Assembly (NCBI GenBank): GCA_001899145.1
Contig: MKVF01000018.1
Span: 186,001-250,000 of the forward strand
Length of the DNA: 64,000 nt
Origin: Flavobacteriia bacterium 40-80
GTDB lineage: Bacteria > Bacteroidota > Bacteroidia > Flavobacteriales_D > Crocinitomicaceae
Direction of reading: 5' to 3'
Part shown: piece by piece, positions 1 through 64,000 of the stretch
How positions within the stretch are numbered: position 1 is the stretch's first letter
How the letters are laid out: each line of letters starts with the position of its first letter
Notes under the pieces: model-generated
Seen by the model: the letters and a program-made list of their open reading frames with translations, nothing else
Databases searched by the model: none
Told to the model about the DNA's origin: nothing
Position numbers and translations under genes: made by a program

Positions 1-116
1 TCGTGAGATATTCTACATTTAAATGGTATATCTCAAATCAGAAGATTGTGAAAATTGATCACAAATTCGTAATTGTATTAGCTGACACCATTCAAAATTC
101 ATATTCAAAATTTAAA

Positions 117-160
117 TTGCGTCTTAACATCCTAATGTCTTAAAGTCCTAATATCATCTC
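117..160. repeat. Short 3'-flank repeat, copy A
   Basis: The strand shown has CTTAACATC, nine further bases, then AAAGTCCTAATATCATCT, running into the end of the neighbouring minus-strand T9SS gene. A very similar string lies at the 3' end of the T9SS type B gene near 31.6 kb, and a looser one near 37.9 kb. I see no hairpin with a T-tract, so its role is unknown. Confidence 0.45.
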
Positions 161-2823
161 AGAACACTGACATGTCCTTTTATGGTTTTTTCTGCCTGAA
201 TTTCCTCGCAGGAAACGTAATCTAAAATATAAGTGTAAGTGTCTATCGGAACCGGCAATCCTTTATAAGTCCCGTCCCATATTTCTTCTGGTTCAGATGA
301 TTCGAAAATAAGCTCTCCCCATTTGTTGAAGATTTTGAAATTCCAGGATTCGACAGGAAGTGTCGGCAGAGCTTTGAATACTTCATTTAATTCGCTGCCG
401 TCCGGAGTAAAAGCATTCGGGATAAATACAGTGAACGGCTCCACATACAACATTTGTCTAGCTGTGTCCGCACATCCGTAAATATTCTTTACAATCTGAT
501 AAGGATATTTCACGCCGTCCGAGCGATAAGAATAAACAGGTGAAGGGTCAAAGCTTCTGAAAACGCTGTCATCGAAAAAGTAAATATAACTAGCTGCATC
601 AACGGACTGGTCAATAAACCGTACTTCTGACTGGCAGATGGTTACAGAATCACTTGATAAGGAAAAACCTGCTGTAGGCGAGGGGAAGACCCGGAACAGG
701 CTGTCTTTGGTAAGCGTTAATGTATCAATGCACCCGATGGAAGAAATAACAGTCAGTGTAACGCTGTAGATCCCCGGAACGGGGTAAACACCGGTAGCAT
801 TCTGTTGCGTGGAAGTTTGCCCGTTTCCTAGATCCCAGTGATAAATCAGCGGTGTCTGTGACTGGCTTTGGTTGATAAAATCCACGACCGCCGGAACACA
901 ATATAACCGGTCTGAAAAAGTGAAGCCGATCGTCGGAGCTTTGAATATGGTAATGGAAGAAGTTTCCGTAACGGAACAGGTGTTCAGCTTTACTGTTAGA
1001 GATACCGGGAAAATGCCTGCCTGATTATATGTTACATCCACATCTTCCTGAGCGGAATTGGAAGGAGTGGCCATATTTCCGAAATTCCAGTCAATGATAT
1101 AGCTGGAAGGCCCGCTGATGGTTCCGTCAAAATGTGCAAGAGGACTGGAGATGCAAAGTGAGTCATTGTGTGTGAAGCTGACTTCCAAGGTTTCGTTGAC
1201 AATAATTTGTGTGGAAGTGGAATCAAAGCACGTTGTCCCGTTGCTTGCGGTCAGTGAAACGGTGTAAGTTCCGGGCGTTGTATAAATATAAGTAGGGCTG
1301 GTTTGTGTGCTTGTTCCCGTTGTTCCGGAAACTCCGAAATTCCAGAAGTACGTATTCGCGTTCGTGGAAGTATTCGTGAAATTCTGAGTAAGTCCGGCGC
1401 ATTCGCTGTTTGACATGATTTCAAATGAAGCCTGGGGCTGGGGAATAACGTAAACGGTTTTTGTTTTTGATTTGGTACAGGTCTGATAAGTTGCCGTAAA
1501 TGTCACATTTTGATTGCCGGGTGCGTTAAAGTGAATGTTATTTGCGGTCAGCTGATCGGATTGGTTAGTTGAATTTATACCAAAATCCCAGGAATAGGAA
1601 GGATTGGCAGGGCCGGAATAAGTGGCCGAAAAATCGTAGGAATTATTATTGAGACAAAGCGAATCCGTATGGCTGAAATCAACATTCAGCGCTTCGTAAA
1701 CTCTGAAGATCTGCACGGAAGTATCACTGCAAGGCATTCCTTCGTTGACTATTAATGTTACGGTATATTCACCCGGTGCAGGAAAAGTATAGGAAGGAGA
1801 GAAAGTATTGCTTACATCTGTTGTAATTCCCGGAACTCCGAAGTCCCAGCTATAGGTAGTGCCTCCGTAGCTGTTATTTTTAAACTGTACACTTGTTCCC
1901 TGGCAGAAATCTATAAATCCCGGAAGCTGGTTCTGAGGAACGATGATTGCTTCAAGAGATACATTACAGTTGATCACCTGGAATATAAAGTCGCGGATAA
2001 CTGTGCTCAGCAGAACGCCGTTCCTGTATTCCCTGACCCGGACTCCTACCACGAAAAGTCCCTGCAACTCAGGATCTGCGGTTAAATGCCCTGTATTGGG
2101 ATCAAGAGAAATAGAAGCTCCGGCTCCGAATGGATTGTTGGTTGAAAAGCCGTTCTTCCATGTGATCTGCTGATAAGGTGGCGGCGGCGAGGGTATCGGA
2201 GACGGATTCAGGTCGGAAGCTCCTGCATACGGTGGGCATAAATCGTAAACCAGCTGGTCTCCGTCCGGATCGGTTGCGGAATGGTCAAAATTCAGCACCT
2301 GGTTGTTGCATAGTACCAATGGCGGATAATTCACAAATCTCGGGCTCGAATTAATGTATAGATTGTCCGCAGAAGTCGGAACATGAATGGTTAATGTCAA
2401 TCCCGTTTCTCCCGGATCCTGAATATTGATGACATCCGGCCGGCGGCAGCAACGTTGATAGCTGATGTAATAACCGCCATTTCTTGGCGGCAGCGAGACC
2501 GTTTTAGTATAAATTGCTCTTTCGTTGCAGAAACCGCTCGGTTTTTTTATACATGGATTGTCGAATTCAATGGGAAGGATTGTCGAAGGAGGCTTGGAAA
2601 CACTGACTTCCTGGTATAAGTTACCGTTACTGAAATAAATCCCCAGGCTCAGCGGATTGTCAAAGTCCGCTCCGCTGGATGCACAGTCACGATAAACAGC
2701 AATGTAAATTTTATATTGATTGTTTCCCAGGTAATCATAATAGATTTCACCTCCGATGATGTGAGAGGCGAAGCTTTTAGCCGCAAGGAAACAGAAAAAT
2801 ATAAATAAAGCCAGTTTCTTCAT
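154..2823 (-). CDS. PKD-repeat protein with T9SS type B (gliding-motility-type) C-terminal domain
   Basis: This is a predicted secreted or cell-surface protein of 889 residues. Residues 1-19 form a signal peptide ending near SFAS. The next stretch starts SHIIGGEIYYDYLGNNQYKI, a module common at the N-terminus of Bacteroidota gliding-associated proteins. From about residue 295 to 760 there are several PKD-like beta-sandwich units, recognised by WDFG/WNFG motifs. The last ~90 residues contain FIPNAFTPDG, a KWGELIF segment and WDGTYKG, which is the CHU_C/TIGR04131-type sorting domain used for T9SS export. It probably acts as an adhesin or structural surface protein; no catalytic motif was seen. 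It stands alone on its strand, about 80 bp beyond the stop of the next minus-strand gene. Confidence 0.85.
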   Translation of the reverse strand: MKKLALFIFFCFLAAKSFASHIIGGEIYYDYLGNNQYKIYIAVYRDCASSGADFDNPLSLGIYFSNGNLYQEVSVSKPPSTILPIEFDNPCIKKPSGFCNERAIYTKTVSLPPRNGGYYISYQRCCRRPDVINIQDPGETGLTLTIHVPTSADNLYINSSPRFVNYPPLVLCNNQVLNFDHSATDPDGDQLVYDLCPPYAGASDLNPSPIPSPPPPYQQITWKNGFSTNNPFGAGASISLDPNTGHLTADPELQGLFVVGVRVREYRNGVLLSTVIRDFIFQVINCNVSLEAIIVPQNQLPGFIDFCQGTSVQFKNNSYGGTTYSWDFGVPGITTDVSNTFSPSYTFPAPGEYTVTLIVNEGMPCSDTSVQIFRVYEALNVDFSHTDSLCLNNNSYDFSATYSGPANPSYSWDFGINSTNQSDQLTANNIHFNAPGNQNVTFTATYQTCTKSKTKTVYVIPQPQASFEIMSNSECAGLTQNFTNTSTNANTYFWNFGVSGTTGTSTQTSPTYIYTTPGTYTVSLTASNGTTCFDSTSTQIIVNETLEVSFTHNDSLCISSPLAHFDGTISGPSSYIIDWNFGNMATPSNSAQEDVDVTYNQAGIFPVSLTVKLNTCSVTETSSITIFKAPTIGFTFSDRLYCVPAVVDFINQSQSQTPLIYHWDLGNGQTSTQQNATGVYPVPGIYSVTLTVISSIGCIDTLTLTKDSLFRVFPSPTAGFSLSSDSVTICQSEVRFIDQSVDAASYIYFFDDSVFRSFDPSPVYSYRSDGVKYPYQIVKNIYGCADTARQMLYVEPFTVFIPNAFTPDGSELNEVFKALPTLPVESWNFKIFNKWGELIFESSEPEEIWDGTYKGLPVPIDTYTYILDYVSCEEIQAEKTIKGHVSVLR

Positions 2824-2903
2824 GAAAAGAGTACAATACGGACAAATATAACGTAATGAAACCGTTAATAGTTGTCAAATACTCGCTCAAAATGATATTT
2901 TAA

Positions 2904-3719
2904 TCAATTCTTAACCTGTTCTGAAAGATTTTTAAAGGTAATACCGAGCAGCTCTTTCACTTTTTTGTTTTCAACGATTTTTGCATTCGGGCTCACGTTC
3001 TGTTGGAAAACAGGCGGCTTTAAATTTCTGTTTTTGCAAAAGTTTCCATAGAACTCATCTCTGGTCTGGTGGCAATCAGAAACTACATTGAACGTTTCTC
3101 CGAACATATTTTTTTCAATAACTTGATCGATAATCCGGATCACATCACCTGTGTGGACGATGTTTACAAAATCCAGCCCGAACGGGAGATTTTCTTTCCC
3201 GACGAAAAAATGTCCGTAATGACGATCATTGCTGACAAGTCCTCCCAACCGCAGAACGGTCAGATTATTTTTGAATTTTTGGTGTAACTGCCATTCGATA
3301 CAGGCCATACTGTTATCTTCTTCTGATATCCGGACGTCGTTTTCGAAAACGATACCTTTTTTATGCTGGTAAATACCGGTGGAAGAAGTGAAGATGATTT
3401 TCCTGTCAGCAGAAATAGCGAAAATTAACTGTTCCAGTTGTCTGAAATAAGCTTCTTTGTCTTCCTGAATTCCATCGGCAGATTGTGTTCTTGAAGGTGG
3501 AATAGTCAGAACAATGATATCGGATTTTTCTATTTCCTGCTGCATTTCAGCCGGGATCGGATTACTGCTGTTGTAAAGAAACGTTCTGAGGTTCTTCTGT
3601 TCCAGCTTTGTTTTTTTATCTTCCGAAGTGGTGGTTCCCCAGAAAGCATATTGTTCTCTGAATGCTTCAGCAAATTGTATGCCCACCCAGCCGTAACCGA
3701 TCAATCCGATTTTTTTCAT
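2904..3719 (-). CDS. NAD(P)-binding Rossmann-fold protein, epimerase/SDR-like (YeeZ type)
   Basis: This is a 271-residue cytoplasmic protein. The N-terminus carries a dinucleotide-binding motif, GYGWVG, and a T-S-S-T-G-I-Y segment near residue 115 matches the active-site strand of extended SDR/epimerase-like proteins. The rest fits the atypical SDR family that includes YeeZ and sugar epimerase-like proteins. The substrate is not evident from sequence. The ATG at 3719 is the natural start, because MKKIGLIGYG begins directly at the first beta strand. The gene is divergent from heme A synthase. Confidence 0.7.
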   Translation of the reverse strand: MKKIGLIGYGWVGIQFAEAFREQYAFWGTTTSEDKKTKLEQKNLRTFLYNSSNPIPAEMQQEIEKSDIIVLTIPPSRTQSADGIQEDKEAYFRQLEQLIFAISADRKIIFTSSTGIYQHKKGIVFENDVRISEEDNSMACIEWQLHQKFKNNLTVLRLGGLVSNDRHYGHFFVGKENLPFGLDFVNIVHTGDVIRIIDQVIEKNMFGETFNVVSDCHQTRDEFYGNFCKNRNLKPPVFQQNVSPNAKIVENKKVKELLGITFKNLSEQVKN

Positions 3720-3873
3720 GGTTCAAAAGTAAGAAATTGTTTGAAAAATCCGGGTAGAGTTATCTGTACTGAGATGTTAGAAAAAGCATCGTTTTATCCG
3801 TTTCGTTTTTTTCTTTAAATATCCTGCCTTTTCTCTGGAATTGCGATTATTTTTGTCAGAAAGAAAAACAAGA

Positions 3874-4881
3874 ATGATGTACTCCCGACAATTCGTCCGT
3901 TTCAGCTGGCTGACACTGGTGTTTATTTTTCTGGTAACCTGTGCCGGAAGCTTGGTGAGAATTACAGGAAGTGGTATGGGCTGCCCGGATTGGCCGAAGT
4001 GTTTCGGTCAGTATATTCCGCCTACAGAAGCGAGTCAGCTTCCGGATAATTACAAAGAAATTTATGCCGGGAAACGCGCAAAGAAAGTAGAGCGTTTTGC
4101 TAAGTTCCTTACAGTTCTGGGAATGAAAAAAGAAGCGCAGCAGCTGCTGAATGATCCTACGTTGTTACAGGAGCAGGATTTCAATGCTTCTAAAACCTGG
4201 ACGGAATATATCAATCGTCTTTTTGGTGTCTTGGCAGGTTTTGGCGTTTTGGGAATGGTGATCTGGGTGATGAGGAAATACCGTACCCGTAAGCTGGTGT
4301 TTTTGTCATGGATCAATTTGGTGTTTTTGATGGTCCAGGCGTGGTTCGGTTCTATTGTTGTAGCTACTAATCTTGTCCCCTGGACAATCACCGTCCACCT
4401 ATTTTTAGCAATCGTGATTATTTTCATTCAACTGGTTATTTTACTGGAAGTCAGTCCTTCTCAAAAACAGAAATTAACAGCGCCCCGCTGGGTGAAAGCG
4501 GTTGTCGGGATTTCGCTGGTAATCACTTTTATTCAGATGTTTCTGGGAACACAGGTTCGGGAAGCGGTGGATGTTCTGGTGATGAATGGTTACACCCGTA
4601 GTCAGTGGGTAGAAATGCTGGGGACACCGTTTTATATTCATCGTACCTTTTCCTGGCTGGTGATGCTTTTCCTTGTATTGCTTGCTTACCAGAATTTTAA
4701 AGGTGCCAAGCACCGGATTTTGTACAGTGCATTCATTGTACTGGCGATTGAGCTGATCTCAGGTGTGCTGCTTGCTTATGCAGATATGCCGGGGCTGGTG
4801 CAGACAGCACATCTTATTTTTGCAACGGTGATTCTGTCCATTTTATTCATGGCATATTTCCGCCTGGAAACAAGAAAATAA
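3874..4881 (+). CDS. ctaA: Heme A synthase (COX15/CtaA family)
   Basis: This integral membrane enzyme oxidises heme O to heme A for cytochrome c oxidase. The reading frame opens at a TTG at 3841, but ATG at 3874 (MMYSRQF) starts right before the first membrane helix and is preferred, giving 335 residues. The family signature is visible in the first loop: RITGSGMGCPDWPKCFGQ. Candidate heme-ligand histidines lie in paired helices (VHLFLAI, HRTFSW, AHLIFAT). A loop of about 80 residues between the first helices is typical of the Bacteroidota form. No ctaB or oxidase subunit gene adjoins it here. Confidence 0.9.
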   Translation: MMYSRQFVRFSWLTLVFIFLVTCAGSLVRITGSGMGCPDWPKCFGQYIPPTEASQLPDNYKEIYAGKRAKKVERFAKFLTVLGMKKEAQQLLNDPTLLQEQDFNASKTWTEYINRLFGVLAGFGVLGMVIWVMRKYRTRKLVFLSWINLVFLMVQAWFGSIVVATNLVPWTITVHLFLAIVIIFIQLVILLEVSPSQKQKLTAPRWVKAVVGISLVITFIQMFLGTQVREAVDVLVMNGYTRSQWVEMLGTPFYIHRTFSWLVMLFLVLLAYQNFKGAKHRILYSAFIVLAIELISGVLLAYADMPGLVQTAHLIFATVILSILFMAYFRLETRK

Positions 4882-4894
4882 AATAGTACAACGC

Positions 4895-4924
4895 TTGGTA
4901 GTTTTAAACTTGTTTGTATATTTG
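4895..4924 (+). promoter_or_regulatory. Bacteroidota-type promoter of the tRNA gene
   Basis: TTGG at 4895 and TATATTTG at 4917-4924 fit the Bacteroidota sigma-ABfr consensus TTTG-N17-20-TAnnTTTG, with about 18 bp between the elements. It ends 28 bp before the mature tRNA 5' end. Confidence 0.65.
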
Positions 4925-4952
4925 CACTCCAAATGATTTCGAAAGAAAATCA

Positions 4953-5026
4953 GGTCCTATAGCTCAGTTGGTTAGAGCACCTGACTCATAATCAGGTGGT
5001 CGCTGGTTCGAGCCCAGCTGGGACCA
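4953..5026 (+). tRNA. tRNA with CAT anticodon (tRNA-Ile2 or tRNA-Met)
   Basis: This is a 74-nt cloverleaf. The acceptor stem GGTCCTA pairs with TGGGACC with one G-T pair. The D arm is AGCTCAGTTGGTTAGAGC. The anticodon stem CCTGA/TCAGG encloses loop CTCATAA, giving anticodon CAT, and the T arm has GGTTCGAGCC. Discriminator base A; CCA is not encoded. The anticodon alone cannot separate elongator Met from lysidine-modified Ile2. The variable region and T stem (GGTCGCTGGTTC) resemble E. coli tRNA-Ile2, so I lean to Ile2. Confidence 0.9.
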
Positions 5027-5030
5027 CGAA

Positions 5031-5074
5031 AAGAAAAAAGCGAATTACGGAAGTAGTTCGCTTTTTTCTTTTGC
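5031..5074 (+). terminator. Intrinsic terminator after the tRNA
   Basis: There is a perfect 14-bp stem (5031-5044 with 5057-5070), a 12-nt loop, and a T-rich 3' arm continuing TTTTTTCTTTT. It starts five bases after the tRNA. Confidence 0.85.
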
Positions 5075-5304
5075 AGAGCGAGAGTGGAGAGTGGAAGAAG
5101 AGTGTGAAATCCTGATTCGAATCCTTTTACTTTTCTCAAATTAATAAGGATTTTATTTTGCTTAAAAGGCATTCTGTTTTAGTTTTTTTGTCGTATTACA
5201 TCATTCCTGTAACGATGGATTGTTCAAAAATAAAAATACACTATCATCTGTAACTTATCATAAATCAAGTGTTATAATTCTCATAGAAATAAATTACCAA
5301 AAAC

Positions 5305-6495
5305 ATGATTCTAAAATTACTTCCTCTTCTTCTCGTTTTCAATTGCTTTTATTCCGGAGCATGTACAGTATATAAAATAACACAATCCGGTAAAACCTTT
5401 GTAGGGAATAATGAAGACTATTGGAATTCGAATACACGAATTTGGTTTGAAAAAGGAAAGGCAGAAGAATATGGCTGCATGTTTGTGGGATATGACGATA
5501 TGTATCCGCAAGGTGCAATGAATGAAAAAGGGTTGGTCTATGACGGATTTGCAATTGATGATTATATTCCCGGGAAACAACCCGGAAAGCCAATTTTCAA
5601 GGCTGACATGATGAAGGTAATCATGAAGACATGTGAAACTATTGAAGAGGTATATGCATTTTTAGAGAAGTATGATTTAAGCTCTTTGCGACGGGGAATG
5701 TTGATGTTTGTAGACAAATCCGGAACTTTTCTTATTGTTGAAGCAGACACATTAATAAAGAGCGAGGAAGCAACTTATCTGGCTTCCAACTTTTGCCCGT
5801 CAAGAACTCCTGACTTAGATGCGGTGGATCTCTCATATTATCAGAAGGGGCGAAAAATGCTTACAATGGGAGCTGATACGAGCCTCAGTTATTTGATTGC
5901 ACTTTCGGATACCACACACCAAAGATGGCCACTCAATTCAGGTGGTACGTTGTATACAACTATTTATGATTTGAGCGAAGGGACAATCAACCTGTTTTTT
6001 TACCATGACTACACACATTCGGTAAAATTTAAGTTGGCAGATGAGTTGAGTAAAGAAGATGCTATTTTGGTTATCCCTTCTTTGTTTCCTGATAATGTCA
6101 AAGGTCAGCAACAGTTTCAGCGATACAACAAAACAAAAGAATTGGTTCGGTTACTTCAGGAAACCAATCTCTGTAAAGATTCCACAGCTTTGGAAGGCTA
6201 CATCAAATCAGCAGATTTGGGGCCAATGCCCGACTTCTTTGAGAATGAAATCATGACTGTCGGGAGAGATTTTCTTGATAAAAATGAACTGCTTTCAGCA
6301 ATTAATGTGTTCAAAATGTATCTCAGCTATTCACAATACCCTTGGATTTGTTACGATGGGTTGGGAGAAGCATACCTGAAAAGAAAAGAATATAGGTCGG
6401 CGCTGTTTTTTTATACTGAATCACTGAAAGTGCTGCCCGATAACATGCAAACGTTGAAGCAGGTGAAAAAATTAAAGAAACGATTGAATATGTGA
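5305..6495 (+). CDS. Secreted N-terminal-nucleophile (linear amide C-N) hydrolase with TPR-like tail
   Basis: This is a 396-residue protein. The signal peptide (1-19) ends SGA and is followed at once by Cys20-Thr-Val-Tyr. Exposure of Cys at the mature N-terminus is the mark of the choloylglycine hydrolase/acyl-CoA:6-APA acyltransferase-like Ntn family. Supporting blocks are FVGNNEDYW near residue 35, AMNEKGLVYDGFAI near 75 and ASNFCPS near 165. The C-terminal ~110 residues look helical, with a TPR-like unit (DGLGEAYLKRKEYRSALFFY). It probably hydrolyses an amide in the periplasm or outside the cell; the substrate is unknown. It follows the tRNA terminator and appears monocistronic. Confidence 0.75.
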   Translation: MILKLLPLLLVFNCFYSGACTVYKITQSGKTFVGNNEDYWNSNTRIWFEKGKAEEYGCMFVGYDDMYPQGAMNEKGLVYDGFAIDDYIPGKQPGKPIFKADMMKVIMKTCETIEEVYAFLEKYDLSSLRRGMLMFVDKSGTFLIVEADTLIKSEEATYLASNFCPSRTPDLDAVDLSYYQKGRKMLTMGADTSLSYLIALSDTTHQRWPLNSGGTLYTTIYDLSEGTINLFFYHDYTHSVKFKLADELSKEDAILVIPSLFPDNVKGQQQFQRYNKTKELVRLLQETNLCKDSTALEGYIKSADLGPMPDFFENEIMTVGRDFLDKNELLSAINVFKMYLSYSQYPWICYDGLGEAYLKRKEYRSALFFYTESLKVLPDNMQTLKQVKKLKKRLNM

Positions 6496-6637
6496 GCTGA
6501 TCATCTGTATTTGTTTCGATAGCTATCGTAATCCCCCCGGTTTTATTAAAAAATGCAAATTAATTGTGTATTGTTGTCGAGTATATTATGTTTGTGACAA
6601 CAATTTAATTTTTATACCATGAAACAATTGACATTTG
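6496..6637. other. AT-rich intergenic stretch left of the IS element
   Basis: It holds a 12-bp palindrome CGATAGCTATCG at 6517-6528, a promoter-like element at 6564-6594, and a short ORF start at 6619 that the IS end cuts off. No complete gene is visible. Confidence 0.5.
6564..6594 (+). promoter_or_regulatory. Candidate promoter of an interrupted gene
   Basis: TTG at 6564 and TATGTTTG at 6587-6594 (about 20 bp spacing) fit the Bacteroidota promoter consensus. They are followed 25 bp later by an ATG at 6619. Confidence 0.4.
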
Positions 6638-6642
6638 GGTAA
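6619..6642 (+). pseudogene. Possible start of a gene cut off by the IS1-like element
   Basis: ATG AAA CAA TTG ACA TTT GGG is followed by TAA, and the stop falls within the putative IS end (GGTAATGTTT from 6638). A promoter-like sequence lies just upstream. No continuation of the reading frame is found right of the element, so the rest of the gene is either lost or this is a chance ORF. Confidence 0.3.
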
Positions 6643-7540
6643 TGTTTCAAATGGAGTTTTTGCCTGCTTATTGATGTCATTTAGTTGATAATAAAACAAT
6701 TAATTATTTTTTATGTACAGAAAATAGAGTTAGTATACTCATAAAAATTGGAGAACGTTTCTTAAATTGATTTTTATTGTGTTGTTTTAACCCTTATGTT
6801 TCAAATAGCACTTTTGATATGAACACATGTAGGTACTGCTATAATAAACAAATAATTAAAAAAGGAAAAAGAGGAATTGTTCAGCGTTATTTTGTAAATC
6901 TTGCCGAAAATATCAACAAGATATTTACAATTATATGCCCTTTGATGAATCAGATGATTTAAAAATAAGGCAGCTTCATTCAGAAGGTTTGGGAATACGC
7001 TCAATTTCGCGAATTTTAGGTTATTCACCTGCAACTATAATTCGTCGAATTTTACGCCTTAGAGCACTGATAACAAAACCCATTTATCATCAAAACAATC
7101 AGACTTATGAGGTAGATGAATTATGGACATTTGTTGGTAAAAAACATCCTGCTAATTATTATTGGGTTATTTACGCAATTAATCAAAAAACATACGAAAT
7201 AATTGATGTTGTTATTGGTTTAAGGAATAAAAAGAATCTTAAACAGGTTATTGATGTAGTTAAATTACAGAACCCAAAAAAGATTATTACTGATAAGCTA
7301 ATTACTTATCCAAAGTTGATTCTCCCGATTAAATATAATACTAATCAGTATGCAAACACTCGGATCGAAAGGATTAATCTAACATTGAGAACACACCTGA
7401 AGCGACTCAACAGGAGAACAATTTGTTTCAGTAAATCAATAAAGATGTTAGAAGCTAGTATTGTTCTTTATTTTGATGCCCGAGATTGGAAGCTAAAAAT
7501 TGAAAAATAGTATCTTTAAATGCTTATCAAAAACATTAAC
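6638..7540 (+). mobile_element. IS1-family insertion sequence (degenerate or frameshifted)
   Basis: It carries an IS1-type InsA/InsB-like transposase. The putative left end GGTAATGTTT (6638-6647) is nearly the inverted complement of AAACATTAAC at 7531-7540, and GGTAATG also resembles IS1 termini. A second left-end-like string (ATGTTTCAAATAGCAC, from about 6796) matches the right end comparably well and would give a ~750-bp element nearer the usual IS1 size, so the left boundary is uncertain. I found no convincing 8-bp target duplication with either boundary. Confidence 0.6.
6819..7510 (+). pseudogene. IS1-family transposase, split by a -1 frameshift
   Basis: Starting at ATG 6819 the protein reads MNTCRYCYNK...GIVQRYF, then leaves frame at the TTTT run at 6890-6893. 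A -1 shift there restores CKSCRKYQQDIYNY and joins the downstream frame, rebuilding a C-x2-C...C-x2-C zinc ribbon. An HTH follows (IRSISRILGYSPATIIRRIL), then an IS1-type DDE domain: D in YEVDELW, D in ITDKLITYP and E in RIERINLTLR, ending with RTICFSKS. The catalytic half is intact. IS1 elements do use programmed -1 shifting, but normally at a longer A-rich slippery site further downstream, so loss of one T is the simpler reading. Confidence 0.7.
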
Positions 7541-7550
7541 TTTCTCTTGT

Positions 7551-7675
7551 TTGGTTCGATTTCCGTCCGCTCTTCTCCACGAAACAGTAATGAGAGTGTA
7601 GAGCGAGAGCGTCACACTCTCATTTTTTTCATTCCTTTTCCGCTTGCAGGCTCACTCTTTTTTCTGATTAAGTAC
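7551..7675 (+). repeat. Structured intergenic repeat, copy 1
   Basis: This lies just right of the IS1-like element. It contains CTTCTCCACGAAACAG, then the hairpin GAGAGTGT(14-nt loop)ACACTCTC followed by ATTTTTTT, then CCGCTTGCAGGCTCACTC and CTGATTA. The same order of blocks recurs at 10.0 and 10.55 kb. The hairpin with T-tract is terminator-like on the plus strand. A loose partial match (GCAGAGCGAGAG) also lies at about 5073. Confidence 0.7.
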
Positions 7676-7697
7676 TTTTTTCGGGTTTGTTACTTAT

Positions 7698-9431
7698 TTA
7701 ACTATTGATACTTACCGTCCAGTTTTTAGCTAATAATTCCAGATAGTCGGGATTTGATGTGCCTCCTGTCGGGGCGGAATTCTTAGAGACACCTGTAACT
7801 TTAACTGTAATATCATACGCATCACTATCATTTCCCCAAATAATAACAGATGGATCTTCCTGACTTGCGATTGAGAAATATTCCAATACTATTGTCCGGT
7901 TTAATTCTTCAGTGCTGTATGGTTCTTGAATATCAAGTTCAACAATTACTCCTGATTCCCAGCGTGTCCAGATACCATTACACGAGTACCCACCATCAGG
8001 TAAGGGAATGCCTGTACTTACAACTTGTATTTTGTTTATTGGACCGCAACTCATAGCATATACGGTACTTGCTGACCATTTTGTGGGGATTGTTTCCGTT
8101 GCAACAAAAGGAACACCAGCTTGAACAAAGCCAACATTACTGAAATTGTCATTATCTGATATTGAGTCAATTCGATAGGTGTTGCCTATTATTAAACCCA
8201 CTCCCTCTTCTGCATATAAATATTTTTCTTGCTGTGATTGTAAATTGACTTCCATTCTCGGATAGTCATCCGGAAAGGTGTTTGGGAATTGTGTGTTGAG
8301 AACATGTAAGATATGATCAACAGACTCCTGCGTAAGATTACAATCCGAGAAGTAGAATCTAAATTCTGAATTTAACGTATCATGAATAGAAGGAAGATTA
8401 TGAATGATAACGTTTTTTAGATTGGAATTTGGAGAAAAGGAGTAGTGTCCTCTGTAATAAGGAAGCTCGGGGAATGAAAATGGACCATCCATATAAATAC
8501 CCGAAGGTTTTAATGTTGAAAAATCAAGCACAAGATTTTCTAAAGTGGTAGAACATAGAGAAATGTTCATGTCCCGGTACATCTTGAATGTAAGATCCGG
8601 GTTTGTTACACACCAGGGTACTCGTTTAGATCCGCCTAATTGTAAGCCGCCAATTCTGGGTAAATCAATAACATCATCAATAATTTTAATGGTATGGTGT
8701 TTATTTACTCTATTTCCGGGATGAATATAGCCTGCTGCAAGATTTGGATAATCTGAAAGCTTTAAATTTATTATATTATCTAATGTGTACGTGCCGGTCA
8801 ATAATTCCAGATAGGTAAGACTGTCTTTGTATATGTTAGGTAATTCCAGACTTTTGACAACAACTCCCAGACAGATTGCAGCGTAATTTCCTTTGCTTAA
8901 ATCCACATCCAGATTCATCGGGAGTTTTGGTCTTATTGTAAGACCCCCGCCTAAGTCTTCCCCATACATAGGTACGGAAAGCGGTCCCCAAGAATAATTG
9001 CCTAATAGCGGTTGTTGCAGAATAAAAGTTTGTAAAGCAGGCTTGAAATTTTCATCTATATATTTTTTTTGAATGTATGTATTATCTGTATATTCTTCTC
9101 CGTAATACTCATTTGCATCAATTCCCTTCGAGTCGTCAAATCTGAACGAAGATTCATTATATTCTATGGAAGGCTGTCCGGTGGTTAAGTTGACTCCTAC
9201 CTTGGAGTTATTTCCAAAGGAATCAAAATTAAAACCAATAGTTTTGGATGCGGTCTTATTTCCGGTAACTTCAATATCCTTGTTTGTTAAATTACCTCGT
9301 TCTAAAATATTTTGCAATGTCATTTCAGCGATAGCTCTTACGACTTCGCGAAGTTTTTCAGCTGTAATATAACCTTGCTGATTTGAAGGAAGGTTCTTAG
9401 TAATTAAATTTTCAATTTCTGCATTTGTCAT
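7698..9431 (-). CDS. Orphan phage-tail-fibre-like / structural protein
   Basis: This 577-residue protein has no signal peptide. The N-terminus (GYITAEKLREVVRAIAEM, about residues 20-37) resembles the start of phage-type structural proteins from Bacteroidota. The middle has irregular leucine-rich stretches. Near residue 430 the segment NFSNVGFVQAGVPFVATETI matches a short module common in phage tail fibres (the DDF-NVG...G-F-ATGT-PT-W type). The gene is AT-rich and has no phage neighbours. It lies between the IS element and repeat copies, which suggests horizontal origin. Function beyond 'tail-fibre-like' cannot be assigned; the module match is from memory of the family. Confidence 0.5.
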   Translation of the reverse strand: MTNAEIENLITKNLPSNQQGYITAEKLREVVRAIAEMTLQNILERGNLTNKDIEVTGNKTASKTIGFNFDSFGNNSKVGVNLTTGQPSIEYNESSFRFDDSKGIDANEYYGEEYTDNTYIQKKYIDENFKPALQTFILQQPLLGNYSWGPLSVPMYGEDLGGGLTIRPKLPMNLDVDLSKGNYAAICLGVVVKSLELPNIYKDSLTYLELLTGTYTLDNIINLKLSDYPNLAAGYIHPGNRVNKHHTIKIIDDVIDLPRIGGLQLGGSKRVPWCVTNPDLTFKMYRDMNISLCSTTLENLVLDFSTLKPSGIYMDGPFSFPELPYYRGHYSFSPNSNLKNVIIHNLPSIHDTLNSEFRFYFSDCNLTQESVDHILHVLNTQFPNTFPDDYPRMEVNLQSQQEKYLYAEEGVGLIIGNTYRIDSISDNDNFSNVGFVQAGVPFVATETIPTKWSASTVYAMSCGPINKIQVVSTGIPLPDGGYSCNGIWTRWESGVIVELDIQEPYSTEELNRTIVLEYFSIASQEDPSVIIWGNDSDAYDITVKVTGVSKNSAPTGGTSNPDYLELLAKNWTVSINS

Positions 9432-9485
9432 GTTCGTTATGTATTAGCTTTTGTTGTTTCGAATATTATCTATAAGCAATGTATA

Positions 9486-9518
9486 TTCAGAACTACAATT
9501 ATTTATATAAGTTCTGAA
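9486..9518. repeat. 9-bp inverted repeat upstream of the tail-fibre-like gene
   Basis: TTCAGAACT and AGTTCTGAA are separated by 15 AT-rich bases, 55 bp upstream of the minus-strand start at 9431. It could be an operator or a leader hairpin; there is no further evidence. Confidence 0.35.
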
Positions 9519-10010
9519 CGTACAATTAAGCTTGTGTGGGCATTCCAATACTTTTTTTGACATAATTCTGTTTCCGGATTGGGAACTTCTTCAAAAAACA
9601 CTATCAGCTTTGGAGCGGGAAAACATTCTTTCTGTCATTTTACGATAAATTTTCGGGTGTTGACAATTGAACTGGATTCTGACATAGTATTTAGGTTTTA
9701 ATTAATGTGAATGAGTACTCACTTTATAATAAGAAATGTTAGAAATCAATAACCCTTAATAAAAGGAACCCTTACTTTTTACTTTTAGCAAAGTAATGGA
9801 ATTGCTTACTCTTGTACAAGAGTATAAGTGCCTGATTTTAATTAGGTATTTATACCTTTGTGTTAATGAAACATAATTCCTTATCTTTCATCTTAAAAAC
9901 CAATCATAACTCTGTGCAAATGTATTAAGCTGAATTATTAATGGATAACAAAATAAAACTACATTTTAACACTCAAATTGTCATTCTTTATAGCTTATTA
10001 CTGAATAATT

Positions 10011-10135
10011 TCCGGTTCTATTTTCGTTCGTTATTCTCCACAAGACAGTAACGAGGTGAAGAGTGAAAACTTCCACACTCGTTTTGTTTTCAATCCTTTC
10101 CCGCTCAGGCTCACTCTTTTTCTCTGATTAGTTAA
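10011..10135 (+). repeat. Structured intergenic repeat, copy 2
   Basis: This has the same block order as copy 1: TTCTCCACAAGACAG, then a bulged hairpin (GAGGTGAAG with CTTCCACACTC) followed by GTTTTGTTTT, then CCGCTCAGGCTCACTC and CTGATTA. The stem arms differ from copy 1 but still pair. It ends about 55 bp before the four-helix-bundle gene. Confidence 0.65.
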
Positions 10136-10190
10136 TTTTGATTCAAAATAATTCAGTAAATTCAATACTAATTTACTAATACACTATTCC

Positions 10191-10538
10191 ATGTTCGATT
10201 TTAAACTTGATGTTTATCAAAAAGCAAAACAATTTAATAAAGAAGCATACACTTTCTTAAAAAACTCTAAGTCGATAGATTCGGTCTCTAGAAATCAATT
10301 GCGGCGTGCTTCGCTGAGCATCATGCTGAATATTGCAGAAGGATCCAGCCGTTTCAGTAAAGCTGATCGCAGGAACTTTTTTGTAATTTCCAGAGGTTCC
10401 GTATTTGAGTGTGTCGCAGTATTTGATTTTTTGAAGGATGAATCAATTTTGGCAGAAGAAATGTATATCCATTTTTATCGGCAGGCATATGAATTGTCAA
10501 GGATGTTATTTGCAATGATCAGAAACTTGCAGACCTGA
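10191..10538 (+). CDS. Four helix bundle protein (23S rRNA IVP/S23 family)
   Basis: This is a 115-residue all-helical protein. It has the family hallmarks: FKLDVYQKAKQF at the start, SRNQLRRASLSIMLNIAEGSSR near residues 44-63, then FFVISRGSVFECVAVFDFL. The family includes proteins encoded in intervening sequences of 23S rRNA genes, and it is structurally related to the accessory protein Avd of diversity-generating retroelements. No reverse transcriptase or rRNA is nearby. The gene lies between repeat copies 2 and 3 in the same orientation, so it may travel with them. Its function is unknown. Confidence 0.85.
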   Translation: MFDFKLDVYQKAKQFNKEAYTFLKNSKSIDSVSRNQLRRASLSIMLNIAEGSSRFSKADRRNFFVISRGSVFECVAVFDFLKDESILAEEMYIHFYRQAYELSRMLFAMIRNLQT

Positions 10539-10553
10539 ATAACTAAATATTAT

Positions 10554-10655
10554 TTTGGTTCCATTTTAGTCCACGCTTCTCTACGAAACAGAGAAGAGTG
10601 TGCAGAGCGAGAGCGTTGCACACTTTTTATTTTGATACCTCTCTGCTTCAGATTT
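10554..10655 (+). repeat. Structured intergenic repeat, copy 3
   Basis: It begins 15 bp after the four-helix-bundle stop. A hairpin CTTCTCT(acgaaac)AGAGAAG is followed by a second, AGTGTGCA(12-nt loop)TGCACACT, and then TTTTTATTTT. The loops match copy 1 (ACGAAAC, GAGCGAGAGCG) while the arms differ. The distal CAGGCTCACTC block is weaker here. It may serve as terminator for the gene to its left. Confidence 0.65.
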
Positions 10656-10772
10656 ATCTTTGTTCCGATGTTTCAACCGGACAGGATTCTGCTCTTAGAT
10701 CCGATCATAAAATTAACTGTCTTTATGATTAAATCCGGATTATATAAAGTCATTAACCCTTAATTTAGGGAA

Positions 10773-12977
10773 ATGAAGATAATTACCGTGTCATACCGTT
10801 TGCCTGTATCTTTGAAAAAAGAGAATCGCAAGCCTGTTTTTCGGCAGAGTGATGGAGGATTAGCTACCGCTTTATTATCCTACTCGGAAAAAAGCGGGTA
10901 CCCACTTACCTGGATCGGAGTCGCTGACTTTGATGAATCTCTCTGGAAAAAAGCTAAGAAGGAATGCCCTGTAGATTTTGAATTGGAACCAGTTTTCCTG
11001 GATAAGCATGTGAACCGCCGTTTTTATGGAGGGTTCAGTAATTCTATTTTATGGGCGCTCTTTCATTACTTCCCTTCCTTTATTGAGTACTCCGAAGAAG
11101 ATTTTGAAGCATATAAGACAGTGAATGATGTAATTGCTCAAAAAATTGACGAAATATACAAGCCCGGAGATATTATCTGGATCCATGATTACCATTTTCT
11201 TGGATTACCGGCGCTGGTAAGGAAACGGCAGCCAAAAGCACCTGTTGGTTTTTTTCTGCACATACCGTTTCCCGACTTCGAGATGTTTCGTATTCTTCCG
11301 GACAGAACCAGACGTTATCTGCTGGAAGGTATATTAGGAAGCAACCTTGCGGGATTCCATACCTGGGACGATACAATTCATTTTTCGGAGTGCATTGAAA
11401 AAATCCTGGGAATAACTCACCGCAACTTTTTTATTGACAGGGAAACCCATCATGTGCAAATGGGTGCTTTTCCTATCAGCATAGATTTTAATAAGTTTCA
11501 TAATGCCTATTACCATGAAAATGTAGTCCGGCTGAGAGAAGAAATCCGCGGATTATATGAAGAGAAAAAAATCATTTTCTCTGTGGACCGGCTTGATTAC
11601 ACTAAAGGAGTAAACAACCGTCTCAATGCATTCGAGAACTTTCTCATAAAGTATCCTGAGTGGAGGGAAAAGGTTGTTTTTCTGCTTATTATCATTCCTT
11701 CACGTGAAGGGATAGGCAAATACAAAGAACGAAAGCGGATGATCGAATTGAATATCAGCCGTATTAATGGCACGCTGGGAAATTATAAGTGGACACCCGT
11801 AGTATATCAATATCAACCGGTGAATTTTGATAAGCTGATTGCATTATACACGAGTGCGGATATCGCGCTGATCACACCAATACGTGACGGAATGAACCTG
11901 GTTGCCAAGGAATACGTAGCTTCCCGCCGGGACAAGCGGGGAGTGTTGATACTGAGTATTATGGCAGGAGCGGCAAAGGAGCTTCAGGAAGCCATAGCTA
12001 TCAACCCGTTAGATACGCTTCTCATCAGTGATATGATTGCCAACGCATTAGTGATGGATAGTTCAGAACAGGAAGCAAGAATGGAAAAAATGCAGAAGTA
12101 TTTAAGAAAATACGATGTAACTTTTTGGGCAAATGATTTTCTCAGGACAATAGAGGAGGTATATCGGAAAGATACTCATACGCTAGATCTTGACGGAATC
12201 CAAAAAGAAAATCTGCTCAAAAAGTTTAGCAAAGCAGGCAAACGGTTGCTTCTGCTGGATCTTGATGGCACGCTTATTCCTTTTAAATCCCGGCCGGAAC
12301 TGGCAGTTCCTGATCAGGAGCTTTTGGATTTACTAAAAAAATTAGGACAAGATCCCAAGACGGACGTCTGGATCATCAGCGGGAGAAGCAGGGATTTTCT
12401 GGAGAAATGGTTCGGTGACTTGCCTATCGGATTGGTTGCTGAGCATGGAGGATATATTCGTTATGATGAATGGGAATCGGTTATACAGGAGGAATTAGGT
12501 TGGAAGAATAAAGTGACGGAGATTATGCAGAAATATACGGATATCCATTCGGAGAGTCTGGTTGAAATCAAAGAGTTTGGTGTTGCGTGGCATTATCGTC
12601 AGCTGAATGAGGAAAGGGGATTTCTTTTATCCAGGGAATTATTGGGATTGCTGAAGAGCCATTTGTTCAACGCACCGGTACAGGTGATTGACGGTAAAAA
12701 AGTTATCGAGGTAAAACACTTTCTCGCACATAAGGGAACTACCTGTCGCAATTATATTTTGGGCAGGGGACATGATCTGATCATTGCATTCGGAGATGAT
12801 AAAACAGACGAAGATTTGTTTGAATGGCTTACGGGTGAAAATGAGATTTCCGTTAAAGTAGGAAGGGGAAGTACTGTTGCTAAATATCGTGTGGAATCAG
12901 TGAGCAAAGTACATGAAGTACTGGAAGAACTATATGCCCGATCATTGTCACCTGCATCCGTAGTTATAAACAAATAA
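10773..12977 (+). CDS. otsAB: Bifunctional trehalose-6-phosphate synthase/phosphatase (OtsA-OtsB fusion)
   Basis: This 734-residue cytoplasmic enzyme makes trehalose from UDP- or ADP-glucose and glucose-6-phosphate in two steps. Residues 1 to about 465 are a GT20 domain: GGLATALL near the start, [42 protein letters not shown] and [16 protein letters not shown]. From about residue 485 a HAD-type trehalose phosphatase follows: [13 protein letters not shown] (motif I), [13 protein letters not shown] (motif II) and [13 protein letters not shown] (motif III/IV). All catalytic motifs look intact. The fusion is common in Bacteroidota and links to osmotic or desiccation tolerance. ATG at 10773 is 33 bases after TATATAAAG-like sequence. 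Confidence 0.93.
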
Positions 12978-13039
12978 CCTGATTCGGATCAAAAAATATT
13001 TTGCCCTGCTTTTAGTAACCTGAAGGTGTTAGAATTTGG

Positions 13040-13075
13040 TAAAAAGCAAAAAAGCTACTCATCGAGCAGCTTTTC
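13040..13075 (-). terminator. Bidirectional terminator between otsAB and lpdA
   Basis: AAAAGCTACTC (13050-13060) pairs with GAGCAGCTTTT (13064-13074) with one mismatch and a 3-nt loop. On the minus strand it is followed by a run of T, just past the lpdA stop. On the plus strand it is followed by CTATTTTA. Confidence 0.75.
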
Positions 13076-13095
13076 TATTTTATGATATTCTGAAT

Positions 13096-14496
13096 TTAAA
13101 TATGTAATGGTCTTCCTTCGAATGCGTCCAGAGCAGCTTCTTTTACCGCTTCCGAATATGTTGGATGCGGATGACAGATTCTGGAAATGTCTTCCGCGGA
13201 TGCTCTGTATTCCATCGCCACGACAGCTTCCATAATTAAATCAGCAGCGCGTGGCGCGATCATGTGGACACCTAACACTTCATCTGTTTCCTTGTCTGCA
13301 AGGATTTTAACCAAGCCTTGGATATCCATGCTTGCTCTTGCTCTTCCCAATGCTTTGATCGGGAATGAACCAACTTTATAATTAACGCCTTTTGCTTTTA
13401 GCTCCTCTTCTGTTTTTCCGACAGCGGCAACTTCCGGCCATGTATAAACAACTCCCGGAATCAGGTCATAATTGATATGTGGTTTCTGCCCTGCTAATAA
13501 TTCAGCAACATAAACACCTTCTTCTTCCGCTTTATGTGCCAGCATAGCTCCCTGGATCACATCTCCGATGGCGTAGATGTTCGGAACGGCTGTCTGAAGG
13601 TTTTTGTTTACTTCCACCTGACCTCTGTTATTGGTTGTCAAACCAACTGCTTCAAGGTTTAACCCGTCAGTATATGCTTTACGTCCTACAGCTACTAAAC
13701 AATAGTCTGCTTCAAACGTCACTTCTTCATTTTTCTTGTTCAAAGCAACCAGCTTTACACCTTTTCCAGTATTGGTAACACTTTGTACCTTATGTTCCAG
13801 GTTGAATTTGAAACCTTCCTTTTTCAACACCTTCGTCAGCTCTTTTCCTAACGTTCGATCCATTGTAGGAATGATCGTATCTGCAAATTCGATTACTTCG
13901 ATCTCACTTCCCAGGCGGGCATAAACAGAACCTAATTCAAGGCCGATCACGCCGCCGCCGATTACCAGTAATCTTTTTGGAATTTCTTTCAGCTTTAATG
14001 CTTCCGTTGAAGTAATGATCCGGTCTTTGTCCGGCTCCATTCCCGGGAAGAAATTCGGCTTGGAACCTGTAGCAATAATAATATTTTTTGCTTCGATCAC
14101 TTCCTCATTATTTCCGGATTTGATGCTGATCTGGTTTTTTGATTTAAAAGAGCCCCAGCCATGATAAACAGTCACTTTGTTCTTGTCCATTAAGAACTTG
14201 ATGCCATTACACGTCTGAGAAACGACTTCCGCTTTTCTGTCAATCATTTTATTGATATCCGCAGAAACGGTTCCTACCGAAATACCATGAGCTTCGAAAT
14301 TGTGCTTTGCATTGAAGAAATGTTCGGAAGAGTCTAGTAACGCTTTGGATGGAATACATCCTACGTTCAGACAAGTTCCCCCTAATGTGTCATATTTTTC
14401 TATTAATGCTGTTTTGAAACCCAATTGTGCGCATCTCAGAGCAGCAACATATCCGCCTGGTCCTGAACCGATAATGGCAACGTCGAAATTACTCAT
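13096..14496 (-). CDS. lpdA: Dihydrolipoyl dehydrogenase (E3)
   Basis: This 466-residue FAD flavoenzyme reoxidises dihydrolipoamide in the 2-oxoacid dehydrogenase complexes and the glycine cleavage system. The N-terminal FAD motif is IGSGPGGYVAALRCA. The redox disulfide sits in GGTCLNVGCIPSKALL. The NAD-binding motif is VIGGGVIGLELGSVYARLG, the second FAD motif is IYAIGDVIQGAMLAHKAEEEG, and the catalytic His is in CHPHPTYSEA near the C-terminus. No E1 or E2 gene adjoins it. It is probably monocistronic, with its own promoter and terminator. Confidence 0.95.
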   Translation of the reverse strand: MSNFDVAIIGSGPGGYVAALRCAQLGFKTALIEKYDTLGGTCLNVGCIPSKALLDSSEHFFNAKHNFEAHGISVGTVSADINKMIDRKAEVVSQTCNGIKFLMDKNKVTVYHGWGSFKSKNQISIKSGNNEEVIEAKNIIIATGSKPNFFPGMEPDKDRIITSTEALKLKEIPKRLLVIGGGVIGLELGSVYARLGSEIEVIEFADTIIPTMDRTLGKELTKVLKKEGFKFNLEHKVQSVTNTGKGVKLVALNKKNEEVTFEADYCLVAVGRKAYTDGLNLEAVGLTTNNRGQVEVNKNLQTAVPNIYAIGDVIQGAMLAHKAEEEGVYVAELLAGQKPHINYDLIPGVVYTWPEVAAVGKTEEELKAKGVNYKVGSFPIKALGRARASMDIQGLVKILADKETDEVLGVHMIAPRAADLIMEAVVAMEYRASAEDISRICHPHPTYSEAVKEAALDAFEGRPLHI

Positions 14497-14521
14497 GATC
14501 TATATGTCTTTTTATTTGCCC

Positions 14522-14529
14522 CAAAGGTA
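14522..14529 (-). promoter_or_regulatory. Candidate -7 element of the lpdA promoter
   Basis: CAAAGGTA on the plus strand reads TACCTTTG on the minus strand, matching TAnnTTTG 26 bp before the lpdA ATG. A TTG-like -33 element is present, but at a longer spacing (about 21-24 bp). Confidence 0.5.
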
Positions 14530-14652
14530 TTAATTTAAATTAATGTGTAATCACAAAAATTAGTTTGAATTTATTCATCCCGGTACATTCTGCTGCTGTA
14601 ATTTCTGTCACTGTTCTCAATCTTCCAATCTTTCATTAAATTAAACATAAAT

Positions 14653-16197
14653 TCAGTTGGCGCTTGCCCAGTTATCCCTGTCCAGATTCCGCATTTGAAT
14701 TGCTTCTGCAATGTGATTGGGAAGAATGCCCTGCGCTTCTGCTAAATCGGCAATCGTTCGTGCGACTTTCAGTATGCGGTCGTAGGCCCTAGCTGAGAGT
14801 CCGAGCTGATCCATTGCTTTTTTCAGAAGACCGTACGAAGTATCATCAATCTGGCAATATGCTTTGATATCTTTGGTTCCCATTTGTGCATTACAATAGA
14901 TGCTCGGTGAATTTCTGAAACGTTCCGATTGAAGCTCTCTTGCCTTTACAACACGGCTGCGTATTTCCAGGCTTCCTTCACCGGGCTGATGATATGCCAG
15001 CTCCTGAAATCCAACCGGAACGACTTCAATGTGGAGATCGATTCTGTCAAGCAACGGACCGGAAATTTTGTTGAGATATTTCTGAACTGTTCCCGGAGGA
15101 CAGACACATTTTTTCTCAGGGTGATTGTAATAACCGCACGGACAGGGATTCATCGCGGCGATCAGCATGAATCCGGCAGGGTATTCCACGGAAAATTTCG
15201 CCCTGGAAATGCTTACGGTTCGTTCTTCCAGCGGTTGTCGTAATACTTCAAGGACGGAACGCTTGTATTCCGGTAGCTCATCAAGGAATAAGACGCCGTT
15301 GTGCGCCAGAGAAATTTCGCCCGGTTGCGGATAAGTTCCGCCTCCGACCAAAGCTACATCAGAAATAGTGTGATGTGGTTTCTGGAAGGGACGCTGGGTG
15401 ATGAGCCCGTTGTCTTTTCTGACTTTTCCGACGACACTATGTATTTTAGTGGTTTCCAGTGATTCTTCTATTGTCAGTGGCGGAAGTATGGTAGGTAATC
15501 GTTTGGCAAGCATGGATTTTCCAGCGCCGGGAGGCCCGATCAGCAGCACGTTGTGGCCTCCGGCAGCTGCAATTTCAAATGCACGTTTGATGCTCAGCTG
15601 TCCTTTTACATCTCTGAAATCAACATCGAAAATTTCCAGCTGACGGCTGAATTCATCATGAATATTGATGGAGAACGGTTCAATATTGATTGATCCGCTT
15701 AAAAAATCAACTACCTGGCGGATATTCTCAACACCGATAATATTCAGGCCGTCCACAACCGCAGCTTCTTTTATGTTTGCCACAGGAATAATGATTCCTT
15801 TAAAACCATTTTCTTTAGCTGCAACAGCAATAGGAAGCATACCCTTGACTGCTTGTATGGATCCGTCTAATGAAAGTTCACCGATCACAATATATTCTTT
15901 CAGCAGGTTCTCGCTTAACTGTTCGCTCGCGGCAAGAATTCCCAAAGCGATGGCCAGGTCGTAATAAGAACCTTCCTTTCGGATGTCGGCCGGAGCGAGA
16001 TTAACAGTAATTTCCTTTCCGGGATATTTGAAATCATTGTTTCGCAAAGCAGCCTTGATCCGTTGCTGACTTTCTTTGATAGCGTTATCCGGCAATCCTA
16101 CGAGGTGGAAATTAATTCCCTGATTTATATTTACTTCTATTGTAATGATGGTTGCGTCAATACCACTGACAGCGCTCCCAAAAGTTTTTACTAACAT
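14653..16197 (-). CDS. comM: YifB/ComM family Mg-chelatase-like AAA+ ATPase
   Basis: This is a 514-residue protein. The N-terminal ~170 residues form the ChlI-like/Lon-type S5 fold seen in this family (SGIDATIITIEVNI...LVGLPDNAIKESQQRIKAAL). The AAA+ core has Walker A LIGPPGAGKSMLAKRLP near residue 220 and Walker B GVLFLDELPEYK near 295. The C-terminal Mg-chelatase helical domain ends in IADLAEAQGILPNHIAEAIQ. In naturally competent bacteria ComM is a branch-migration helicase that aids DNA integration; in this organism that role is inferred. The gene is divergent from the S9 peptidase. Confidence 0.9.
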   Translation of the reverse strand: MLVKTFGSAVSGIDATIITIEVNINQGINFHLVGLPDNAIKESQQRIKAALRNNDFKYPGKEITVNLAPADIRKEGSYYDLAIALGILAASEQLSENLLKEYIVIGELSLDGSIQAVKGMLPIAVAAKENGFKGIIIPVANIKEAAVVDGLNIIGVENIRQVVDFLSGSINIEPFSINIHDEFSRQLEIFDVDFRDVKGQLSIKRAFEIAAAGGHNVLLIGPPGAGKSMLAKRLPTILPPLTIEESLETTKIHSVVGKVRKDNGLITQRPFQKPHHTISDVALVGGGTYPQPGEISLAHNGVLFLDELPEYKRSVLEVLRQPLEERTVSISRAKFSVEYPAGFMLIAAMNPCPCGYYNHPEKKCVCPPGTVQKYLNKISGPLLDRIDLHIEVVPVGFQELAYHQPGEGSLEIRSRVVKARELQSERFRNSPSIYCNAQMGTKDIKAYCQIDDTSYGLLKKAMDQLGLSARAYDRILKVARTIADLAEAQGILPNHIAEAIQMRNLDRDNWASAN

Positions 16198-16412
16198 GAC
16201 TTTAACTGTAAAGGTTTCTATTGAAGTTAGTCAAAAAGTTCTTTTGTTGCAATAGGTTTATTTAAAAATCATTCGGGTTAATGAAGGTCTTTTATATAGT
16301 TTTCCATAAAGATCACTCCATTTCCGGTTATCCACGGATTTTTCCATCAATCCAAAATCAGGATGAAATTTATTCATTTACATTATATTTATCGAAAATA
16401 ATTTTTAAAATC

Positions 16413-18518
16413 ATGAGAATTAGATGGACAATTGCTTTTCTGCTTCTGTCATTTGTGTCTTTTTCACAAAAGACACTGACACTTTCTGATGCAGTTTTGC
16501 AGCAATACCGGAATTTTTATCCGGAACACGTGGCGGGATTTTCCTGGATTCCGGGAACAACAGAATATACCTATTTAGATCAATATACGAAATTGGTCAA
16601 AGGAACGGTTGGAAAAGAAGAGGCAACAACTATTCTGGAAATTCAGCAGCTAAATGAAAAAGCGGGTGTTTCAATGAGCTATTTTGCTGGTTTTTCATGG
16701 TTGTCAAAAACGGAGTTTACGGTGACTGACGGGCAGAATTTTGTGCTGTACAATGTACAGGATAATACGGCAAAATCATGGCTGGTGGAAGGAGAAAATG
16801 CCCTGATGAACTGGAATAAAAAAGCGGTTGCTTACACAAAAGAGAATAATGTCCATCTGAAGTTTAACGGTCAGGATATTGCGGTAACGAATCATACTTC
16901 AAAAGAGGTTGTTTCCGGGCAGGCAATTGCCCGCAGTGAATTTGGGATTTCCGGAGGTCTATTCTGGTCGGAAAGCGGAAACTTTTTGGCATTTTATGAA
17001 AAAGATGAGAGCGAAGTTCATAATTATCCGTTGCTGGATATCACGAAAACTCCAGGAGAGCTGAATCCGATCAAATACCCGATGGCGGGGCAAAAATCGG
17101 AAAAGCCGGCGGTGGGAATTTTTGATTTGTCCACGAAAAAATTAGTGTACATTCATCCAAAAGGAGATAAAGATGACTATCTGACGAATGTCGCTTTTTC
17201 CAAAGACGAAAAATATCTGGCTATTGCAGAGCTGAACCGTGATCAGAATCATTTGTGGCTGAATTTATACGATGTAAAGACAGGTGCGTTTGTCCGTACC
17301 TTATTTGAAGAGCAGCATGAGAAATGGGTAGAGCCGGAATTTCCGCCTTACTTTCTGAACGAAGCAAATGATTTTGCCTGGATTTCAGAGAGAAACGGTT
17401 TTCAGAATTTATACTTGTATGATATCAACGGAAAATTGAAAAAACAATTGACCAATAACAGTTTTCCTTTGAAGTCTATTGTGAATACCAGCCCTAAAGG
17501 TGATATGATTTATTTTACGGCGACAGGCCCGAAAGCAATCAATACACTTGTGTACAAAGTGGATCTGAAAGGAAAGCAAACGTTGCTGACCGCACAGGAA
17601 GGAACGCATGATGTTATAATTTCCGGTGACGGGAATTATTTCTTTGATCAGTATTCGTCCGTTACAATTCCGAATATTGCAGCTGTTTTTGATAAAAACG
17701 GAAAGGAAATAAAACGGCTGGTAACAGGAACGAACAAACTGTCAGATTATAAGATCGGGAAAACAGTCGTTCAGACAATTCCTGTAAACGGAATAGAAGA
17801 GTACGCACGGATTATTTATCCGAGTGATTTTGACTCAACGAAAAAATATCCGGTGCTGGTGTATGTTTACGGCGGGCCGCACGCGCAGATGATTACCAAC
17901 TCATGGTATGCAGGATCGAGCTTGTGGATGAACTGGATGGCGGAGCAGGGATATATCATTTTCACGGTGGACAACAGAGGTTCGGCAAACAGAGGATTTG
18001 CTTTTGAAAATATTATTCATCGTGAATTAGGGAAATACGAGATGGAAGATCAGACGGCAGCTTTGGAATGGCTGAAGCAGAAGCCGTATATCGACGGAAA
18101 CAGGATAGCTGTTCACGGATGGTCGTTCGGAGGCTTCATGACGACTAATCTATTGCTGACCTATCCTGATTTATTCAAGGTCGGAGTTGCCGGAGGTCCG
18201 GTAACTGACTGGAATCTGTATGAAGTAATGTATGGTGAACGTTATATGGACAGACCCGATGAAAATCCGGAAGGATATAAAAATACAATGCTATCCAATA
18301 AAGTGAAAAATATCAAAGGTAAATTGCTGCTGATTCACGGAACAGCGGATGATGTGGTAGTTATGCAGCATAATCTTTCTTTGGTAAAGGCATTTGTAGA
18401 AGCCGGAAAACAGGTAGATTTTTTCCCGTATCCGATGCATCCGCATAATGTTCGGGGAAAAGACCGGGTACATTTAATGGAGAAAGTTTTAAATTACATT
18501 CTGGAATATAATAAGTAG
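16413..18518 (+). CDS. S9 family (dipeptidyl peptidase IV-like) serine peptidase
   Basis: This is an exported prolyl oligopeptidase-family enzyme. An upstream in-frame ATG at 16281 exists, but ATG at 16413 opens directly on a signal peptide (MRIRWTIAFLLLSFVSFSQ) and is preferred, giving 701 residues. The first ~450 residues are a DPPIV-type beta-propeller. The C-terminal alpha/beta hydrolase has the nucleophile in GWSFGG, the Asp in HGTADDVV and the His in PHNVRG. It is expected to release X-Pro dipeptides in the periplasm. Residues around the catalytic triad are complete. It is probably monocistronic. Confidence 0.9.
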   Translation: MRIRWTIAFLLLSFVSFSQKTLTLSDAVLQQYRNFYPEHVAGFSWIPGTTEYTYLDQYTKLVKGTVGKEEATTILEIQQLNEKAGVSMSYFAGFSWLSKTEFTVTDGQNFVLYNVQDNTAKSWLVEGENALMNWNKKAVAYTKENNVHLKFNGQDIAVTNHTSKEVVSGQAIARSEFGISGGLFWSESGNFLAFYEKDESEVHNYPLLDITKTPGELNPIKYPMAGQKSEKPAVGIFDLSTKKLVYIHPKGDKDDYLTNVAFSKDEKYLAIAELNRDQNHLWLNLYDVKTGAFVRTLFEEQHEKWVEPEFPPYFLNEANDFAWISERNGFQNLYLYDINGKLKKQLTNNSFPLKSIVNTSPKGDMIYFTATGPKAINTLVYKVDLKGKQTLLTAQEGTHDVIISGDGNYFFDQYSSVTIPNIAAVFDKNGKEIKRLVTGTNKLSDYKIGKTVVQTIPVNGIEEYARIIYPSDFDSTKKYPVLVYVYGGPHAQMITNSWYAGSSLWMNWMAEQGYIIFTVDNRGSANRGFAFENIIHRELGKYEMEDQTAALEWLKQKPYIDGNRIAVHGWSFGGFMTTNLLLTYPDLFKVGVAGGPVTDWNLYEVMYGERYMDRPDENPEGYKNTMLSNKVKNIKGKLLLIHGTADDVVVMQHNLSLVKAFVEAGKQVDFFPYPMHPHNVRGKDRVHLMEKVLNYILEYNK

Positions 18519-18622
18519 AGGATTATTGAAGTTTCATAAATTAATAGCTGAAAATCTGATCGTTAACATTTATTTTAAATATATTCGTTACATTTACGGT
18601 AAATCATCAATTATTTAAACTT

Positions 18623-18904
18623 ATGAAACTAAAAAAGATTTTTCTGGTATTCGCATTAGTACTGGTTGCGAATATTGCAAGTGCATTTACGGTTCGTTAC
18701 TACAACAAAGATTCGAAAAAGCACACGATGGAAGTACGTTCGAATGGCTCTACTCAAAAGATTGAGTTTAATTCATCTTCCACTAGTTCTGCGACTGTAC
18801 AGACAAGTGCATCAGAAGTGGAAATTAAAACAGAGTGTGGTTGGGTAAAAGTAAAAGACGGTGCGAAAATTACCATTCAGAATGGCTGTATAAAAATTGA
18901 TTAA
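18623..18904 (+). CDS. Small secreted protein of unknown function
   Basis: This is a 93-residue protein. Residues 1-21 form a clear signal peptide ending in ASA. The mature part is Ser/Thr- and Lys-rich with short beta-like strands and two Cys (TECGWVKVKDG, NGCIKID), which could form one disulfide. I do not recognise a family. It is flanked by an upstream promoter-like TACATTTA and a strong downstream terminator, so it looks like a real, separately transcribed gene. Confidence 0.7.
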   Translation: MKLKKIFLVFALVLVANIASAFTVRYYNKDSKKHTMEVRSNGSTQKIEFNSSSTSSATVQTSASEVEIKTECGWVKVKDGAKITIQNGCIKID

Positions 18905-18945
18905 TTACTAAATATTCAGTTTTTTTGATAAAAATGTATTATCAC

Positions 18946-18979
18946 AAAAAAGCCGGTAGTATCCACTACCGGCTTTTTT
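18946..18979. terminator. Bidirectional intrinsic terminator
   Basis: This is a perfect 15-bp stem: AAAAAAGCCGGTAGT (18946-18960) with ACTACCGGCTTTTTT (18965-18979) and a 4-nt loop. It has T-runs on both strands, between the small secreted protein gene (+) and the TonB receptor (-). Confidence 0.9.
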
Positions 18980-18995
18980 ATTCAGTTGTATCGAA

Positions 18996-21434
18996 TCATA
19001 TACGGATAGTGATTCGTCCCATAAAGTTGATTCCTGCCTGTGGAAAATAAAAGTTTTCTTTTATCGTCTGTTGGTTCGAGATATAGCTGTACGTATATCC
19101 GTTGTTTTCATATTGTTTATTCAGCAGATTGTTCACCATCAGGCCAAATTCAATCCCTTCCATTCTGGGTAGTTTCCATAAGTAGCTTACATACAGGTTC
19201 ATCAGGTAATAACCATCAATTGAACGTGCTTTATCTGAAGAGTTATCCATGTATTGACGGTCAACGTATTTCCCGGTCAGACGAATGTTGAAGTCTTTTA
19301 CCGGCTCAAAATTCAATCCGAAAGAAGCGATCAGATTGGGAGAAAATGCTAAGTCTGTATTTTTATGTACAATCGCAACTTGTCCTCCATTGTCGTAGTC
19401 GTCCACATATTCGGTGAATTCAATAATTTTATTTAAGCTGTAGGTTGCTCCTGCAAAAGCAGTAAGCCATCTGGTCGCTCTGTAGCTTGCTTCCAGCTCG
19501 ATACCGGTTCTGTAAGATTTTTCCGCATTAGTTCTGGTATAGCCTCCGACATCATTTATCTGTCCTGTCAGAATGAGCTGATTATGATAATACATCATAT
19601 AATAGCTCGCGTTGAACATCCATTTTCCTTTTGCGAACCTGTTTCCTATTTCAAGATTATACAGGGTTTCCGGCTTCGGGCGGTTTCCGCTTGTATTTTC
19701 AGTAAAATCTTTACGGATCGGTTCACGATTAGCAATCGCGATGGAAGCGTACGTCGTATTGTCGTTGTTCCAGTTTAACAGCCATCCGATTTTCGGATTG
19801 ACAAATACGTAATTTGCTTTTTGTGTTTCATTGACAGCAGTTCCTGTTAAATCGGAAATTCCTTCAAAAACATAATTAATTGTCCGCAGCTGCACATCGG
19901 CAAATATTACACTTCTGCCAATGCGGTAAGTCGCTTTAATGTAATTGTTGAAGTCAATCTTCGACGCATCATCATTATAATATACATGGTCGATTTCGGA
20001 ATTGGAAGCATATCGTGCCCAGATAACATCACCGAAGTGATTGCCTAAATACTGATTAATTCCGCCTCCGTACGTAATATCCAGGTTGTTCTTGCTGTAA
20101 TTCAGATTGTACACAATACCATAGAAGTGATTATCCAGCCATTTACGGCGGATTAAATCAGTCGTTGAGATGGTCGTGGAATCAATGACAACAGGATCCA
20201 TATTATAAGAAGATAGCTTTGCATCCGCTTTATATTCCTCATAATATCCTTTTCCTCTGGTGTAGTGTGCGGAGATATTCATTTTCCAGTTTTCATTGAA
20301 GCGATGGTTGAAATGCAGCTGATAATGTGTCTGGTTGTAATGATCCACCTGGTTTTTATAGGTGAAATAATTATAGGTTCTGCCGCTGTTCAAAAGATTA
20401 TCTGTTTCTTCAGGAGTCAGCCAGTTTCTATTGGCGTAATCCAGCATTCCCTGCTCATCATTTTTTATTCTGCTTTCCGGAACACCATTCCACGCCTGGT
20501 AGGTGATTTCACGACCACCGAAAATATTGAATTTGAGCATGGATTTTTTGTTGAACCATGCGCCGGAAGTGTAGAATGATTTAAGATTGGAGCTTCCTCT
20601 GTCCATGTAGCCATCTGAAGTGATGTTGGACAAACGTGCATCGAATGCAAAATGGTTATTGATGATGCCTGTTCCTAATTTTACGGTGTTTTTCCAAGTA
20701 TTGAAAGAACCGTAGCTGTTGTCTAATTCCGCATATGCTTTTTTGCGGATATTGTCGGATTTCACATTGATGCTTGCCCCGAAGGCAGCGCCTCCGTTAG
20801 AAGAAGTCCCGACACCTCTCTGGATCTGGATATTTTCGGCAGAGGAAGCAAAATCCGGCATATTTACCCAGAACATACCATGTGATTCTGCGTCATTGAT
20901 CGGAATTCCGTTGATCGTTACGTTTGTTCTTGTCGGATCAACACCACGAATACGGATATTGGTATAACCGATTCCTGCTCCGGCATCGGAAGAAACCACC
21001 GTTGATAATGTTCCGTCCAGCAGATACGGCAGGTCTTGCCCGTAGTTATTCTTACGAATGTCATCCTTGCTGAGGTTGGTGTAAGTTGTCGGAGTGGTGT
21101 TTCCGGCACGGATCGCTTTTACCTGGATTTCCTCCAGCTCCTGCCGCGAGTAGGGCAGCACAAACGTTTTTTGTTTTTCCTCCGGACGAAGCGTGTCATA
21201 AATTACTTCGTAGCCTTTTGCACTCAGCTGTACCGGAGTGATACGATCAACTTTCAGTTCAAACTCACCTGCCGCATTTGATAAGGCGAGCACTGTCTTT
21301 TGCTCATTCGTAATCGTAACATTCGCTACAGAGCAATTTTCCTCGTTGAGGATTTTTCCTTTAAAAAGTTGTTGGGAAAAAAGTATGTTGGAACAACATA
21401 CGAGGATTGCATTTAAAACTATTCTTGTTTTCAT
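18996..21434 (-). CDS. TPP-riboswitch-controlled TonB-dependent receptor, probable thiamine transporter
   Basis: This 812-residue outer-membrane protein starts with a signal peptide (about 1-20). A CarboxypepD_reg-like beta-sandwich follows (about 21-100: KGKILNEENCSVANVTITNE). The plug domain is at about 115-240 (RIRGVDPTRTNVTINGIPIN, then IQIQRGVGTSSNGGAAFG), and then a 22-strand-type barrel ending in aromatic FMGRITIRI. Its leader carries a TPP riboswitch, so thiamine or a thiamine precursor is the likely substrate. This is the arrangement described for the OMR1-type receptors of Bacteroidota. No thiamine biosynthesis gene is adjacent. Confidence 0.88.
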   Translation of the reverse strand: MKTRIVLNAILVCCSNILFSQQLFKGKILNEENCSVANVTITNEQKTVLALSNAAGEFELKVDRITPVQLSAKGYEVIYDTLRPEEKQKTFVLPYSRQELEEIQVKAIRAGNTTPTTYTNLSKDDIRKNNYGQDLPYLLDGTLSTVVSSDAGAGIGYTNIRIRGVDPTRTNVTINGIPINDAESHGMFWVNMPDFASSAENIQIQRGVGTSSNGGAAFGASINVKSDNIRKKAYAELDNSYGSFNTWKNTVKLGTGIINNHFAFDARLSNITSDGYMDRGSSNLKSFYTSGAWFNKKSMLKFNIFGGREITYQAWNGVPESRIKNDEQGMLDYANRNWLTPEETDNLLNSGRTYNYFTYKNQVDHYNQTHYQLHFNHRFNENWKMNISAHYTRGKGYYEEYKADAKLSSYNMDPVVIDSTTISTTDLIRRKWLDNHFYGIVYNLNYSKNNLDITYGGGINQYLGNHFGDVIWARYASNSEIDHVYYNDDASKIDFNNYIKATYRIGRSVIFADVQLRTINYVFEGISDLTGTAVNETQKANYVFVNPKIGWLLNWNNDNTTYASIAIANREPIRKDFTENTSGNRPKPETLYNLEIGNRFAKGKWMFNASYYMMYYHNQLILTGQINDVGGYTRTNAEKSYRTGIELEASYRATRWLTAFAGATYSLNKIIEFTEYVDDYDNGGQVAIVHKNTDLAFSPNLIASFGLNFEPVKDFNIRLTGKYVDRQYMDNSSDKARSIDGYYLMNLYVSYLWKLPRMEGIEFGLMVNNLLNKQYENNGYTYSYISNQQTIKENFYFPQAGINFMGRITIRI

Positions 21435-21495
21435 TTAAAAAATAATAACAAGAACAAGGGGCCAATTCTCTTGGTTAATAAAAAAATAATAAGTC

Positions 21496-21577
21496 CGTCA
21501 CTTCCCTACGCAAGCATTACCTTGATCAGGTCAATGGGTATAATCTCAGTTCCGTTTACCGGAACACCCCTTAGAGA
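21496..21577 (-). promoter_or_regulatory. TPP (thi-box) riboswitch
   Basis: On the minus strand the leader reads GGGGTG, a variable hairpin (TTCCGgtaaaCGGAA), CTGAGA, TTATACCC, CCTGATC, AAGGTAATGCTTG and CGTAGGGAAGTG in the canonical THI-element order. P1 is formed by TCTCT with AGTGA. The aptamer ends about 60 nt before the ATG of the TonB receptor. No clear terminator follows, so translational control is likely but not shown. Confidence 0.95.
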
Positions 21578-21582
21578 CATGA

Positions 21583-21614
21583 CAAAGGTATATAATTTTA
21601 GCGCTTTGAACAAA
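21583..21614 (-). promoter_or_regulatory. Promoter of the riboswitch-TonB receptor transcript
   Basis: The minus strand reads TTTG (21611-21614), 20 bp, then TACCTTTG (21583-21590), a good match to TTTG-N17-20-TAnnTTTG. Transcription would start almost exactly at the riboswitch 5' end. Confidence 0.65.
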
Positions 21615-21661
21615 TAAGGAGAAGATTTTTGAATTGAAAATTGCAAATGAAGATAAGTCTC

Positions 21662-22621
21662 TTATTTGATCAGGCCTATTTCTCTCAGGCGTTGTGTCAG
21701 AAACTCTCCTGCGGTAATGTCTTCGTAAAGCTTTGGATTACTTTCACTGATACAATCCGGAAGCACGGATAGATCCATATCACTTACGGGGTGCATAAAG
21801 AACGGGATAGAATAACGGGAAGTTCCCCATAATTCCCTGTCTGGGTTTACGACCTGATGGATCGTCGATTTCAGGCGGTTATTGGTGTGCCGTGATAACA
21901 TGTCACCGACATTAATTACCAGTTCATCTTCTTTCGCAATCGCATCCACCCAGGTTCCGTCATGACGCTGAACCTGTAAGCCACGACCTTGTGCTCCCAT
22001 GAGTAAAGTGATCAGGTTGATATCACCATGAGCAGCAGCTCTGACGGCTCCTTTCGGTTCTTCTGTGATCGGAGGATAATGAATAGGACGTAAAATGGAA
22101 TTTCCGTTTTTCACTTTTTCATCAAAGTAAAGCTCATTAAGACCTAAATAAATAGCCAAGGCTCTCAGTACGTAAATTCCTGTTTTTTCTAATTGCTTGT
22201 AAGCTTCTTCGCCGTATTTATTGAACTCGGGAACCTCTCCTACAAAAACATTTTCAGGATAATTGTAATCGGCTTTTTCATGCTCAGGGATGTATTGCCC
22301 AAAATGCCAGAATTCTTTCAGATCGCCTTCTGTTCTGCCTTTGGCATGCTCCATTCCGAAAGCCGTATAACCTCTTTGTCCGCCAATTCCTTCAATATGA
22401 TACTTCTGCTTCGTTTCAACAGGCAAGGCATAAAAGCTACGGACACTTGTATATAAATTATTTACAAGCTCTTCCGAAAGAAAGTGCCCTTTCAAAGCTA
22501 CAAAGCCAATTTCTTCATAAGCTTTTCCGATCTCATTTACGAATTTCTGCTTTCTCTCCTGGTTATCAGAAATAAAGTCTGATAAATCTACTGATGGAAT
22601 CCCGCTTTTCAGCATACGCAC
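21662..22621 (-). CDS. 2-oxoglutarate/Fe(II)-dependent oxygenase, isopenicillin N synthase-like
   Basis: This 319-residue cytoplasmic protein has the N-terminal DIOX_N region (IPSVDLSDFI...EIGFVALKGH). Its 2OG-FeII oxygenase core carries the HxD pair in AAHGDINLIT near residue 205, and the distal His with the following region in RLKSTIHQVVNP. The family hydroxylates or desaturates small molecules; the substrate here is unknown. The start could also be Met3. A Gfo/Idh/MocA oxidoreductase lies 91 bp upstream on the same strand, so co-transcription is possible. Confidence 0.85.
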   Translation of the reverse strand: MRMLKSGIPSVDLSDFISDNQERKQKFVNEIGKAYEEIGFVALKGHFLSEELVNNLYTSVRSFYALPVETKQKYHIEGIGGQRGYTAFGMEHAKGRTEGDLKEFWHFGQYIPEHEKADYNYPENVFVGEVPEFNKYGEEAYKQLEKTGIYVLRALAIYLGLNELYFDEKVKNGNSILRPIHYPPITEEPKGAVRAAAHGDINLITLLMGAQGRGLQVQRHDGTWVDAIAKEDELVINVGDMLSRHTNNRLKSTIHQVVNPDRELWGTSRYSIPFFMHPVSDMDLSVLPDCISESNPKLYEDITAGEFLTQRLREIGLIK

Positions 22622-22712
22622 TAATACTTAACTTATTATTCAATTTACTTTAAGACAGACCAAAATTATCGTCCAGCGTCTGATATTCTAATATCTTATC
22701 TGTTATCTGTCC

Positions 22713-23738
22713 TTATTTTTCAACTGTACCACGTACCTTATAGATACGTTCAATTATTTCCACGACTTTCAGTCCTTCCAGCGCATTCGTTGTGGATGTA
22801 GCTTTGCCCTGAAGCGTATCAATCACATTCTCAATGACAAAGTGATGATTTTGAGCAGATCCTTTATGAGTTCCGTAGTCGTTTGCAGGAGCAGATTCTT
22901 CCAGCTCCGGCATTTCATAATCTCCTATATTGCAAATTTCAACTTCATTCATATACTGACCGCCGATTTTCACGCTTCCTTTGGAACCGACAATTGTCAG
23001 TGAAGATTCCAGGTTCTGGTCGGCAACAGCAGTAGAATAATTCAGACAGCCCATTCCTCCGTTAATGAAGTCAAATGATACAAAGCCGGAGTCTTCAAAA
23101 GCGGTGGAATGCTTATGCGTGAAATCCGCAAATTTTCCCTGAATGTTGTCGATATCGCCGAACAGCCAGTACATAATATCAATAAAGTGGGAAAACTGCG
23201 TAAATAACGTTCCGCCATCCAGATCGGCAGTTCCTTTCCAGCCTTCTTTTTTATAATAGCGGTCATCGCGGTTCCAGTAGCAGTTCAGCTGTACCATGTG
23301 AATGTTCCCTAAAACACCGTCTGATACAACCTGCTTTATCCACTTGGAAGGAGGCGAATAGCGGTTCTGCATGACACAAAACACATGTCTGGACATTTGG
23401 AGCGATTTGAAAATAACCCGTTCACAGCTTTCTTTTGTCAGTCCCATCGGCTTTTCGACAATGACATGCCTTTTAGAATCCAGTACCTGAATTGCCTGCT
23501 GCGCGTGTAAACCGTTCGGGGTACAGATATTTACAACATCTGCGTCGATATTTGCGGCTAAAAAGTCATCATACGTCCTGAAAAAAGGAACATTATACTG
23601 CGCTGCACCGCATTCTTCCTGAGATCGGATATCGATCATCGCGACCAACTCTGCCCGTGGATCACGAACGATCATCTCTGCATGCCTTTTTCCGATATAT
23701 CCTGTGCCTAAAACGGCAAATTTCACTTTTTGCTCCAT
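22713..23738 (-). CDS. Gfo/Idh/MocA family oxidoreductase
   Basis: This is a 341-residue NAD(P)-dependent dehydrogenase. The Rossmann motif is VLGTGYIGKRHAEMI. EKPMGLTKESCE near residue 95 is the EKP motif of the family. WNRDDRYYKKEGWKGTADLD and the following GGTLFTQFSHFIDIMYWLFG match the nucleotide-sugar subgroup (WlbA/WbpB-like UDP-HexNAc-uronate 3-dehydrogenases). That subgroup call is an inference, since no partner aminotransferase or acetyltransferase lies nearby. It is followed by the 2OG oxygenase gene. Confidence 0.85.
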   Translation of the reverse strand: MEQKVKFAVLGTGYIGKRHAEMIVRDPRAELVAMIDIRSQEECGAAQYNVPFFRTYDDFLAANIDADVVNICTPNGLHAQQAIQVLDSKRHVIVEKPMGLTKESCERVIFKSLQMSRHVFCVMQNRYSPPSKWIKQVVSDGVLGNIHMVQLNCYWNRDDRYYKKEGWKGTADLDGGTLFTQFSHFIDIMYWLFGDIDNIQGKFADFTHKHSTAFEDSGFVSFDFINGGMGCLNYSTAVADQNLESSLTIVGSKGSVKIGGQYMNEVEICNIGDYEMPELEESAPANDYGTHKGSAQNHHFVIENVIDTLQGKATSTTNALEGLKVVEIIERIYKVRGTVEK

Positions 23739-23870
23739 TCATCTTAACTGTTAGGAAAATACAAAGCTAAAAGAAATGTGCTATTACTTAATAATTCAGA
23801 TTGATATTTTGTATTGAAGCGGCAATGAGCGGGCTCCGGAAGATTTTTACTACTTATAAAATGACAATTG

Positions 23871-23900
23871 TTGATAATTCAATTTTTTGTTCTATATTTG
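23871..23900 (+). promoter_or_regulatory. Promoter of rplU-rpmA
   Basis: TTG at 23871 and TATATTTG at 23893-23900 with 19 bp spacing fit the Bacteroidota consensus. The leader to the rplU ATG is about 35 nt. Confidence 0.7.
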
Positions 23901-23939
23901 CACCTCGTTAATTGAATTATTTAATAAAAATCAAGCTAT

Positions 23940-24251
23940 ATGTACGCAATTGTAGAGATAGCAGGGCAACAGTTCAAAGTTGAAAAAGACCAGAAAGTGT
24001 TTGTTCACAGATTGAATGCGGAAGTAGGTGCGAAATTAGATTTCGACAAAGTGCTTTTGGTTGACAATGGTGGAAAAATTACTTTAGGCGCCCCGGCTAT
24101 AGATGGTGCAAAAATTTCTGTGGAAGTTGTTGAGCACGTGAAAGGAGACAAAGTAATTGTTTTCAAAAAGAAAAGAAGAAAAGGTTACAGAAAGAAAAAC
24201 GGTCACAGACAATCATTTACTGCGATCAAAATTTCAGATATTAATCTATAA
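23940..24251 (+). CDS. rplU: 50S ribosomal protein bL21
   Basis: This is a 103-residue ribosomal protein with the full family pattern: [19 protein letters not shown] at the start and the basic [18 protein letters not shown] near the C-terminus, which contacts 23S rRNA. It is followed after 42 bp by rpmA, the usual pairing. Confidence 0.97.
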
Positions 24252-24293
24252 TCGTTCACTTTCTTGATTTCAAGAATATAAAATTTAGAAAAG

Positions 24294-24563
24294 ATGGCAC
24301 ATAAGAAAGGAGTTGGTAGTTCTAAAAACGGTCGTGAGTCTGAAAGCAAGCGTTTAGGCGTTAAAATCTTTGGTGGTCAGGCTGCTATTGCAGGAAACAT
24401 CATTGTTCGTCAACGTGGTACTGCTCACCATCCGGGAGCTAACGTAGGTATCGGTAAAGATCATACCTTGTTCGCGCTTACTGACGGAATCGTAGAATTT
24501 CGTAAAAAGAAAGATAACCGTTCGTTTGTATCTGTAGTTCCATTCGAAACTACTGAGGCATAA
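24294..24563 (+). CDS. rpmA: 50S ribosomal protein bL27
   Basis: This is an 89-residue protein. The N-terminus [20 protein letters not shown] is the flexible tail that reaches the peptidyl-transferase centre, and [19 protein letters not shown] is the core signature. There is no N-terminal cleavable extension of the Firmicutes type. It is cotranscribed with rplU and ends at an intrinsic terminator. Confidence 0.97.
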
Positions 24564-24578
24564 TCGGTAACTGATATT

Positions 24579-24617
24579 AAAAGCGGGTTTCGGAAGTTTC
24601 GGAACCCGCTTTTTTAT
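24579..24617 (+). terminator. Terminator of rplU-rpmA
   Basis: AAAAGCGGGTT (24579-24589) pairs with AACCCGCTTTT (24603-24613), and more T residues follow. Confidence 0.85.
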
Positions 24618-24678
24618 TTTCAAATTTTTATTTTCAAATTTTGCTGAATTATTAATTTAGCAGGTAAATTATCAGGGT

Positions 24679-25953
24679 ATGTTAGAAATACAACGCATTC
24701 GTACAGAAAAAGAAGCTGTAATAGAAGGATTGAAAAAAAGAAATATTGATGCAACGGCAACAGTTGAAGAAATTTTAAAGAAAGACCAGGAATGGAGAGA
24801 ATCCAAATCTGAGTTGGAATCCATTGCTGCCGAGCTGAACCAGATTGCAAAGGAAATAGGTGACTTATTCAAACAAGGGAAGCAGGCAGAAGCGAACGCG
24901 GCAAAAGAGAGAACTACTTCATTAAAAGGAAAAGAAGCACAGCTGAAAGAAGTGGTGAGCGGTCTTGAAAACGAGATACAGCAATTAATGTACACCTTGC
25001 CGAATGTTCCGAATGAACAGGTGAAAGCGGGTAAAAATGAGCTGGATAATGAAATTGTGGATGAGGTAGGAAGCAAGCATATATTTGACGGAGAGCCGTT
25101 GCCTCACTGGGAATTGACTAAAAAATACGATCTGATTGATTTTGAGCTGGGAGTAAAGATCACAGGTGCCGGCTTTCCTGTTTATAAAGGGAAAGGAGCT
25201 AAATTGCAACGCGCATTAATTCAGTTTTTTCTGGATGAAGCAGAAAAAGCAGGATATGAGGAATTTATTCCACCGCATGTGGTGAATGAAGCATCCGGAA
25301 TAGGAACAGGCCAGCTTCCGGATAAAGAAGGGCAAATGTACCATTGTACGGTGGATGACCTGTACTTAATACCAACTGCGGAAGTTCCTCTGACAAATAT
25401 CTATCGTGATGTTATCTTACCGGATGAGAATTTCTCCATTAAAATGACGGGTTATACCCCTTGTTTCCGCCGTGAAGCGGGCTCTTATGGTAAAGACGTG
25501 CGTGGATTGAATCGCCTGCATCAGTTTGACAAGGTAGAAATTGTGCGTATCGAGCATCCGGACAATACGGCAAAAGCACTGGATGAAATGGTCGAGCATG
25601 TGCGTGGCTTACTTGCGAAATTAGGATTGCATTACCGTATTCTGCGTTTGTGTGGTGGTGATACAGGCTTCGCTTCTGCAATGACGTATGACTTTGAAGT
25701 ATTTTCTGCCGCACAGGAAAAATGGCTGGAAGTTTCTTCTGTGTCCCGTTTTGATACTTTCCAGGCAAATCGCCTGAAATTACGTTTCAAAACTGCAGAC
25801 AAAAAAACACAGCTGGCACATACATTGAACGGCTCCGCATTAGCTTTGCCGCGTATTGTTGCCGCTTTATTGGAAAATTACCAGAATGCGGACGGATCAA
25901 TTACTATTCCTGAAGTGCTGGTTCCTTATACGAAATTTGATAAGATCGGGTAA
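24679..25953 (+). CDS. serS: Seryl-tRNA synthetase
   Basis: This 424-residue class II aminoacyl-tRNA synthetase charges tRNA-Ser and tRNA-Sec. The N-terminal ~110 residues form the long antiparallel coiled coil that grips the tRNA long arm. The catalytic domain shows class II motif 2 (PCFRREAGSYGKDVRGLNRL, near residue 260) and motif 3 (LNGSALALPRIVAALLENYQ, near 380). The TAEVPLTN serine-binding loop is at about 235. Length is typical. It is separately transcribed, with a terminator on each side. Confidence 0.97.
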   Translation: MLEIQRIRTEKEAVIEGLKKRNIDATATVEEILKKDQEWRESKSELESIAAELNQIAKEIGDLFKQGKQAEANAAKERTTSLKGKEAQLKEVVSGLENEIQQLMYTLPNVPNEQVKAGKNELDNEIVDEVGSKHIFDGEPLPHWELTKKYDLIDFELGVKITGAGFPVYKGKGAKLQRALIQFFLDEAEKAGYEEFIPPHVVNEASGIGTGQLPDKEGQMYHCTVDDLYLIPTAEVPLTNIYRDVILPDENFSIKMTGYTPCFRREAGSYGKDVRGLNRLHQFDKVEIVRIEHPDNTAKALDEMVEHVRGLLAKLGLHYRILRLCGGDTGFASAMTYDFEVFSAAQEKWLEVSSVSRFDTFQANRLKLRFKTADKKTQLAHTLNGSALALPRIVAALLENYQNADGSITIPEVLVPYTKFDKIG

Positions 25954-25965
25954 TAATCGCTTTTG

Positions 25966-25996
25966 AAAAGCTGTCTGAAAAATGACAGCTTTTTTA
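25966..25996 (+). terminator. Terminator of serS
   Basis: AAAAGCTGTC (25966-25975) pairs with GACAGCTTTT (25984-25993), and a T-run follows. Confidence 0.85.
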
Positions 25997-26131
25997 TTTG
26001 ATGTTGTTTTACATTTAGATTTAATTTTTAAACTAACAAACACGATTATAGCGACCAATGCAGCTGGAGTTTATCTTATTCATATAAGAAGTGATTTTAC
26101 TGAGAAGCTGATCAAACAACAAACCACCAGT

Positions 26132-26174
26132 AACTACAAAACCCCGATGGCCATGCCATCGGGGTTTTGTAGTT
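26132..26174. terminator. Perfect 20-bp inverted repeat, terminator-like
   Basis: The arms 26132-26151 and 26155-26174 are exact complements around the 3-nt loop CAT. The core is AACCCCGATGGC...GCCATCGGGGTT. There is no long T-run beyond the stem, though each strand has TTTTG inside the 3' arm. It could be a bidirectional terminator that insulates the adhesin gene from serS, or a protein-binding or mobile-repeat site. Confidence 0.6.
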
Positions 26175-26288
26175 ATAAACGTATAACTATCCTCAGAAAT
26201 TTTATATTTCTAAATGACTGTTTTTAACTTCTCAATCTTTCCGGAAAGAGCTGTTTCAGGCTAAATTCAATAGACTCCGGATCGTTTT

Positions 26289-26304
26289 TTTGATGTACAT
26301 CAAA
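26289..26304. promoter_or_regulatory. FNR-like box upstream of the 26.4-kb adhesin
   Basis: TTTGATGTACATCAAA is a perfect 16-bp palindrome of TTGAT-N4-ATCAA form, ending 85 bp before the adhesin ATG. Similar sites lie at 37175-37190 and 40790-40805. A Crp/Fnr regulator gene at 37.3 kb is the likely reader. Confidence 0.7.
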
Positions 26305-26389
26305 TTAGTAAGGTTAATTATCTGTTTTTCTTGTAATGCACGTAAAAAAGTCCTTACTTCCCGAAAATATTGTATTTAAAAATAAACTT

Positions 26390-29300
26390 ATGAAAAACTA
26401 TTACTTTTATTTTAAATTCCGTGTGATAGCTTTTATCGGGCTATTATTTTCCGGCGGTGTGGTTTGGGGACAGACCACAGAAACGTTTGGATATACCGGA
26501 AGTGTTGTTGACTGGACAGTGCCGGCAGGGGTTAATTCAGTTGAGATAGAATGCTGGGGCGCAGGAGGAGCAGGACTGGGTTCTAATGGCAGTAACTCTT
26601 CCGGCGGTGGAGGCGGAGGTGCCTATGCGAAAAAAACCTTATCTGTACTGCCGGGACAACAATATAAATTTTATGTAGGTAAAGGAGGAATAACTGCTGC
26701 ATGGGCAATATTACCGGTAAACGGAGAAAATTCTTATTTTAAGAATTTTGATGAATCTGTAACTCATGCTCTTGCTGAGGGAGGAAAAAGCAGTGTAGGT
26801 GCTGCTGGTGCTGCTGGTGGACAAGCTGCTAATTCAATAGGAGATATAAAAAATTCCGGAGGTAACGGTTTTGCAGGTCAGGGTTCAGGTACCGGTGGTG
26901 GTGGTGGTGGTGGTGCCGCAGGACCAAGTGGAAATGGGGGCACACCTGCTGGAACTAGTACTGCGACGAAAATGACAGGAGGAACAGGTAATTCAGGAAT
27001 TGCGGGAAACGCAGGTGCGGGAGGAACTGCTGTTAAAAATAATCCGGGTGTAGCAGGCAATAATTACAGTGGAGGCGCAAGTGGTACGAATGGTGCAAGA
27101 GCAGGTGCAAACGGTGCGAACGGATATGTCAGAATAACTTACACCATTGAAACGTGTTCCGGTATTCCAAACGGCGGTACGGCTGTTGCCAATCCGGCTA
27201 CGATTTATTGTTCGGGATCCAGCTCGTTGTCATTGTCGGGTAATAGCTACGGTATAGGCATTACTTATCAATGGCAGGAATATGACGGCTCTTCATGGGT
27301 AAATATTAACGGAGCTGACCAGGAAACTTATTTAGCAACATTACCAACACTTGGAACGTTTAAATACCGCTGCGAGCTGGTCTGCGTTAGCGACGGAACT
27401 CCGAGCTATTCGACTGAAAAAGAAGTAGAAGTAGTCAGTGGTACTGCTCCGAATGCGCCTACTGTTAATCCGGCAACGAATGTCAACAATACTTCTTTTG
27501 ACATAAGCTGGTCTGCTGAAAGCAGCGTCATCGGCTATTATGTGGACATTGCGACAGATGCCGCTTTTACCAATTTTATAGCCGGATATAACGGAAAAGA
27601 TGTTGGAAACGTAACAACCTGGAACGTAACAGGAGTATTGGCAGGAACGGATTATTATTACCGTGTCAGAGCGTATAGTGGCTGTCAGACAAGTGGTAAT
27701 TCAAATGATGAGCAGGTTACAACAACCTTAAATTATTGTTCTTCGACAGGAAGTAATCAGTCAAATAAATATGTTTCCAATGTTACCTTTGCAGGAATAA
27801 GCAATACGACTAATAATTCAGGCGCTGCCTATAAAGATTATACGGCTATCTCCGGAACTGTTTGCGCAGGTTCATCTAATTCTATATCGGTTTCTACGTC
27901 TAATAGTGCAAATAGTGCAATGAATGTAACTGTATGGATCGACTGGAATAAAAACGGAACATTTGAAAGCGTAGAATTGTTGAATCTGGGAGCTAATTCC
28001 GGGAGCGGGGCTAAAACATTTACAGGGAATTATATGATTCCTTCTAATGCGGAAACCGGCAATGTCCGTATGCGCGTTATATGTGCTGAAACAAATCCTG
28101 TTTTTGATCCATGTTCTACTTTTTCAAACGGAGAAGTGGAAGATTATACAATTACAATTAAAAAGCCTATAGCTTATGCAGGTTCAGTGGTGGCAGCAGT
28201 TTGTCCGGGAGAGGTTTCCGCTGCCATGGGAGGAACTATTGGAGGTACGGCTACAAGCGGTGTCTGGTCCGGTGGTGCCGGGACCTGGTCTGACGCTTCC
28301 GATCCTGCGAATGCTACTTACACAGCGGCTTTAACGGAAAGCGGAAATATTACTTTGACATTAACGGCAATGGATGCATCTTGCAGTGCAACAGATACTA
28401 AGATAATAGAAGTTCATACGCCACCTGCTGTTAATTTAGGCCTGGATGCAGCTTATTGTATCGGTTCAGCATTTAACCTGACATTGGATGCAGGAACAGG
28501 TGGAGATTACCTTTGGTCAGACAATTCGACCAATCAGACACTTACAGTAACTTCTTCCGGGACATACTCCGTAATTGTTACCGATGCAAATGGTTGTGAA
28601 GGAAAAGATACGATTGTTGTAACACAAAATGCGCTACCGGTTGTTAATTTAGGACCTGATGCAGCAATTTGTACAGGATCAACTTTAACGCTGGATGCCG
28701 GAGCCGGAATGGACTATTTATGGTCCGATAATTCTGTTAATCAAATGCTTGTGGTCGGTGCTGCCGGAACGTATTCCGTAATTGTTACAGATATAAACGG
28801 TTGTGAAGGAAAAGACACGGTTGTTATCACAGAAAATGCGCTGCCTGTTGTTGATCTGGGTTCTGATGCGGCTTATTGTGCCGGTTCGACGTTTAATATG
28901 ACATTAGATGCCGGAACAGGCGGAGATTACCTTTGGTCAGACAATTCGACCAATCAGACACTTACCGTAACTTCTTCCGGAACGTATTCTGTAATTGTTG
29001 CAGATATAAACGGTTGTGAAGGAAAAGACACAATTGTTATCACAGAACATGCGTTGCCTGTTGTTGATCTGGGTTCTGACGCATCTTATTGTGCCGGTTC
29101 GGTATTTAATATGACATTGGATGCCGGATCCGGAATGGACTACTTATGGTCGGATAATTCCATGAATCAGACACTTATCGTAACTTCTTCCGGAACGTAC
29201 TCCGTAATTGTTACAGATATAAACGGCTGTGAAGGCAAAGACACGGTTGTTGTCACAGAACATGCGCTACCTGTTGTTGATTTGGGTTCTGATGCGGCTT

Positions 29301-30406
29301 ATTGTGCCGGTTCGGCATTTAATATGACATTGGACGCTGGTGCTGGAACGGACTACTTATGGTCGGATAATTCCACGAACCAGACACTTACCGTAACTTC
29401 TTCCGGGATGTATTCCGTAATTGTTACCGATGCAAACGGCTGTGAAGAAAAAGACACGATTGTTATCACAGAGAACGCACTGCCAATAGTTAATTTAGGA
29501 CCTGATGCGGCAATTTGTACAGGATCAACTTTAACGTTGGATGCCGGATCCGGAATGGGTTATTTATGGTCCGATAATTCCATGAATCAAACCCTTATAG
29601 TAGGTTATGCCGGAACATATTCCGTAATTGCTACCGATGTAAACGGTTGTGAAGGCAAAGATACGGTTGTTGTCACAGAACATGCGCTGCCTGTTGTTAA
29701 TTTAGGCCCGGATACAGCTATTTGCCAGGGAACGACTTTAACACTAAATGCGGGAACAGGCGGAGATTACCTGTGGTCCGATAATTCCACGAACCAGACA
29801 CTTACTGTAAGCTTTTCCGGAATGTATTCCGTAACTGTTACAGATATGAACGGCTGTAAAGGAAAAGATACGATCGTTGTAGCACAGAATGCTTTACCGT
29901 CAGCAGGTAGCTTATCATCAACTCTGACCACGGATTGTACTTTTGATTTTAGTGTGTCGGCTGTATCGGCTGTTACTTCGTACACGTGGAATTTCGGAGA
30001 CGGAGCAACTGCGACAACAAATATCGCTTCTACATCTCATTCTTATGCGTCAGAGGGAACTTATACAGTTAAAGTTACCATGTCGAACAATTGTAGCTCG
30101 ATTGAAAAGCAAGCGACTGTTACATGTGATAAAACAGCTGTTTCAGACCTTATGTCAAACAGCAGAGTGATTATTTATCCGAATCCTGCTTCTGCGAGTG
30201 TGACTGTTCAAAATGCTGATGATCTGAACATGCAGTCAGTTACGGTGATTGATAACTTAGGAAAAATAGTTTATCATGGAATCCCGGATTCCGTTAATAA
30301 GTCAGGTTTCCAGCTGAATGTATCTGAATTTTCAAATGGTCTCTATACATTAAGAATAATAACTGACAGGGGAATAGTTACAGAGAGAATTGAAGTTTTA
30401 AAATAG
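26390..30406 (+). CDS. Giant Gly-rich adhesin with GEVED, FN3 and 7 tandem repeats, T9SS type A-like sorting domain
   Basis: This is a predicted T9SS-exported surface protein. ATG at 26390 is preferred over 26336 because it opens the signal peptide (MKNYYFYFKF...GVVWGQ), giving 1338 residues. A glycine-rich domain (about 40-250: WGAGGAGLG, GGGGGGAYAKK) is followed by an Ig-like and an FN3-like unit. A GEVED-type domain comes next (WIDWNKNGTFESVE...GEVEDYTI, about 500-590). Seven ~70-residue repeats follow (678-1168: LPVVDLGSDAAYC, YLWSDNSTNQTL, NGCEGKDT), then a PKD unit (YTWNFGDGA) and a sorting domain IIYPNPASASVTVQ...LYTLRIITDRG. It shares its first ~300 residues' architecture with the 41-kb protein. 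An FNR-like box lies upstream. Confidence 0.85.
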   Translation: MKNYYFYFKFRVIAFIGLLFSGGVVWGQTTETFGYTGSVVDWTVPAGVNSVEIECWGAGGAGLGSNGSNSSGGGGGGAYAKKTLSVLPGQQYKFYVGKGGITAAWAILPVNGENSYFKNFDESVTHALAEGGKSSVGAAGAAGGQAANSIGDIKNSGGNGFAGQGSGTGGGGGGGAAGPSGNGGTPAGTSTATKMTGGTGNSGIAGNAGAGGTAVKNNPGVAGNNYSGGASGTNGARAGANGANGYVRITYTIETCSGIPNGGTAVANPATIYCSGSSSLSLSGNSYGIGITYQWQEYDGSSWVNINGADQETYLATLPTLGTFKYRCELVCVSDGTPSYSTEKEVEVVSGTAPNAPTVNPATNVNNTSFDISWSAESSVIGYYVDIATDAAFTNFIAGYNGKDVGNVTTWNVTGVLAGTDYYYRVRAYSGCQTSGNSNDEQVTTTLNYCSSTGSNQSNKYVSNVTFAGISNTTNNSGAAYKDYTAISGTVCAGSSNSISVSTSNSANSAMNVTVWIDWNKNGTFESVELLNLGANSGSGAKTFTGNYMIPSNAETGNVRMRVICAETNPVFDPCSTFSNGEVEDYTITIKKPIAYAGSVVAAVCPGEVSAAMGGTIGGTATSGVWSGGAGTWSDASDPANATYTAALTESGNITLTLTAMDASCSATDTKIIEVHTPPAVNLGLDAAYCIGSAFNLTLDAGTGGDYLWSDNSTNQTLTVTSSGTYSVIVTDANGCEGKDTIVVTQNALPVVNLGPDAAICTGSTLTLDAGAGMDYLWSDNSVNQMLVVGAAGTYSVIVTDINGCEGKDTVVITENALPVVDLGSDAAYCAGSTFNMTLDAGTGGDYLWSDNSTNQTLTVTSSGTYSVIVADINGCEGKDTIVITEHALPVVDLGSDASYCAGSVFNMTLDAGSGMDYLWSDNSMNQTLIVTSSGTYSVIVTDINGCEGKDTVVVTEHALPVVDLGSDAAYCAGSAFNMTLDAGAGTDYLWSDNSTNQTLTVTSSGMYSVIVTDANGCEEKDTIVITENALPIVNLGPDAAICTGSTLTLDAGSGMGYLWSDNSMNQTLIVGYAGTYSVIATDVNGCEGKDTVVVTEHALPVVNLGPDTAICQGTTLTLNAGTGGDYLWSDNSTNQTLTVSFSGMYSVTVTDMNGCKGKDTIVVAQNALPSAGSLSSTLTTDCTFDFSVSAVSAVTSYTWNFGDGATATTNIASTSHSYASEGTYTVKVTMSNNCSSIEKQATVTCDKTAVSDLMSNSRVIIYPNPASASVTVQNADDLNMQSVTVIDNLGKIVYHGIPDSVNKSGFQLNVSEFSNGLYTLRIITDRGIVTERIEVLK
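28421..29893 (+). repeat. Seven in-frame ~210-bp tandem repeats inside the adhesin gene
   Basis: Each unit encodes about 70 residues with L-x-V-D/N-L-G-x-D-A-A-x-C at its start and V-T-D-x-N-G-C-E-G-K-D-T near its end. Units fall into an AYCAGS type and an AICTGS type and are very close at DNA level, which suggests recent duplication or gene conversion. Confidence 0.9.
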
Positions 30407-30451
30407 TTTTAAAAGTGCATAAAATCGGTGAACGAGTTTGCTTTCCGATAA

Positions 30452-30486
30452 AAAAGACCGGTGGAGATGTTCTCCATCGGTTTTTT
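30452..30486. terminator. Bidirectional terminator between the adhesin and the DMT transporter
   Basis: AAAAGACCGGTGGAGA (30452-30467) pairs with TCTCCATCGGTTTTTT (30471-30486), with two G-T pairs and a 3-nt loop. T/A runs flank both sides. Confidence 0.85.
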
Positions 30487-30604
30487 ATTGAACTGATTAA
30501 TAGTTCTTCTTAAAAAAGAATAAGACAGAATAACTTCAATTCATATTGGGAAACCAAGAGTAGGGAAATATACTTTTTATTAGCTTGACAGGGTTTTTTA
30601 CCTT

Positions 30605-31483
30605 TTAGCTTGCTATTTTCTGTTTTCTGAGAGTAATAAATATTTGTAACAGAAGAGAAGCCATCACAAAAAACAATCCGGCATAAAATGAAAAATAGAC
30701 TTCTTTGCTTTCCCCGAAAAATAAAAACGCCAGAAAGATCGCGTAAATCGGTTCAAGCGTAAAGCTTAAATTCACGGTGAAAGCAGAGATCTTTTTCAAT
30801 ACTTCCGTGAAGGAAACATATAACCCGACCGTACAGAAAAGCGCGAGTAAAATAAGGAAAAGCGCATCCTTCGGGCCGGGTAATAGATCTGTAACGGGAA
30901 AAAAGTACAGGTAAACCGGCATTAAAAGAGTCAACCCGGCTAATCCGCCGATCATTTGATAATAATTGATCTGTTTGCTGTCGTAAACCTTAACCAGCCG
31001 TTCGTTATAAATGGTATAAAGTGCGGCAAATACAGGAGCAATGATGCCGAGTAAAATTCCTGTCTGGTAAGAGGAATCGAAGTGAAATATTAAGATAATC
31101 CCTAAAAGCGTAATAGCGCTTAAGCCAAGTTCGCTGACCTGGAATCTCGTTTTATGAATAAGAGGCTTTAAAATGGCCGTAAAAAAGCTGGTCAGACAAT
31201 AACATACCACGCCGATAGAGATGTTTGAATACTTTATGCTCGCGTAAAAAAATACCCAGTCCATTGTAATAAACATCCCGATTTTCGCAATGTTAAACTT
31301 TTCTCTGAAGGTGATCCGTGTGTCTGTACGGAAGAATCGTACAACGAAAAATAAAATAACAGCAGAGAAGAATAACCTGTACCAGGCTAACATTCCCTCA
31401 TTGAGCGAAATAAGCTTTCCGAATACACCTGTAAATCCCGCAAGTACCACGGCGAAGTGTAACAATAAGTATGAATTCTTCAT
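30605..31483 (-). CDS. EamA/DMT-family transporter
   Basis: This is a 292-residue inner-membrane protein with about ten hydrophobic helices arranged as two EamA halves. The first half has FTGVFGKLISLNEGMLAWYR and the second has LALFCTVGLYVSFTEVLKKI followed by FTLEPIYAIFLAFLFFGE, typical of RhaT/YdcZ-like drug/metabolite transporters. The substrate cannot be told. It interrupts the surface-protein island and is transcribed toward the adhesin terminator. Confidence 0.85.
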   Translation of the reverse strand: MKNSYLLLHFAVVLAGFTGVFGKLISLNEGMLAWYRLFFSAVILFFVVRFFRTDTRITFREKFNIAKIGMFITMDWVFFYASIKYSNISIGVVCYCLTSFFTAILKPLIHKTRFQVSELGLSAITLLGIILIFHFDSSYQTGILLGIIAPVFAALYTIYNERLVKVYDSKQINYYQMIGGLAGLTLLMPVYLYFFPVTDLLPGPKDALFLILLALFCTVGLYVSFTEVLKKISAFTVNLSFTLEPIYAIFLAFLFFGESKEVYFSFYAGLFFVMASLLLQIFITLRKQKIAS

Positions 31484-31572
31484 GAAAGTTATAAGGTGTG
31501 AATTTCGAATTGCAAATCAGTTTTGAATTATAAGCCCGAATTTTCCATCTGATGTTTATATCTTTTGTCTTT

Positions 31573-31620
31573 CATCTATATGTCCTGATATCTTAACATC
31601 TAAAATCCTAATATCATCTT
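31573..31620. repeat. Short 3'-flank repeat, copy B
   Basis: CTTAACATC followed by AAAATCCTAATATCATCT overlaps the 3' end of the minus-strand T9SS gene, as in copy A at 117-160. Confidence 0.45.
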
Positions 31621-34052
31621 TCCAAATGAAAAAATCCGTGTCCTTCATACTGCTTATCCGAAAGATCCGTGATCTTATATTTATAAAAATAAACTCCTTC
31701 CGGTGAATTTCCTCCGTCCCAGGTATCTGTCGGTTTTTCCAGCTTCGTCATAAGATTCCCCCAGCGATTGAAAATTTCTACATAAACCGTTTTTGCATTT
31801 TCCGTATAAATGAAATATTCGTCATTTGCGCCGTCTTTATTCGGAGTGAAAATATTAGGCGTAATAATGACAATTTCAGGTAAATCAAAAACAATAATGC
31901 CTGTTTTGGCAGTATCCTGGCAAATGCCGTTGCTGGCGATTAAAATGATTTCAAAACTTCCGCTCGTGGTATAATTTACAACAGGTGGAATAGGAGCACT
32001 GCTTGACTGGCCGTTGCCAAACGTCCATGAATAGCTGCTGGAGTTGGTCGAAGTGTTGGTTAATGTGACTGCCAGTGGCGCGCTGCCGGTTGCAGGTGTT
32101 GCTGTAAATGAAGCATCCGGATTCGGGAGAACAGTGATGGTAACGGTCCCTGTTCCTGTGCAGCCGGCTGCAGAAGTTCCCGTCACTGTATAAGTGGTGG
32201 TTGAATTAGGAGTTGCAATAACCGTATTTCCTGTTGTTGTATTTAAATCGGTCGCAGGTGACCATGTATAAGTCGCATTTCCGGCAACATTCAGAGGAAC
32301 GGACATTCCCGCACAGATTTTACTGTTTTGAGGTGTAATAGTAACAGGTAAAGTAGCCTGAACATTGACAACCACGCTGACAGGTGTTCCCGTACAGGCT
32401 CCGAGTGACGGTGTAATCGTGTAGGTTACGCTGCCCGTTAGATCAGAACAGGTAAGTGTTTGGTTAATACTATTGCCGGTTCCATTACTTGCTCCGGAAA
32501 CATTTGCTGTGGATGTATATGTCCAGGAGAATGTTGTTCCATTAACGGAGGAAGCTAAAGGGATATTTGTTGTTTCACCCGTGCAGATCCCTTCACCTTG
32601 TGCAATTACATCAGGAGTGGGATTTACAGTAATGTTTAATGTTACCGGATTTGCCTGGCAGGAGCCGGAACCTGAATTCGGTGTGAATGTATAAGTACCG
32701 GATTGTGTATTATCAAAAGTTGCCGGCGACCACACTCCCGAAACGTTATTATCCGATGTTACCGGTAACGTGATATTTGTTCCTGAACAAACTGAAGAAG
32801 GAATAGAAAAAGACGGTGTGATCTGATTGTCAACAACAATCGTCATCTGAGCCGTGTTAGCACACTCATTTGCTGCAGGAGTGAACGTGTAAGTTGTTGT
32901 TGTTGTATTATTGATTGCCGGAGACCATGTTCCTGTTATTCCGTTAGTTGACGTTATTGGTAAAGCCAGGGACGTTCCTGAGCAAACCGGCCCGGGATTG
33001 GTAAATGAAGGAGTTACTTTTTGATTCACTGTTATTGTCATAGTCGTAGTAGGAGAGGAGCCACAACCGCCTCCGCCTGCAGGAGTAAACGTATATGTTT
33101 TAGTTGTATTTACATCAACCGCCGGTGACCATGTTCCTGAGATTCCGTTTGTGGATGTTACTGGAAGCGTAAAATTTTCTCCTGCACAAAACGGGCCGAT
33201 CTGGTTGAAAGTAGGTGTTGCTCCGCCAGCCGCCTGTACATTGATTGTGAAATTATATTCAGAAGAGCTGGGACAAAGTGAAGTACCACCGTTAGAAGTA
33301 ATTTTATAGTTATATGATCCCGGCGTTGAAGGTGGTGTAACCGTTACGGTTGCGCCGGATGTTGCACTTAAACCGGCATCACCTGACCATGTATAGCTTC
33401 CGGATCCGCCACTTGCTGTAACCGTAACACTTTGACCGGCACATAAGGTGGAATTTTGATTAATATCTGCTGTTAAGCCGGTAGAAATTCCTGAAGATGC
33501 GGCAATTGTAAAACCGCAATTCTGACTTGAATAACCGTCAATTAAAATATAGTAGGTTTCTCCGGGAGTAAGGTTATTTACGTTGATATTATGCGGAGCG
33601 GTCTGTTGATTCATCTGCATGTTACAATACTTTAGATCAACAGGACCGCTGGAACAATCGGCAGCAGAGAAAATAGCTATCTGAATGGCTTTTGTTGTCA
33701 GCGGCTTCTGGCAGTTGTAAACATAGACATTCAGGTCAATGGTGTTAGAGCTTGGTACAAATTTTAAATACCTGTCATTATCAAGTGTAAAGCAGTCAAT
33801 ACTTGACTGACAGCACGTGCCGACAGCATTTCTTAATGCTTGCCAGGCGCTTACGGACTTAGAAGGAGTTGTTCCGCAGTAACCGTTAAAATCACAAATC
33901 GGGGTTGCAGTACAAACACTGTTTCCGGGAGGTGTGCTTGGAGCACATGGCGGTGCACCGGCAGGTTGTGCGAAAGAGAGGGCATGGAAAAAAATGGTGA
34001 AAACAGCGCTCAGAAAAAATGTACGACAAGAACGCCCAGAAAACATTTTCAT
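31614..34052 (-). CDS. Secreted Ig/PKD-repeat protein with T9SS type B sorting domain
   Basis: This is an 812-residue surface protein. A signal peptide ends near LSFAQ (residue ~29). Residues ~35-190 form a Cys-rich beta domain (TPICDFNGYCGTTPSKSVSAW). Three ~67-residue repeats follow (GPFCAGENFTLP, NGISGTWSPA, TYTFTPA), homologous to the six in the next upstream gene. Then come further Ig-like units and a PKD domain (YSWTFGNGQSS), and finally the type B sorting domain (IFTPNKDGANDEYFIYTENA, FNRWGNLM, WDGGNSPEGVYFYKY). Its start is 51 bp after the stop of the 37-kb gene, so the two are probably one operon. Confidence 0.83.
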   Translation of the reverse strand: MKMFSGRSCRTFFLSAVFTIFFHALSFAQPAGAPPCAPSTPPGNSVCTATPICDFNGYCGTTPSKSVSAWQALRNAVGTCCQSSIDCFTLDNDRYLKFVPSSNTIDLNVYVYNCQKPLTTKAIQIAIFSAADCSSGPVDLKYCNMQMNQQTAPHNINVNNLTPGETYYILIDGYSSQNCGFTIAASSGISTGLTADINQNSTLCAGQSVTVTASGGSGSYTWSGDAGLSATSGATVTVTPPSTPGSYNYKITSNGGTSLCPSSSEYNFTINVQAAGGATPTFNQIGPFCAGENFTLPVTSTNGISGTWSPAVDVNTTKTYTFTPAGGGGCGSSPTTTMTITVNQKVTPSFTNPGPVCSGTSLALPITSTNGITGTWSPAINNTTTTTYTFTPAANECANTAQMTIVVDNQITPSFSIPSSVCSGTNITLPVTSDNNVSGVWSPATFDNTQSGTYTFTPNSGSGSCQANPVTLNITVNPTPDVIAQGEGICTGETTNIPLASSVNGTTFSWTYTSTANVSGASNGTGNSINQTLTCSDLTGSVTYTITPSLGACTGTPVSVVVNVQATLPVTITPQNSKICAGMSVPLNVAGNATYTWSPATDLNTTTGNTVIATPNSTTTYTVTGTSAAGCTGTGTVTITVLPNPDASFTATPATGSAPLAVTLTNTSTNSSSYSWTFGNGQSSSAPIPPVVNYTTSGSFEIILIASNGICQDTAKTGIIVFDLPEIVIITPNIFTPNKDGANDEYFIYTENAKTVYVEIFNRWGNLMTKLEKPTDTWDGGNSPEGVYFYKYKITDLSDKQYEGHGFFHLER

Positions 34053-34103
34053 ACTTTGGATTTATTTTAATTTACTTTTTTATTTATAATGGATCAATAC
34101 TTA

Positions 34104-37073
34104 TTACTTTATGATATTCACATGACCGAGATACAATTTTTTGTCATCATTGTATATTACTTTAAATGTAATCTTCCACACATAGATTCCGTCTTGTACT
34201 ATTTGTCCCATGTACGTACCATCCCAGCCATAATCAGCATTTTTTGACTCGAAAATTAATTCGCCCCACCTGTTGTAGATTTCCAGCTGATAGCTCAGAG
34301 GATCGTATCCTGAAGTCATAACAGGCTTAAAAATGTTGTTAAACTCATTCCCATCCGGAGTGAACGCATTGGGAACGTAGAAAATAACTTCTTCCGTGTT
34401 GATGACACGGCTGGTTGTGTCGCTGCAGCCCTTATCACTATAAGCAATAAGCTTGACTGTATAGGATGCGGCATCTTCATTTGAAAATTTATGCACAGGA
34501 TGCTCGGAATGAGCTGCTCCCGAACCATCTCCGAAATCCCATGTATAAGTAGTTGCTCCGGTGCTTGTGTTCGTAAAGGAATAAACTCCGTCATTTCCCG
34601 GGTTGGTTAAAAATGAGGCATCCGGAGCAGGATGAACGCACAGGTGCTCCGTGAAGACAATATTTCCCGTCTGGCAGGAACCGGCAGCGCTGCCGCTTAT
34701 CGTGATATCATAGCATCCCGGAACGTTTGCATTAAGTCCGGGATAATTTGCTAAAGCAATTACTGTTGTATTTTGGTTGGAGGATATTATAACAGGAGCT
34801 CCGTTACCAACAGCGTAAGTGAAAGTATAAGGAGCACTGCCTCCGGTTGCTGTTACAATGGTGGAAGGAATAGCTTCTCCCTGGCAAATACTGATCCGCT
34901 CTGAGAGTGAAATTTCAAAAGTCGAATTGATTACTACCGTTATTGTTGCTGAAGTGGCGCATCCTGTATTATCAGGAGTGAATGTGTAGGTAGTGGTTGC
35001 TGTGCTGTTGATTGCCGGTGACCACGTTCCCGTAGCATTATTATCGGATGTTGCCGGTAATGTGAACGTTGTGCCGGGGCAAACCGGCCCCGGATTGGTA
35101 AATACAGGAACAATTTGATTTTCAATTACGACTGTCATCGTTGTTGAAGAAGCACAGCCCGTATTATCAGGAGTGAATGTGTAAGTTGTTGTTGCCGTGT
35201 TATTTATTGCCGGCGACCATGTTCCTGTGATGCCATTATTTGATGTTTCCGGCAAAGTGAAAGCTGTTCCGGTGCAAACCGGTCCGGGATTAATGAATGT
35301 GGGAATCACCTGGTTGTCAACGGCTACGGTCATTGTTGCAGTAGCAGCGCATCCCGTATTATCGGGAGTGAATGTGTACGTTGTTGTTTGCGTATTATTG
35401 ACTGCCGGTGACCACGTTCCCGTGATATTATTATTTGATGTCGCCGGTAATGTAAAAGCCGTACCGGGACAAATCGGTCCGGGATTGGTGAATGCAGGAA
35501 CAATCGGATGCTCAATTATAACCGTCATTGTTGTAGCAGAGGCGCAGCCTGTATTATCAGGAGTGAACGTGTAAGTTGTTGTTGCTGTATTATTAACTGC
35601 TGGCGACCACGTTCCGGTTATTCCGTTATTTGATGTTGCCGGTAATGTAAAAGCTGTTCCCTGGCAAACCGGCCCGGGATTAGTAAATACAGGGGTAACC
35701 TGATTGTTAATAATAACTGTCATTGTTGTAGCAGAGGCACAGTTCGCGTTATCAGGAGTAAATGTGTACGTTGTTGTTTGTGTATTATTTATTACCGGCA
35801 ACCAAGTTCCGGTGATGCCGTTGCTTGAGATTGTTGGTAATGTAAAGCTTGTCCCGGAACAAACAGGTCCCGGATTGTCAAAGGCTGGTGTAGCTGCCGG
35901 ATTGACAACTACTGTCATTTGCGCCGTTGTCGCACATTGCCCTCCGTCAGGAGTAAATGTATAAGTTGTTGTTGCCATATTATTAGCTGCCGGTGACCAT
36001 GTTCCGGTTACTCCGTTTGAGCTTGCGGGCAATGTGAAATTTGTTCCCACGCAGATAGGCCCGGGATTCGTAAATGTTGGTGTGACCGGAGTTACGGTAA
36101 CTGTAACCTGATCTGTTGATATACAGTTGTTTACATTGTCTGTCACTGTAACCGTATAGGTGGTTGTGCCGGGTGGTGAAGCTACCGGATTTGGGATATC
36201 GGAAGCGTTCAGCGTTTCGGAAGGAGTCCATGAATAAGTTAAATTACCACCTCCCGTATCATTCCCGCAATTTACATGAACAGAATAGTCTTCTATTTCA
36301 TCACTGAAGGTATAAGATCCCTTTTGACTTCCCGTATAACCGGCATAAGGAGCTTCAATCCCCTGTGAGTTGGTGTAGGTGCAGGCGCCATCCGAAGTGA
36401 CAAACGGTGCATTGTCTTTGAAACGGATCCGCATCCTGTAAGCGCCGTAAGGCTGACCGGCTGGGATGGCTATCGGAACATTTGTGATATTGATATTCGG
36501 ATGCGTATTGATTGCCGGGCTTGTATAAACGATTTCAGCAGCAGTAAAAGTACCGCTGTTGTCCCAGTCAATCCAGACCCTGCAAAAATAAGGACGGTTA
36601 TTGTTGAGAGACCTGGCGTTGATGTTCAGATTAAAAGTACTTCCGGCGCAGGCTTCTACAAAATGGGCTGCGCTGTAATTGCTGTACCAGATCGTACTCC
36701 AGGCATTAGGGCCCATCGGATCAACATGCCCCGCATCAACTAAAGTATTTGTATTATTGATATTTATATTACCACCGGTAGTCGTTACATCATTAATATA
36801 AATACCACCTCCCTGTGTCAGTGAATTGCTCTGAAAACGAGCAGTATGCTTACAGGTGGCAGCCAGCGTATAATCAGGATTGGATGGTGTTGGGGAAGGT
36901 ACTTCTCCGAGATTTGCACTTCCGCCGCAGGGAATGGTAATATCCGTTCCGGCATTAACGGAAATGGGAGGATTGCAAAGCGTCTGGGATTTCACATCAT
37001 TTGATAAGAGTAATGATATGAAAACCAGAATCGCGGAGAAATAACTTGTCTTATGTGTACAGATGTTGTTCAT
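34104..37073 (-). CDS. GEVED-domain, six-repeat surface protein with T9SS type B sorting domain
   Basis: This 989-residue protein has a signal peptide near residues 1-29. A GEVED-type domain follows (about 150-270: RVWIDWDNSGTFTAAEIVYT, YRMRIRFKDNAPFV, SDEIEDYSVHVNC), then one Ig-like unit. Six consecutive ~64-residue repeats come next (FTNPGPVC-GT-FTLPATS, NGITGTWSPA, TTTYTFTPDNTGCA), then a PKD unit (YTWDFGDGSG) and the sorting domain (FYVPNAFTPDGNEFNNIFKP, YNRWGELIFE, WDGTYMGQ). The gene is divergent from the Crp/Fnr regulator, with an FNR-like box about 102 bp before its ATG, and is probably first in an operon with the 812-residue protein. Confidence 0.85.
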   Translation of the reverse strand: MNNICTHKTSYFSAILVFISLLLSNDVKSQTLCNPPISVNAGTDITIPCGGSANLGEVPSPTPSNPDYTLAATCKHTARFQSNSLTQGGGIYINDVTTTGGNININNTNTLVDAGHVDPMGPNAWSTIWYSNYSAAHFVEACAGSTFNLNINARSLNNNRPYFCRVWIDWDNSGTFTAAEIVYTSPAINTHPNINITNVPIAIPAGQPYGAYRMRIRFKDNAPFVTSDGACTYTNSQGIEAPYAGYTGSQKGSYTFSDEIEDYSVHVNCGNDTGGGNLTYSWTPSETLNASDIPNPVASPPGTTTYTVTVTDNVNNCISTDQVTVTVTPVTPTFTNPGPICVGTNFTLPASSNGVTGTWSPAANNMATTTYTFTPDGGQCATTAQMTVVVNPAATPAFDNPGPVCSGTSFTLPTISSNGITGTWLPVINNTQTTTYTFTPDNANCASATTMTVIINNQVTPVFTNPGPVCQGTAFTLPATSNNGITGTWSPAVNNTATTTYTFTPDNTGCASATTMTVIIEHPIVPAFTNPGPICPGTAFTLPATSNNNITGTWSPAVNNTQTTTYTFTPDNTGCAATATMTVAVDNQVIPTFINPGPVCTGTAFTLPETSNNGITGTWSPAINNTATTTYTFTPDNTGCASSTTMTVVIENQIVPVFTNPGPVCPGTTFTLPATSDNNATGTWSPAINSTATTTYTFTPDNTGCATSATITVVINSTFEISLSERISICQGEAIPSTIVTATGGSAPYTFTYAVGNGAPVIISSNQNTTVIALANYPGLNANVPGCYDITISGSAAGSCQTGNIVFTEHLCVHPAPDASFLTNPGNDGVYSFTNTSTGATTYTWDFGDGSGAAHSEHPVHKFSNEDAASYTVKLIAYSDKGCSDTTSRVINTEEVIFYVPNAFTPDGNEFNNIFKPVMTSGYDPLSYQLEIYNRWGELIFESKNADYGWDGTYMGQIVQDGIYVWKITFKVIYNDDKKLYLGHVNIIK
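34930..36084 (-). repeat. Six ~192-bp tandem repeats inside the GEVED surface protein gene
   Basis: Each unit encodes about 64 residues beginning P-x-F-T-N-P-G-P and ending T-M-T-V-x-I. Central units are nearly identical in protein, which also makes opposite-frame shadow ORFs long. Related but diverged units (three, 32617-33222) occur in the downstream gene. Confidence 0.88.
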
Positions 37074-37174
37074 GATACAGGTCGTTTATTTCATTTAATA
37101 AAACGATAATACTGACGTTAAACTACGCCTTTTTTTGTTGCTGGGGCGCAAAAAACAGGCGTTCTCCGGGTTAA

Positions 37175-37190
37175 TTTGATGTATATCAAA
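37175..37190. promoter_or_regulatory. FNR-like box in the divergent regulator/surface-protein promoter
   Basis: TTTGATGTATATCAAA has 6-bp perfect arms (TTTGAT/ATCAAA) around GTAT. It lies 87 bp before the Crp/Fnr ATG and about 102 bp before the divergent surface-protein ATG, so it could serve either or both. A TATCTTTA -7-like element at 37231-37238 would place the box about 60 bp upstream of the regulator's transcription start. Confidence 0.7.
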
Positions 37191-37277
37191 AAATAATCAG
37201 ATTGAAACGCCTTTCTAAAAGTTAATGTCGTATCTTTATAAAGTAATCGGTGATTTTTAGCGCTTAAATCTTCAATA

Positions 37278-37856
37278 ATGACGGATCCTGAAATAGTTAA
37301 AGAAACATTTAAAGGTTATCTGCCAATAAGTAATGAACTTGCTGCTGAACTGGCAAAAATTTCCGTTATCCGTTATTTTGGCAGAAATGAAAAGATATAC
37401 ACCGGAGGTTCTGTTGCTGCTTCTGTTGGAATAGTAAGAACAGGGCTGGTTCGTTCATTTATATTAAGCGGTGATAAAGAGATGACCATCTGGTTTGGTG
37501 AAGACGGTGATTTCATCACTTCTTTTCATTCTTTCTTCACAGGAGAAGAAGGTTTTGAAACGATAGAATGTATTGAAGATACATCTGTCCTGATGATTCC
37601 GGTGGAAGATATTAAAGAGCTGATCAGCCAGAATAAGGAAATGCTGTTCTTATATTCCATAATTCTGGAAAAAAGCTATATGTATTGGGAACAGCGGTAT
37701 GTGATCAATCAAATCTATGAATCGGAACAACGATACGCACATTTTTATAACCGCAGTAAGAGCATGGTGCTTAAAATTCCGCTGAAAATTTTATCAAGCT
37801 ACCTGAACATAAGACAGGAAACTTTGAGCAGAATCAGAAAAAGATGGCTGAAATAA
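37278..37856 (+). CDS. Crp/Fnr-family transcriptional regulator
   Basis: This is a 192-residue cytoplasmic DNA-binding protein. Residues ~15-120 form a cyclic-nucleotide-binding-like beta barrel (YFGRNEKIYTGGSVAASVGI, TIWFGEDGDFITSFHSFFTG). A long dimer helix follows, then a C-terminal winged HTH whose recognition helix is RQETLSRIRKRW. E181, S184 and R185 reproduce the E--SR pattern of FNR rather than CRP's RE--GR. Only one Cys is present, so an FNR-type iron-sulfur cluster is excluded; canonical cAMP-binding residues are not obvious. It sits inside the surface-protein island with a matching TTGAT-N4-ATCAA box upstream of itself, which suggests autoregulation and control of its neighbours (inference). 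Confidence 0.88.
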   Translation: MTDPEIVKETFKGYLPISNELAAELAKISVIRYFGRNEKIYTGGSVAASVGIVRTGLVRSFILSGDKEMTIWFGEDGDFITSFHSFFTGEEGFETIECIEDTSVLMIPVEDIKELISQNKEMLFLYSIILEKSYMYWEQRYVINQIYESEQRYAHFYNRSKSMVLKIPLKILSSYLNIRQETLSRIRKRWLK

Positions 37857-37900
37857 TTAGTTGGAAATGTGTCAGCTCGCCTCTTATTAACATATAAAAT

Positions 37901-37945
37901 CATGCTGTCATAAAATCCTAAGGTCATAATATCATAATGCTCAAA
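37901..37945. repeat. Short 3'-flank repeat, copy C (diverged)
   Basis: CATAAAATCCTAAGGTCATAATATCATAATG lies just past the stop of the minus-strand T9SS gene at 37957 and resembles copies A and B in the TCCTAA and AATATCAT blocks. Confidence 0.3.
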
Positions 37946-37956
37946 TGTCCAAAAAT

Positions 37957-40611
37957 CTACTGCCCTCTTTCCAGGTGAAAGAAACCGTGGCCTTCATATA
38001 GCTTATCTGCAAAATCCGTTATCTTGTACTTATAGAAATAGACTCCATCAGGAGAATTACCTCCGTCCCAGGTGTCTGCCGGTTTTTCAAGTCTGACCAT
38101 TGTATTTCCCCAGCGGTTGTAAATTTCCACATATACTGTTTTTGCATTGGTGGTGCCGATATAAAACTCATCATTGACATTGTCGCCGTTTGGAGTAAAC
38201 ACATTCGGGACATGGATCAGGATACCCGGTGCTGTTACGGAAATCGTTGCTTTTGCTGTATCCTTACATTCCCCGTTGCTTGCAACCAGGATAACCTCAT
38301 AAATTCCCGTTTCGCTGTATGTTGAAGAAACATTCAGATTTGAAGAAGTGCTCGATTGCCCGTTCCCGAAATTCCAGATATAGCTTACCGCATTAATGGA
38401 TGTGTTTTCAAATACAACTTCCAAAGGAGCTTCGCCGGTGGTTACTGATGGAGTGAAATTCGCATCCGGTCCGGATAAAACAGTTATGGTTACGTAGCTT
38501 GTTCCCGTACACCCGAAAGAAGATGTCCCGGTAACAGCATAAGTTGTTGTTGCTGAGGGTGAAGCTGCTACTGTTGAACTGGTAGTCGTGTTTAAACCTG
38601 TTGCCGGAGTCCATATATAGGTATCCGCTCCGTTTGCTGTTAAGCTGACAGAAGCACCAGCGCAAATGGTCTGATCTGGTGAGGTATTGACATCGGGTAA
38701 CGGATGAACCGTCAGGCTGATCATTGTAGTATCGCTGCAGCTTCCGTCAGAGGCTATCAGATAGATGTTCCGGTCAGAAGTTAACGTGACCGTCTGGGCA
38801 TCCTGATTTGAAACCGGGTAATATCCTGAACCGGTGTTCCAATAATAAGTAGTGGAATTGGTGCTTCCATTGCTTAAAACGAATGTTGCAGGGCTGCATC
38901 CCTGTGTTTTGTCCGCAATGATTACTGCGGAAGGACTGTTGATTCCCTGCACAAAAATGCTGTCCTTATCGGTGCAGCCGTTATCCTGAACACTGAAATA
39001 ATACCAGCCTGAACTCAGATTATTGAAGACAGTAGAATGAGAAACGTTACTGCTGTTCGTTCCCGGCCCTGACCAGGTATAAACGGCATTACCCGAAACA
39101 TTAGAAGTATAAGCTGTTACGGAACCCGTATTGGAACACGCGATGGTGTGTGTTGCTGTGAGGCTGTCAATGATTGAAGGTTCATTGAATGTAACTGTAA
39201 CAGTATCTGTTTTCTGGCTTCCGCAGGCATCTGTTGCAGTGACGTAATACTGCTGGGTACCGGAGCTGGTTACGGTGATAGTAGTGGAGCTCCCGTTGGC
39301 TCCGTTGCTCCAGCTGTAAGTATAAGGTGTTGCTCCTCCTGAAGCTGTTGCTGTCAGGGTCGCAGTGTTACCCGTGCAGGGTATGGTTACATCCGGTGCG
39401 GAAAGCTGAATAGGAGCAGGATCCTGAATCCGGATGATGATAGCCCCGGAAGACGTTTGTCCACAGGAATTAGACTGGCTCATGGTAATGATCAGGGAAT
39501 CCAGCCCGCTTCCTGACGGAAGGGCTGTAACCGGTATGACGACACTGTCCTGTCCCGTTTGAAAGACAACAGGATTGGGGATCGGTGTATAATCCACTCC
39601 GGAAACAGCGGAGCCCGATGTCTGATAATTAACAGTCAGCACGGAATCCAGCCCGGACGATCTTGTGAAAACAAGATTTGTTCCGGAGCAGCCTCTGACC
39701 AGCGTTACATCATCGGAGGCTGCCGTTCCTGTCAATAAAGATATATCAACCGGTGCTTCAGAGAATAGAGAACCTCCTTTTAAAAATACGCCGGAATCAT
39801 AACTTTGATCAGATGCGTCGCCAATAGCTATTTTTAAGTGATAGGTCTGTCCGCACTGTACTTGTGCTTTAGCAGTTAAGCTGACGGTATAGCCATCGTA
39901 TTCGATATATTGAGGATTATTCCTATACGGAGCGATAGTTGTCCCGTTTCCCGGGTCTCCGTTATAGACAAAATAAGCGGAATTACTCATCGCGTTAACA
40001 TTGTTAATGGTAACGGGAATGGAAGTGTTCGGGATCAGTGCGAGATTGGTGGCATTGTTACTGAATGTACCGCTGATTCCGGGACCGCTCAGAAAGAAGC
40101 CGAAAGCATCGTTGTAGCTGCTTCCGACATATTCGGGATATTCTTCCGAGCCGAAAATATATTTGAATTCTATGGAAGGGCCTTGTGGTATGAAATCGAA
40201 TTCCAGTATTGCCTTATCTTTGATAGAGGATCCTGCCAGTATCTGTAAATCCGGATCGGTGCTCGTATTTCCGATATATCCTCCTATCCCGCACGCATAA
40301 GGTTCATCATTAGGTCCTATAGCGGTTTTGGCTTCTCCTGTGGATAAGATAATTCCGTTATCCATTCCCTGATTGGTAAAGAGCACTGTATTCGTGGAAT
40401 TGAAGCTTCCCATCTGACGGTTTGCTCCTGTAAAAGTTACATTTGAGATAGTGATTCCTGAACCAACCAGGTTAGTTTGTACAAACTGCTGAAGATTGGA
40501 TCCTGTCCCGTTATTTCCTGTTCCGTTGTTATAAGGGGAAACGGTCAGCTGAGCATATATAAGAGATGTAAAGTGAAGAGACAGGAATAAAAAAAGTTGT
40601 TTCATCTGCAT
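37957..40611 (-). CDS. Choice-of-anchor L domain protein with T9SS type B sorting domain
   Basis: This is an 884-residue secreted protein. The signal peptide ends near LIYAQ. Residues ~25-290 match the choice-of-anchor L domain (LQQFVQTNLVGSGITISNVT, NQGMDNGIILSTG, FKYIFGSEEYPEYV, YNDAFGFFLSGPG). Several Ig-like/SprB-type units follow, then a PKD unit (YIWNFGNGQSST) and a type B sorting domain (HVPNVFTPNGDNVNDEFYIG, YNRWGNTM, WDGGNSPDGVYFYKYKI). The C-terminus is almost the same as that of the 31.6-kb protein (GHGFFHLER). It is convergent with the Crp/Fnr gene, and its 5' side faces the FNR-like box at 40.8 kb. Start at Met1 or Met3. Confidence 0.85.
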   Translation of the reverse strand: MQMKQLFLFLSLHFTSLIYAQLTVSPYNNGTGNNGTGSNLQQFVQTNLVGSGITISNVTFTGANRQMGSFNSTNTVLFTNQGMDNGIILSTGEAKTAIGPNDEPYACGIGGYIGNTSTDPDLQILAGSSIKDKAILEFDFIPQGPSIEFKYIFGSEEYPEYVGSSYNDAFGFFLSGPGISGTFSNNATNLALIPNTSIPVTINNVNAMSNSAYFVYNGDPGNGTTIAPYRNNPQYIEYDGYTVSLTAKAQVQCGQTYHLKIAIGDASDQSYDSGVFLKGGSLFSEAPVDISLLTGTAASDDVTLVRGCSGTNLVFTRSSGLDSVLTVNYQTSGSAVSGVDYTPIPNPVVFQTGQDSVVIPVTALPSGSGLDSLIITMSQSNSCGQTSSGAIIIRIQDPAPIQLSAPDVTIPCTGNTATLTATASGGATPYTYSWSNGANGSSTTITVTSSGTQQYYVTATDACGSQKTDTVTVTFNEPSIIDSLTATHTIACSNTGSVTAYTSNVSGNAVYTWSGPGTNSSNVSHSTVFNNLSSGWYYFSVQDNGCTDKDSIFVQGINSPSAVIIADKTQGCSPATFVLSNGSTNSTTYYWNTGSGYYPVSNQDAQTVTLTSDRNIYLIASDGSCSDTTMISLTVHPLPDVNTSPDQTICAGASVSLTANGADTYIWTPATGLNTTTSSTVAASPSATTTYAVTGTSSFGCTGTSYVTITVLSGPDANFTPSVTTGEAPLEVVFENTSINAVSYIWNFGNGQSSTSSNLNVSSTYSETGIYEVILVASNGECKDTAKATISVTAPGILIHVPNVFTPNGDNVNDEFYIGTTNAKTVYVEIYNRWGNTMVRLEKPADTWDGGNSPDGVYFYKYKITDFADKLYEGHGFFHLERGQ

Positions 40612-40967
40612 AAAGTTTAAGCCTTCCCTGAGGTTGGCTTTGAATGTGAATTTTTGTAATGTGTTGTAAATGTTTTTTTAAGGTAGTTAATGTTTGCTTC
40701 ATGCCCTGTGAAACCTGCTTGAAGACCTCACTGATCAATGCCTAAATTTACGCTATTTCGATAATATTAAAATCGTTCCGTACTTGTTTTTTGATATACA
40801 TCAAATAATTCAGAACCTCATTAGCTATTTCATTGCTAACCAATTAAAAGTAACATACATTTATTCAAACTTCTACAAATTAATGCTCAGTCAGCAGGAG
40901 TTTTTCTAATAGAGAAATGATGAGGTGGCAGTTTTATTTTAATACTTATTTCTGAAATTATATTTAT
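40612..40967. other. Divergent intergenic region between two surface-protein genes
   Basis: It holds an FNR-like box at 40790-40805. On the minus strand TAAATTTA at 40743-40750 is a weak -7-like element that would put the box about 60 bp upstream of transcription start. No gene or RNA is seen. Confidence 0.5.
40790..40805. promoter_or_regulatory. FNR-like box between the 38-kb and 41-kb surface-protein genes
   Basis: TTTGATATACATCAAA has perfect 6-bp arms around ATAC. It lies 162 bp before the ATG of the plus-strand Gly-rich adhesin and 178 bp before the minus-strand choice-of-anchor L gene. Confidence 0.68.
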
Positions 40968-43900
40968 ATGAGAATTTACTTAAATTATACCGCTCTTTTT
41001 ATTTCGATCCTGCTTCTCTGGGGAAACAGCAGCGCGCAGACAACAGAGGTGTTTTCTTATACGGGAAGCGAACAATCCTGGACGGTACCTGCAGGCGTTA
41101 CATCTATTGATGTAAAACTATGGGGTGCTGGCGGCGGCGGTGAATATAATTTCTCTTCTGGAGGTTCAGGAGCATTTGTTAAAGGAACTTTGGCAGTTAA
41201 TAGTGGAGAAACTTATAAAATTGTTGTTGGCGGTGGAGGTATAAAAGCCAATACTTCAGGAACTGCTAATGGTGGTTATGGTGGAGGCGGGAAAAGTGGA
41301 AATTACTCAGCTGGAGGTGGTGGCTATTCCGGAATTTTTATTAATTCAGTAACACAAGCAAATACTAAAGCCATTGCTGGTGGCGGTGGAGGCAGTGCTC
41401 CCAGTGCTGCAACGACGAGAGGTGGTGCAGGCGGAGGCCCGAATGGAACTCAGGGTGGAAATACTGGCGGTGGTGGTGGAACTACATCAGCAGGTGGGGC
41501 AGCAAGTGGGAATAGTTCTACAGCTGGATCTCTCTTATCAGGAGGTAATGGTGGATCAGGCGGCGGCGGTGGTGGTGGTTATTTTGGCGGTGGCGGCGGC
41601 GGAAATAACAAGGCTGGTGGTGGAGGATCATCGTTCACTACACCACTTACTTCGGTTACCAATACGGTTGGTACTGTTAGGACTGACGGAGCAACTGCTC
41701 AAGCTCCGGGAAGTGGTGAGAGCGGATATGTTGCGGGGGTTGGAAATGGCGGTAAGACAAAGGCTGACGGAGGAAATGGTTTGATTATCATTACTTACAC
41801 GGTAAGTATATCCGCAGACTATTTTTGTGAATTATCCAATATCTCCAAAACAACCTGGTGTGCCGGTGAAACGGCAAATGTCAACATAAAAGTAAAAAAC
41901 GCAGGTACTCAAAACTGGACAGCAGGTGATAACGTTAAATTAATTGCCAAATGGGATAATGGTTCCTGGGTGGAAGGAAGCGCTATTACATTAAATGCAG
42001 GAGCAGATAATACCTATTCGGTAAGTATGACCGCTCCGGCGACAGGTACACATACCCTTTCGTTCGATTTGAAAAAAGGAAGTGATATGTTTTCGGCTAA
42101 TACAAATGGAATTGGTCCGGGAAATTCTGTTTTATCAAATAATGCGATCACAGTAAATGGTTTGCCAACGGCTAATGCAGGAGGAAATAAATCTGTGAGT
42201 TGTCTGGGAAGTGTTCAGCTGGGAATAAATGCAAATATTGCTTCGATGGCTGCATCATGTACTAATAATACGAATCTTACCAATGCCGGAGGAACTCAAG
42301 GTATAACTTTAGTTAAAACGCCTGATTTTGAAAATGCCACATCAGCAACGTACAATTATAATGATTACGCATCCAATATAATGACAGCAGTTCAGGGTAG
42401 TTCATTTAATTTAGAGTTAACTGTTTCGGGAAGCCCGAAATATTACGGCGTATGGATTGATTGGAATAATGACGGAACATTTCAAGCTGGTGAATTTATT
42501 GCAAATGGTCAGATAAGCTCAGGTAGTGCAGTAGTTATTCCTGTAACTGTTCCTGTATCGGCAGCTTCGGCAAATTGCAGAATGAGAATAAGAACTCAGG
42601 GAACTTCCTTTAGTTCCGGAAATGCCTGTACTAAGCTCTACGCTGAAACGGAAGATTACACTGTCAGAGTAGGAAATTCTTACACCTATTCATGGTCTCC
42701 GTCAGATTTTTTAAATGCTGTAAATATATCTGATCCGACAGTTACCAATATTACGGAAAATAAAACTTATACATTAGAAGTGACCGATACCAAAACTGGT
42801 TGTAAGGCAACAGACAATGCGGCTGTTACAGTGACACCTTCTTCTTTGACATCCTCGCTTGCTGTTTCAAGTAATAACATCTGTCATGGCTCGTCAGTTA
42901 CGCTTTCAGGTACAGTTTCAAATGCTTCAGGTTCCTGGACTCTTGATTTGTCTAACGGTGGAGGAGCGGTAAGTGGAACAGGAAATAGTTCCTGGTCAAA
43001 AAGTGTAACGCCTGCGGCTACTACCACTTATTCCATTTCTTCGATTACAGGTGGAGGTTGTGCAGGAGCTGCAGCTGCTACACAAACGGTTACATTACCG
43101 TCAAAAGGAACGGCTTTAGCCGGCAATAACGAAGAAGCAACATGTTACCTGAGCGGAAATAACCCGGTTTATTTCTATGCACCATCTGGAAATTACATCG
43201 GTTCCATTAATCCGAATGGCAGGACAGGATCAGTGACCATGAGCACTATTGTCGGTTCCCCTGCGATTCAGGGTGCGTGCGATGTGCCTTCAGATCCGAA
43301 ATACCTGACTGCTTACATGGGAAGAGTTACCCATGTGGACGGCAGCGGTCTGGCAGGAACAGGCGATGTAGATGTGATACTGGCTTACAGCAATAGTGAG
43401 CTTTTAGCCTTACAGGGAGAAGCCGGTGATGGAACGGGAGGTTCCACACCTGGTAACACGGTAGATGATATTACCGATCTGGCTAATCCTTTGCTGGGAA
43501 TTACAAAAGTGGGAGGAGATGGCAGCCTTTGTTCCGGAAACAATGTCAGCTATCTTTCAACCGGAGGCGGAGTTCTGAATGTTACTCCTGCTATTAGTGA
43601 TGCCCGTTATGTCAGCTTTAGTGTTCCTGATTTCTCCAGCTTCTATATGCACGGAGCAAATGCTAATTCTCCTCTTCCGATCACTTTAACCAGTTTCACA
43701 GTATTCTGTGAAGATAAAATAAATCTGATGTGGAAAACCGCAACGGAGACCAATGTGAGCCATTTTGAGATCCTGCGCTCACGCAACGGACAACTATGGG
43801 AAGTAGTAACAACGGTAGATGCTGTTGGAAATTCCACTACAGAGAACAGCTATATAACAACTGATGCGACAGGAATGGAAACGATGTATTACAAGCTGCG

Positions 43901-44216
43901 CTCAGTGGACAATGATGGCACAAGAGAGGATTTCCAGCCGGTTTCGGTAACATGCCATACAGCCGTAATGTGGAATATACATCCTGCGCCTGCTTCTGAA
44001 AAAGTAACCCTCACCATTCACTCCGATAGAGACATTGCGGATGTTCTTGTGGTCACAGACCTCAATGGACGATCCGCGATAGTCCGGTCGGTTGATTTGA
44101 AAACAGGTGTAAATATAATTATTGTCGATATCGATTCATTGACGGAAGGTTCCTATATGGTCAATATGCAAAACAGCACAGATTACAAGCCGTTACGTCT
44201 GATAAAGATGAATTAG
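40968..44216 (+). CDS. Gly-rich adhesin with CARDB-like and GEVED domains, T9SS type A-like C-terminus
   Basis: This is a 1082-residue surface protein. A signal peptide (1-23) ends SSAQ. It is paralogous in layout to the 26.4-kb protein: TTEVFSYTGSEQSWTVPAGV, WGAGGGG, then a strongly Gly-rich stretch to about residue 270. A CARDB-like unit follows (NISKTTWCAGETANVNIKVK), then a GEVED-type domain (GVWIDWNNDGTFQAGEFI, CRMRIRTQG, AETEDYTVRV), Ig-like units, and a C-terminal region LPITLTSFTVFCEDKINLMW typical of type A T9SS cargo, ending with an IHPAPASEKVTLTI sorting domain (HPAP where PNP is usual). An FNR-like box lies upstream and a terminator follows. Confidence 0.85.
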   Translation: MRIYLNYTALFISILLLWGNSSAQTTEVFSYTGSEQSWTVPAGVTSIDVKLWGAGGGGEYNFSSGGSGAFVKGTLAVNSGETYKIVVGGGGIKANTSGTANGGYGGGGKSGNYSAGGGGYSGIFINSVTQANTKAIAGGGGGSAPSAATTRGGAGGGPNGTQGGNTGGGGGTTSAGGAASGNSSTAGSLLSGGNGGSGGGGGGGYFGGGGGGNNKAGGGGSSFTTPLTSVTNTVGTVRTDGATAQAPGSGESGYVAGVGNGGKTKADGGNGLIIITYTVSISADYFCELSNISKTTWCAGETANVNIKVKNAGTQNWTAGDNVKLIAKWDNGSWVEGSAITLNAGADNTYSVSMTAPATGTHTLSFDLKKGSDMFSANTNGIGPGNSVLSNNAITVNGLPTANAGGNKSVSCLGSVQLGINANIASMAASCTNNTNLTNAGGTQGITLVKTPDFENATSATYNYNDYASNIMTAVQGSSFNLELTVSGSPKYYGVWIDWNNDGTFQAGEFIANGQISSGSAVVIPVTVPVSAASANCRMRIRTQGTSFSSGNACTKLYAETEDYTVRVGNSYTYSWSPSDFLNAVNISDPTVTNITENKTYTLEVTDTKTGCKATDNAAVTVTPSSLTSSLAVSSNNICHGSSVTLSGTVSNASGSWTLDLSNGGGAVSGTGNSSWSKSVTPAATTTYSISSITGGGCAGAAAATQTVTLPSKGTALAGNNEEATCYLSGNNPVYFYAPSGNYIGSINPNGRTGSVTMSTIVGSPAIQGACDVPSDPKYLTAYMGRVTHVDGSGLAGTGDVDVILAYSNSELLALQGEAGDGTGGSTPGNTVDDITDLANPLLGITKVGGDGSLCSGNNVSYLSTGGGVLNVTPAISDARYVSFSVPDFSSFYMHGANANSPLPITLTSFTVFCEDKINLMWKTATETNVSHFEILRSRNGQLWEVVTTVDAVGNSTTENSYITTDATGMETMYYKLRSVDNDGTREDFQPVSVTCHTAVMWNIHPAPASEKVTLTIHSDRDIADVLVVTDLNGRSAIVRSVDLKTGVNIIIVDIDSLTEGSYMVNMQNSTDYKPLRLIKMN

Positions 44217-44236
44217 CCGGGAGCTTTTTAATAAAT

Positions 44237-44262
44237 AAGAGGACGGTTTTTGCCGTCCTCTT
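44237..44262. terminator. Terminator between the Gly-rich adhesin and alaS
   Basis: AAGAGGACGG (44237-44246) pairs with CCGTCCTCTT (44253-44262) around a 6-nt loop, then GCTGTTTTATT. It serves the plus-strand adhesin; alaS converges from the other side. Confidence 0.8.
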
Positions 44263-44325
44263 GCTGTTTTATTATTCTGTTTCTTTGTCTTTCTGTCTTG
44301 CGTAATAAACCAGATCAGATGGCTT

Positions 44326-46938
44326 TCAGACTCTTGTTTTGAACGCTTCAAAAGCATCTTTTAGTCCGGCAGGATTTTTTCCTCCTGCTGTTGCGAAGAA
44401 TGGTTGTCCGCCGCCGCCGCCCTGAATGAATTTGGAAATCTCGCGAATGATAGCTCCTGCATTCAAGTCCTTCTCTTTTACCAATGTTTCGTCAATGATC
44501 AGAGACAAGGAACATTTATCGCCTTCAACACCTCCGATCAATCCGATAAAATTGGATGTTTCTCCTTTCAGAGCGTAGAGAATATCCTTAATGCTGTTTG
44601 CATCCAGATTTAATTTTTCAATCAACAATTGAGCGCCATTATGAGAAACTATTTTGTTTTTTAATTCGTTTTTCATGCTCATTGCTTTCTCTTTCTGCAA
44701 TTTTTCCACCTCTTTTTGTAAGGCATGATTTTTAGCAATCAGTTCCTCAATGCTTGTTTTTAAATCTTTCGGGTTTTTTAAAATGACTGAAATCTCATCC
44801 AGCAATGCAGCCTTGGATTTTAATTCATTTTCAGCCGTTATATTAGTAATCGCTTCTACACGACGGATTCCGGCTGCGACCGCTGTTTCTGTAGTAAATT
44901 TAAACAAACGGATGTCGCTTGTATTCGGAACATGTGTTCCTCCACACAATTCGACAGAGTCACCAAACCGGATCACTCTTACTTTATCGCCGTATTTTTC
45001 ACCAAACAAGGCCATTGCTCCCATTTCCTGAGCTACTTCCATTGTTGTGGAACGGATTTCATTCAGAGGAACAGCTTTTCTGATTTCTTCATTTACCAGA
45101 AACTCTACTTTCTCCAGCTCTTCAGGTGTTACCTTGCTGAAGTGGGAGAAGTCGAAACGCAGGTAATTTTCATTTACTAACGAACCTTTCTGTTCCACAT
45201 GTGCTCCCAGTACTGTTCTCAAAGCATGATGCAATAAATGCGTTGCACTGTGATTGCTGGTTGTAAGTGCACGTTTGTTTATATCAACTACAGCTGTGAA
45301 ATCAGCCTTAGGATCTGTAGGCAATTTTTCAGTGAAATGAACTATTAAGCCATTTTCCTTTTTCGTATCGAAAATAAATGTTTTTTCACCATTTGCTTCA
45401 ATATATCCCTTATCACCGACCTGGCCACCGCCTTCTGCATAGAACGGGGTAGGAGAAAGAACCAGCTGATAAAATGTTTTTTGTTTTTGAGTTACCTTCC
45501 GGTATTTTATGATTTTCGTTTCAGTTGCCCGTTCGTCATATCCTACAAATTCAGATGGCTGATCATCCGTAACATTTACCCAATCATCCGTTTCGATTGC
45601 AGTAGCCGAACGTGAACGATTCTTTTGCTTTTCCAGCTCTTCATCAAATCCTTTTTCATCTACTGTCAGCTCATTTTCACGGGCAATCAGAGAGGTGAGG
45701 TCCACCGGGAAACCGTAGGTATCGTAAAGCTCAAATACTTCAGTACCTTTTAGTTCAGATAAACCTGCAGCTTTGGTCGTTTCAATCAGTGCATTGATCC
45801 TGCGGATACCTTGCTCTAAGGTACGGAAGAAGCTCTGCTCCTCTTCGAAGATTACTTTCCGGATAATGTCCTTCTGCGTCAGCAGCTCTTTATACGGATC
45901 CCCCATTAATTGTCCCAGTAAAACAGACAGATCGGATAAGAAAGGTTCTTTTAATTTCAGGGTTGAATATCCGTAACGTACAGCACGTCTCAGAATCCGG
46001 CGGATCACATAACCCGCTCCCGTATTGGATGGAAGCTGTCCGTCAGCGATAGCAAAAGCGATAGCGCGGATATGATCGGCGATCACACGGAGCGCGATAT
46101 CCACCTCTTCGGAAGCACCATATTCAAAACCCGACACTTTTACCATGTGCTGGATCAGGCTTTGGAACAAGTCCGTATCATAATTGGATGTTTTTCCCTG
46201 TAATGCCATTGTCAGCCGCTCCAGCCCCATTCCGGTGTCCACATGCGTTTCCGGAAGCTTTTCCAGCGAACCGTCCGCTTTTCTGTTGAACTGCATGAAT
46301 ACATTGTTCCAGATTTCAATAACCTGAGGATCGTCTTGGTTGACTCTCGATCTGCCATCGATTCTGGCTCTTTCCGAATCGGATCTCAGATCTACATGGA
46401 TTTCTGTACACGGTCCGCACGGCCCGGTATCACCCATTTCCCAGAAGTTATCCTTTTTACTCGCTAAGATAATGCGGTCCTCATCAATGTATTTTTTCCA
46501 GATTTCAAAAGATTCCGTATCCGCCGGCACGCCGTCCTTTTCATCACCCTCGAAAACGGTGACATATAAACGGTCTTTCGGAATCTTATATACTTCTGTC
46601 AGAAGTTCCCATGCCCATTCGATCGCTTCTTTTTTGAAATAGTCACCAAATGACCAGTTTCCGAGCATCTCAAACATCGTGTGATGATAAGTATCAACCC
46701 CCACTTCTTCCAAATCGTTATGTTTTCCGGAAACACGAAGGCATTTCTGAGAATTGGCCACTCTGCGGTGCTTCGGTATTTCATTACCTAAAAAATAATC
46801 CTTGAACTGATTCATACCGGCGTTGGTAAACATCAAAGTCGGATCATTCTTAATTACCATGGGAGCAGAAGGAACAATAAGATGCCCTTTTTTCTCAAAA
46901 AAGTCAAAAAAATGCTGACGTATTTCCTGGAGTTTCAT
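44326..46938 (-). CDS. alaS: Alanyl-tRNA synthetase
   Basis: This 870-residue class II synthetase charges tRNA-Ala and edits mischarged Ser/Gly. The catalytic domain starts [20 protein letters not shown] with motif blocks [20 protein letters not shown] and [10 protein letters not shown]. The editing domain carries zinc-binding [11 protein letters not shown] near residue 565 and [12 protein letters not shown] near 665. The C-Ala domain ends with the Gly-rich [15 protein letters not shown] motif. Length and domain order are standard. It is divergent from the heme operon. Confidence 0.97.
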
Positions 46939-47054
46939 TTAACGAATAAATTTTTAAGGAAGCAAATTTAATGAAACTCCCAATGATATAGCTTATTTGT
47001 CAATAATTCTTTGCGACGGTCTGCTATTTTTTTGCAAATACCCTTTTGATGGTA

Positions 47055-47084
47055 TTGACAAATAAAATTTAGTTATTACTTTTG
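47055..47084 (+). promoter_or_regulatory. Promoter of the heme-uptake operon
   Basis: TTGAC at 47055-47059 and TACTTTTG at 47077-47084, about 18 bp apart, match the Bacteroidota consensus, 35 bp before the first ATG. I do not see a convincing Fur box, although iron control would be expected. Confidence 0.6.
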
Positions 47085-47119
47085 CGACATTAATTTAGAT
47101 TAAATATAAATAAGACGTT

Positions 47120-48364
47120 ATGAAAAAAGTTTTACTTTCTATCTTATCCCTTGGGATGCTTGGTACAGCATCGGCTCAGGTGAAAGATACAGTTATTACA
47201 GGTTCGGGGTACCTGAATCAAAAATTTTACAGCCTGTCACAAGATGAAAAGGCAACAATGACCGCAACGAGCTGGCATATTGCATTTGCTCCGAATGTAA
47301 TGCAGGCCAATACGGCAATCCGTTTTAACTCTTTGGTAGGGACCGTAAAAGTTCTTCCTAATGCGGATATTAATGCGGCGATTACCTCAGTTGATACCAC
47401 AGGTTGGGCAGCAGAAGAAACATTGTATGATAACGATGCGGACATCTTGTTAGGAGCTTTCAACCAAAGTGGAGGAACTACCCAAATGGATTTTTCATGG
47501 GGAGAGTATGATGTTACTACACATAATTTAAAAGCTGCCAGAACTTTCGGAGCTAAGATCGGAACTGCTTTCTATGCGATTCGTTTCTCATTGCAGTCAC
47601 TAGCTAAGATCTATACAGTTACTTATTTTAAGTTGGGAGAGACAGATTCAGTATCCTATAATGTGAATCTGAATGCATACCTGACAAAGAATTATGTTTA
47701 TTCCAATTTAGCCGACCAATCAGTGCTGGATTTAGAGCCCGCAACTGCTGACTGGGATTTGTTCTTTGGACAATATTACGGAGATTACCAGGGAATTATG
47801 ATGTATAAAGTTGCCGGAGTTTTAAATAACTTAGGAACCGAAGTTGCAAAAGTGATTGACAACAATCCTGCAACATATTCTTATACAGGAACAGAACAAT
47901 TTTCGACTGATAATAACGTAATCCATTACAATTGGAAATCTTCGGGGCCTTCCGGATCAAGCGTTGCAGATACGATTGTTTATTTTGTAAAAGCGAAAAA
48001 CGGAGCAATCTGGAGACTTGTATTCACAGGATTTGTCAGTGGTACAGGTTCAGGTGCTGATGCAGGTTCTTATATTTTTGATAAAGAGCTGATCTCTTCT
48101 GTTGGAGTAGAAAGTGTGACCTCTGTTTTCACGGAAGTTTACCCTAATCCGGCAAATGATATGACTCAGGTAGTTGTTGATGCTGCTGCAAATACAACAA
48201 TAGAGATTTATAGCCTGGCGGGAGCAAAAGTTTACTCAACTGAAGTTAGCGGAGGCCTGCAAACACTTCAGATTAATACTTCTGACCTGAATGCGGGAGT
48301 TTATCAGGTAGTTGTTTCTTCGAACGGTTTGAAAACCGCTAAGAAACTGATGATTCAACATTAA
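47120..48364 (+). CDS. hmuY: HmuY-like heme-binding protein with T9SS type A sorting domain
   Basis: This is a 414-residue exported protein, first gene of the heme operon. A signal peptide (1-19) ends in GTASA. Two HmuY-like units are suggested by SWHIAFAPNV near residue 53 and DWDLFFGQYYGDYQGI near 215, with IWRLVFTGFVSG near 295 matching the family's C-terminal strand. The last ~75 residues are a T9SS type A domain (EVYPNPANDMTQVVVDAAAN...LKTAKKLMIQH). So, unlike the usual lipoprotein HmuY, it should be passed through the outer membrane by T9SS. It probably strips heme from host or environmental hemoproteins. Confidence 0.75.
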   Translation: MKKVLLSILSLGMLGTASAQVKDTVITGSGYLNQKFYSLSQDEKATMTATSWHIAFAPNVMQANTAIRFNSLVGTVKVLPNADINAAITSVDTTGWAAEETLYDNDADILLGAFNQSGGTTQMDFSWGEYDVTTHNLKAARTFGAKIGTAFYAIRFSLQSLAKIYTVTYFKLGETDSVSYNVNLNAYLTKNYVYSNLADQSVLDLEPATADWDLFFGQYYGDYQGIMMYKVAGVLNNLGTEVAKVIDNNPATYSYTGTEQFSTDNNVIHYNWKSSGPSGSSVADTIVYFVKAKNGAIWRLVFTGFVSGTGSGADAGSYIFDKELISSVGVESVTSVFTEVYPNPANDMTQVVVDAAANTTIEIYSLAGAKVYSTEVSGGLQTLQINTSDLNAGVYQVVVSSNGLKTAKKLMIQH

Positions 48365-48379
48365 AAATAAAAAATTAAA

Positions 48380-49240
48380 ATGAATAAGATTTTTGGATTT
48401 CTGACTTTTGTTCTTCTCATTTCCTTAACGGCTTGTAAATCTTCCGGAGAAAAAACGGAAGAAGTACAGCGTCAAGCGATGAAAATCGTTTCCACGGACG
48501 GATCCTTAACCGAGATAATCTATGATTTGGGTTATGGCAATGAAATCGTGGCGGCAGACGTAACGAGCACGTTTCCTGAACAAGCACAGGAAAAGGCGAC
48601 ACTGGAACATGCTTCTCAAATGACAGCGGAAGGGATTATCAGCATGGAACCTACCCACGTGATCGGATTTGAGACAAGTATAAAGCCGGACTTGGTGGAA
48701 CAATTGAAAGCAGCAGGAATTACAGTGACGCTTCTGAAGAGAGATTACACTGTGGAAGGAAGTAAACAGACTGTAAAGAGCGTTGCTGAATGGTTGGGAA
48801 ATACCGAAAAAGGAAATGAATTGATTTCTAAGATTGAGAAAGATGTTCAAAAACTTGAAAAGACGGAAAGTAAACCGAAAGTCTTATTCATTTATGCCAG
48901 AGGAACAGGGATGATGATGGTTGCGGGAGAGAATACTCCGATGGAGAGTTTTATTGAGCTTGCAGGTGGTCAGAATGCTGTCTCCGGTTTTGAGCAATAC
49001 AAACCATTAACTCCTGAGGCTGTTATTGAAGCGAATCCGGATCTGATACTGATGTTTGATTCCGGTGTTGAAAGTTTAAACGGTCCGGAAGCGATTTTTG
49101 ATATTCCGGGTGTTAAGCTGACAAACGCAGGTAAAAACAGAGCATATCTTACCATAGACGGTCTGCTGATGAGCGGATTCGGACCAAGAGTAGGAGAAGC
49201 TCTCCGGATTTTGAACAAGAAACTGGTTGAATTAAAATAA
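48380..49240 (+). CDS. hmuT: Heme ABC transporter substrate-binding lipoprotein
   Basis: This is a 286-residue periplasmic binding protein of the helical-backbone (TroA/BtuF/HmuT) type. A lipobox LTAC puts the lipid anchor on Cys19. Family blocks are KIVSTDGSLTEIIYDLGYG near residue 36, EPTHVIGFE near 92 and EANPDLILMFDSGVESL near 215. It delivers heme to the HmuUV permease. It starts 15 bp after the HmuY-like gene and ends just before a terminator-like hairpin. Confidence 0.88.
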   Translation: MNKIFGFLTFVLLISLTACKSSGEKTEEVQRQAMKIVSTDGSLTEIIYDLGYGNEIVAADVTSTFPEQAQEKATLEHASQMTAEGIISMEPTHVIGFETSIKPDLVEQLKAAGITVTLLKRDYTVEGSKQTVKSVAEWLGNTEKGNELISKIEKDVQKLEKTESKPKVLFIYARGTGMMMVAGENTPMESFIELAGGQNAVSGFEQYKPLTPEAVIEANPDLILMFDSGVESLNGPEAIFDIPGVKLTNAGKNRAYLTIDGLLMSGFGPRVGEALRILNKKLVELK

Positions 49241-49247
49241 CATTGAA

Positions 49248-49272
49248 GTAGGTGCGAAAGCACCTGCTTTTT
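49248..49272 (+). terminator. Intra-operon terminator/attenuator between hmuT and hmuU
   Basis: GTAGGTGC (49248-49255) pairs with GCACCTGC (49260-49267), with a GAAA tetraloop and then TTTTT. It lies between two genes of the same operon, so it may reduce downstream transcription or stabilise the upstream mRNA. Confidence 0.75.
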
Positions 49273-49282
49273 AGCTTATATA

Positions 49283-50329
49283 ATGGATAAGAAAGTCTGG
49301 ATATTATTTGTCTCTTTAACTATTGGATTGTTTGCCAGTATGTTCCTTTCGATTTCTATGGGAAGTGTGAAGATCGGGGCAGGGCAGTTTGTAGCAATTA
49401 TCGGTGATGGTTTGGGGATAAAACTTTCCGATTCAGCTTATTCTTTCTCTCAAAAAGCAGTTTTTTGGAATATACGCCTGCCAAGAGTGTTAATGAGTGT
49501 TGTAGTAGGTGTGGCGCTTAGCCTTTCCGGCGCAGCTCTCCAGGGATTATTCCGTAACCCTTTGGTCGATGCAGGCCTTATCGGAATTTCTTCCGGCGCA
49601 TCCTTTATGGCTTCTTTTTACATTGTAATGGCGACTTCTATACCTGTTTTACAGCTACTTTCTCCTGATCTGATGATTGCTTTCTCTGCATTCCTGGGAG
49701 CTTTGGCTGCTGTATTTATGACTTACAGAATCTCCGTTTATAACGGAAAATCAAATATTACCATCTTAATTCTTGCAGGCGTCGCTCTGAACGCCTTTTG
49801 TGGCTCGTTGACAGGATTAATTACCTATCTGGCAAACGAACAACAATTAAGGGATCTTACTTTTTGGACAATGGGAAGCCTTTCCGGTGCAAAATGGTCA
49901 AATTTTTTAATTGTTTTTCTGATTGTCTCTGTTGCAGCAACAATTATGTTCGGATTAGCGAAATCACTGGATGGTTTTGCACTTGGAGAATCTTCCGCAC
50001 ATTATCTGGGAGTAAATGTCCAGCGGTTGAAAGCGCTGGTAATTATTCTTTCCACTTTGATGGTGGGAGCCACCGTTGCATTTACCGGTGTTATCGGATT
50101 TGTAGGGCTGGTTGTTCCTCATATTGTGCGTTCCCTGATAGGTCCGGCACATAAAAACTTATTGCCTGTTTCTGCATTGTTGGGAGCAATTATTGTCTGT
50201 ATGGCGGATTTAGTTTCCAGAACACTGAACGCACCAACCGAAATTCCGATAGGAATCATCACTTCGCTGATCGGAACTCCTATCCTGGTTATTATGATAT
50301 TCCGGCAAAAACGAACATTGATAGCATGA
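49283..50329 (+). CDS. hmuU: Heme ABC transporter permease (FecCD family)
   Basis: This is a 348-residue inner-membrane protein with about ten helices. FecCD signatures are visible: RLPRVLMSVVVGVALSLSGA near residue 72, LQGLFRNPLVDAGLIGISSG near 92, and GFVGLVVPHIVRSLIGP near 273, the coupling region that contacts the ATPase. It forms the channel for heme with HmuV. Its stop overlaps the hmuV start by ATGA. Confidence 0.92.
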   Translation: MDKKVWILFVSLTIGLFASMFLSISMGSVKIGAGQFVAIIGDGLGIKLSDSAYSFSQKAVFWNIRLPRVLMSVVVGVALSLSGAALQGLFRNPLVDAGLIGISSGASFMASFYIVMATSIPVLQLLSPDLMIAFSAFLGALAAVFMTYRISVYNGKSNITILILAGVALNAFCGSLTGLITYLANEQQLRDLTFWTMGSLSGAKWSNFLIVFLIVSVAATIMFGLAKSLDGFALGESSAHYLGVNVQRLKALVIILSTLMVGATVAFTGVIGFVGLVVPHIVRSLIGPAHKNLLPVSALLGAIIVCMADLVSRTLNAPTEIPIGIITSLIGTPILVIMIFRQKRTLIA

Positions 50330-51168
50330 TCAGAGCAGAAAACATAAGCTTGACAGTTGGATCCAGAAAGATTCTGAAACCTACGACACTTGAAATTCCG
50401 GAAGGGGAGTTTGTGGTGATCCTGGGACCGAACGGGGCAGGGAAATCCACTTTGCTGAAAATGATTTCCGGGGTGCAACATTCGGATACAGGTTATGTAT
50501 CTTACGATGGAACGCTTCTGAAAGAATGGAAAAGCAACGAGCTGGCGACAAAGCGTTCTTTCCTGCTGCAGAATAATACTGTTTTCGGCGACTTTACTGT
50601 AAAAGATATTGTTGAAATGGGAAGATTTCCTCATTATTCCTATAAGCTCTCCGGGTTTGATAACCGTATATGCGAGGAGTATCTGCATACATTTAACCTT
50701 TCCGATCGTGCCGGGACGGTTTATAACTTACTTTCAGGAGGAGAACAGCAACGTATCCAGTTTATCCGGTCTCTGATTCAGCTGGAGGACGAAACATCAA
50801 CGATGAATGGTAAATGTTTATTCCTGGATGAGCCGCTTAACAATCTTGATCTGCAATATCAATATGCAATCATGGAGCAGGCGAAAAAATCCGTTGTTGA
50901 CCGTGGTGGTACAGTAGTATGTATTTTGCATGATTTCAATATCGCATTTCAATATGCGAACAGAATTATCATTGTGGATCAGGGAGAAGTTGTGGTAAAT
51001 GACGAACGTTTCATGGCAATGGATACAGAAGTGCTTTCGTCCATTTTTAACGTGAAAATAGAATCTTATACCAGCCCGTCCGGTGATTTATTCTTCAGAA
51101 CATATAATAACGAGTCATTTGACTCCATTAAAAATAAAATAAATAAAGTCCAATCAAAAATCAAATAA
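50326..51168 (+). CDS. hmuV: Heme ABC transporter ATP-binding protein
   Basis: This is a 280-residue ABC ATPase. Walker A is GPNGAGKSTLLKM near residue 35, the signature is LLSGGEQQRIQFIRSL near 140, and Walker B is CLFLDEPLNNLDLQ near 165, followed by the switch His in CILHDFNIAFQYAN. Its start overlaps the hmuU stop (translational coupling) and hmuS begins 2 bases after its stop. It powers heme import across the inner membrane. Confidence 0.93.
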   Translation: MIRAENISLTVGSRKILKPTTLEIPEGEFVVILGPNGAGKSTLLKMISGVQHSDTGYVSYDGTLLKEWKSNELATKRSFLLQNNTVFGDFTVKDIVEMGRFPHYSYKLSGFDNRICEEYLHTFNLSDRAGTVYNLLSGGEQQRIQFIRSLIQLEDETSTMNGKCLFLDEPLNNLDLQYQYAIMEQAKKSVVDRGGTVVCILHDFNIAFQYANRIIIVDQGEVVVNDERFMAMDTEVLSSIFNVKIESYTSPSGDLFFRTYNNESFDSIKNKINKVQSKIK

Positions 51169-51170
51169 TT

Positions 51171-52217
51171 ATGGAAATCGTAGTTGACAATTTAAAAGAG
51201 CAATATGCTCAGTTGAAGGCTTCTGCACCTGTTCGTATCCGCGATGCAGCGAAACAGCTAGGAGTTAAAGAAGTAGATTTGCTGGCTTTGGGATGTGGCG
51301 AAACGGTAACACGTTTGCGTCCTGAATTTAAAGAGATCTTGAGTGAAGTGGAATCTCTGGGATATGTGATGGCGCTTACACGTAATGAGGAGTGTGTGCA
51401 CGAAAGAAAAGGAGTTTATTTAAATGGAGATTTCTCTAGTCCGCATGCGCAGTTGTTTGTCGGAAAGGATATTGACCTGAGAATTTTCTTAAGTGTCTGG
51501 ACATCTGCTTTTGCAGTTTCAGAAGACAGCCAGATCGGTATCAGACACAGTCTGCAGTTTTTCGGAAAAGATGGAAATGCTGTTCATAAAATCTACATGA
51601 CAGATAAAAGCAACCTGGAAACTTTCCATGCTTTAGTAGAGAAATATAAGTCAGACGATCAGTCTCATACCCAAGAAGTCGACAGAACAGAAAAACCACC
51701 TGTAGCGGAACTTCCGGATAGTGAAATTGATGTGAACGGGTTCCGTGAAAGCTGGATTAATCTGAAAGATACGCATGAATTCTACGGAATGCTGAGAAAA
51801 TTCAGAGTGACAAGAACACAAGCTTTACGTTTGGCTCCGGAAGGAGATTACGCTCAAAAGCTGGATCATCTGGCATTGAGAAGAACTTTAAACTTGTCTG
51901 CTGAAAGACAAGTTCCGATTATGGTATTTGTTGGAAATCCGGGGATGATCCAAATCCATACAGGAGAAATTAAAAATATTGTTGACCATGGCCCTTTCAT
52001 TAATGTGATGGATCCTGAGTTTAACCTGCACCTGAAAGAAAACACGATCGTTGAATCATGGGTTGTCCGTAAACCGACAGAAGACGGTATTGTGACTTCT
52101 CTGGAATTGTTCAATGACAAAGGGGATTTAATTGCCAGTCTTTTCGGCGCTCGTAAACCAGGTGTTCCTGAATTGGAAGCATGGAGACAAGTAATGAAAG
52201 ATATAGTTATTGCTTAA
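51171..52217 (+). CDS. hmuS: Hemin-degrading factor HmuS/ChuS family
   Basis: This is a 348-residue cytoplasmic protein made of two related halves, as in ChuS/HemS/HmuS. The first half has RIRDAAKQLGVKEVDLLALG and MALTRNEECVHERKGVY; the second has RQVPIMVFVGNPGMIQIHTG, VDHGPFINVMDPEFNLHLKE and SWVVRKPTEDGIVTSLELF. In the family it binds incoming heme and either shuttles it or opens the porphyrin ring to release iron. It lies directly after hmuV. Confidence 0.92.
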   Translation: MEIVVDNLKEQYAQLKASAPVRIRDAAKQLGVKEVDLLALGCGETVTRLRPEFKEILSEVESLGYVMALTRNEECVHERKGVYLNGDFSSPHAQLFVGKDIDLRIFLSVWTSAFAVSEDSQIGIRHSLQFFGKDGNAVHKIYMTDKSNLETFHALVEKYKSDDQSHTQEVDRTEKPPVAELPDSEIDVNGFRESWINLKDTHEFYGMLRKFRVTRTQALRLAPEGDYAQKLDHLALRRTLNLSAERQVPIMVFVGNPGMIQIHTGEIKNIVDHGPFINVMDPEFNLHLKENTIVESWVVRKPTEDGIVTSLELFNDKGDLIASLFGARKPGVPELEAWRQVMKDIVIA

Positions 52218-52227
52218 ATTAAAAATT

Positions 52228-54486
52228 ATGAACATTCTGCGTTTATTTGTTTTGTTGTTTATTTCCTCTTTTGCTTTCAGTCAATATGAGGTACAGGTAG
52301 TTTCCGAGGAAAATAATGTACCTGTCAGCGGAGCCACGGTAAAGATCATTTCACCGAAAGGGGAAAAGATTTATAAAACAGATGAACGCGGATTGTTTCC
52401 TTTTACTTTAGAGCAGGGAACAACTTATCGTGACTATAAAATTCAGATTATTGCGGAAGGATATGAGCCTTTTGATTATATGTTCGACGGATCAGCGAAT
52501 GCCACCTGTCCTTTAACTCCTGTTTCCTCTAAAATAGACGATGTAGTAGTTACAGGCCAGATTTCACTTACAACAACTGAGAAATCGGTTCATAAGATCA
52601 GGGTGATAGACCGCAAAACAATTGATGCGAAAGGAGCAGTTAATCTGCGGGATGTGCTGACCAACGAGTTGAATATCCGGGTTACCCAGGATCAGATGCT
52701 TGGTTCAGGAATCCAGATGCAGGGCTTTACCGGTGAAAATGTGAAAATTTTGATTGATGGAGTTCCTGTTATTGGTCGTCTGAATGGTGATGTTGATTTA
52801 AGCCAGATCAACCTGAATAATATTGAGCGAATAGAAATAGTAGAAGGCCCGTTAAGTGTTAATTACGGTTCGAACGCGCTGGCAGGGACAATCAACCTTA
52901 TTACCAAAAAAACAGTCAGAAACGGATTTCAGGGAAATCTGAACACGTATTACGAATCGGTAGGGAATTATAATGTGGACGGAAAACTTGCCTATAATGC
53001 CGGGCACCACCGTTTTTCCGTTTCAGGAATGAGAAACTTCTTTGATGGCTGGAAAAATACAGATCCGTTTATTGAATTCCCACAGTCGAAGCTTGCAGAT
53101 TCCAATCGTGTGACTCAATGGAGACCGAAAGAGCAATATTCTGCAGATGTGCGGTATTCATTGGTCTATAAGAAATTCACAATTAATCCGTTTGCGGATT
53201 TTTACTGGGAAACAATGACCAACAGAGGTGCTCCCCGCCAACCGGATTATATTACGGCATTTGACGATATTTATAAAACAAGACGATTTAATCAGGGAAT
53301 CAATTTCAACGTCTTTCCCAATTCAAAATATAAGATTCAGGGAGTTGCCGCACACAACTATTTCGTAAGAAATAAAAATACTTATGTCAAGGATTTGACG
53401 ACTTTGGGGATGAACCTGACACCCAACGAGTCGGATCAGGATACTTCCGTTTTCAGAACAATCATGTCCCGTTCAACGTTTTCAAGCTCCTCTTTTGAGC
53501 AAAAGATCGATTATGAAGCAGGATATGATGTGAATTTTGATATGGCTGAAGGAAAACGGATCAGCGATTCCAGTAAAACGATGGGAGATTACGCAGTATT
53601 CGGATCAATGGAATGGAAAGCATTTTCCGGATTTATTGTTCGTCCTGCCGCGCGTGTAGCTTACAATTCCGTTTTCGGATTTAATGTTGTCCCTTCTCTT
53701 AATCTGAAATACAATATTAACAACTGGAGCTTCAGATCGAGCTATGCGAAAGGTTACCGTGCCCCTTCCATGAAGGAATTGTACATGATTTTCGTAGATG
53801 TCAACCACGATATTCAGGGGAATGCTTCGCTAAAACCGGAGCAGTCACACAATGTTCAGACATGGATCAATTATCGCCTGGATCTGCTGAAAATGAAATA
53901 CAATGATGAAATTAATTTTGAATTGAATGGATTCTACCAGACCGTAAACGATAAGATCACTTTGTCTCAGAATGCGACGGGAACTTCTTATTCGTATTTC
54001 AACCTGGATAAATTTGAATCTATCGGGGGTAAGTTTATAGTAACCTATAAAAATGAGCTTGTTACTGCAAAATTAGGAACTTCTATTGTAGGAGTAAAAA
54101 CGAATTACAGCGGGAACAATTTTGCCACTTCACCTGAATTAACTTCTTCCATTATGTATAACTGGAGAAAAATCGGAATGAATTTTTCAGTGTTTTACAA
54201 ATATACAGGAAGAGCGGTTACATTTTTGCAAACCGAAACAGGCCTGTCACAAACATTCATACACGACTATAACATGCTGGATGTAAATGTTTCCAAAGAT
54301 TTCTGGAGAAAAAGAGTCTTAGTTGCTGTCGGCGCTAAAAATTTACTGAATGTTACGAATGTTACAAGCGGAGCATCTGCTTCTGGAGTGCATTCTGGCG
54401 GAGGCGGTTCTTCTCCTATTGCCTGGGGAAGAAGCGTTTACATTAGATTATCTTTGAATTTTGATACTTTTAATAAGAAAAAATGA
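52228..54486 (+). CDS. hmuR: TonB-dependent heme receptor
   Basis: This is an outer-membrane receptor. ATG at 52228 opens a signal peptide (MNILRLFVLLFISSFAFSQ) and is preferred to an upstream in-frame TTG inside hmuS, giving 752 residues. A CarboxypepD_reg-like domain comes first, then the plug (DDVVVTGQISL, VKILIDGVPVIGRLNGDVDL, IEIVEGPLSVNYGSNALAGT). The barrel contains YRAPSMKELY and NASLKPEQSHN, the FRAP/NPNL-type block of heme receptors. The last residues (IRLSLNF plus a short tail) fit a barrel strand. It overlaps the next gene by ATGA. Confidence 0.9.
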   Translation: MNILRLFVLLFISSFAFSQYEVQVVSEENNVPVSGATVKIISPKGEKIYKTDERGLFPFTLEQGTTYRDYKIQIIAEGYEPFDYMFDGSANATCPLTPVSSKIDDVVVTGQISLTTTEKSVHKIRVIDRKTIDAKGAVNLRDVLTNELNIRVTQDQMLGSGIQMQGFTGENVKILIDGVPVIGRLNGDVDLSQINLNNIERIEIVEGPLSVNYGSNALAGTINLITKKTVRNGFQGNLNTYYESVGNYNVDGKLAYNAGHHRFSVSGMRNFFDGWKNTDPFIEFPQSKLADSNRVTQWRPKEQYSADVRYSLVYKKFTINPFADFYWETMTNRGAPRQPDYITAFDDIYKTRRFNQGINFNVFPNSKYKIQGVAAHNYFVRNKNTYVKDLTTLGMNLTPNESDQDTSVFRTIMSRSTFSSSSFEQKIDYEAGYDVNFDMAEGKRISDSSKTMGDYAVFGSMEWKAFSGFIVRPAARVAYNSVFGFNVVPSLNLKYNINNWSFRSSYAKGYRAPSMKELYMIFVDVNHDIQGNASLKPEQSHNVQTWINYRLDLLKMKYNDEINFELNGFYQTVNDKITLSQNATGTSYSYFNLDKFESIGGKFIVTYKNELVTAKLGTSIVGVKTNYSGNNFATSPELTSSIMYNWRKIGMNFSVFYKYTGRAVTFLQTETGLSQTFIHDYNMLDVNVSKDFWRKRVLVAVGAKNLLNVTNVTSGASASGVHSGGGGSSPIAWGRSVYIRLSLNFDTFNKKK

Positions 54487-55460
54487 AAAAACTAGCAGCT
54501 TTGTTCTTCACAGGTATTCTTTTAACAGGATGTTTAAAAGAAGAATTACCTGTTAAAAAGCCCGGAAATCAGATGGCTGGAGCTTTCACGGAAAACCTGG
54601 CAATTGGTTCCGACTATAAAAATCAGCTGTATTACAGCCTTGAAAATCAGGAGACAGTGTTACTCGCAAACCGGGAGGACTGGGATTTGGGATTTGAAGC
54701 GTCAGCTGATGGTTTTCGTGTCATTATCAATAACGGCAGATTTGGTGGCATTAAATTATTGGCCGCAACCAGCTTTGCAGATGTAACAACAGATAATTCG
54801 TCCGATCTTATTTATGATGCTCCTTCGGGCAATCTCGATTCAACAGCAATCGGAGATTGGAGAAACAAGGATAATATTTATCTTTTCAATCTGGGAAACA
54901 GTATAGCAGGTACCTCCTTAGGGAAATATAAGCTGAGAATTGTATCCGTTACTCCGACGGAATATACCATTGAATATTGTAAATTAAATGAAACGACTCC
55001 CGTTCAGGCGACAATCACAAAAGAACCGGCATACTCGTTCAGCACTTTCTCTTTAAGAACCGGCCAGCAGGTGACAGCAACCACCCTTCCTAAAAAATCG
55101 ACCTATGATTTCTGTATCAGGACATATACCCATATCTTTTCAGACGGAATGCCTTATCTGGTGATGGGCGCAGTGATGAATTTTGAAAATACGACTGCTG
55201 TAAAATTGTATAATACGGATTTTACGTCTTTTACGTATTCAAATGCGCTGTCACAAGAATTTAAGACAAATATAGATGCAATCGGATACGATTGGAAAAC
55301 ATACAATTTTGATAATTCCACTTATACCGTTGACCCAAAAACTATTTTTGTGTTAAAAACACAGAACGGCAGGTATTTTAAATTCCATTTCCTGGATTTC
55401 TACGATGAATTTGGAGTAAAAGGCGCGCCGAAGATGGAAGCGATAGAATTGGTAGAGTAA
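54483..55460 (+). CDS. hmuY: HmuY-family heme-binding lipoprotein
   Basis: This is a 325-residue protein. Lipobox LLTGC gives a lipid-anchored Cys17. HmuY family features are NREDWDLGFEASADGFRVII near residue 65, YTIEYCKLNE near 160 and YFKFHFLDFYDEFGVKGAPK near the end. It is probably exposed on the outer membrane and hands heme to the receptor encoded just upstream, with which it is translationally coupled. It is the second HmuY-type protein of this operon and lacks the T9SS tail of the first. Confidence 0.85.
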   Translation: MKKLAALFFTGILLTGCLKEELPVKKPGNQMAGAFTENLAIGSDYKNQLYYSLENQETVLLANREDWDLGFEASADGFRVIINNGRFGGIKLLAATSFADVTTDNSSDLIYDAPSGNLDSTAIGDWRNKDNIYLFNLGNSIAGTSLGKYKLRIVSVTPTEYTIEYCKLNETTPVQATITKEPAYSFSTFSLRTGQQVTATTLPKKSTYDFCIRTYTHIFSDGMPYLVMGAVMNFENTTAVKLYNTDFTSFTYSNALSQEFKTNIDAIGYDWKTYNFDNSTYTVDPKTIFVLKTQNGRYFKFHFLDFYDEFGVKGAPKMEAIELVE

Positions 55461-55514
55461 GAACTGATTAATTCTGTTGCAGAATTTGTATTTTTGTACA
55501 AATTCATTTTTTGC

Positions 55515-56534
55515 GTGGAAGATTCATTCGATTACAGAAAAGAAACAGATAATCAGGAGAAAGATTACGATAAAGTTCTTCGCCCCAAATATCTTGAAGA
55601 CTTTGTCGGTCAGGATCAGATTACCGATAATCTTTTGGTATTCGTTAAAGCAGCTTTAAAACGGGGTGAACCTCTGGATCATGTCCTGCTTCACGGCCCT
55701 CCGGGATTAGGGAAAACGACTTTAGCGAATATCATCGCAAATGAGCTGGGAGTAAATATTAAGATCACTTCAGGTCCGGTTTTAGATAAACCGGGAGACC
55801 TTGCGGGGTTATTAACTAATCTTGATAAGGGAGATGTGCTTTTTATTGACGAAATCCATCGTTTAAGCCCTGTGATTGAAGAATATCTGTATTCTGCAAT
55901 GGAAGATTACGTTATTGATATTCTGATTGACAGCGGCCCGAACGCGAGAAGTGTCCAGATCGAGCTGAGCCCGTTTACGCTGATTGGCGCCACTACCCGT
56001 TCAGGATTACTGACATCTCCTTTACGCGCCCGTTTCGGTATTAATTCACGTTTACAATACTATAATGCAAAAACCCTGTCTTTGATCGTAGAGCGTTCCG
56101 CTAATTTGCTGGGGATTGAAATTGATGAAGAAGCTGCTTTTTATATTGCAAGTTGCAGCCGCGGGACTCCCCGTATCGCAAATTCTTTGCTTCGGAGAGT
56201 AAGGGATTTCGCCCAGATAAAAGGAGATGGAAGAATTGCACAGAAAATTACAGAGATTGCATTGAATGCATTGAATGTAGATAAATACGGCTTAGACGAA
56301 ATGGATAACCGTATCCTGACCACTTTGATTGATAAGTTCAACGGAGGTCCGGTGGGATTAACAACTATTGCTACAGCTATCGGAGAAAATGCGGGAACCC
56401 TGGAAGAAGTATATGAACCCTATTTGATTCAGGAAGGCTTCCTTATTCGTACACAGCGGGGAAGAAAAGTAACTGAAAAGACCTATAAGCATTTGGGAAG
56501 AGAACTGGGATTTACTCAGGGAGGATTGTTTTGA
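55515..56534 (+). CDS. ruvB: Holliday junction branch migration helicase RuvB
   Basis: This is an AAA+ motor that drives branch migration with RuvA. The frame is open from a TTG at 55494, but GTG at 55515 ([10 protein letters not shown]) gives 339 residues, the usual length, and is preferred. Walker A is [17 protein letters not shown], Walker B is [12 protein letters not shown], sensor I is [19 protein letters not shown], and a winged-helix DNA-binding C-terminus contains [14 protein letters not shown] and [15 protein letters not shown]. It ends 6 bp before queG. Confidence 0.96.
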
Positions 56535-56540
56535 TCAATA

Positions 56541-57482
56541 ATGTCACTTGCTGAGAAACATACGAAAATAGTAAAGGAAATTGCTTACGAGCTTGGATTC
56601 AGTTTTTGCGGAATTTCTAAAGCAGGTTTTTTAGAGGAAGAGGCTCCAAGGCTTGAAAAATGGTTAAATAACGGTCGTCACGGAAAGATGGCATATATGG
56701 AAAATCACTTTGACAAACGCCTGGACCCGACGAAATTAGTCGAGGGCTCAAAATCTGTTGTCAGCCTTTTACTGAACTATTTTCCTTCTCATAATCAAAA
56801 TGCAGAGAGCTATAAAATTTCCAAGTATGCCTATGGCCAGGACTATCACGATGTAATTAAAAATAAGCTTCGTTTATTTCTTCAGGAGATCAGAAACAGA
56901 ATAGGAGAGGTAGATGGACGTGTCTTTGTGGACTCTGCTCCGGTAATGGATAAGGTATGGGCGCAAAAAAGCGGTTTGGGCTGGGTCGGGAAAAACGGAA
57001 ATCTTATCCGTCCGCAAAACGGCTCTTTTTTCTTTATTGCCGAACTGATAATCGACCTTGAATTACAACCGGACGGACCAATTAAAGACTATTGCGGAAC
57101 ATGCTCTAAATGTATGGACAGCTGCCCGACAGGAGCGTTGGATATTCCTTATGTTGTTGATGGATCTAAATGTATCAGCTATCTGACAATAGAACTGAAA
57201 GATGAGCTGTTTTCCGCAGAATTTAATGGAAAAATGCAGAACTGGATGTTTGGCTGCGATATTTGCCAGGATGTTTGCCCTTGGAACCGTTTTTCAAAGC
57301 CGCATTCTATTGTCGAATTTGAACCTAAGGCAGATTTACTGGACATGAAGTATAAAGATTGGGAAGAAATGACCCAAGAATTATTTTCTAAGCTGTTTAC
57401 CGGATCAGCAGTGAAACGAACGAAGTTTTCAGGTTTGAAGCGCAATATAGAATTTTTGAAAAACCACGAAACAAAAAAGTGA
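56541..57482 (+). CDS. queG: Epoxyqueuosine reductase
   Basis: This 313-residue enzyme carries a cobalamin and two 4Fe-4S clusters, and it performs the last step of queuosine synthesis in tRNA. The N-terminal domain has [20 protein letters not shown] with the catalytic Asp. The ferredoxin-like part has [16 protein letters not shown] (C-x2-C-x2-C-x3-C) and a second set in [12 protein letters not shown]. The motif [12 protein letters not shown] closes the core. It is probably cotranscribed with ruvB. The C-terminal HEAT repeats of longer QueG proteins are absent. Confidence 0.95.
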
Positions 57483-57501
57483 AGTACAAGCCTTCACTTT
57501 T
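57475..57501. terminator. Bidirectional terminator overlapping the queG stop
   Basis: AAAAGTGAAG (57475-57484) pairs with CTTCACTTTT (57492-57501). It includes the queG stop codon and also faces the converging minus-strand gene. Confidence 0.75.
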
Positions 57502-57525
57502 GTATTATAGTCCGAATCTACGGAA

Positions 57526-57846
57526 TTATAGATCTTCCAGTTCTTCCAGATCCTGAATATCTTGCTTTTCAGCCTCCGTTTGTTTTTGCTGAAACTCTTT
57601 ATCTACGGCAACTTCATCCTTGATGAAGAGCGCTTTGAATGTAACGATAAGAATCAATATAAGAGAAATGATCAAAATGAATTTTTCCCATTTTTGCTTT
57701 TTAGGCGAAATGACAAAATAGCTAATCGCAGCCAGTAAAAAAGTGATACCTATAGGAAGGAATGCAAGCGTATCCATTGGCAGAATAGTAAATGCGATTC
57801 CCAAAATAAGCACTACTGTTGCAAGAATATTTACGATTATTTTCAT
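57526..57846 (-). CDS. Small membrane protein of unknown function
   Basis: This is a 106-residue protein with three hydrophobic helices (about 3-23, 27-47 and 57-75) and a charged, acidic C-terminal tail (QQKQTEAEKQDIQDLEELED) that may form a short coiled coil. I recognise no family. It begins 19 bp after the DUF3108 gene stop and is probably in an operon with it. Confidence 0.7.
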   Translation of the reverse strand: MKIIVNILATVVLILGIAFTILPMDTLAFLPIGITFLLAAISYFVISPKKQKWEKFILIISLILILIVTFKALFIKDEVAVDKEFQQKQTEAEKQDIQDLEELEDL

Positions 57847-57865
57847 AGTTATTTAGATTTAAAAA

Positions 57866-58621
57866 TTATTTTACCTCCGTTAATGTCAACTGGCCTGTTC
57901 CGACAGGAATCTGAAACTTGAAAAATGCAGGAATTCTTTTTGAATCAGCCGTGATCCAGATATAATTTCCTGTTTTTCCTTTCATTGTCTCTGTTTGTGA
58001 ATTAATAGAGATTTTGTAGCATTCTACTTCGCCAAGAGGTCCGGCTTTAATTTTTTCTTTTCCATGATATTTTACAGATGCCTTGATTTCTTTTTCGTCG
58101 AAAACAATGGTCACGGAGATAATATCACCAGCTTTTTTGTTAGCGTAGTCAAATGTTCTCAATTTATAGAGTGCTGTAACGATGTCCATGGTGGAGCTTC
58201 CGGTAGTGAATGTATTTGTCTTTTCCAGGTCGCTTTTTCGCTTACTTGTGGCTACAATTGTTTTTCGGTCTGGTTTGAATATATACTTCTCTGTTTTGGT
58301 ATATGCGCCTTCTAACACATCTCGCTTATACATGCTTGGAACAAGTGTAGTAGGATTTACATAGGACTCGTAAACATCACGGATTTTGAAATAAGTATCC
58401 CATTTTGAAAAAGTAGTCGCCTGCATATTTAAATTCAGGTATGTTTTGTCGCTGGTCTTTACTGTTTTTGTCTGAAGTGTGATCTGAGCAAAGCTGGTCA
58501 GCATTCCGCTCATAGTATAAGAAGCGGTATAAACCAGTTTTTCATTAGGGTTGATTTTTATCTGGGCGCTTAGAGTAAAGGCACTCATAATAAGTAAGAA
58601 AAGAATTCCTGTTATTTTCAT
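57866..58621 (-). CDS. DUF3108 domain-containing exported protein
   Basis: ATG at 58621 opens a signal peptide (MKITGILFLLIMSAFTLSAQ) and is preferred to an upstream in-frame ATG at 58681, giving 251 residues. The mature part matches the DUF3108 pattern: NEKLVYTASYTMSGM, DVYESYVNPTTLVPSMYKRD, and later NYIWITADSKRIPAFFKF. Proteins of this family form an outer-membrane-related beta structure of unsettled function in Bacteroidota. It is divergent from the CotH-like gene. Confidence 0.82.
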   Translation of the reverse strand: MKITGILFLLIMSAFTLSAQIKINPNEKLVYTASYTMSGMLTSFAQITLQTKTVKTSDKTYLNLNMQATTFSKWDTYFKIRDVYESYVNPTTLVPSMYKRDVLEGAYTKTEKYIFKPDRKTIVATSKRKSDLEKTNTFTTGSSTMDIVTALYKLRTFDYANKKAGDIISVTIVFDEKEIKASVKYHGKEKIKAGPLGEVECYKISINSQTETMKGKTGNYIWITADSKRIPAFFKFQIPVGTGQLTLTEVK

Positions 58622-58747
58622 TTTGTGATTAATTTGAACGTAAATGTAATAGAAATCCTGCATAAGAGTTAATTGAAACACCTGAAAACACTCAAAGAAA
58701 TTTTTTTAAAGCATGTCAAGGTATTTTTTTTGTACAAAAAAATCAAA

Positions 58748-61069
58748 ATGAACAGAATTCTACTGGCATTATTACTATTACCGATTACTACTTTTTCCCA
58801 AACTTTAGCACCCCAACGATATCGCATGCTTCCGGTTTTTATACGGATAGCTTTTATGTGAAAATTACACATCCGGATCCGGATGTAACAATATTATATA
58901 CATTGGATGGTTCAGAGCCCAGAATTGAGAATCTGACAGGCAGGGTTTGGAATTATAAGAAACAATACCCAACAAATGGAGAGGCATTAGGCCCCCTTTT
59001 ACAGGATACGATTTGGACGTATGAATATACTGATCCTATTTTAGTGAGAGATAGAAGTAATGAACCGGATAGATATGCGGATATTTCTGCGTCTTACTAT
59101 ACAAATTATTGGTATAACAGTATGGCAAAGCCCGATTCTGTTAATGTGTTCAAAGGAGCAGTGCTAAGGGGCGCTACTTATTTGAATGGAGTTTATAGTA
59201 GAACAATTACGGTAAATTATTTTATCTCTCCGCAGGGACAGAGCAGATATTCTTTGCCTGTAACTTGTTTGAATATTGATCCCGAAAAATTTTTTAGTTA
59301 TGAAAATGGTTTAAATGTTCCAGGTATTTTGTTTGATGAATGGAGAATGAATAACCCTACCGAACTTATTGATAGTTGGGTACCGGCTAATTTTAGAGCA
59401 GAAGGGGTTAGTTCTGAGGTTGAACCTAATTTTACATATTTGGTAGATGGTAAGGAAGTGTTAAATCATAGTATAGGTTTGCATCTTCACGGAAATGGAA
59501 GCAAATATTTTCCGAATAGATCTTATAGATTATATGCAAAGTCAGAGTACGGAAAAAGTAATTTTAGTTATTCTTTTTTCGACAATTATCCTTTGAATAA
59601 ATTTAAAAGAATTATATTAAGAAATTCTGGAAATGATTGTGTGGAAACAATGTTTAGAGATGCTTTTATCTATCAAGCGTCTAAAAAATTATACTCTGAT
59701 ATACAAGAATATCAACCTACTATATTATTTGTTAATAGAGAATATTTTGGATTATATAATATAAGAGAACGATTTGATGATAAGTATTTTGAAATAAAAT
59801 ACGGTATTGAGGTTAATGATTTAGATTTCTTAGAAAAATCTGGAGAGATTAAAGAAGGGGATGATCAGTCTTATAATTCATTGATAATATATCTTGAGAA
59901 TAACTCCTTAACTGTAAAAGAAAATTACGACTACATATCTACGTTAATTGATATCAATAATTTTACAGATTATTTTATAACAGAGATTTTTATAAGTGAT
60001 ATTGACTGGCCGGCAAATAACACTGTGTATTGGAGAAAGAAGACCGCTTATGATTCAATAGCTCCTTATGGACATGACGGTAGGTGGCGTTGGTTATTAA
60101 AAGATTTAGACTATTCTTTTGGTTATCGATGGGATGGGTTAAGCTATGAATTTGATGATTTATCCTATGTGAGTAACATTTCTAGTACGGATACAAATTT
60201 AAATAAAGCCACCCTTATTTTTAGGAGTCTTATTAAAAATGATTTTTATAGGAATTATTTTATAAATAGATTCTCTGATATTTTGAATACTACATATAAA
60301 TCTAATTTATTGATATCTAAAATTAACGAAATAAAAGAGAAGATTGCACCGGAAATGAGAGAACATATTGAGAGATGGAGTCCTCAAAACGAACAGTTTT
60401 TATCCTTTCATCCAGTGTATTCTTATTATAAATGGGAGAGTAATGTTGACAAGATGCGTACATTTGCTGAATATCGTCCTTATTGGGTGAGGAATCATAT
60501 TCAAGATAGATTTTGATACAGGCAATGAAGTTAATATCCTTCTTGGTATTTCCAGTCCTTCAGAAGGGCATATAAAATTAAACACAATTGAAATAAACGA
60601 GGAAACAGAAGGTGTTTTTGATACAGAGAGCGTCTATCCTTGGTCAGGAGTTTATTTTCAGAATGTTCCCATTACCCTGAAAGCTATCGCAAAACAAGGA
60701 TATAAGTTTAGCCATTGGTCAGGAGAGATATATGATACGTTGCCGGAAATGACGTTGCGCTTACAAAGAGATGCTTATATAAAAGCAAATTTTATTTTGG
60801 AAGATCCCATGAATGATAGTTTGTCAGCAAATTCTTTAAAGCATACTAATAAGATAAAAGTTTGTCCCAACCCTTTTAATGATAAAATAAATGTGTTGAC
60901 AGACACTTATAGTGGAAGTTTTAATATTTATTCAATTGAAGGAAGAGTTGTTCGCCAGGGTGATTTTGATTCTCCTGTGATTGAATTAGCAGACCTGCCT
61001 AAAGGAATATTTGTTTTAGATATAACTACTGGAGGGTATCATTACAGGAAACAAATTGTTAAACAATAA
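58748..61069 (+). pseudogene. CotH-kinase-family protein with T9SS type A domain, two frameshifts
   Basis: ATG at 58748 starts a signal peptide (MNRILLALLLLPITTFSQ), but the frame runs into a stop at 58861. Adding one C to the CCCC run at 58811-58814 joins it to PTISHASGFYTDSFYVKITH and the main frame. That frame encodes a chitobiase-like CHB_HEX_C unit (ILYTLDGSEPRI) and a CotH kinase core (GLHLHGNGSKYFPNRSYRLY, FKRIILRNSGNDC, WRWLLKDLDYSFG). The main frame stops at 60516. Removing one T from TTTT at 60511-60514 continues DRFDTGNEVNILLGISSP into a Listeria-Bacteroides-type repeat (YKFSHWSGEI) and a T9SS tail (VCPNPFNDKINVLT). Both breaks are in homopolymers, so this is either a decayed gene or sequence error. 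Confidence 0.85.
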
Positions 61070-61150
61070 TTTTTTCATATTGTTCATGTAAAGTATATTA
61101 TATTATTTACACTTGCCTAAAAAACACGAAATATAGTAACTTGAATATTC

Positions 61151-61190
61151 TCCTTCTATTTCTTCTATTTGATAATAGAAATAAGAAGGA
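61151..61190. terminator. Imperfect inverted repeat between convergent genes
   Basis: TCCTTCTATTTCTTCTAT can pair with ATAGAAATAAGAAGGA with a bulge. It lies between the CotH-like gene and the O-antigen ligase-like gene and is a weak terminator candidate. Confidence 0.35.
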
Positions 61191-61195
61191 TGAAG

Positions 61196-62482
61196 TTAAG
61201 GCGCGCGTTGGTCTTTTACCCGTGTAGGAAATCTAGGAACATAAAATATATATCCAAAAATCGTATTAAAAAAAGCAAAGAAGAATATTCCTTTGTTAGT
61301 ATCCAGTACATTCTCAGTTAAAAAGAAAAAACTAATACCAAACAAAAAGGATATATATATATAACTTCTTGACTTTACCGCCAGTCGGATGTAATACCCA
61401 AAAGCAAAAAGAAATATACCGAGTCCTAAAATTCCATGCTTTATCAATATTGAAAGGTATTGATTATGTACATTATACCGTTCAATATAAGAAATAATAT
61501 ATCCTTTTTCTTTATATTTTACTTTTAGCTGATCTCTTTCGTCGCCGGTCCCGTAACCGATAAAAGCAGCATTTTTCACCAGATTTAACCCGATTTTCCA
61601 TCTTTCAGATCGGGGCTCTATTATCTCCAGATTATTGTAAGAAGATTTAAAATTAATATCTTCCATTAGGTTTTCTGAAAATCTTGAATTTAAAAACTGA
61701 TTCTTTGTAATAAAGAGCAGACTTAATCCAACTATAATTGTGAAAAAGAAAAGGTATCTACCTTTTCTTTTTACATAAAACATTGGATAAAAAACTACTG
61801 CAATAATGGTAGTATAGATTAAAATACTTCGGGCCGCGAGAAATAAAAGCCCCACAGTTAAAATAAAAAGGATTAAACTGACAATTACATTTCTGATCGT
61901 TTTTCTTGTGGACAGAAGAGTTATCAGAAATGTTACAGATAGAGATAAATAAGCAGATAAGTACCCGGCATGTATTCCTATTGGGTTTGAGAAATTGTGA
62001 TTAAAAAAATCTTCTGATAACAGATGGTTTAAAGGGAGTTGTAGTTGTAAAATAACATAAAGGGAATATGTGAATAAACCAAGTATGGCCAATGTGCAAC
62101 TTATACATAGAGTAACTAATAAGATTGTTACTTTTTCTTTTGTGATTTTTATAGCAAGTGGAATAAGTAATGGAAATATAAAAATTACGAGTTGCCTCTC
62201 TATTAGGGATATAGCTTCAATTTTATTCTGTGAATAGAAATATCCTGAGACCGATAAAAAGAATATTATTTGAAAAATCCAGAAATTTTTAGGAATTTGT
62301 TTCAGTTTCATCTTGTTAAAATTTAACAAGGTGGTAATAATTAATACGTATAAGATGAGTGTGGTATAAAACTTATCAAAGGGTAAAAAGAAAACGAATA
62401 AATTTAAAAGAATAAATCGAATCTGTTCTAATCTTGTTGTGTCGTTAGCAGACAGATTGAAAGTAGAAAAATAATTATTCAT
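61196..62482 (-). CDS. O-antigen ligase/polymerase-like membrane protein
   Basis: This is a 428-residue protein with about eleven hydrophobic helices. A large periplasmic loop near residues 270-340 contains RSERWKIGLNLVKNAAFIGY and then VHNQYLSILIKHGILGLGIF, the pattern of the Wzy_C (O-antigen ligase) family, including the conserved H-N-x-Y/L. It would transfer or polymerise surface polysaccharide in the inner membrane. It is AT-rich, as are its neighbours. Confidence 0.8.
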   Translation of the reverse strand: MNNYFSTFNLSANDTTRLEQIRFILLNLFVFFLPFDKFYTTLILYVLIITTLLNFNKMKLKQIPKNFWIFQIIFFLSVSGYFYSQNKIEAISLIERQLVIFIFPLLIPLAIKITKEKVTILLVTLCISCTLAILGLFTYSLYVILQLQLPLNHLLSEDFFNHNFSNPIGIHAGYLSAYLSLSVTFLITLLSTRKTIRNVIVSLILFILTVGLLFLAARSILIYTTIIAVVFYPMFYVKRKGRYLFFFTIIVGLSLLFITKNQFLNSRFSENLMEDINFKSSYNNLEIIEPRSERWKIGLNLVKNAAFIGYGTGDERDQLKVKYKEKGYIISYIERYNVHNQYLSILIKHGILGLGIFLFAFGYYIRLAVKSRSYIYISFLFGISFFFLTENVLDTNKGIFFFAFFNTIFGYIFYVPRFPTRVKDQRAP

Positions 62483-62692
62483 AATATAATAAATTAAAGT
62501 ATGTTTTACACAATGAGTAATAAAAATACTTCTCGACGCTAAAGTACTAATTTCTTATGTATGCTGCTATTGAGTTTAGGATAATCATTTAATGACTGAT
62601 TATGTCTTTTTTCTTACTTTTGCATATTACATGACATATTGTGCTTCTTATTAATGTAATTAATAAACTAAAAAATATTGTTATCATAAACT

Positions 62693-63766
62693 ATGAACGA
62701 ACGTACTAAAGTAATTTGCCTGACACCTATAAAAAATGAAGACTGGATCCTGGATACTTTTTTAAAAGCAACTTCTCTATGGGCAGATCATATTATTGTG
62801 GCAGATCAGAATTCGACTGATAAATCAAAAGAAATAGCGCAACGATTTGACAAAGTAATTTACGTTAAAAATGAGGGAAATAAATATGATGAATTGTCCC
62901 GACAAGAATTACTCCTTCAAGAGGCAAGAAAAATTTCCGGGAAAAAGCTATTAATAGCATTAGATGCAGATGAATTTTTTACCAATATAGATATTACATC
63001 ACCTTCTTGGCAGACCATGCTAAATGCAGAAGAAGGAACAGTTTTTAGTTTTAATTGGCTGCATATATCATCTGACTTTACGAAAATAAAAAAATCAAAC
63101 TTTGATTTTCCATGGGGTGCTTTTGGTTTTATGGATAATGGCAGTAAACACAATGGTAGAAATATTCATAGCCCGAGAATCCCGATTCCTGAAAAATGTA
63201 TTAATATTGGTATTAAAGATAATTGGGTACTGCATTATAATTTAATTTCAGAGGAACGGCTCAATAGTAAAAATAGATGGTACATGCTGCACGAAACAAT
63301 AAATAAACAGCGAACCAATATTATTTTTCAAAATCATTATTATAATTATTCAAATTTTTTTGATGATGCTCTACCATTTGAGCCGAAATTATTGCGAGCA
63401 TATTGGGACAAAGGAATAGATATGTATTCCATCCGAAAAGATAAAATAAATTTGGAATATAATGATACTTCAGAACAATGGAAAAATGTTGATCATCAGT
63501 GGAAAAGTATAGAGTATTATTGGTGGGATCATGAAATGTTGCTGAAAATTCAAGAATATGGAGCTAAAAAATTCAGATATATTGACATTTGGGATTATGA
63601 TTGGAAAGGCCTGGCAAAATATCTTGGATTTAAAAACCCTGATCAATTCACAGATCCCAGAGGCTTAAGAGGAAAATTATTTATAAAATGGGTGAGGTAT
63701 TCAAAAGGGAAATCATCTATTTATGTTAGGATAATTAACCGTTTAATGAGAATGTTTATTTATTAG
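62693..63766 (+). CDS. Glycosyltransferase family 2 protein
   Basis: This is a 357-residue cytoplasmic GT-A enzyme. The N-terminal nucleotide-sugar-binding fold has VICLTPIKNEDWILDTFLKA and IIVADQNSTDKSKEIA, and the metal-binding DxD is in LIALDADEFFTN near residue 100. The C-terminal half has no recognised domain. Acceptor and donor are unknown, but the neighbours suggest surface polysaccharide synthesis. Its stop overlaps the stop of the converging glycosyltransferase by four bases. Confidence 0.8.
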   Translation: MNERTKVICLTPIKNEDWILDTFLKATSLWADHIIVADQNSTDKSKEIAQRFDKVIYVKNEGNKYDELSRQELLLQEARKISGKKLLIALDADEFFTNIDITSPSWQTMLNAEEGTVFSFNWLHISSDFTKIKKSNFDFPWGAFGFMDNGSKHNGRNIHSPRIPIPEKCINIGIKDNWVLHYNLISEERLNSKNRWYMLHETINKQRTNIIFQNHYYNYSNFFDDALPFEPKLLRAYWDKGIDMYSIRKDKINLEYNDTSEQWKNVDHQWKSIEYYWWDHEMLLKIQEYGAKKFRYIDIWDYDWKGLAKYLGFKNPDQFTDPRGLRGKLFIKWVRYSKGKSSIYVRIINRLMRMFIY

Positions 63767-64000
63767 TGTTTGCCCATTTTCCATTTTATTGCTTTCAATA
63801 TGAACTTGAAGTTTGTAATGGTATATCTTTTGAATAATCTACGAGGCTCTCTTATCAACCTATAGAACCATTCTAGACCTAGTTTTTGGAAGATCTTGGG
63901 GGCTCTTTCTTTTAGGTTAAAATAAAATTCATAAGATGCCCCTAAAAATAGCATGATACAGGACTTAGAATAATCTTCCTGCTCCAGTATGTCTGTTATA
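63763..64000 (-). CDS. 3' end of a WecG/TagA/CpsF family glycosyltransferase (partial)
   Basis: The minus-strand frame is open to the window edge, giving the last ~78 residues. The segment MLFLGASYEFYFNLKERAPK followed by GLEWFYRLIREPRRLFKRY is the highly typical C-terminus of the WecG/TagA/CpsF family (RAP...GLEW-yRL--EP-R--RY). The family transfers ManNAc-type sugars to lipid-linked intermediates. The 5' part lies outside the window. Confidence 0.85.
   Translation of the reverse strand, partial: ITDILEQEDYSKSCIMLFLGASYEFYFNLKERAPKIFQKLGLEWFYRLIREPRRLFKRYTITNFKFILKAIKWKMGKH

Follow-up and report, generated by a model that had tools for sequence, protein, structure and literature searches.

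The three copies of a structured repeat in the window (the whole 64,000-nucleotide stretch of DNA analysed here, part of contig C18 of a 3.5-Mb genome) probably mark the junctions between short gene cassettes stacked at the 3' end of a tRNA-Met(CAU) gene. In this reading, to which we give a probability of about three in four, each cassette runs from a left end (LE) through its cargo to a right end (RE), and the cassettes would have entered by precise recombination, with the enzyme acting in trans. The stacked-cassette nature of the array behind the tRNA is well supported by sequence comparison; that the units move, and that an enzyme moves them, we infer.

Two-part repeats and the array in the window

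The initial annotation of this DNA described a three-copy repeat with flanking arms that differ yet still pair, and both claims are confirmed. The copies, at 7550, 10011 and 10554, form an ungapped 87-nt alignment in which the other two are 64% and 78% identical to copy 1, and a whole-genome search with copy 1 as query returned copy 2 with an E-value of 9e-22 and copy 3 with one of 2e-14. The minimum free energies of the hairpins are -20.6, -17.1 and -22.5 kcal/mol for copies 1 to 3, below those of shuffled controls (z -4.6, -2.7 and -5.7); 0, 3 and 0 of 200 shuffles, respectively, folded equally well. The hairpins have no Rfam match. Rfam finds only one tRNA and one TPP riboswitch in the window, the latter an ordinary one on the minus strand (21486-21582, 63 bits). 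Among BLAST matches elsewhere in the same genome, those at L006-L008 were short and of the chance type, and L006 and L007 had no hairpin when read; they were rejected.

Each copy has two parts, a 28-nt RE and an LE hairpin that directly adjoins it. The LE hairpin has a GNRA tetraloop (GAGA or GAAA), a short stem and a T-rich tail. Of the conserved loop blocks first described, GCGAGAGC / GTGAAAAC stands, being the GNRA tetraloop, but CTCCACGAAACAG is no loop and consists of the last part of the 28-nt element, which is separate, together with the opening bases of the hairpin segment. Similarly, the second hairpin is indeed followed by T-rich sequence, as described, but so are the other two, and the clearest T-runs are those of copies 1 and 3. 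Read in this way, the repeats divide the DNA behind the tRNA as follows.

4953-5027, plus strand: tRNA-Met(CAU)-type gene, anchor of the array (ARAGORN; Rfam tRNA, 74 bits)
5028-5072, plus strand: unit A LE, terminator-like hairpin directly 3' of the tRNA (fold -25.8 kcal/mol, z -6.4)
5305-6495, plus strand: unit A cargo, 396-aa protein with weak TPR only (ORF, Pfam)
6935-7510, plus strand: IS1-type transposase gene within unit A (PF03400, 3.7e-21)
7553-7580, plus strand: RE 1, 28-nt tRNA-3'-end mimic, closes unit A (2 mismatches to the Fluviicola element)
7581-7631, plus strand: unit B LE, hairpin (main stem 7589-7624) and T-tract (z -4.6; covarying class)
7698-9431, minus strand: unit B cargo, 577-aa protein (ORF; no Pfam match, weak PHROG match only)
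10014-10041, plus strand: RE 2, closes unit B (4 mismatches to the Fluviicola element)
10042-10090, plus strand: unit C LE, bulged hairpin (fold z -2.7)
10191-10538, plus strand: unit C cargo, PF05635 gene (23S rRNA-intervening sequence protein; 8.9e-26)
10557-10584, plus strand: RE 3, closes unit C (6 mismatches to the Fluviicola element)
10585-10634, plus strand: last LE hairpin, stem from 10589 (fold z -5.7)

Units A (5028-7580), B (7581-10041) and C (10042-10584) are thus about 0.5-2.6 kb in size. The stem of the unit A LE differs in sequence from those of the three hairpins first reported. Upstream of the tRNA-Met lies a heme A synthase-type gene, which occupies the same place in Fluviicola genomes with different inserts. 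On the other side, a trehalose-phosphate synthase/phosphatase-type fusion gene (10773-12977) adjoins the last LE. This gene might be a fourth cargo; no RE was seen behind it, and a protein search with otsAB for an orthologous right flank found no match in 29 relatives.

Recurrence at tRNA and tmRNA genes

Hairpins of the same class lie behind tRNA-Gln and tmRNA in this genome and behind many tRNAs in relatives. In a census of the source genome, about eight tRNA/tmRNA genes are followed by a related hairpin, a GIY-YIG gene or a PF05635 gene. The tmRNA heads another array there (L004, L005; C6:29-33 kb), and its hairpin recurs 3.3 kb downstream behind the RE-like GTTCGATTTCAGTTGCACCGCCTCCAC. Within the Fluviicola-containing genus, 13 of 14 genomes have LE matches, which are often clustered and number up to 37 per genome.

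The positions of these elements follow a simple rule. Of the 65 LE starts whose boundary is clean, 32 lie directly behind a tRNA or tmRNA gene, 26 behind an RE and 7 elsewhere. The count is not blind, its queries having been picked from known junctions, and one RE case among the 26 is an artefact of the palindrome on the reverse strand. The 32 LE-bearing genes are those for tRNA Met, Ala, Phe, Arg, Lys, Val, Leu and Gln and for tmRNA; the REs preceding the 26 LE starts carry a GTTCNA-like T-loop motif; and several of the remaining seven starts are preceded by recognisably decayed REs. The units are ordered LE-cargo-RE and often follow one another in tandem from the tRNA, which heads the array. 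In Fluviicola chungangensis, one LE sequence stands both behind the tRNA and behind the first RE (96% over 223 nt). Orthologous loci differ in what lies in them: the tRNA-Met locus has the same upstream gene and different inserts in several genomes, and at the tRNA-Val locus the inserts differ while the right-hand gene is the same in three genomes (G096, G095 and G106); a fourth (G101) has neither LE nor GIY-YIG gene there.

The RE mimics the end of a tRNA from the T-loop to the acceptor and finishes in the CAC common to tRNA 3' ends. The 28-nt element, which has the consensus GGTTCCATTTCCGTTCGCTCTTCTCCAC, is found with three or fewer mismatches in 12 of 240 family genomes, where a reversed-pattern control gave 0; the named relatives that carry it are Fluviicola and another member of the Crocinitomicaceae. 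Most RE copies examined have a tRNA-Met(CAU), tRNA-Ala(GGC) or tmRNA gene some 1-6 kb upstream, and in relatives the RE closes a stretch of one or a few genes, after which a terminator-like hairpin follows. RE termini resemble the local tRNA: they are GCGCAC / TTGCGCAC at tRNA-Leu, TTCCCCAC at tRNA-Val, GACTCCAC at tmRNA and TTCTCCAC at tRNA-Ala, and at tRNA-Met only the last four bases (CCAC) are common to RE and tRNA. Overall, 4 to 12 terminal bases are shared with the local tRNA, and another tRNA sometimes matches better. The RE of one unit behind tRNA-Leu(CAA) has a tRNA-Leu(UAA)-type 3' end, and that of a unit behind tRNA-Phe in another genome carries the 3' end of tRNA-Met. These foreign ends are the best signs that units may move between tRNA genes, taking their RE along.

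The LE hairpin is under selection as a structure. In 60 LE hairpins, the loop-anchored pairs 2, 4, 5, 6 and 8 are paired in 88-100% of cases, each by several pair types; when the 3' partners were shuffled (500 shuffles), at most 60-78% were paired, a control that keeps relatedness, but the stems differ widely between classes. This pair count replaced a MAFFT alignment of the AGAGCGAGAGCG class, which had shifted the right arms against the left. The covariation supports the selection on paired structure first suggested from three copies and, since further copies have been found as well, the repeat family survives on both of the grounds on which it might have failed.

As to function, the first reading had offered a terminator family, a small RNA or a mobile palindromic element. 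Nothing was found in support of a small RNA. The terminator reading fares better: the intrinsic-terminator form, a stable hairpin with a T-tract, is present directly behind tRNA genes, and this position together with the T-tail makes a terminator the natural reading of the LE. A simple consensus terminator scan did not single the LE hairpins out, but we consider it likely, from their sequence and placement, that they act as terminators. The mobile element was right in part, in that the repeats seem to mark something mobile; the mobile unit, however, would be the whole LE-cargo-RE cassette and not the hairpin. The layout of REP or MITE-type repeats, with the palindrome itself as the dispersed unit, is not seen here, as 58 of the 65 LEs stand behind a tRNA, a tmRNA or an RE.

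At orthologous tRNA loci, the cargo varies between genomes and includes many anti-virus defence genes. Our sample is 28 array proteins picked by eye, 10 of which were run against PADLOC, and it does not represent a rate. In relatives, the cargo includes ThsB-like (Thoeris-like) TIR proteins, a SIR2/STAND protein, a CBASS-effector-type patatin, an AAA_13 protein resembling PrrC, DUF4143 and DUF2971 proteins that PADLOC flagged, a nuclease of the Mrr type and a regulator of the AbiEi type, as well as a subtilase + AAA pair and many unknowns. Two individual loci may be recorded here. A reverse transcriptase gene (RVT_1; L143 10211-11761) is cargo behind tRNA-Arg in one Fluviicola genome, and a Cas9-like frame (L096 7296-10001; N-terminus, by eye) starts directly behind a tmRNA array junction in one Fluviicola MAG.

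Relatives of the unit C PF05635 protein occur in 49 of the 240 family genomes, and those behind tRNA-Leu in Fluviicola are 69-83% identical to it. Of the 30 best loci, which were fetched, 20 lie no more than 700 nt downstream of tRNA-Leu (16) or tmRNA (4) on the same strand, where about 0.4% would be expected at random; several more lie behind an RE or at a contig edge. In the source genome, four of the six PF05635 genes (L009, L010, L011 and L014, on contigs C21, C4, C6 and C10) sit between operon-partner-like protein genes. Inverted repeats flank two of these (L009 and L010), in a layout that resembles that of rRNA intervening sequences, but in protein operons.

Proposed entry of the cassettes and alternative readings

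We propose that a circular unit, its RE joined to its LE, recombines precisely with the tRNA end at the ...CAC boundary. The newest unit would then adjoin the tRNA, and each older LE would come to stand behind a new RE. With the tRNA's own terminator displaced, the incoming LE would supply another, such that the tRNA transcript still ends properly; this suggests that insertion behind a tRNA may be made harmless by the terminator carried. The need for each LE to serve as the tRNA's terminator would explain why pairing is retained in the hairpin even as the arms vary. Against this proposal, the four bases common to RE and tRNA-Met are short for the usual crossover region, and neither an excised or circular unit nor a recent insertion was seen.

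The units look non-autonomous, and their enzyme would most likely act in trans, as a site-specific recombinase, whether from a helper element or of Xer type; the GIY-YIG nuclease of sister units is a less likely mover. No tyrosine integrase gene (PF00589) was found in the window array or near the LEs of G095 and G096. The former genome, a single contig with 15 LE matches, has only two PF00589 genes, both far from any LE and, by their size and presence in every genome, probably XerC and XerD. No carrier of the units was found among viral contigs, phages and plasmids: the 28-nt element is absent from the viral contigs searched, and the unit-C protein has no phage match and only weak matches in four cyanobacterial plasmids.

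These facts raise the possibility of a distinct, integron-like system that operates on tRNA and tmRNA 3' ends. Its non-autonomous cassettes, each with its own terminator and tRNA-end mimic, would be moved in trans, either by a recombinase that is unrecognised or has a housekeeping role or by a tRNA-targeting GIY-YIG nuclease, and would bank anti-phage defence and PF05635 genes across the family. We advance this broader proposal tentatively.

Alternatively, the arrays could be ordinary tRNA islands in decay, the REs being displaced tRNA fragments (attR) whose integrase has since been lost, with nothing special moving now. The platform and polarity are those of Islander islands, the RE resembles a tRNA 3' end, and the source genome does have ordinary integrase genes behind its tRNA-Lys and tRNA-Arg. 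However, simple decay would not yield a 28-nt RE that is near-identical across species and tRNA genes yet unlike the adjoining tRNAs. The small size of the units, their tandem arrangement with an LE for each, and the lack of integrase genes near the LEs of G095 and G096 also argue against decay, and we regard it as somewhat unlikely.

GIY-YIG genes (PF01541) lie right behind a tRNA and its terminator: many Fluviicola genomes have one at tRNA-Val, and the source genome has them at tRNA-Val, tRNA-Ala and initiator tRNA-Met. Others lie inside arrays. Homing is therefore a live alternative: the nuclease would cut the tRNA 3' end, and repair from the tRNA region of a donor would copy in the nuclease gene or a passenger cassette. 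Yet most units have no GIY-YIG gene, those that do have other end sequences, and cutting of tRNA DNA by GIY-YIG proteins is not known from the present analysis; this explanation seems to us improbable. Small GIY-YIG genes directly behind a tRNA and a terminator-like hairpin (L156, L158, L160, L161, L162, L166, L169, L217 and L227) were also noted in their own right. Several of them run at the 3' end into a pseudo-tRNA (D-arm onward), and the group may be a separate family of tRNA-end elements.

Very improbable is the notion that the hairpins are no more than dispersed palindromes or a terminator family, copied along with short flanking sequence and marking no mobile unit, which would account for structured repeats with covarying arms but not for their non-random placement behind tRNAs or REs, nor for inter-repeat stretches that vary by genome at the same locus.

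If the reading of stacked, mobile cassettes is right, both the location of short defence genes and genes of unknown function in this group (behind tRNAs) and their wrapper (LE...RE) become predictable, which offers a simple way to mine them. Further, the widespread PF05635 protein gains a new, testable setting at tRNA-Leu and tmRNA. The reading also raises a clear question: what moves the cassettes where the genome has just two tyrosine recombinases, both apparently of Xer type?

Comparison with known systems

Integron gene cassettes are small and tandem, with changing cargo and a fixed entry point. Their likeness to the units is one of layout only: no IntI-like or PF00589 gene was present at the arrays checked, a tRNA serves as the anchor, and the ends, as far as they were read, do not resemble attC. 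The 23S rRNA intervening sequences, from which the Pfam family takes its name, pair a PF05635-family protein with an insert that has hairpin flanks at a stable-RNA gene. In units of the unit-C type, by contrast, the PF05635 gene stands behind tRNA-Leu, tRNA-Met or tmRNA, where it lies beyond the mature RNA and is preceded by a terminator-like hairpin.

Among tRNA-anchored elements, the islands of the Islander class occupy tRNA and tmRNA genes, and their definition includes an integrase gene and a displaced fragment that is cognate (PMC4383910). Like the units, they have an intact tRNA at one end and a piece resembling a tRNA 3' end at the other, in the same orientation and from the T-arm region. 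The units differ in that they are without an integrase gene, that the mimic at their end has diverged and can derive from a different tRNA, and that they are only about 0.5-2.5 kb long, start with a terminator-like hairpin and stack in tandem; tandems of three or more number 4 among the 3919 Islander islands (PMC4383910). Tycheposons, described as 4-200 kb in size with a tyrosine recombinase and a tRNA border (PMC10872708), likewise carry cargo and are bordered by a tRNA such as tRNA-Met, whereas the units are short and those of the window have no PF00589 gene. In the open-access literature that our search covered, we found no description of a stack of tRNA-end cassettes. Given its differences from Islander islands, tycheposons and integrons, the array would represent a new form of tRNA-anchored mobile element.
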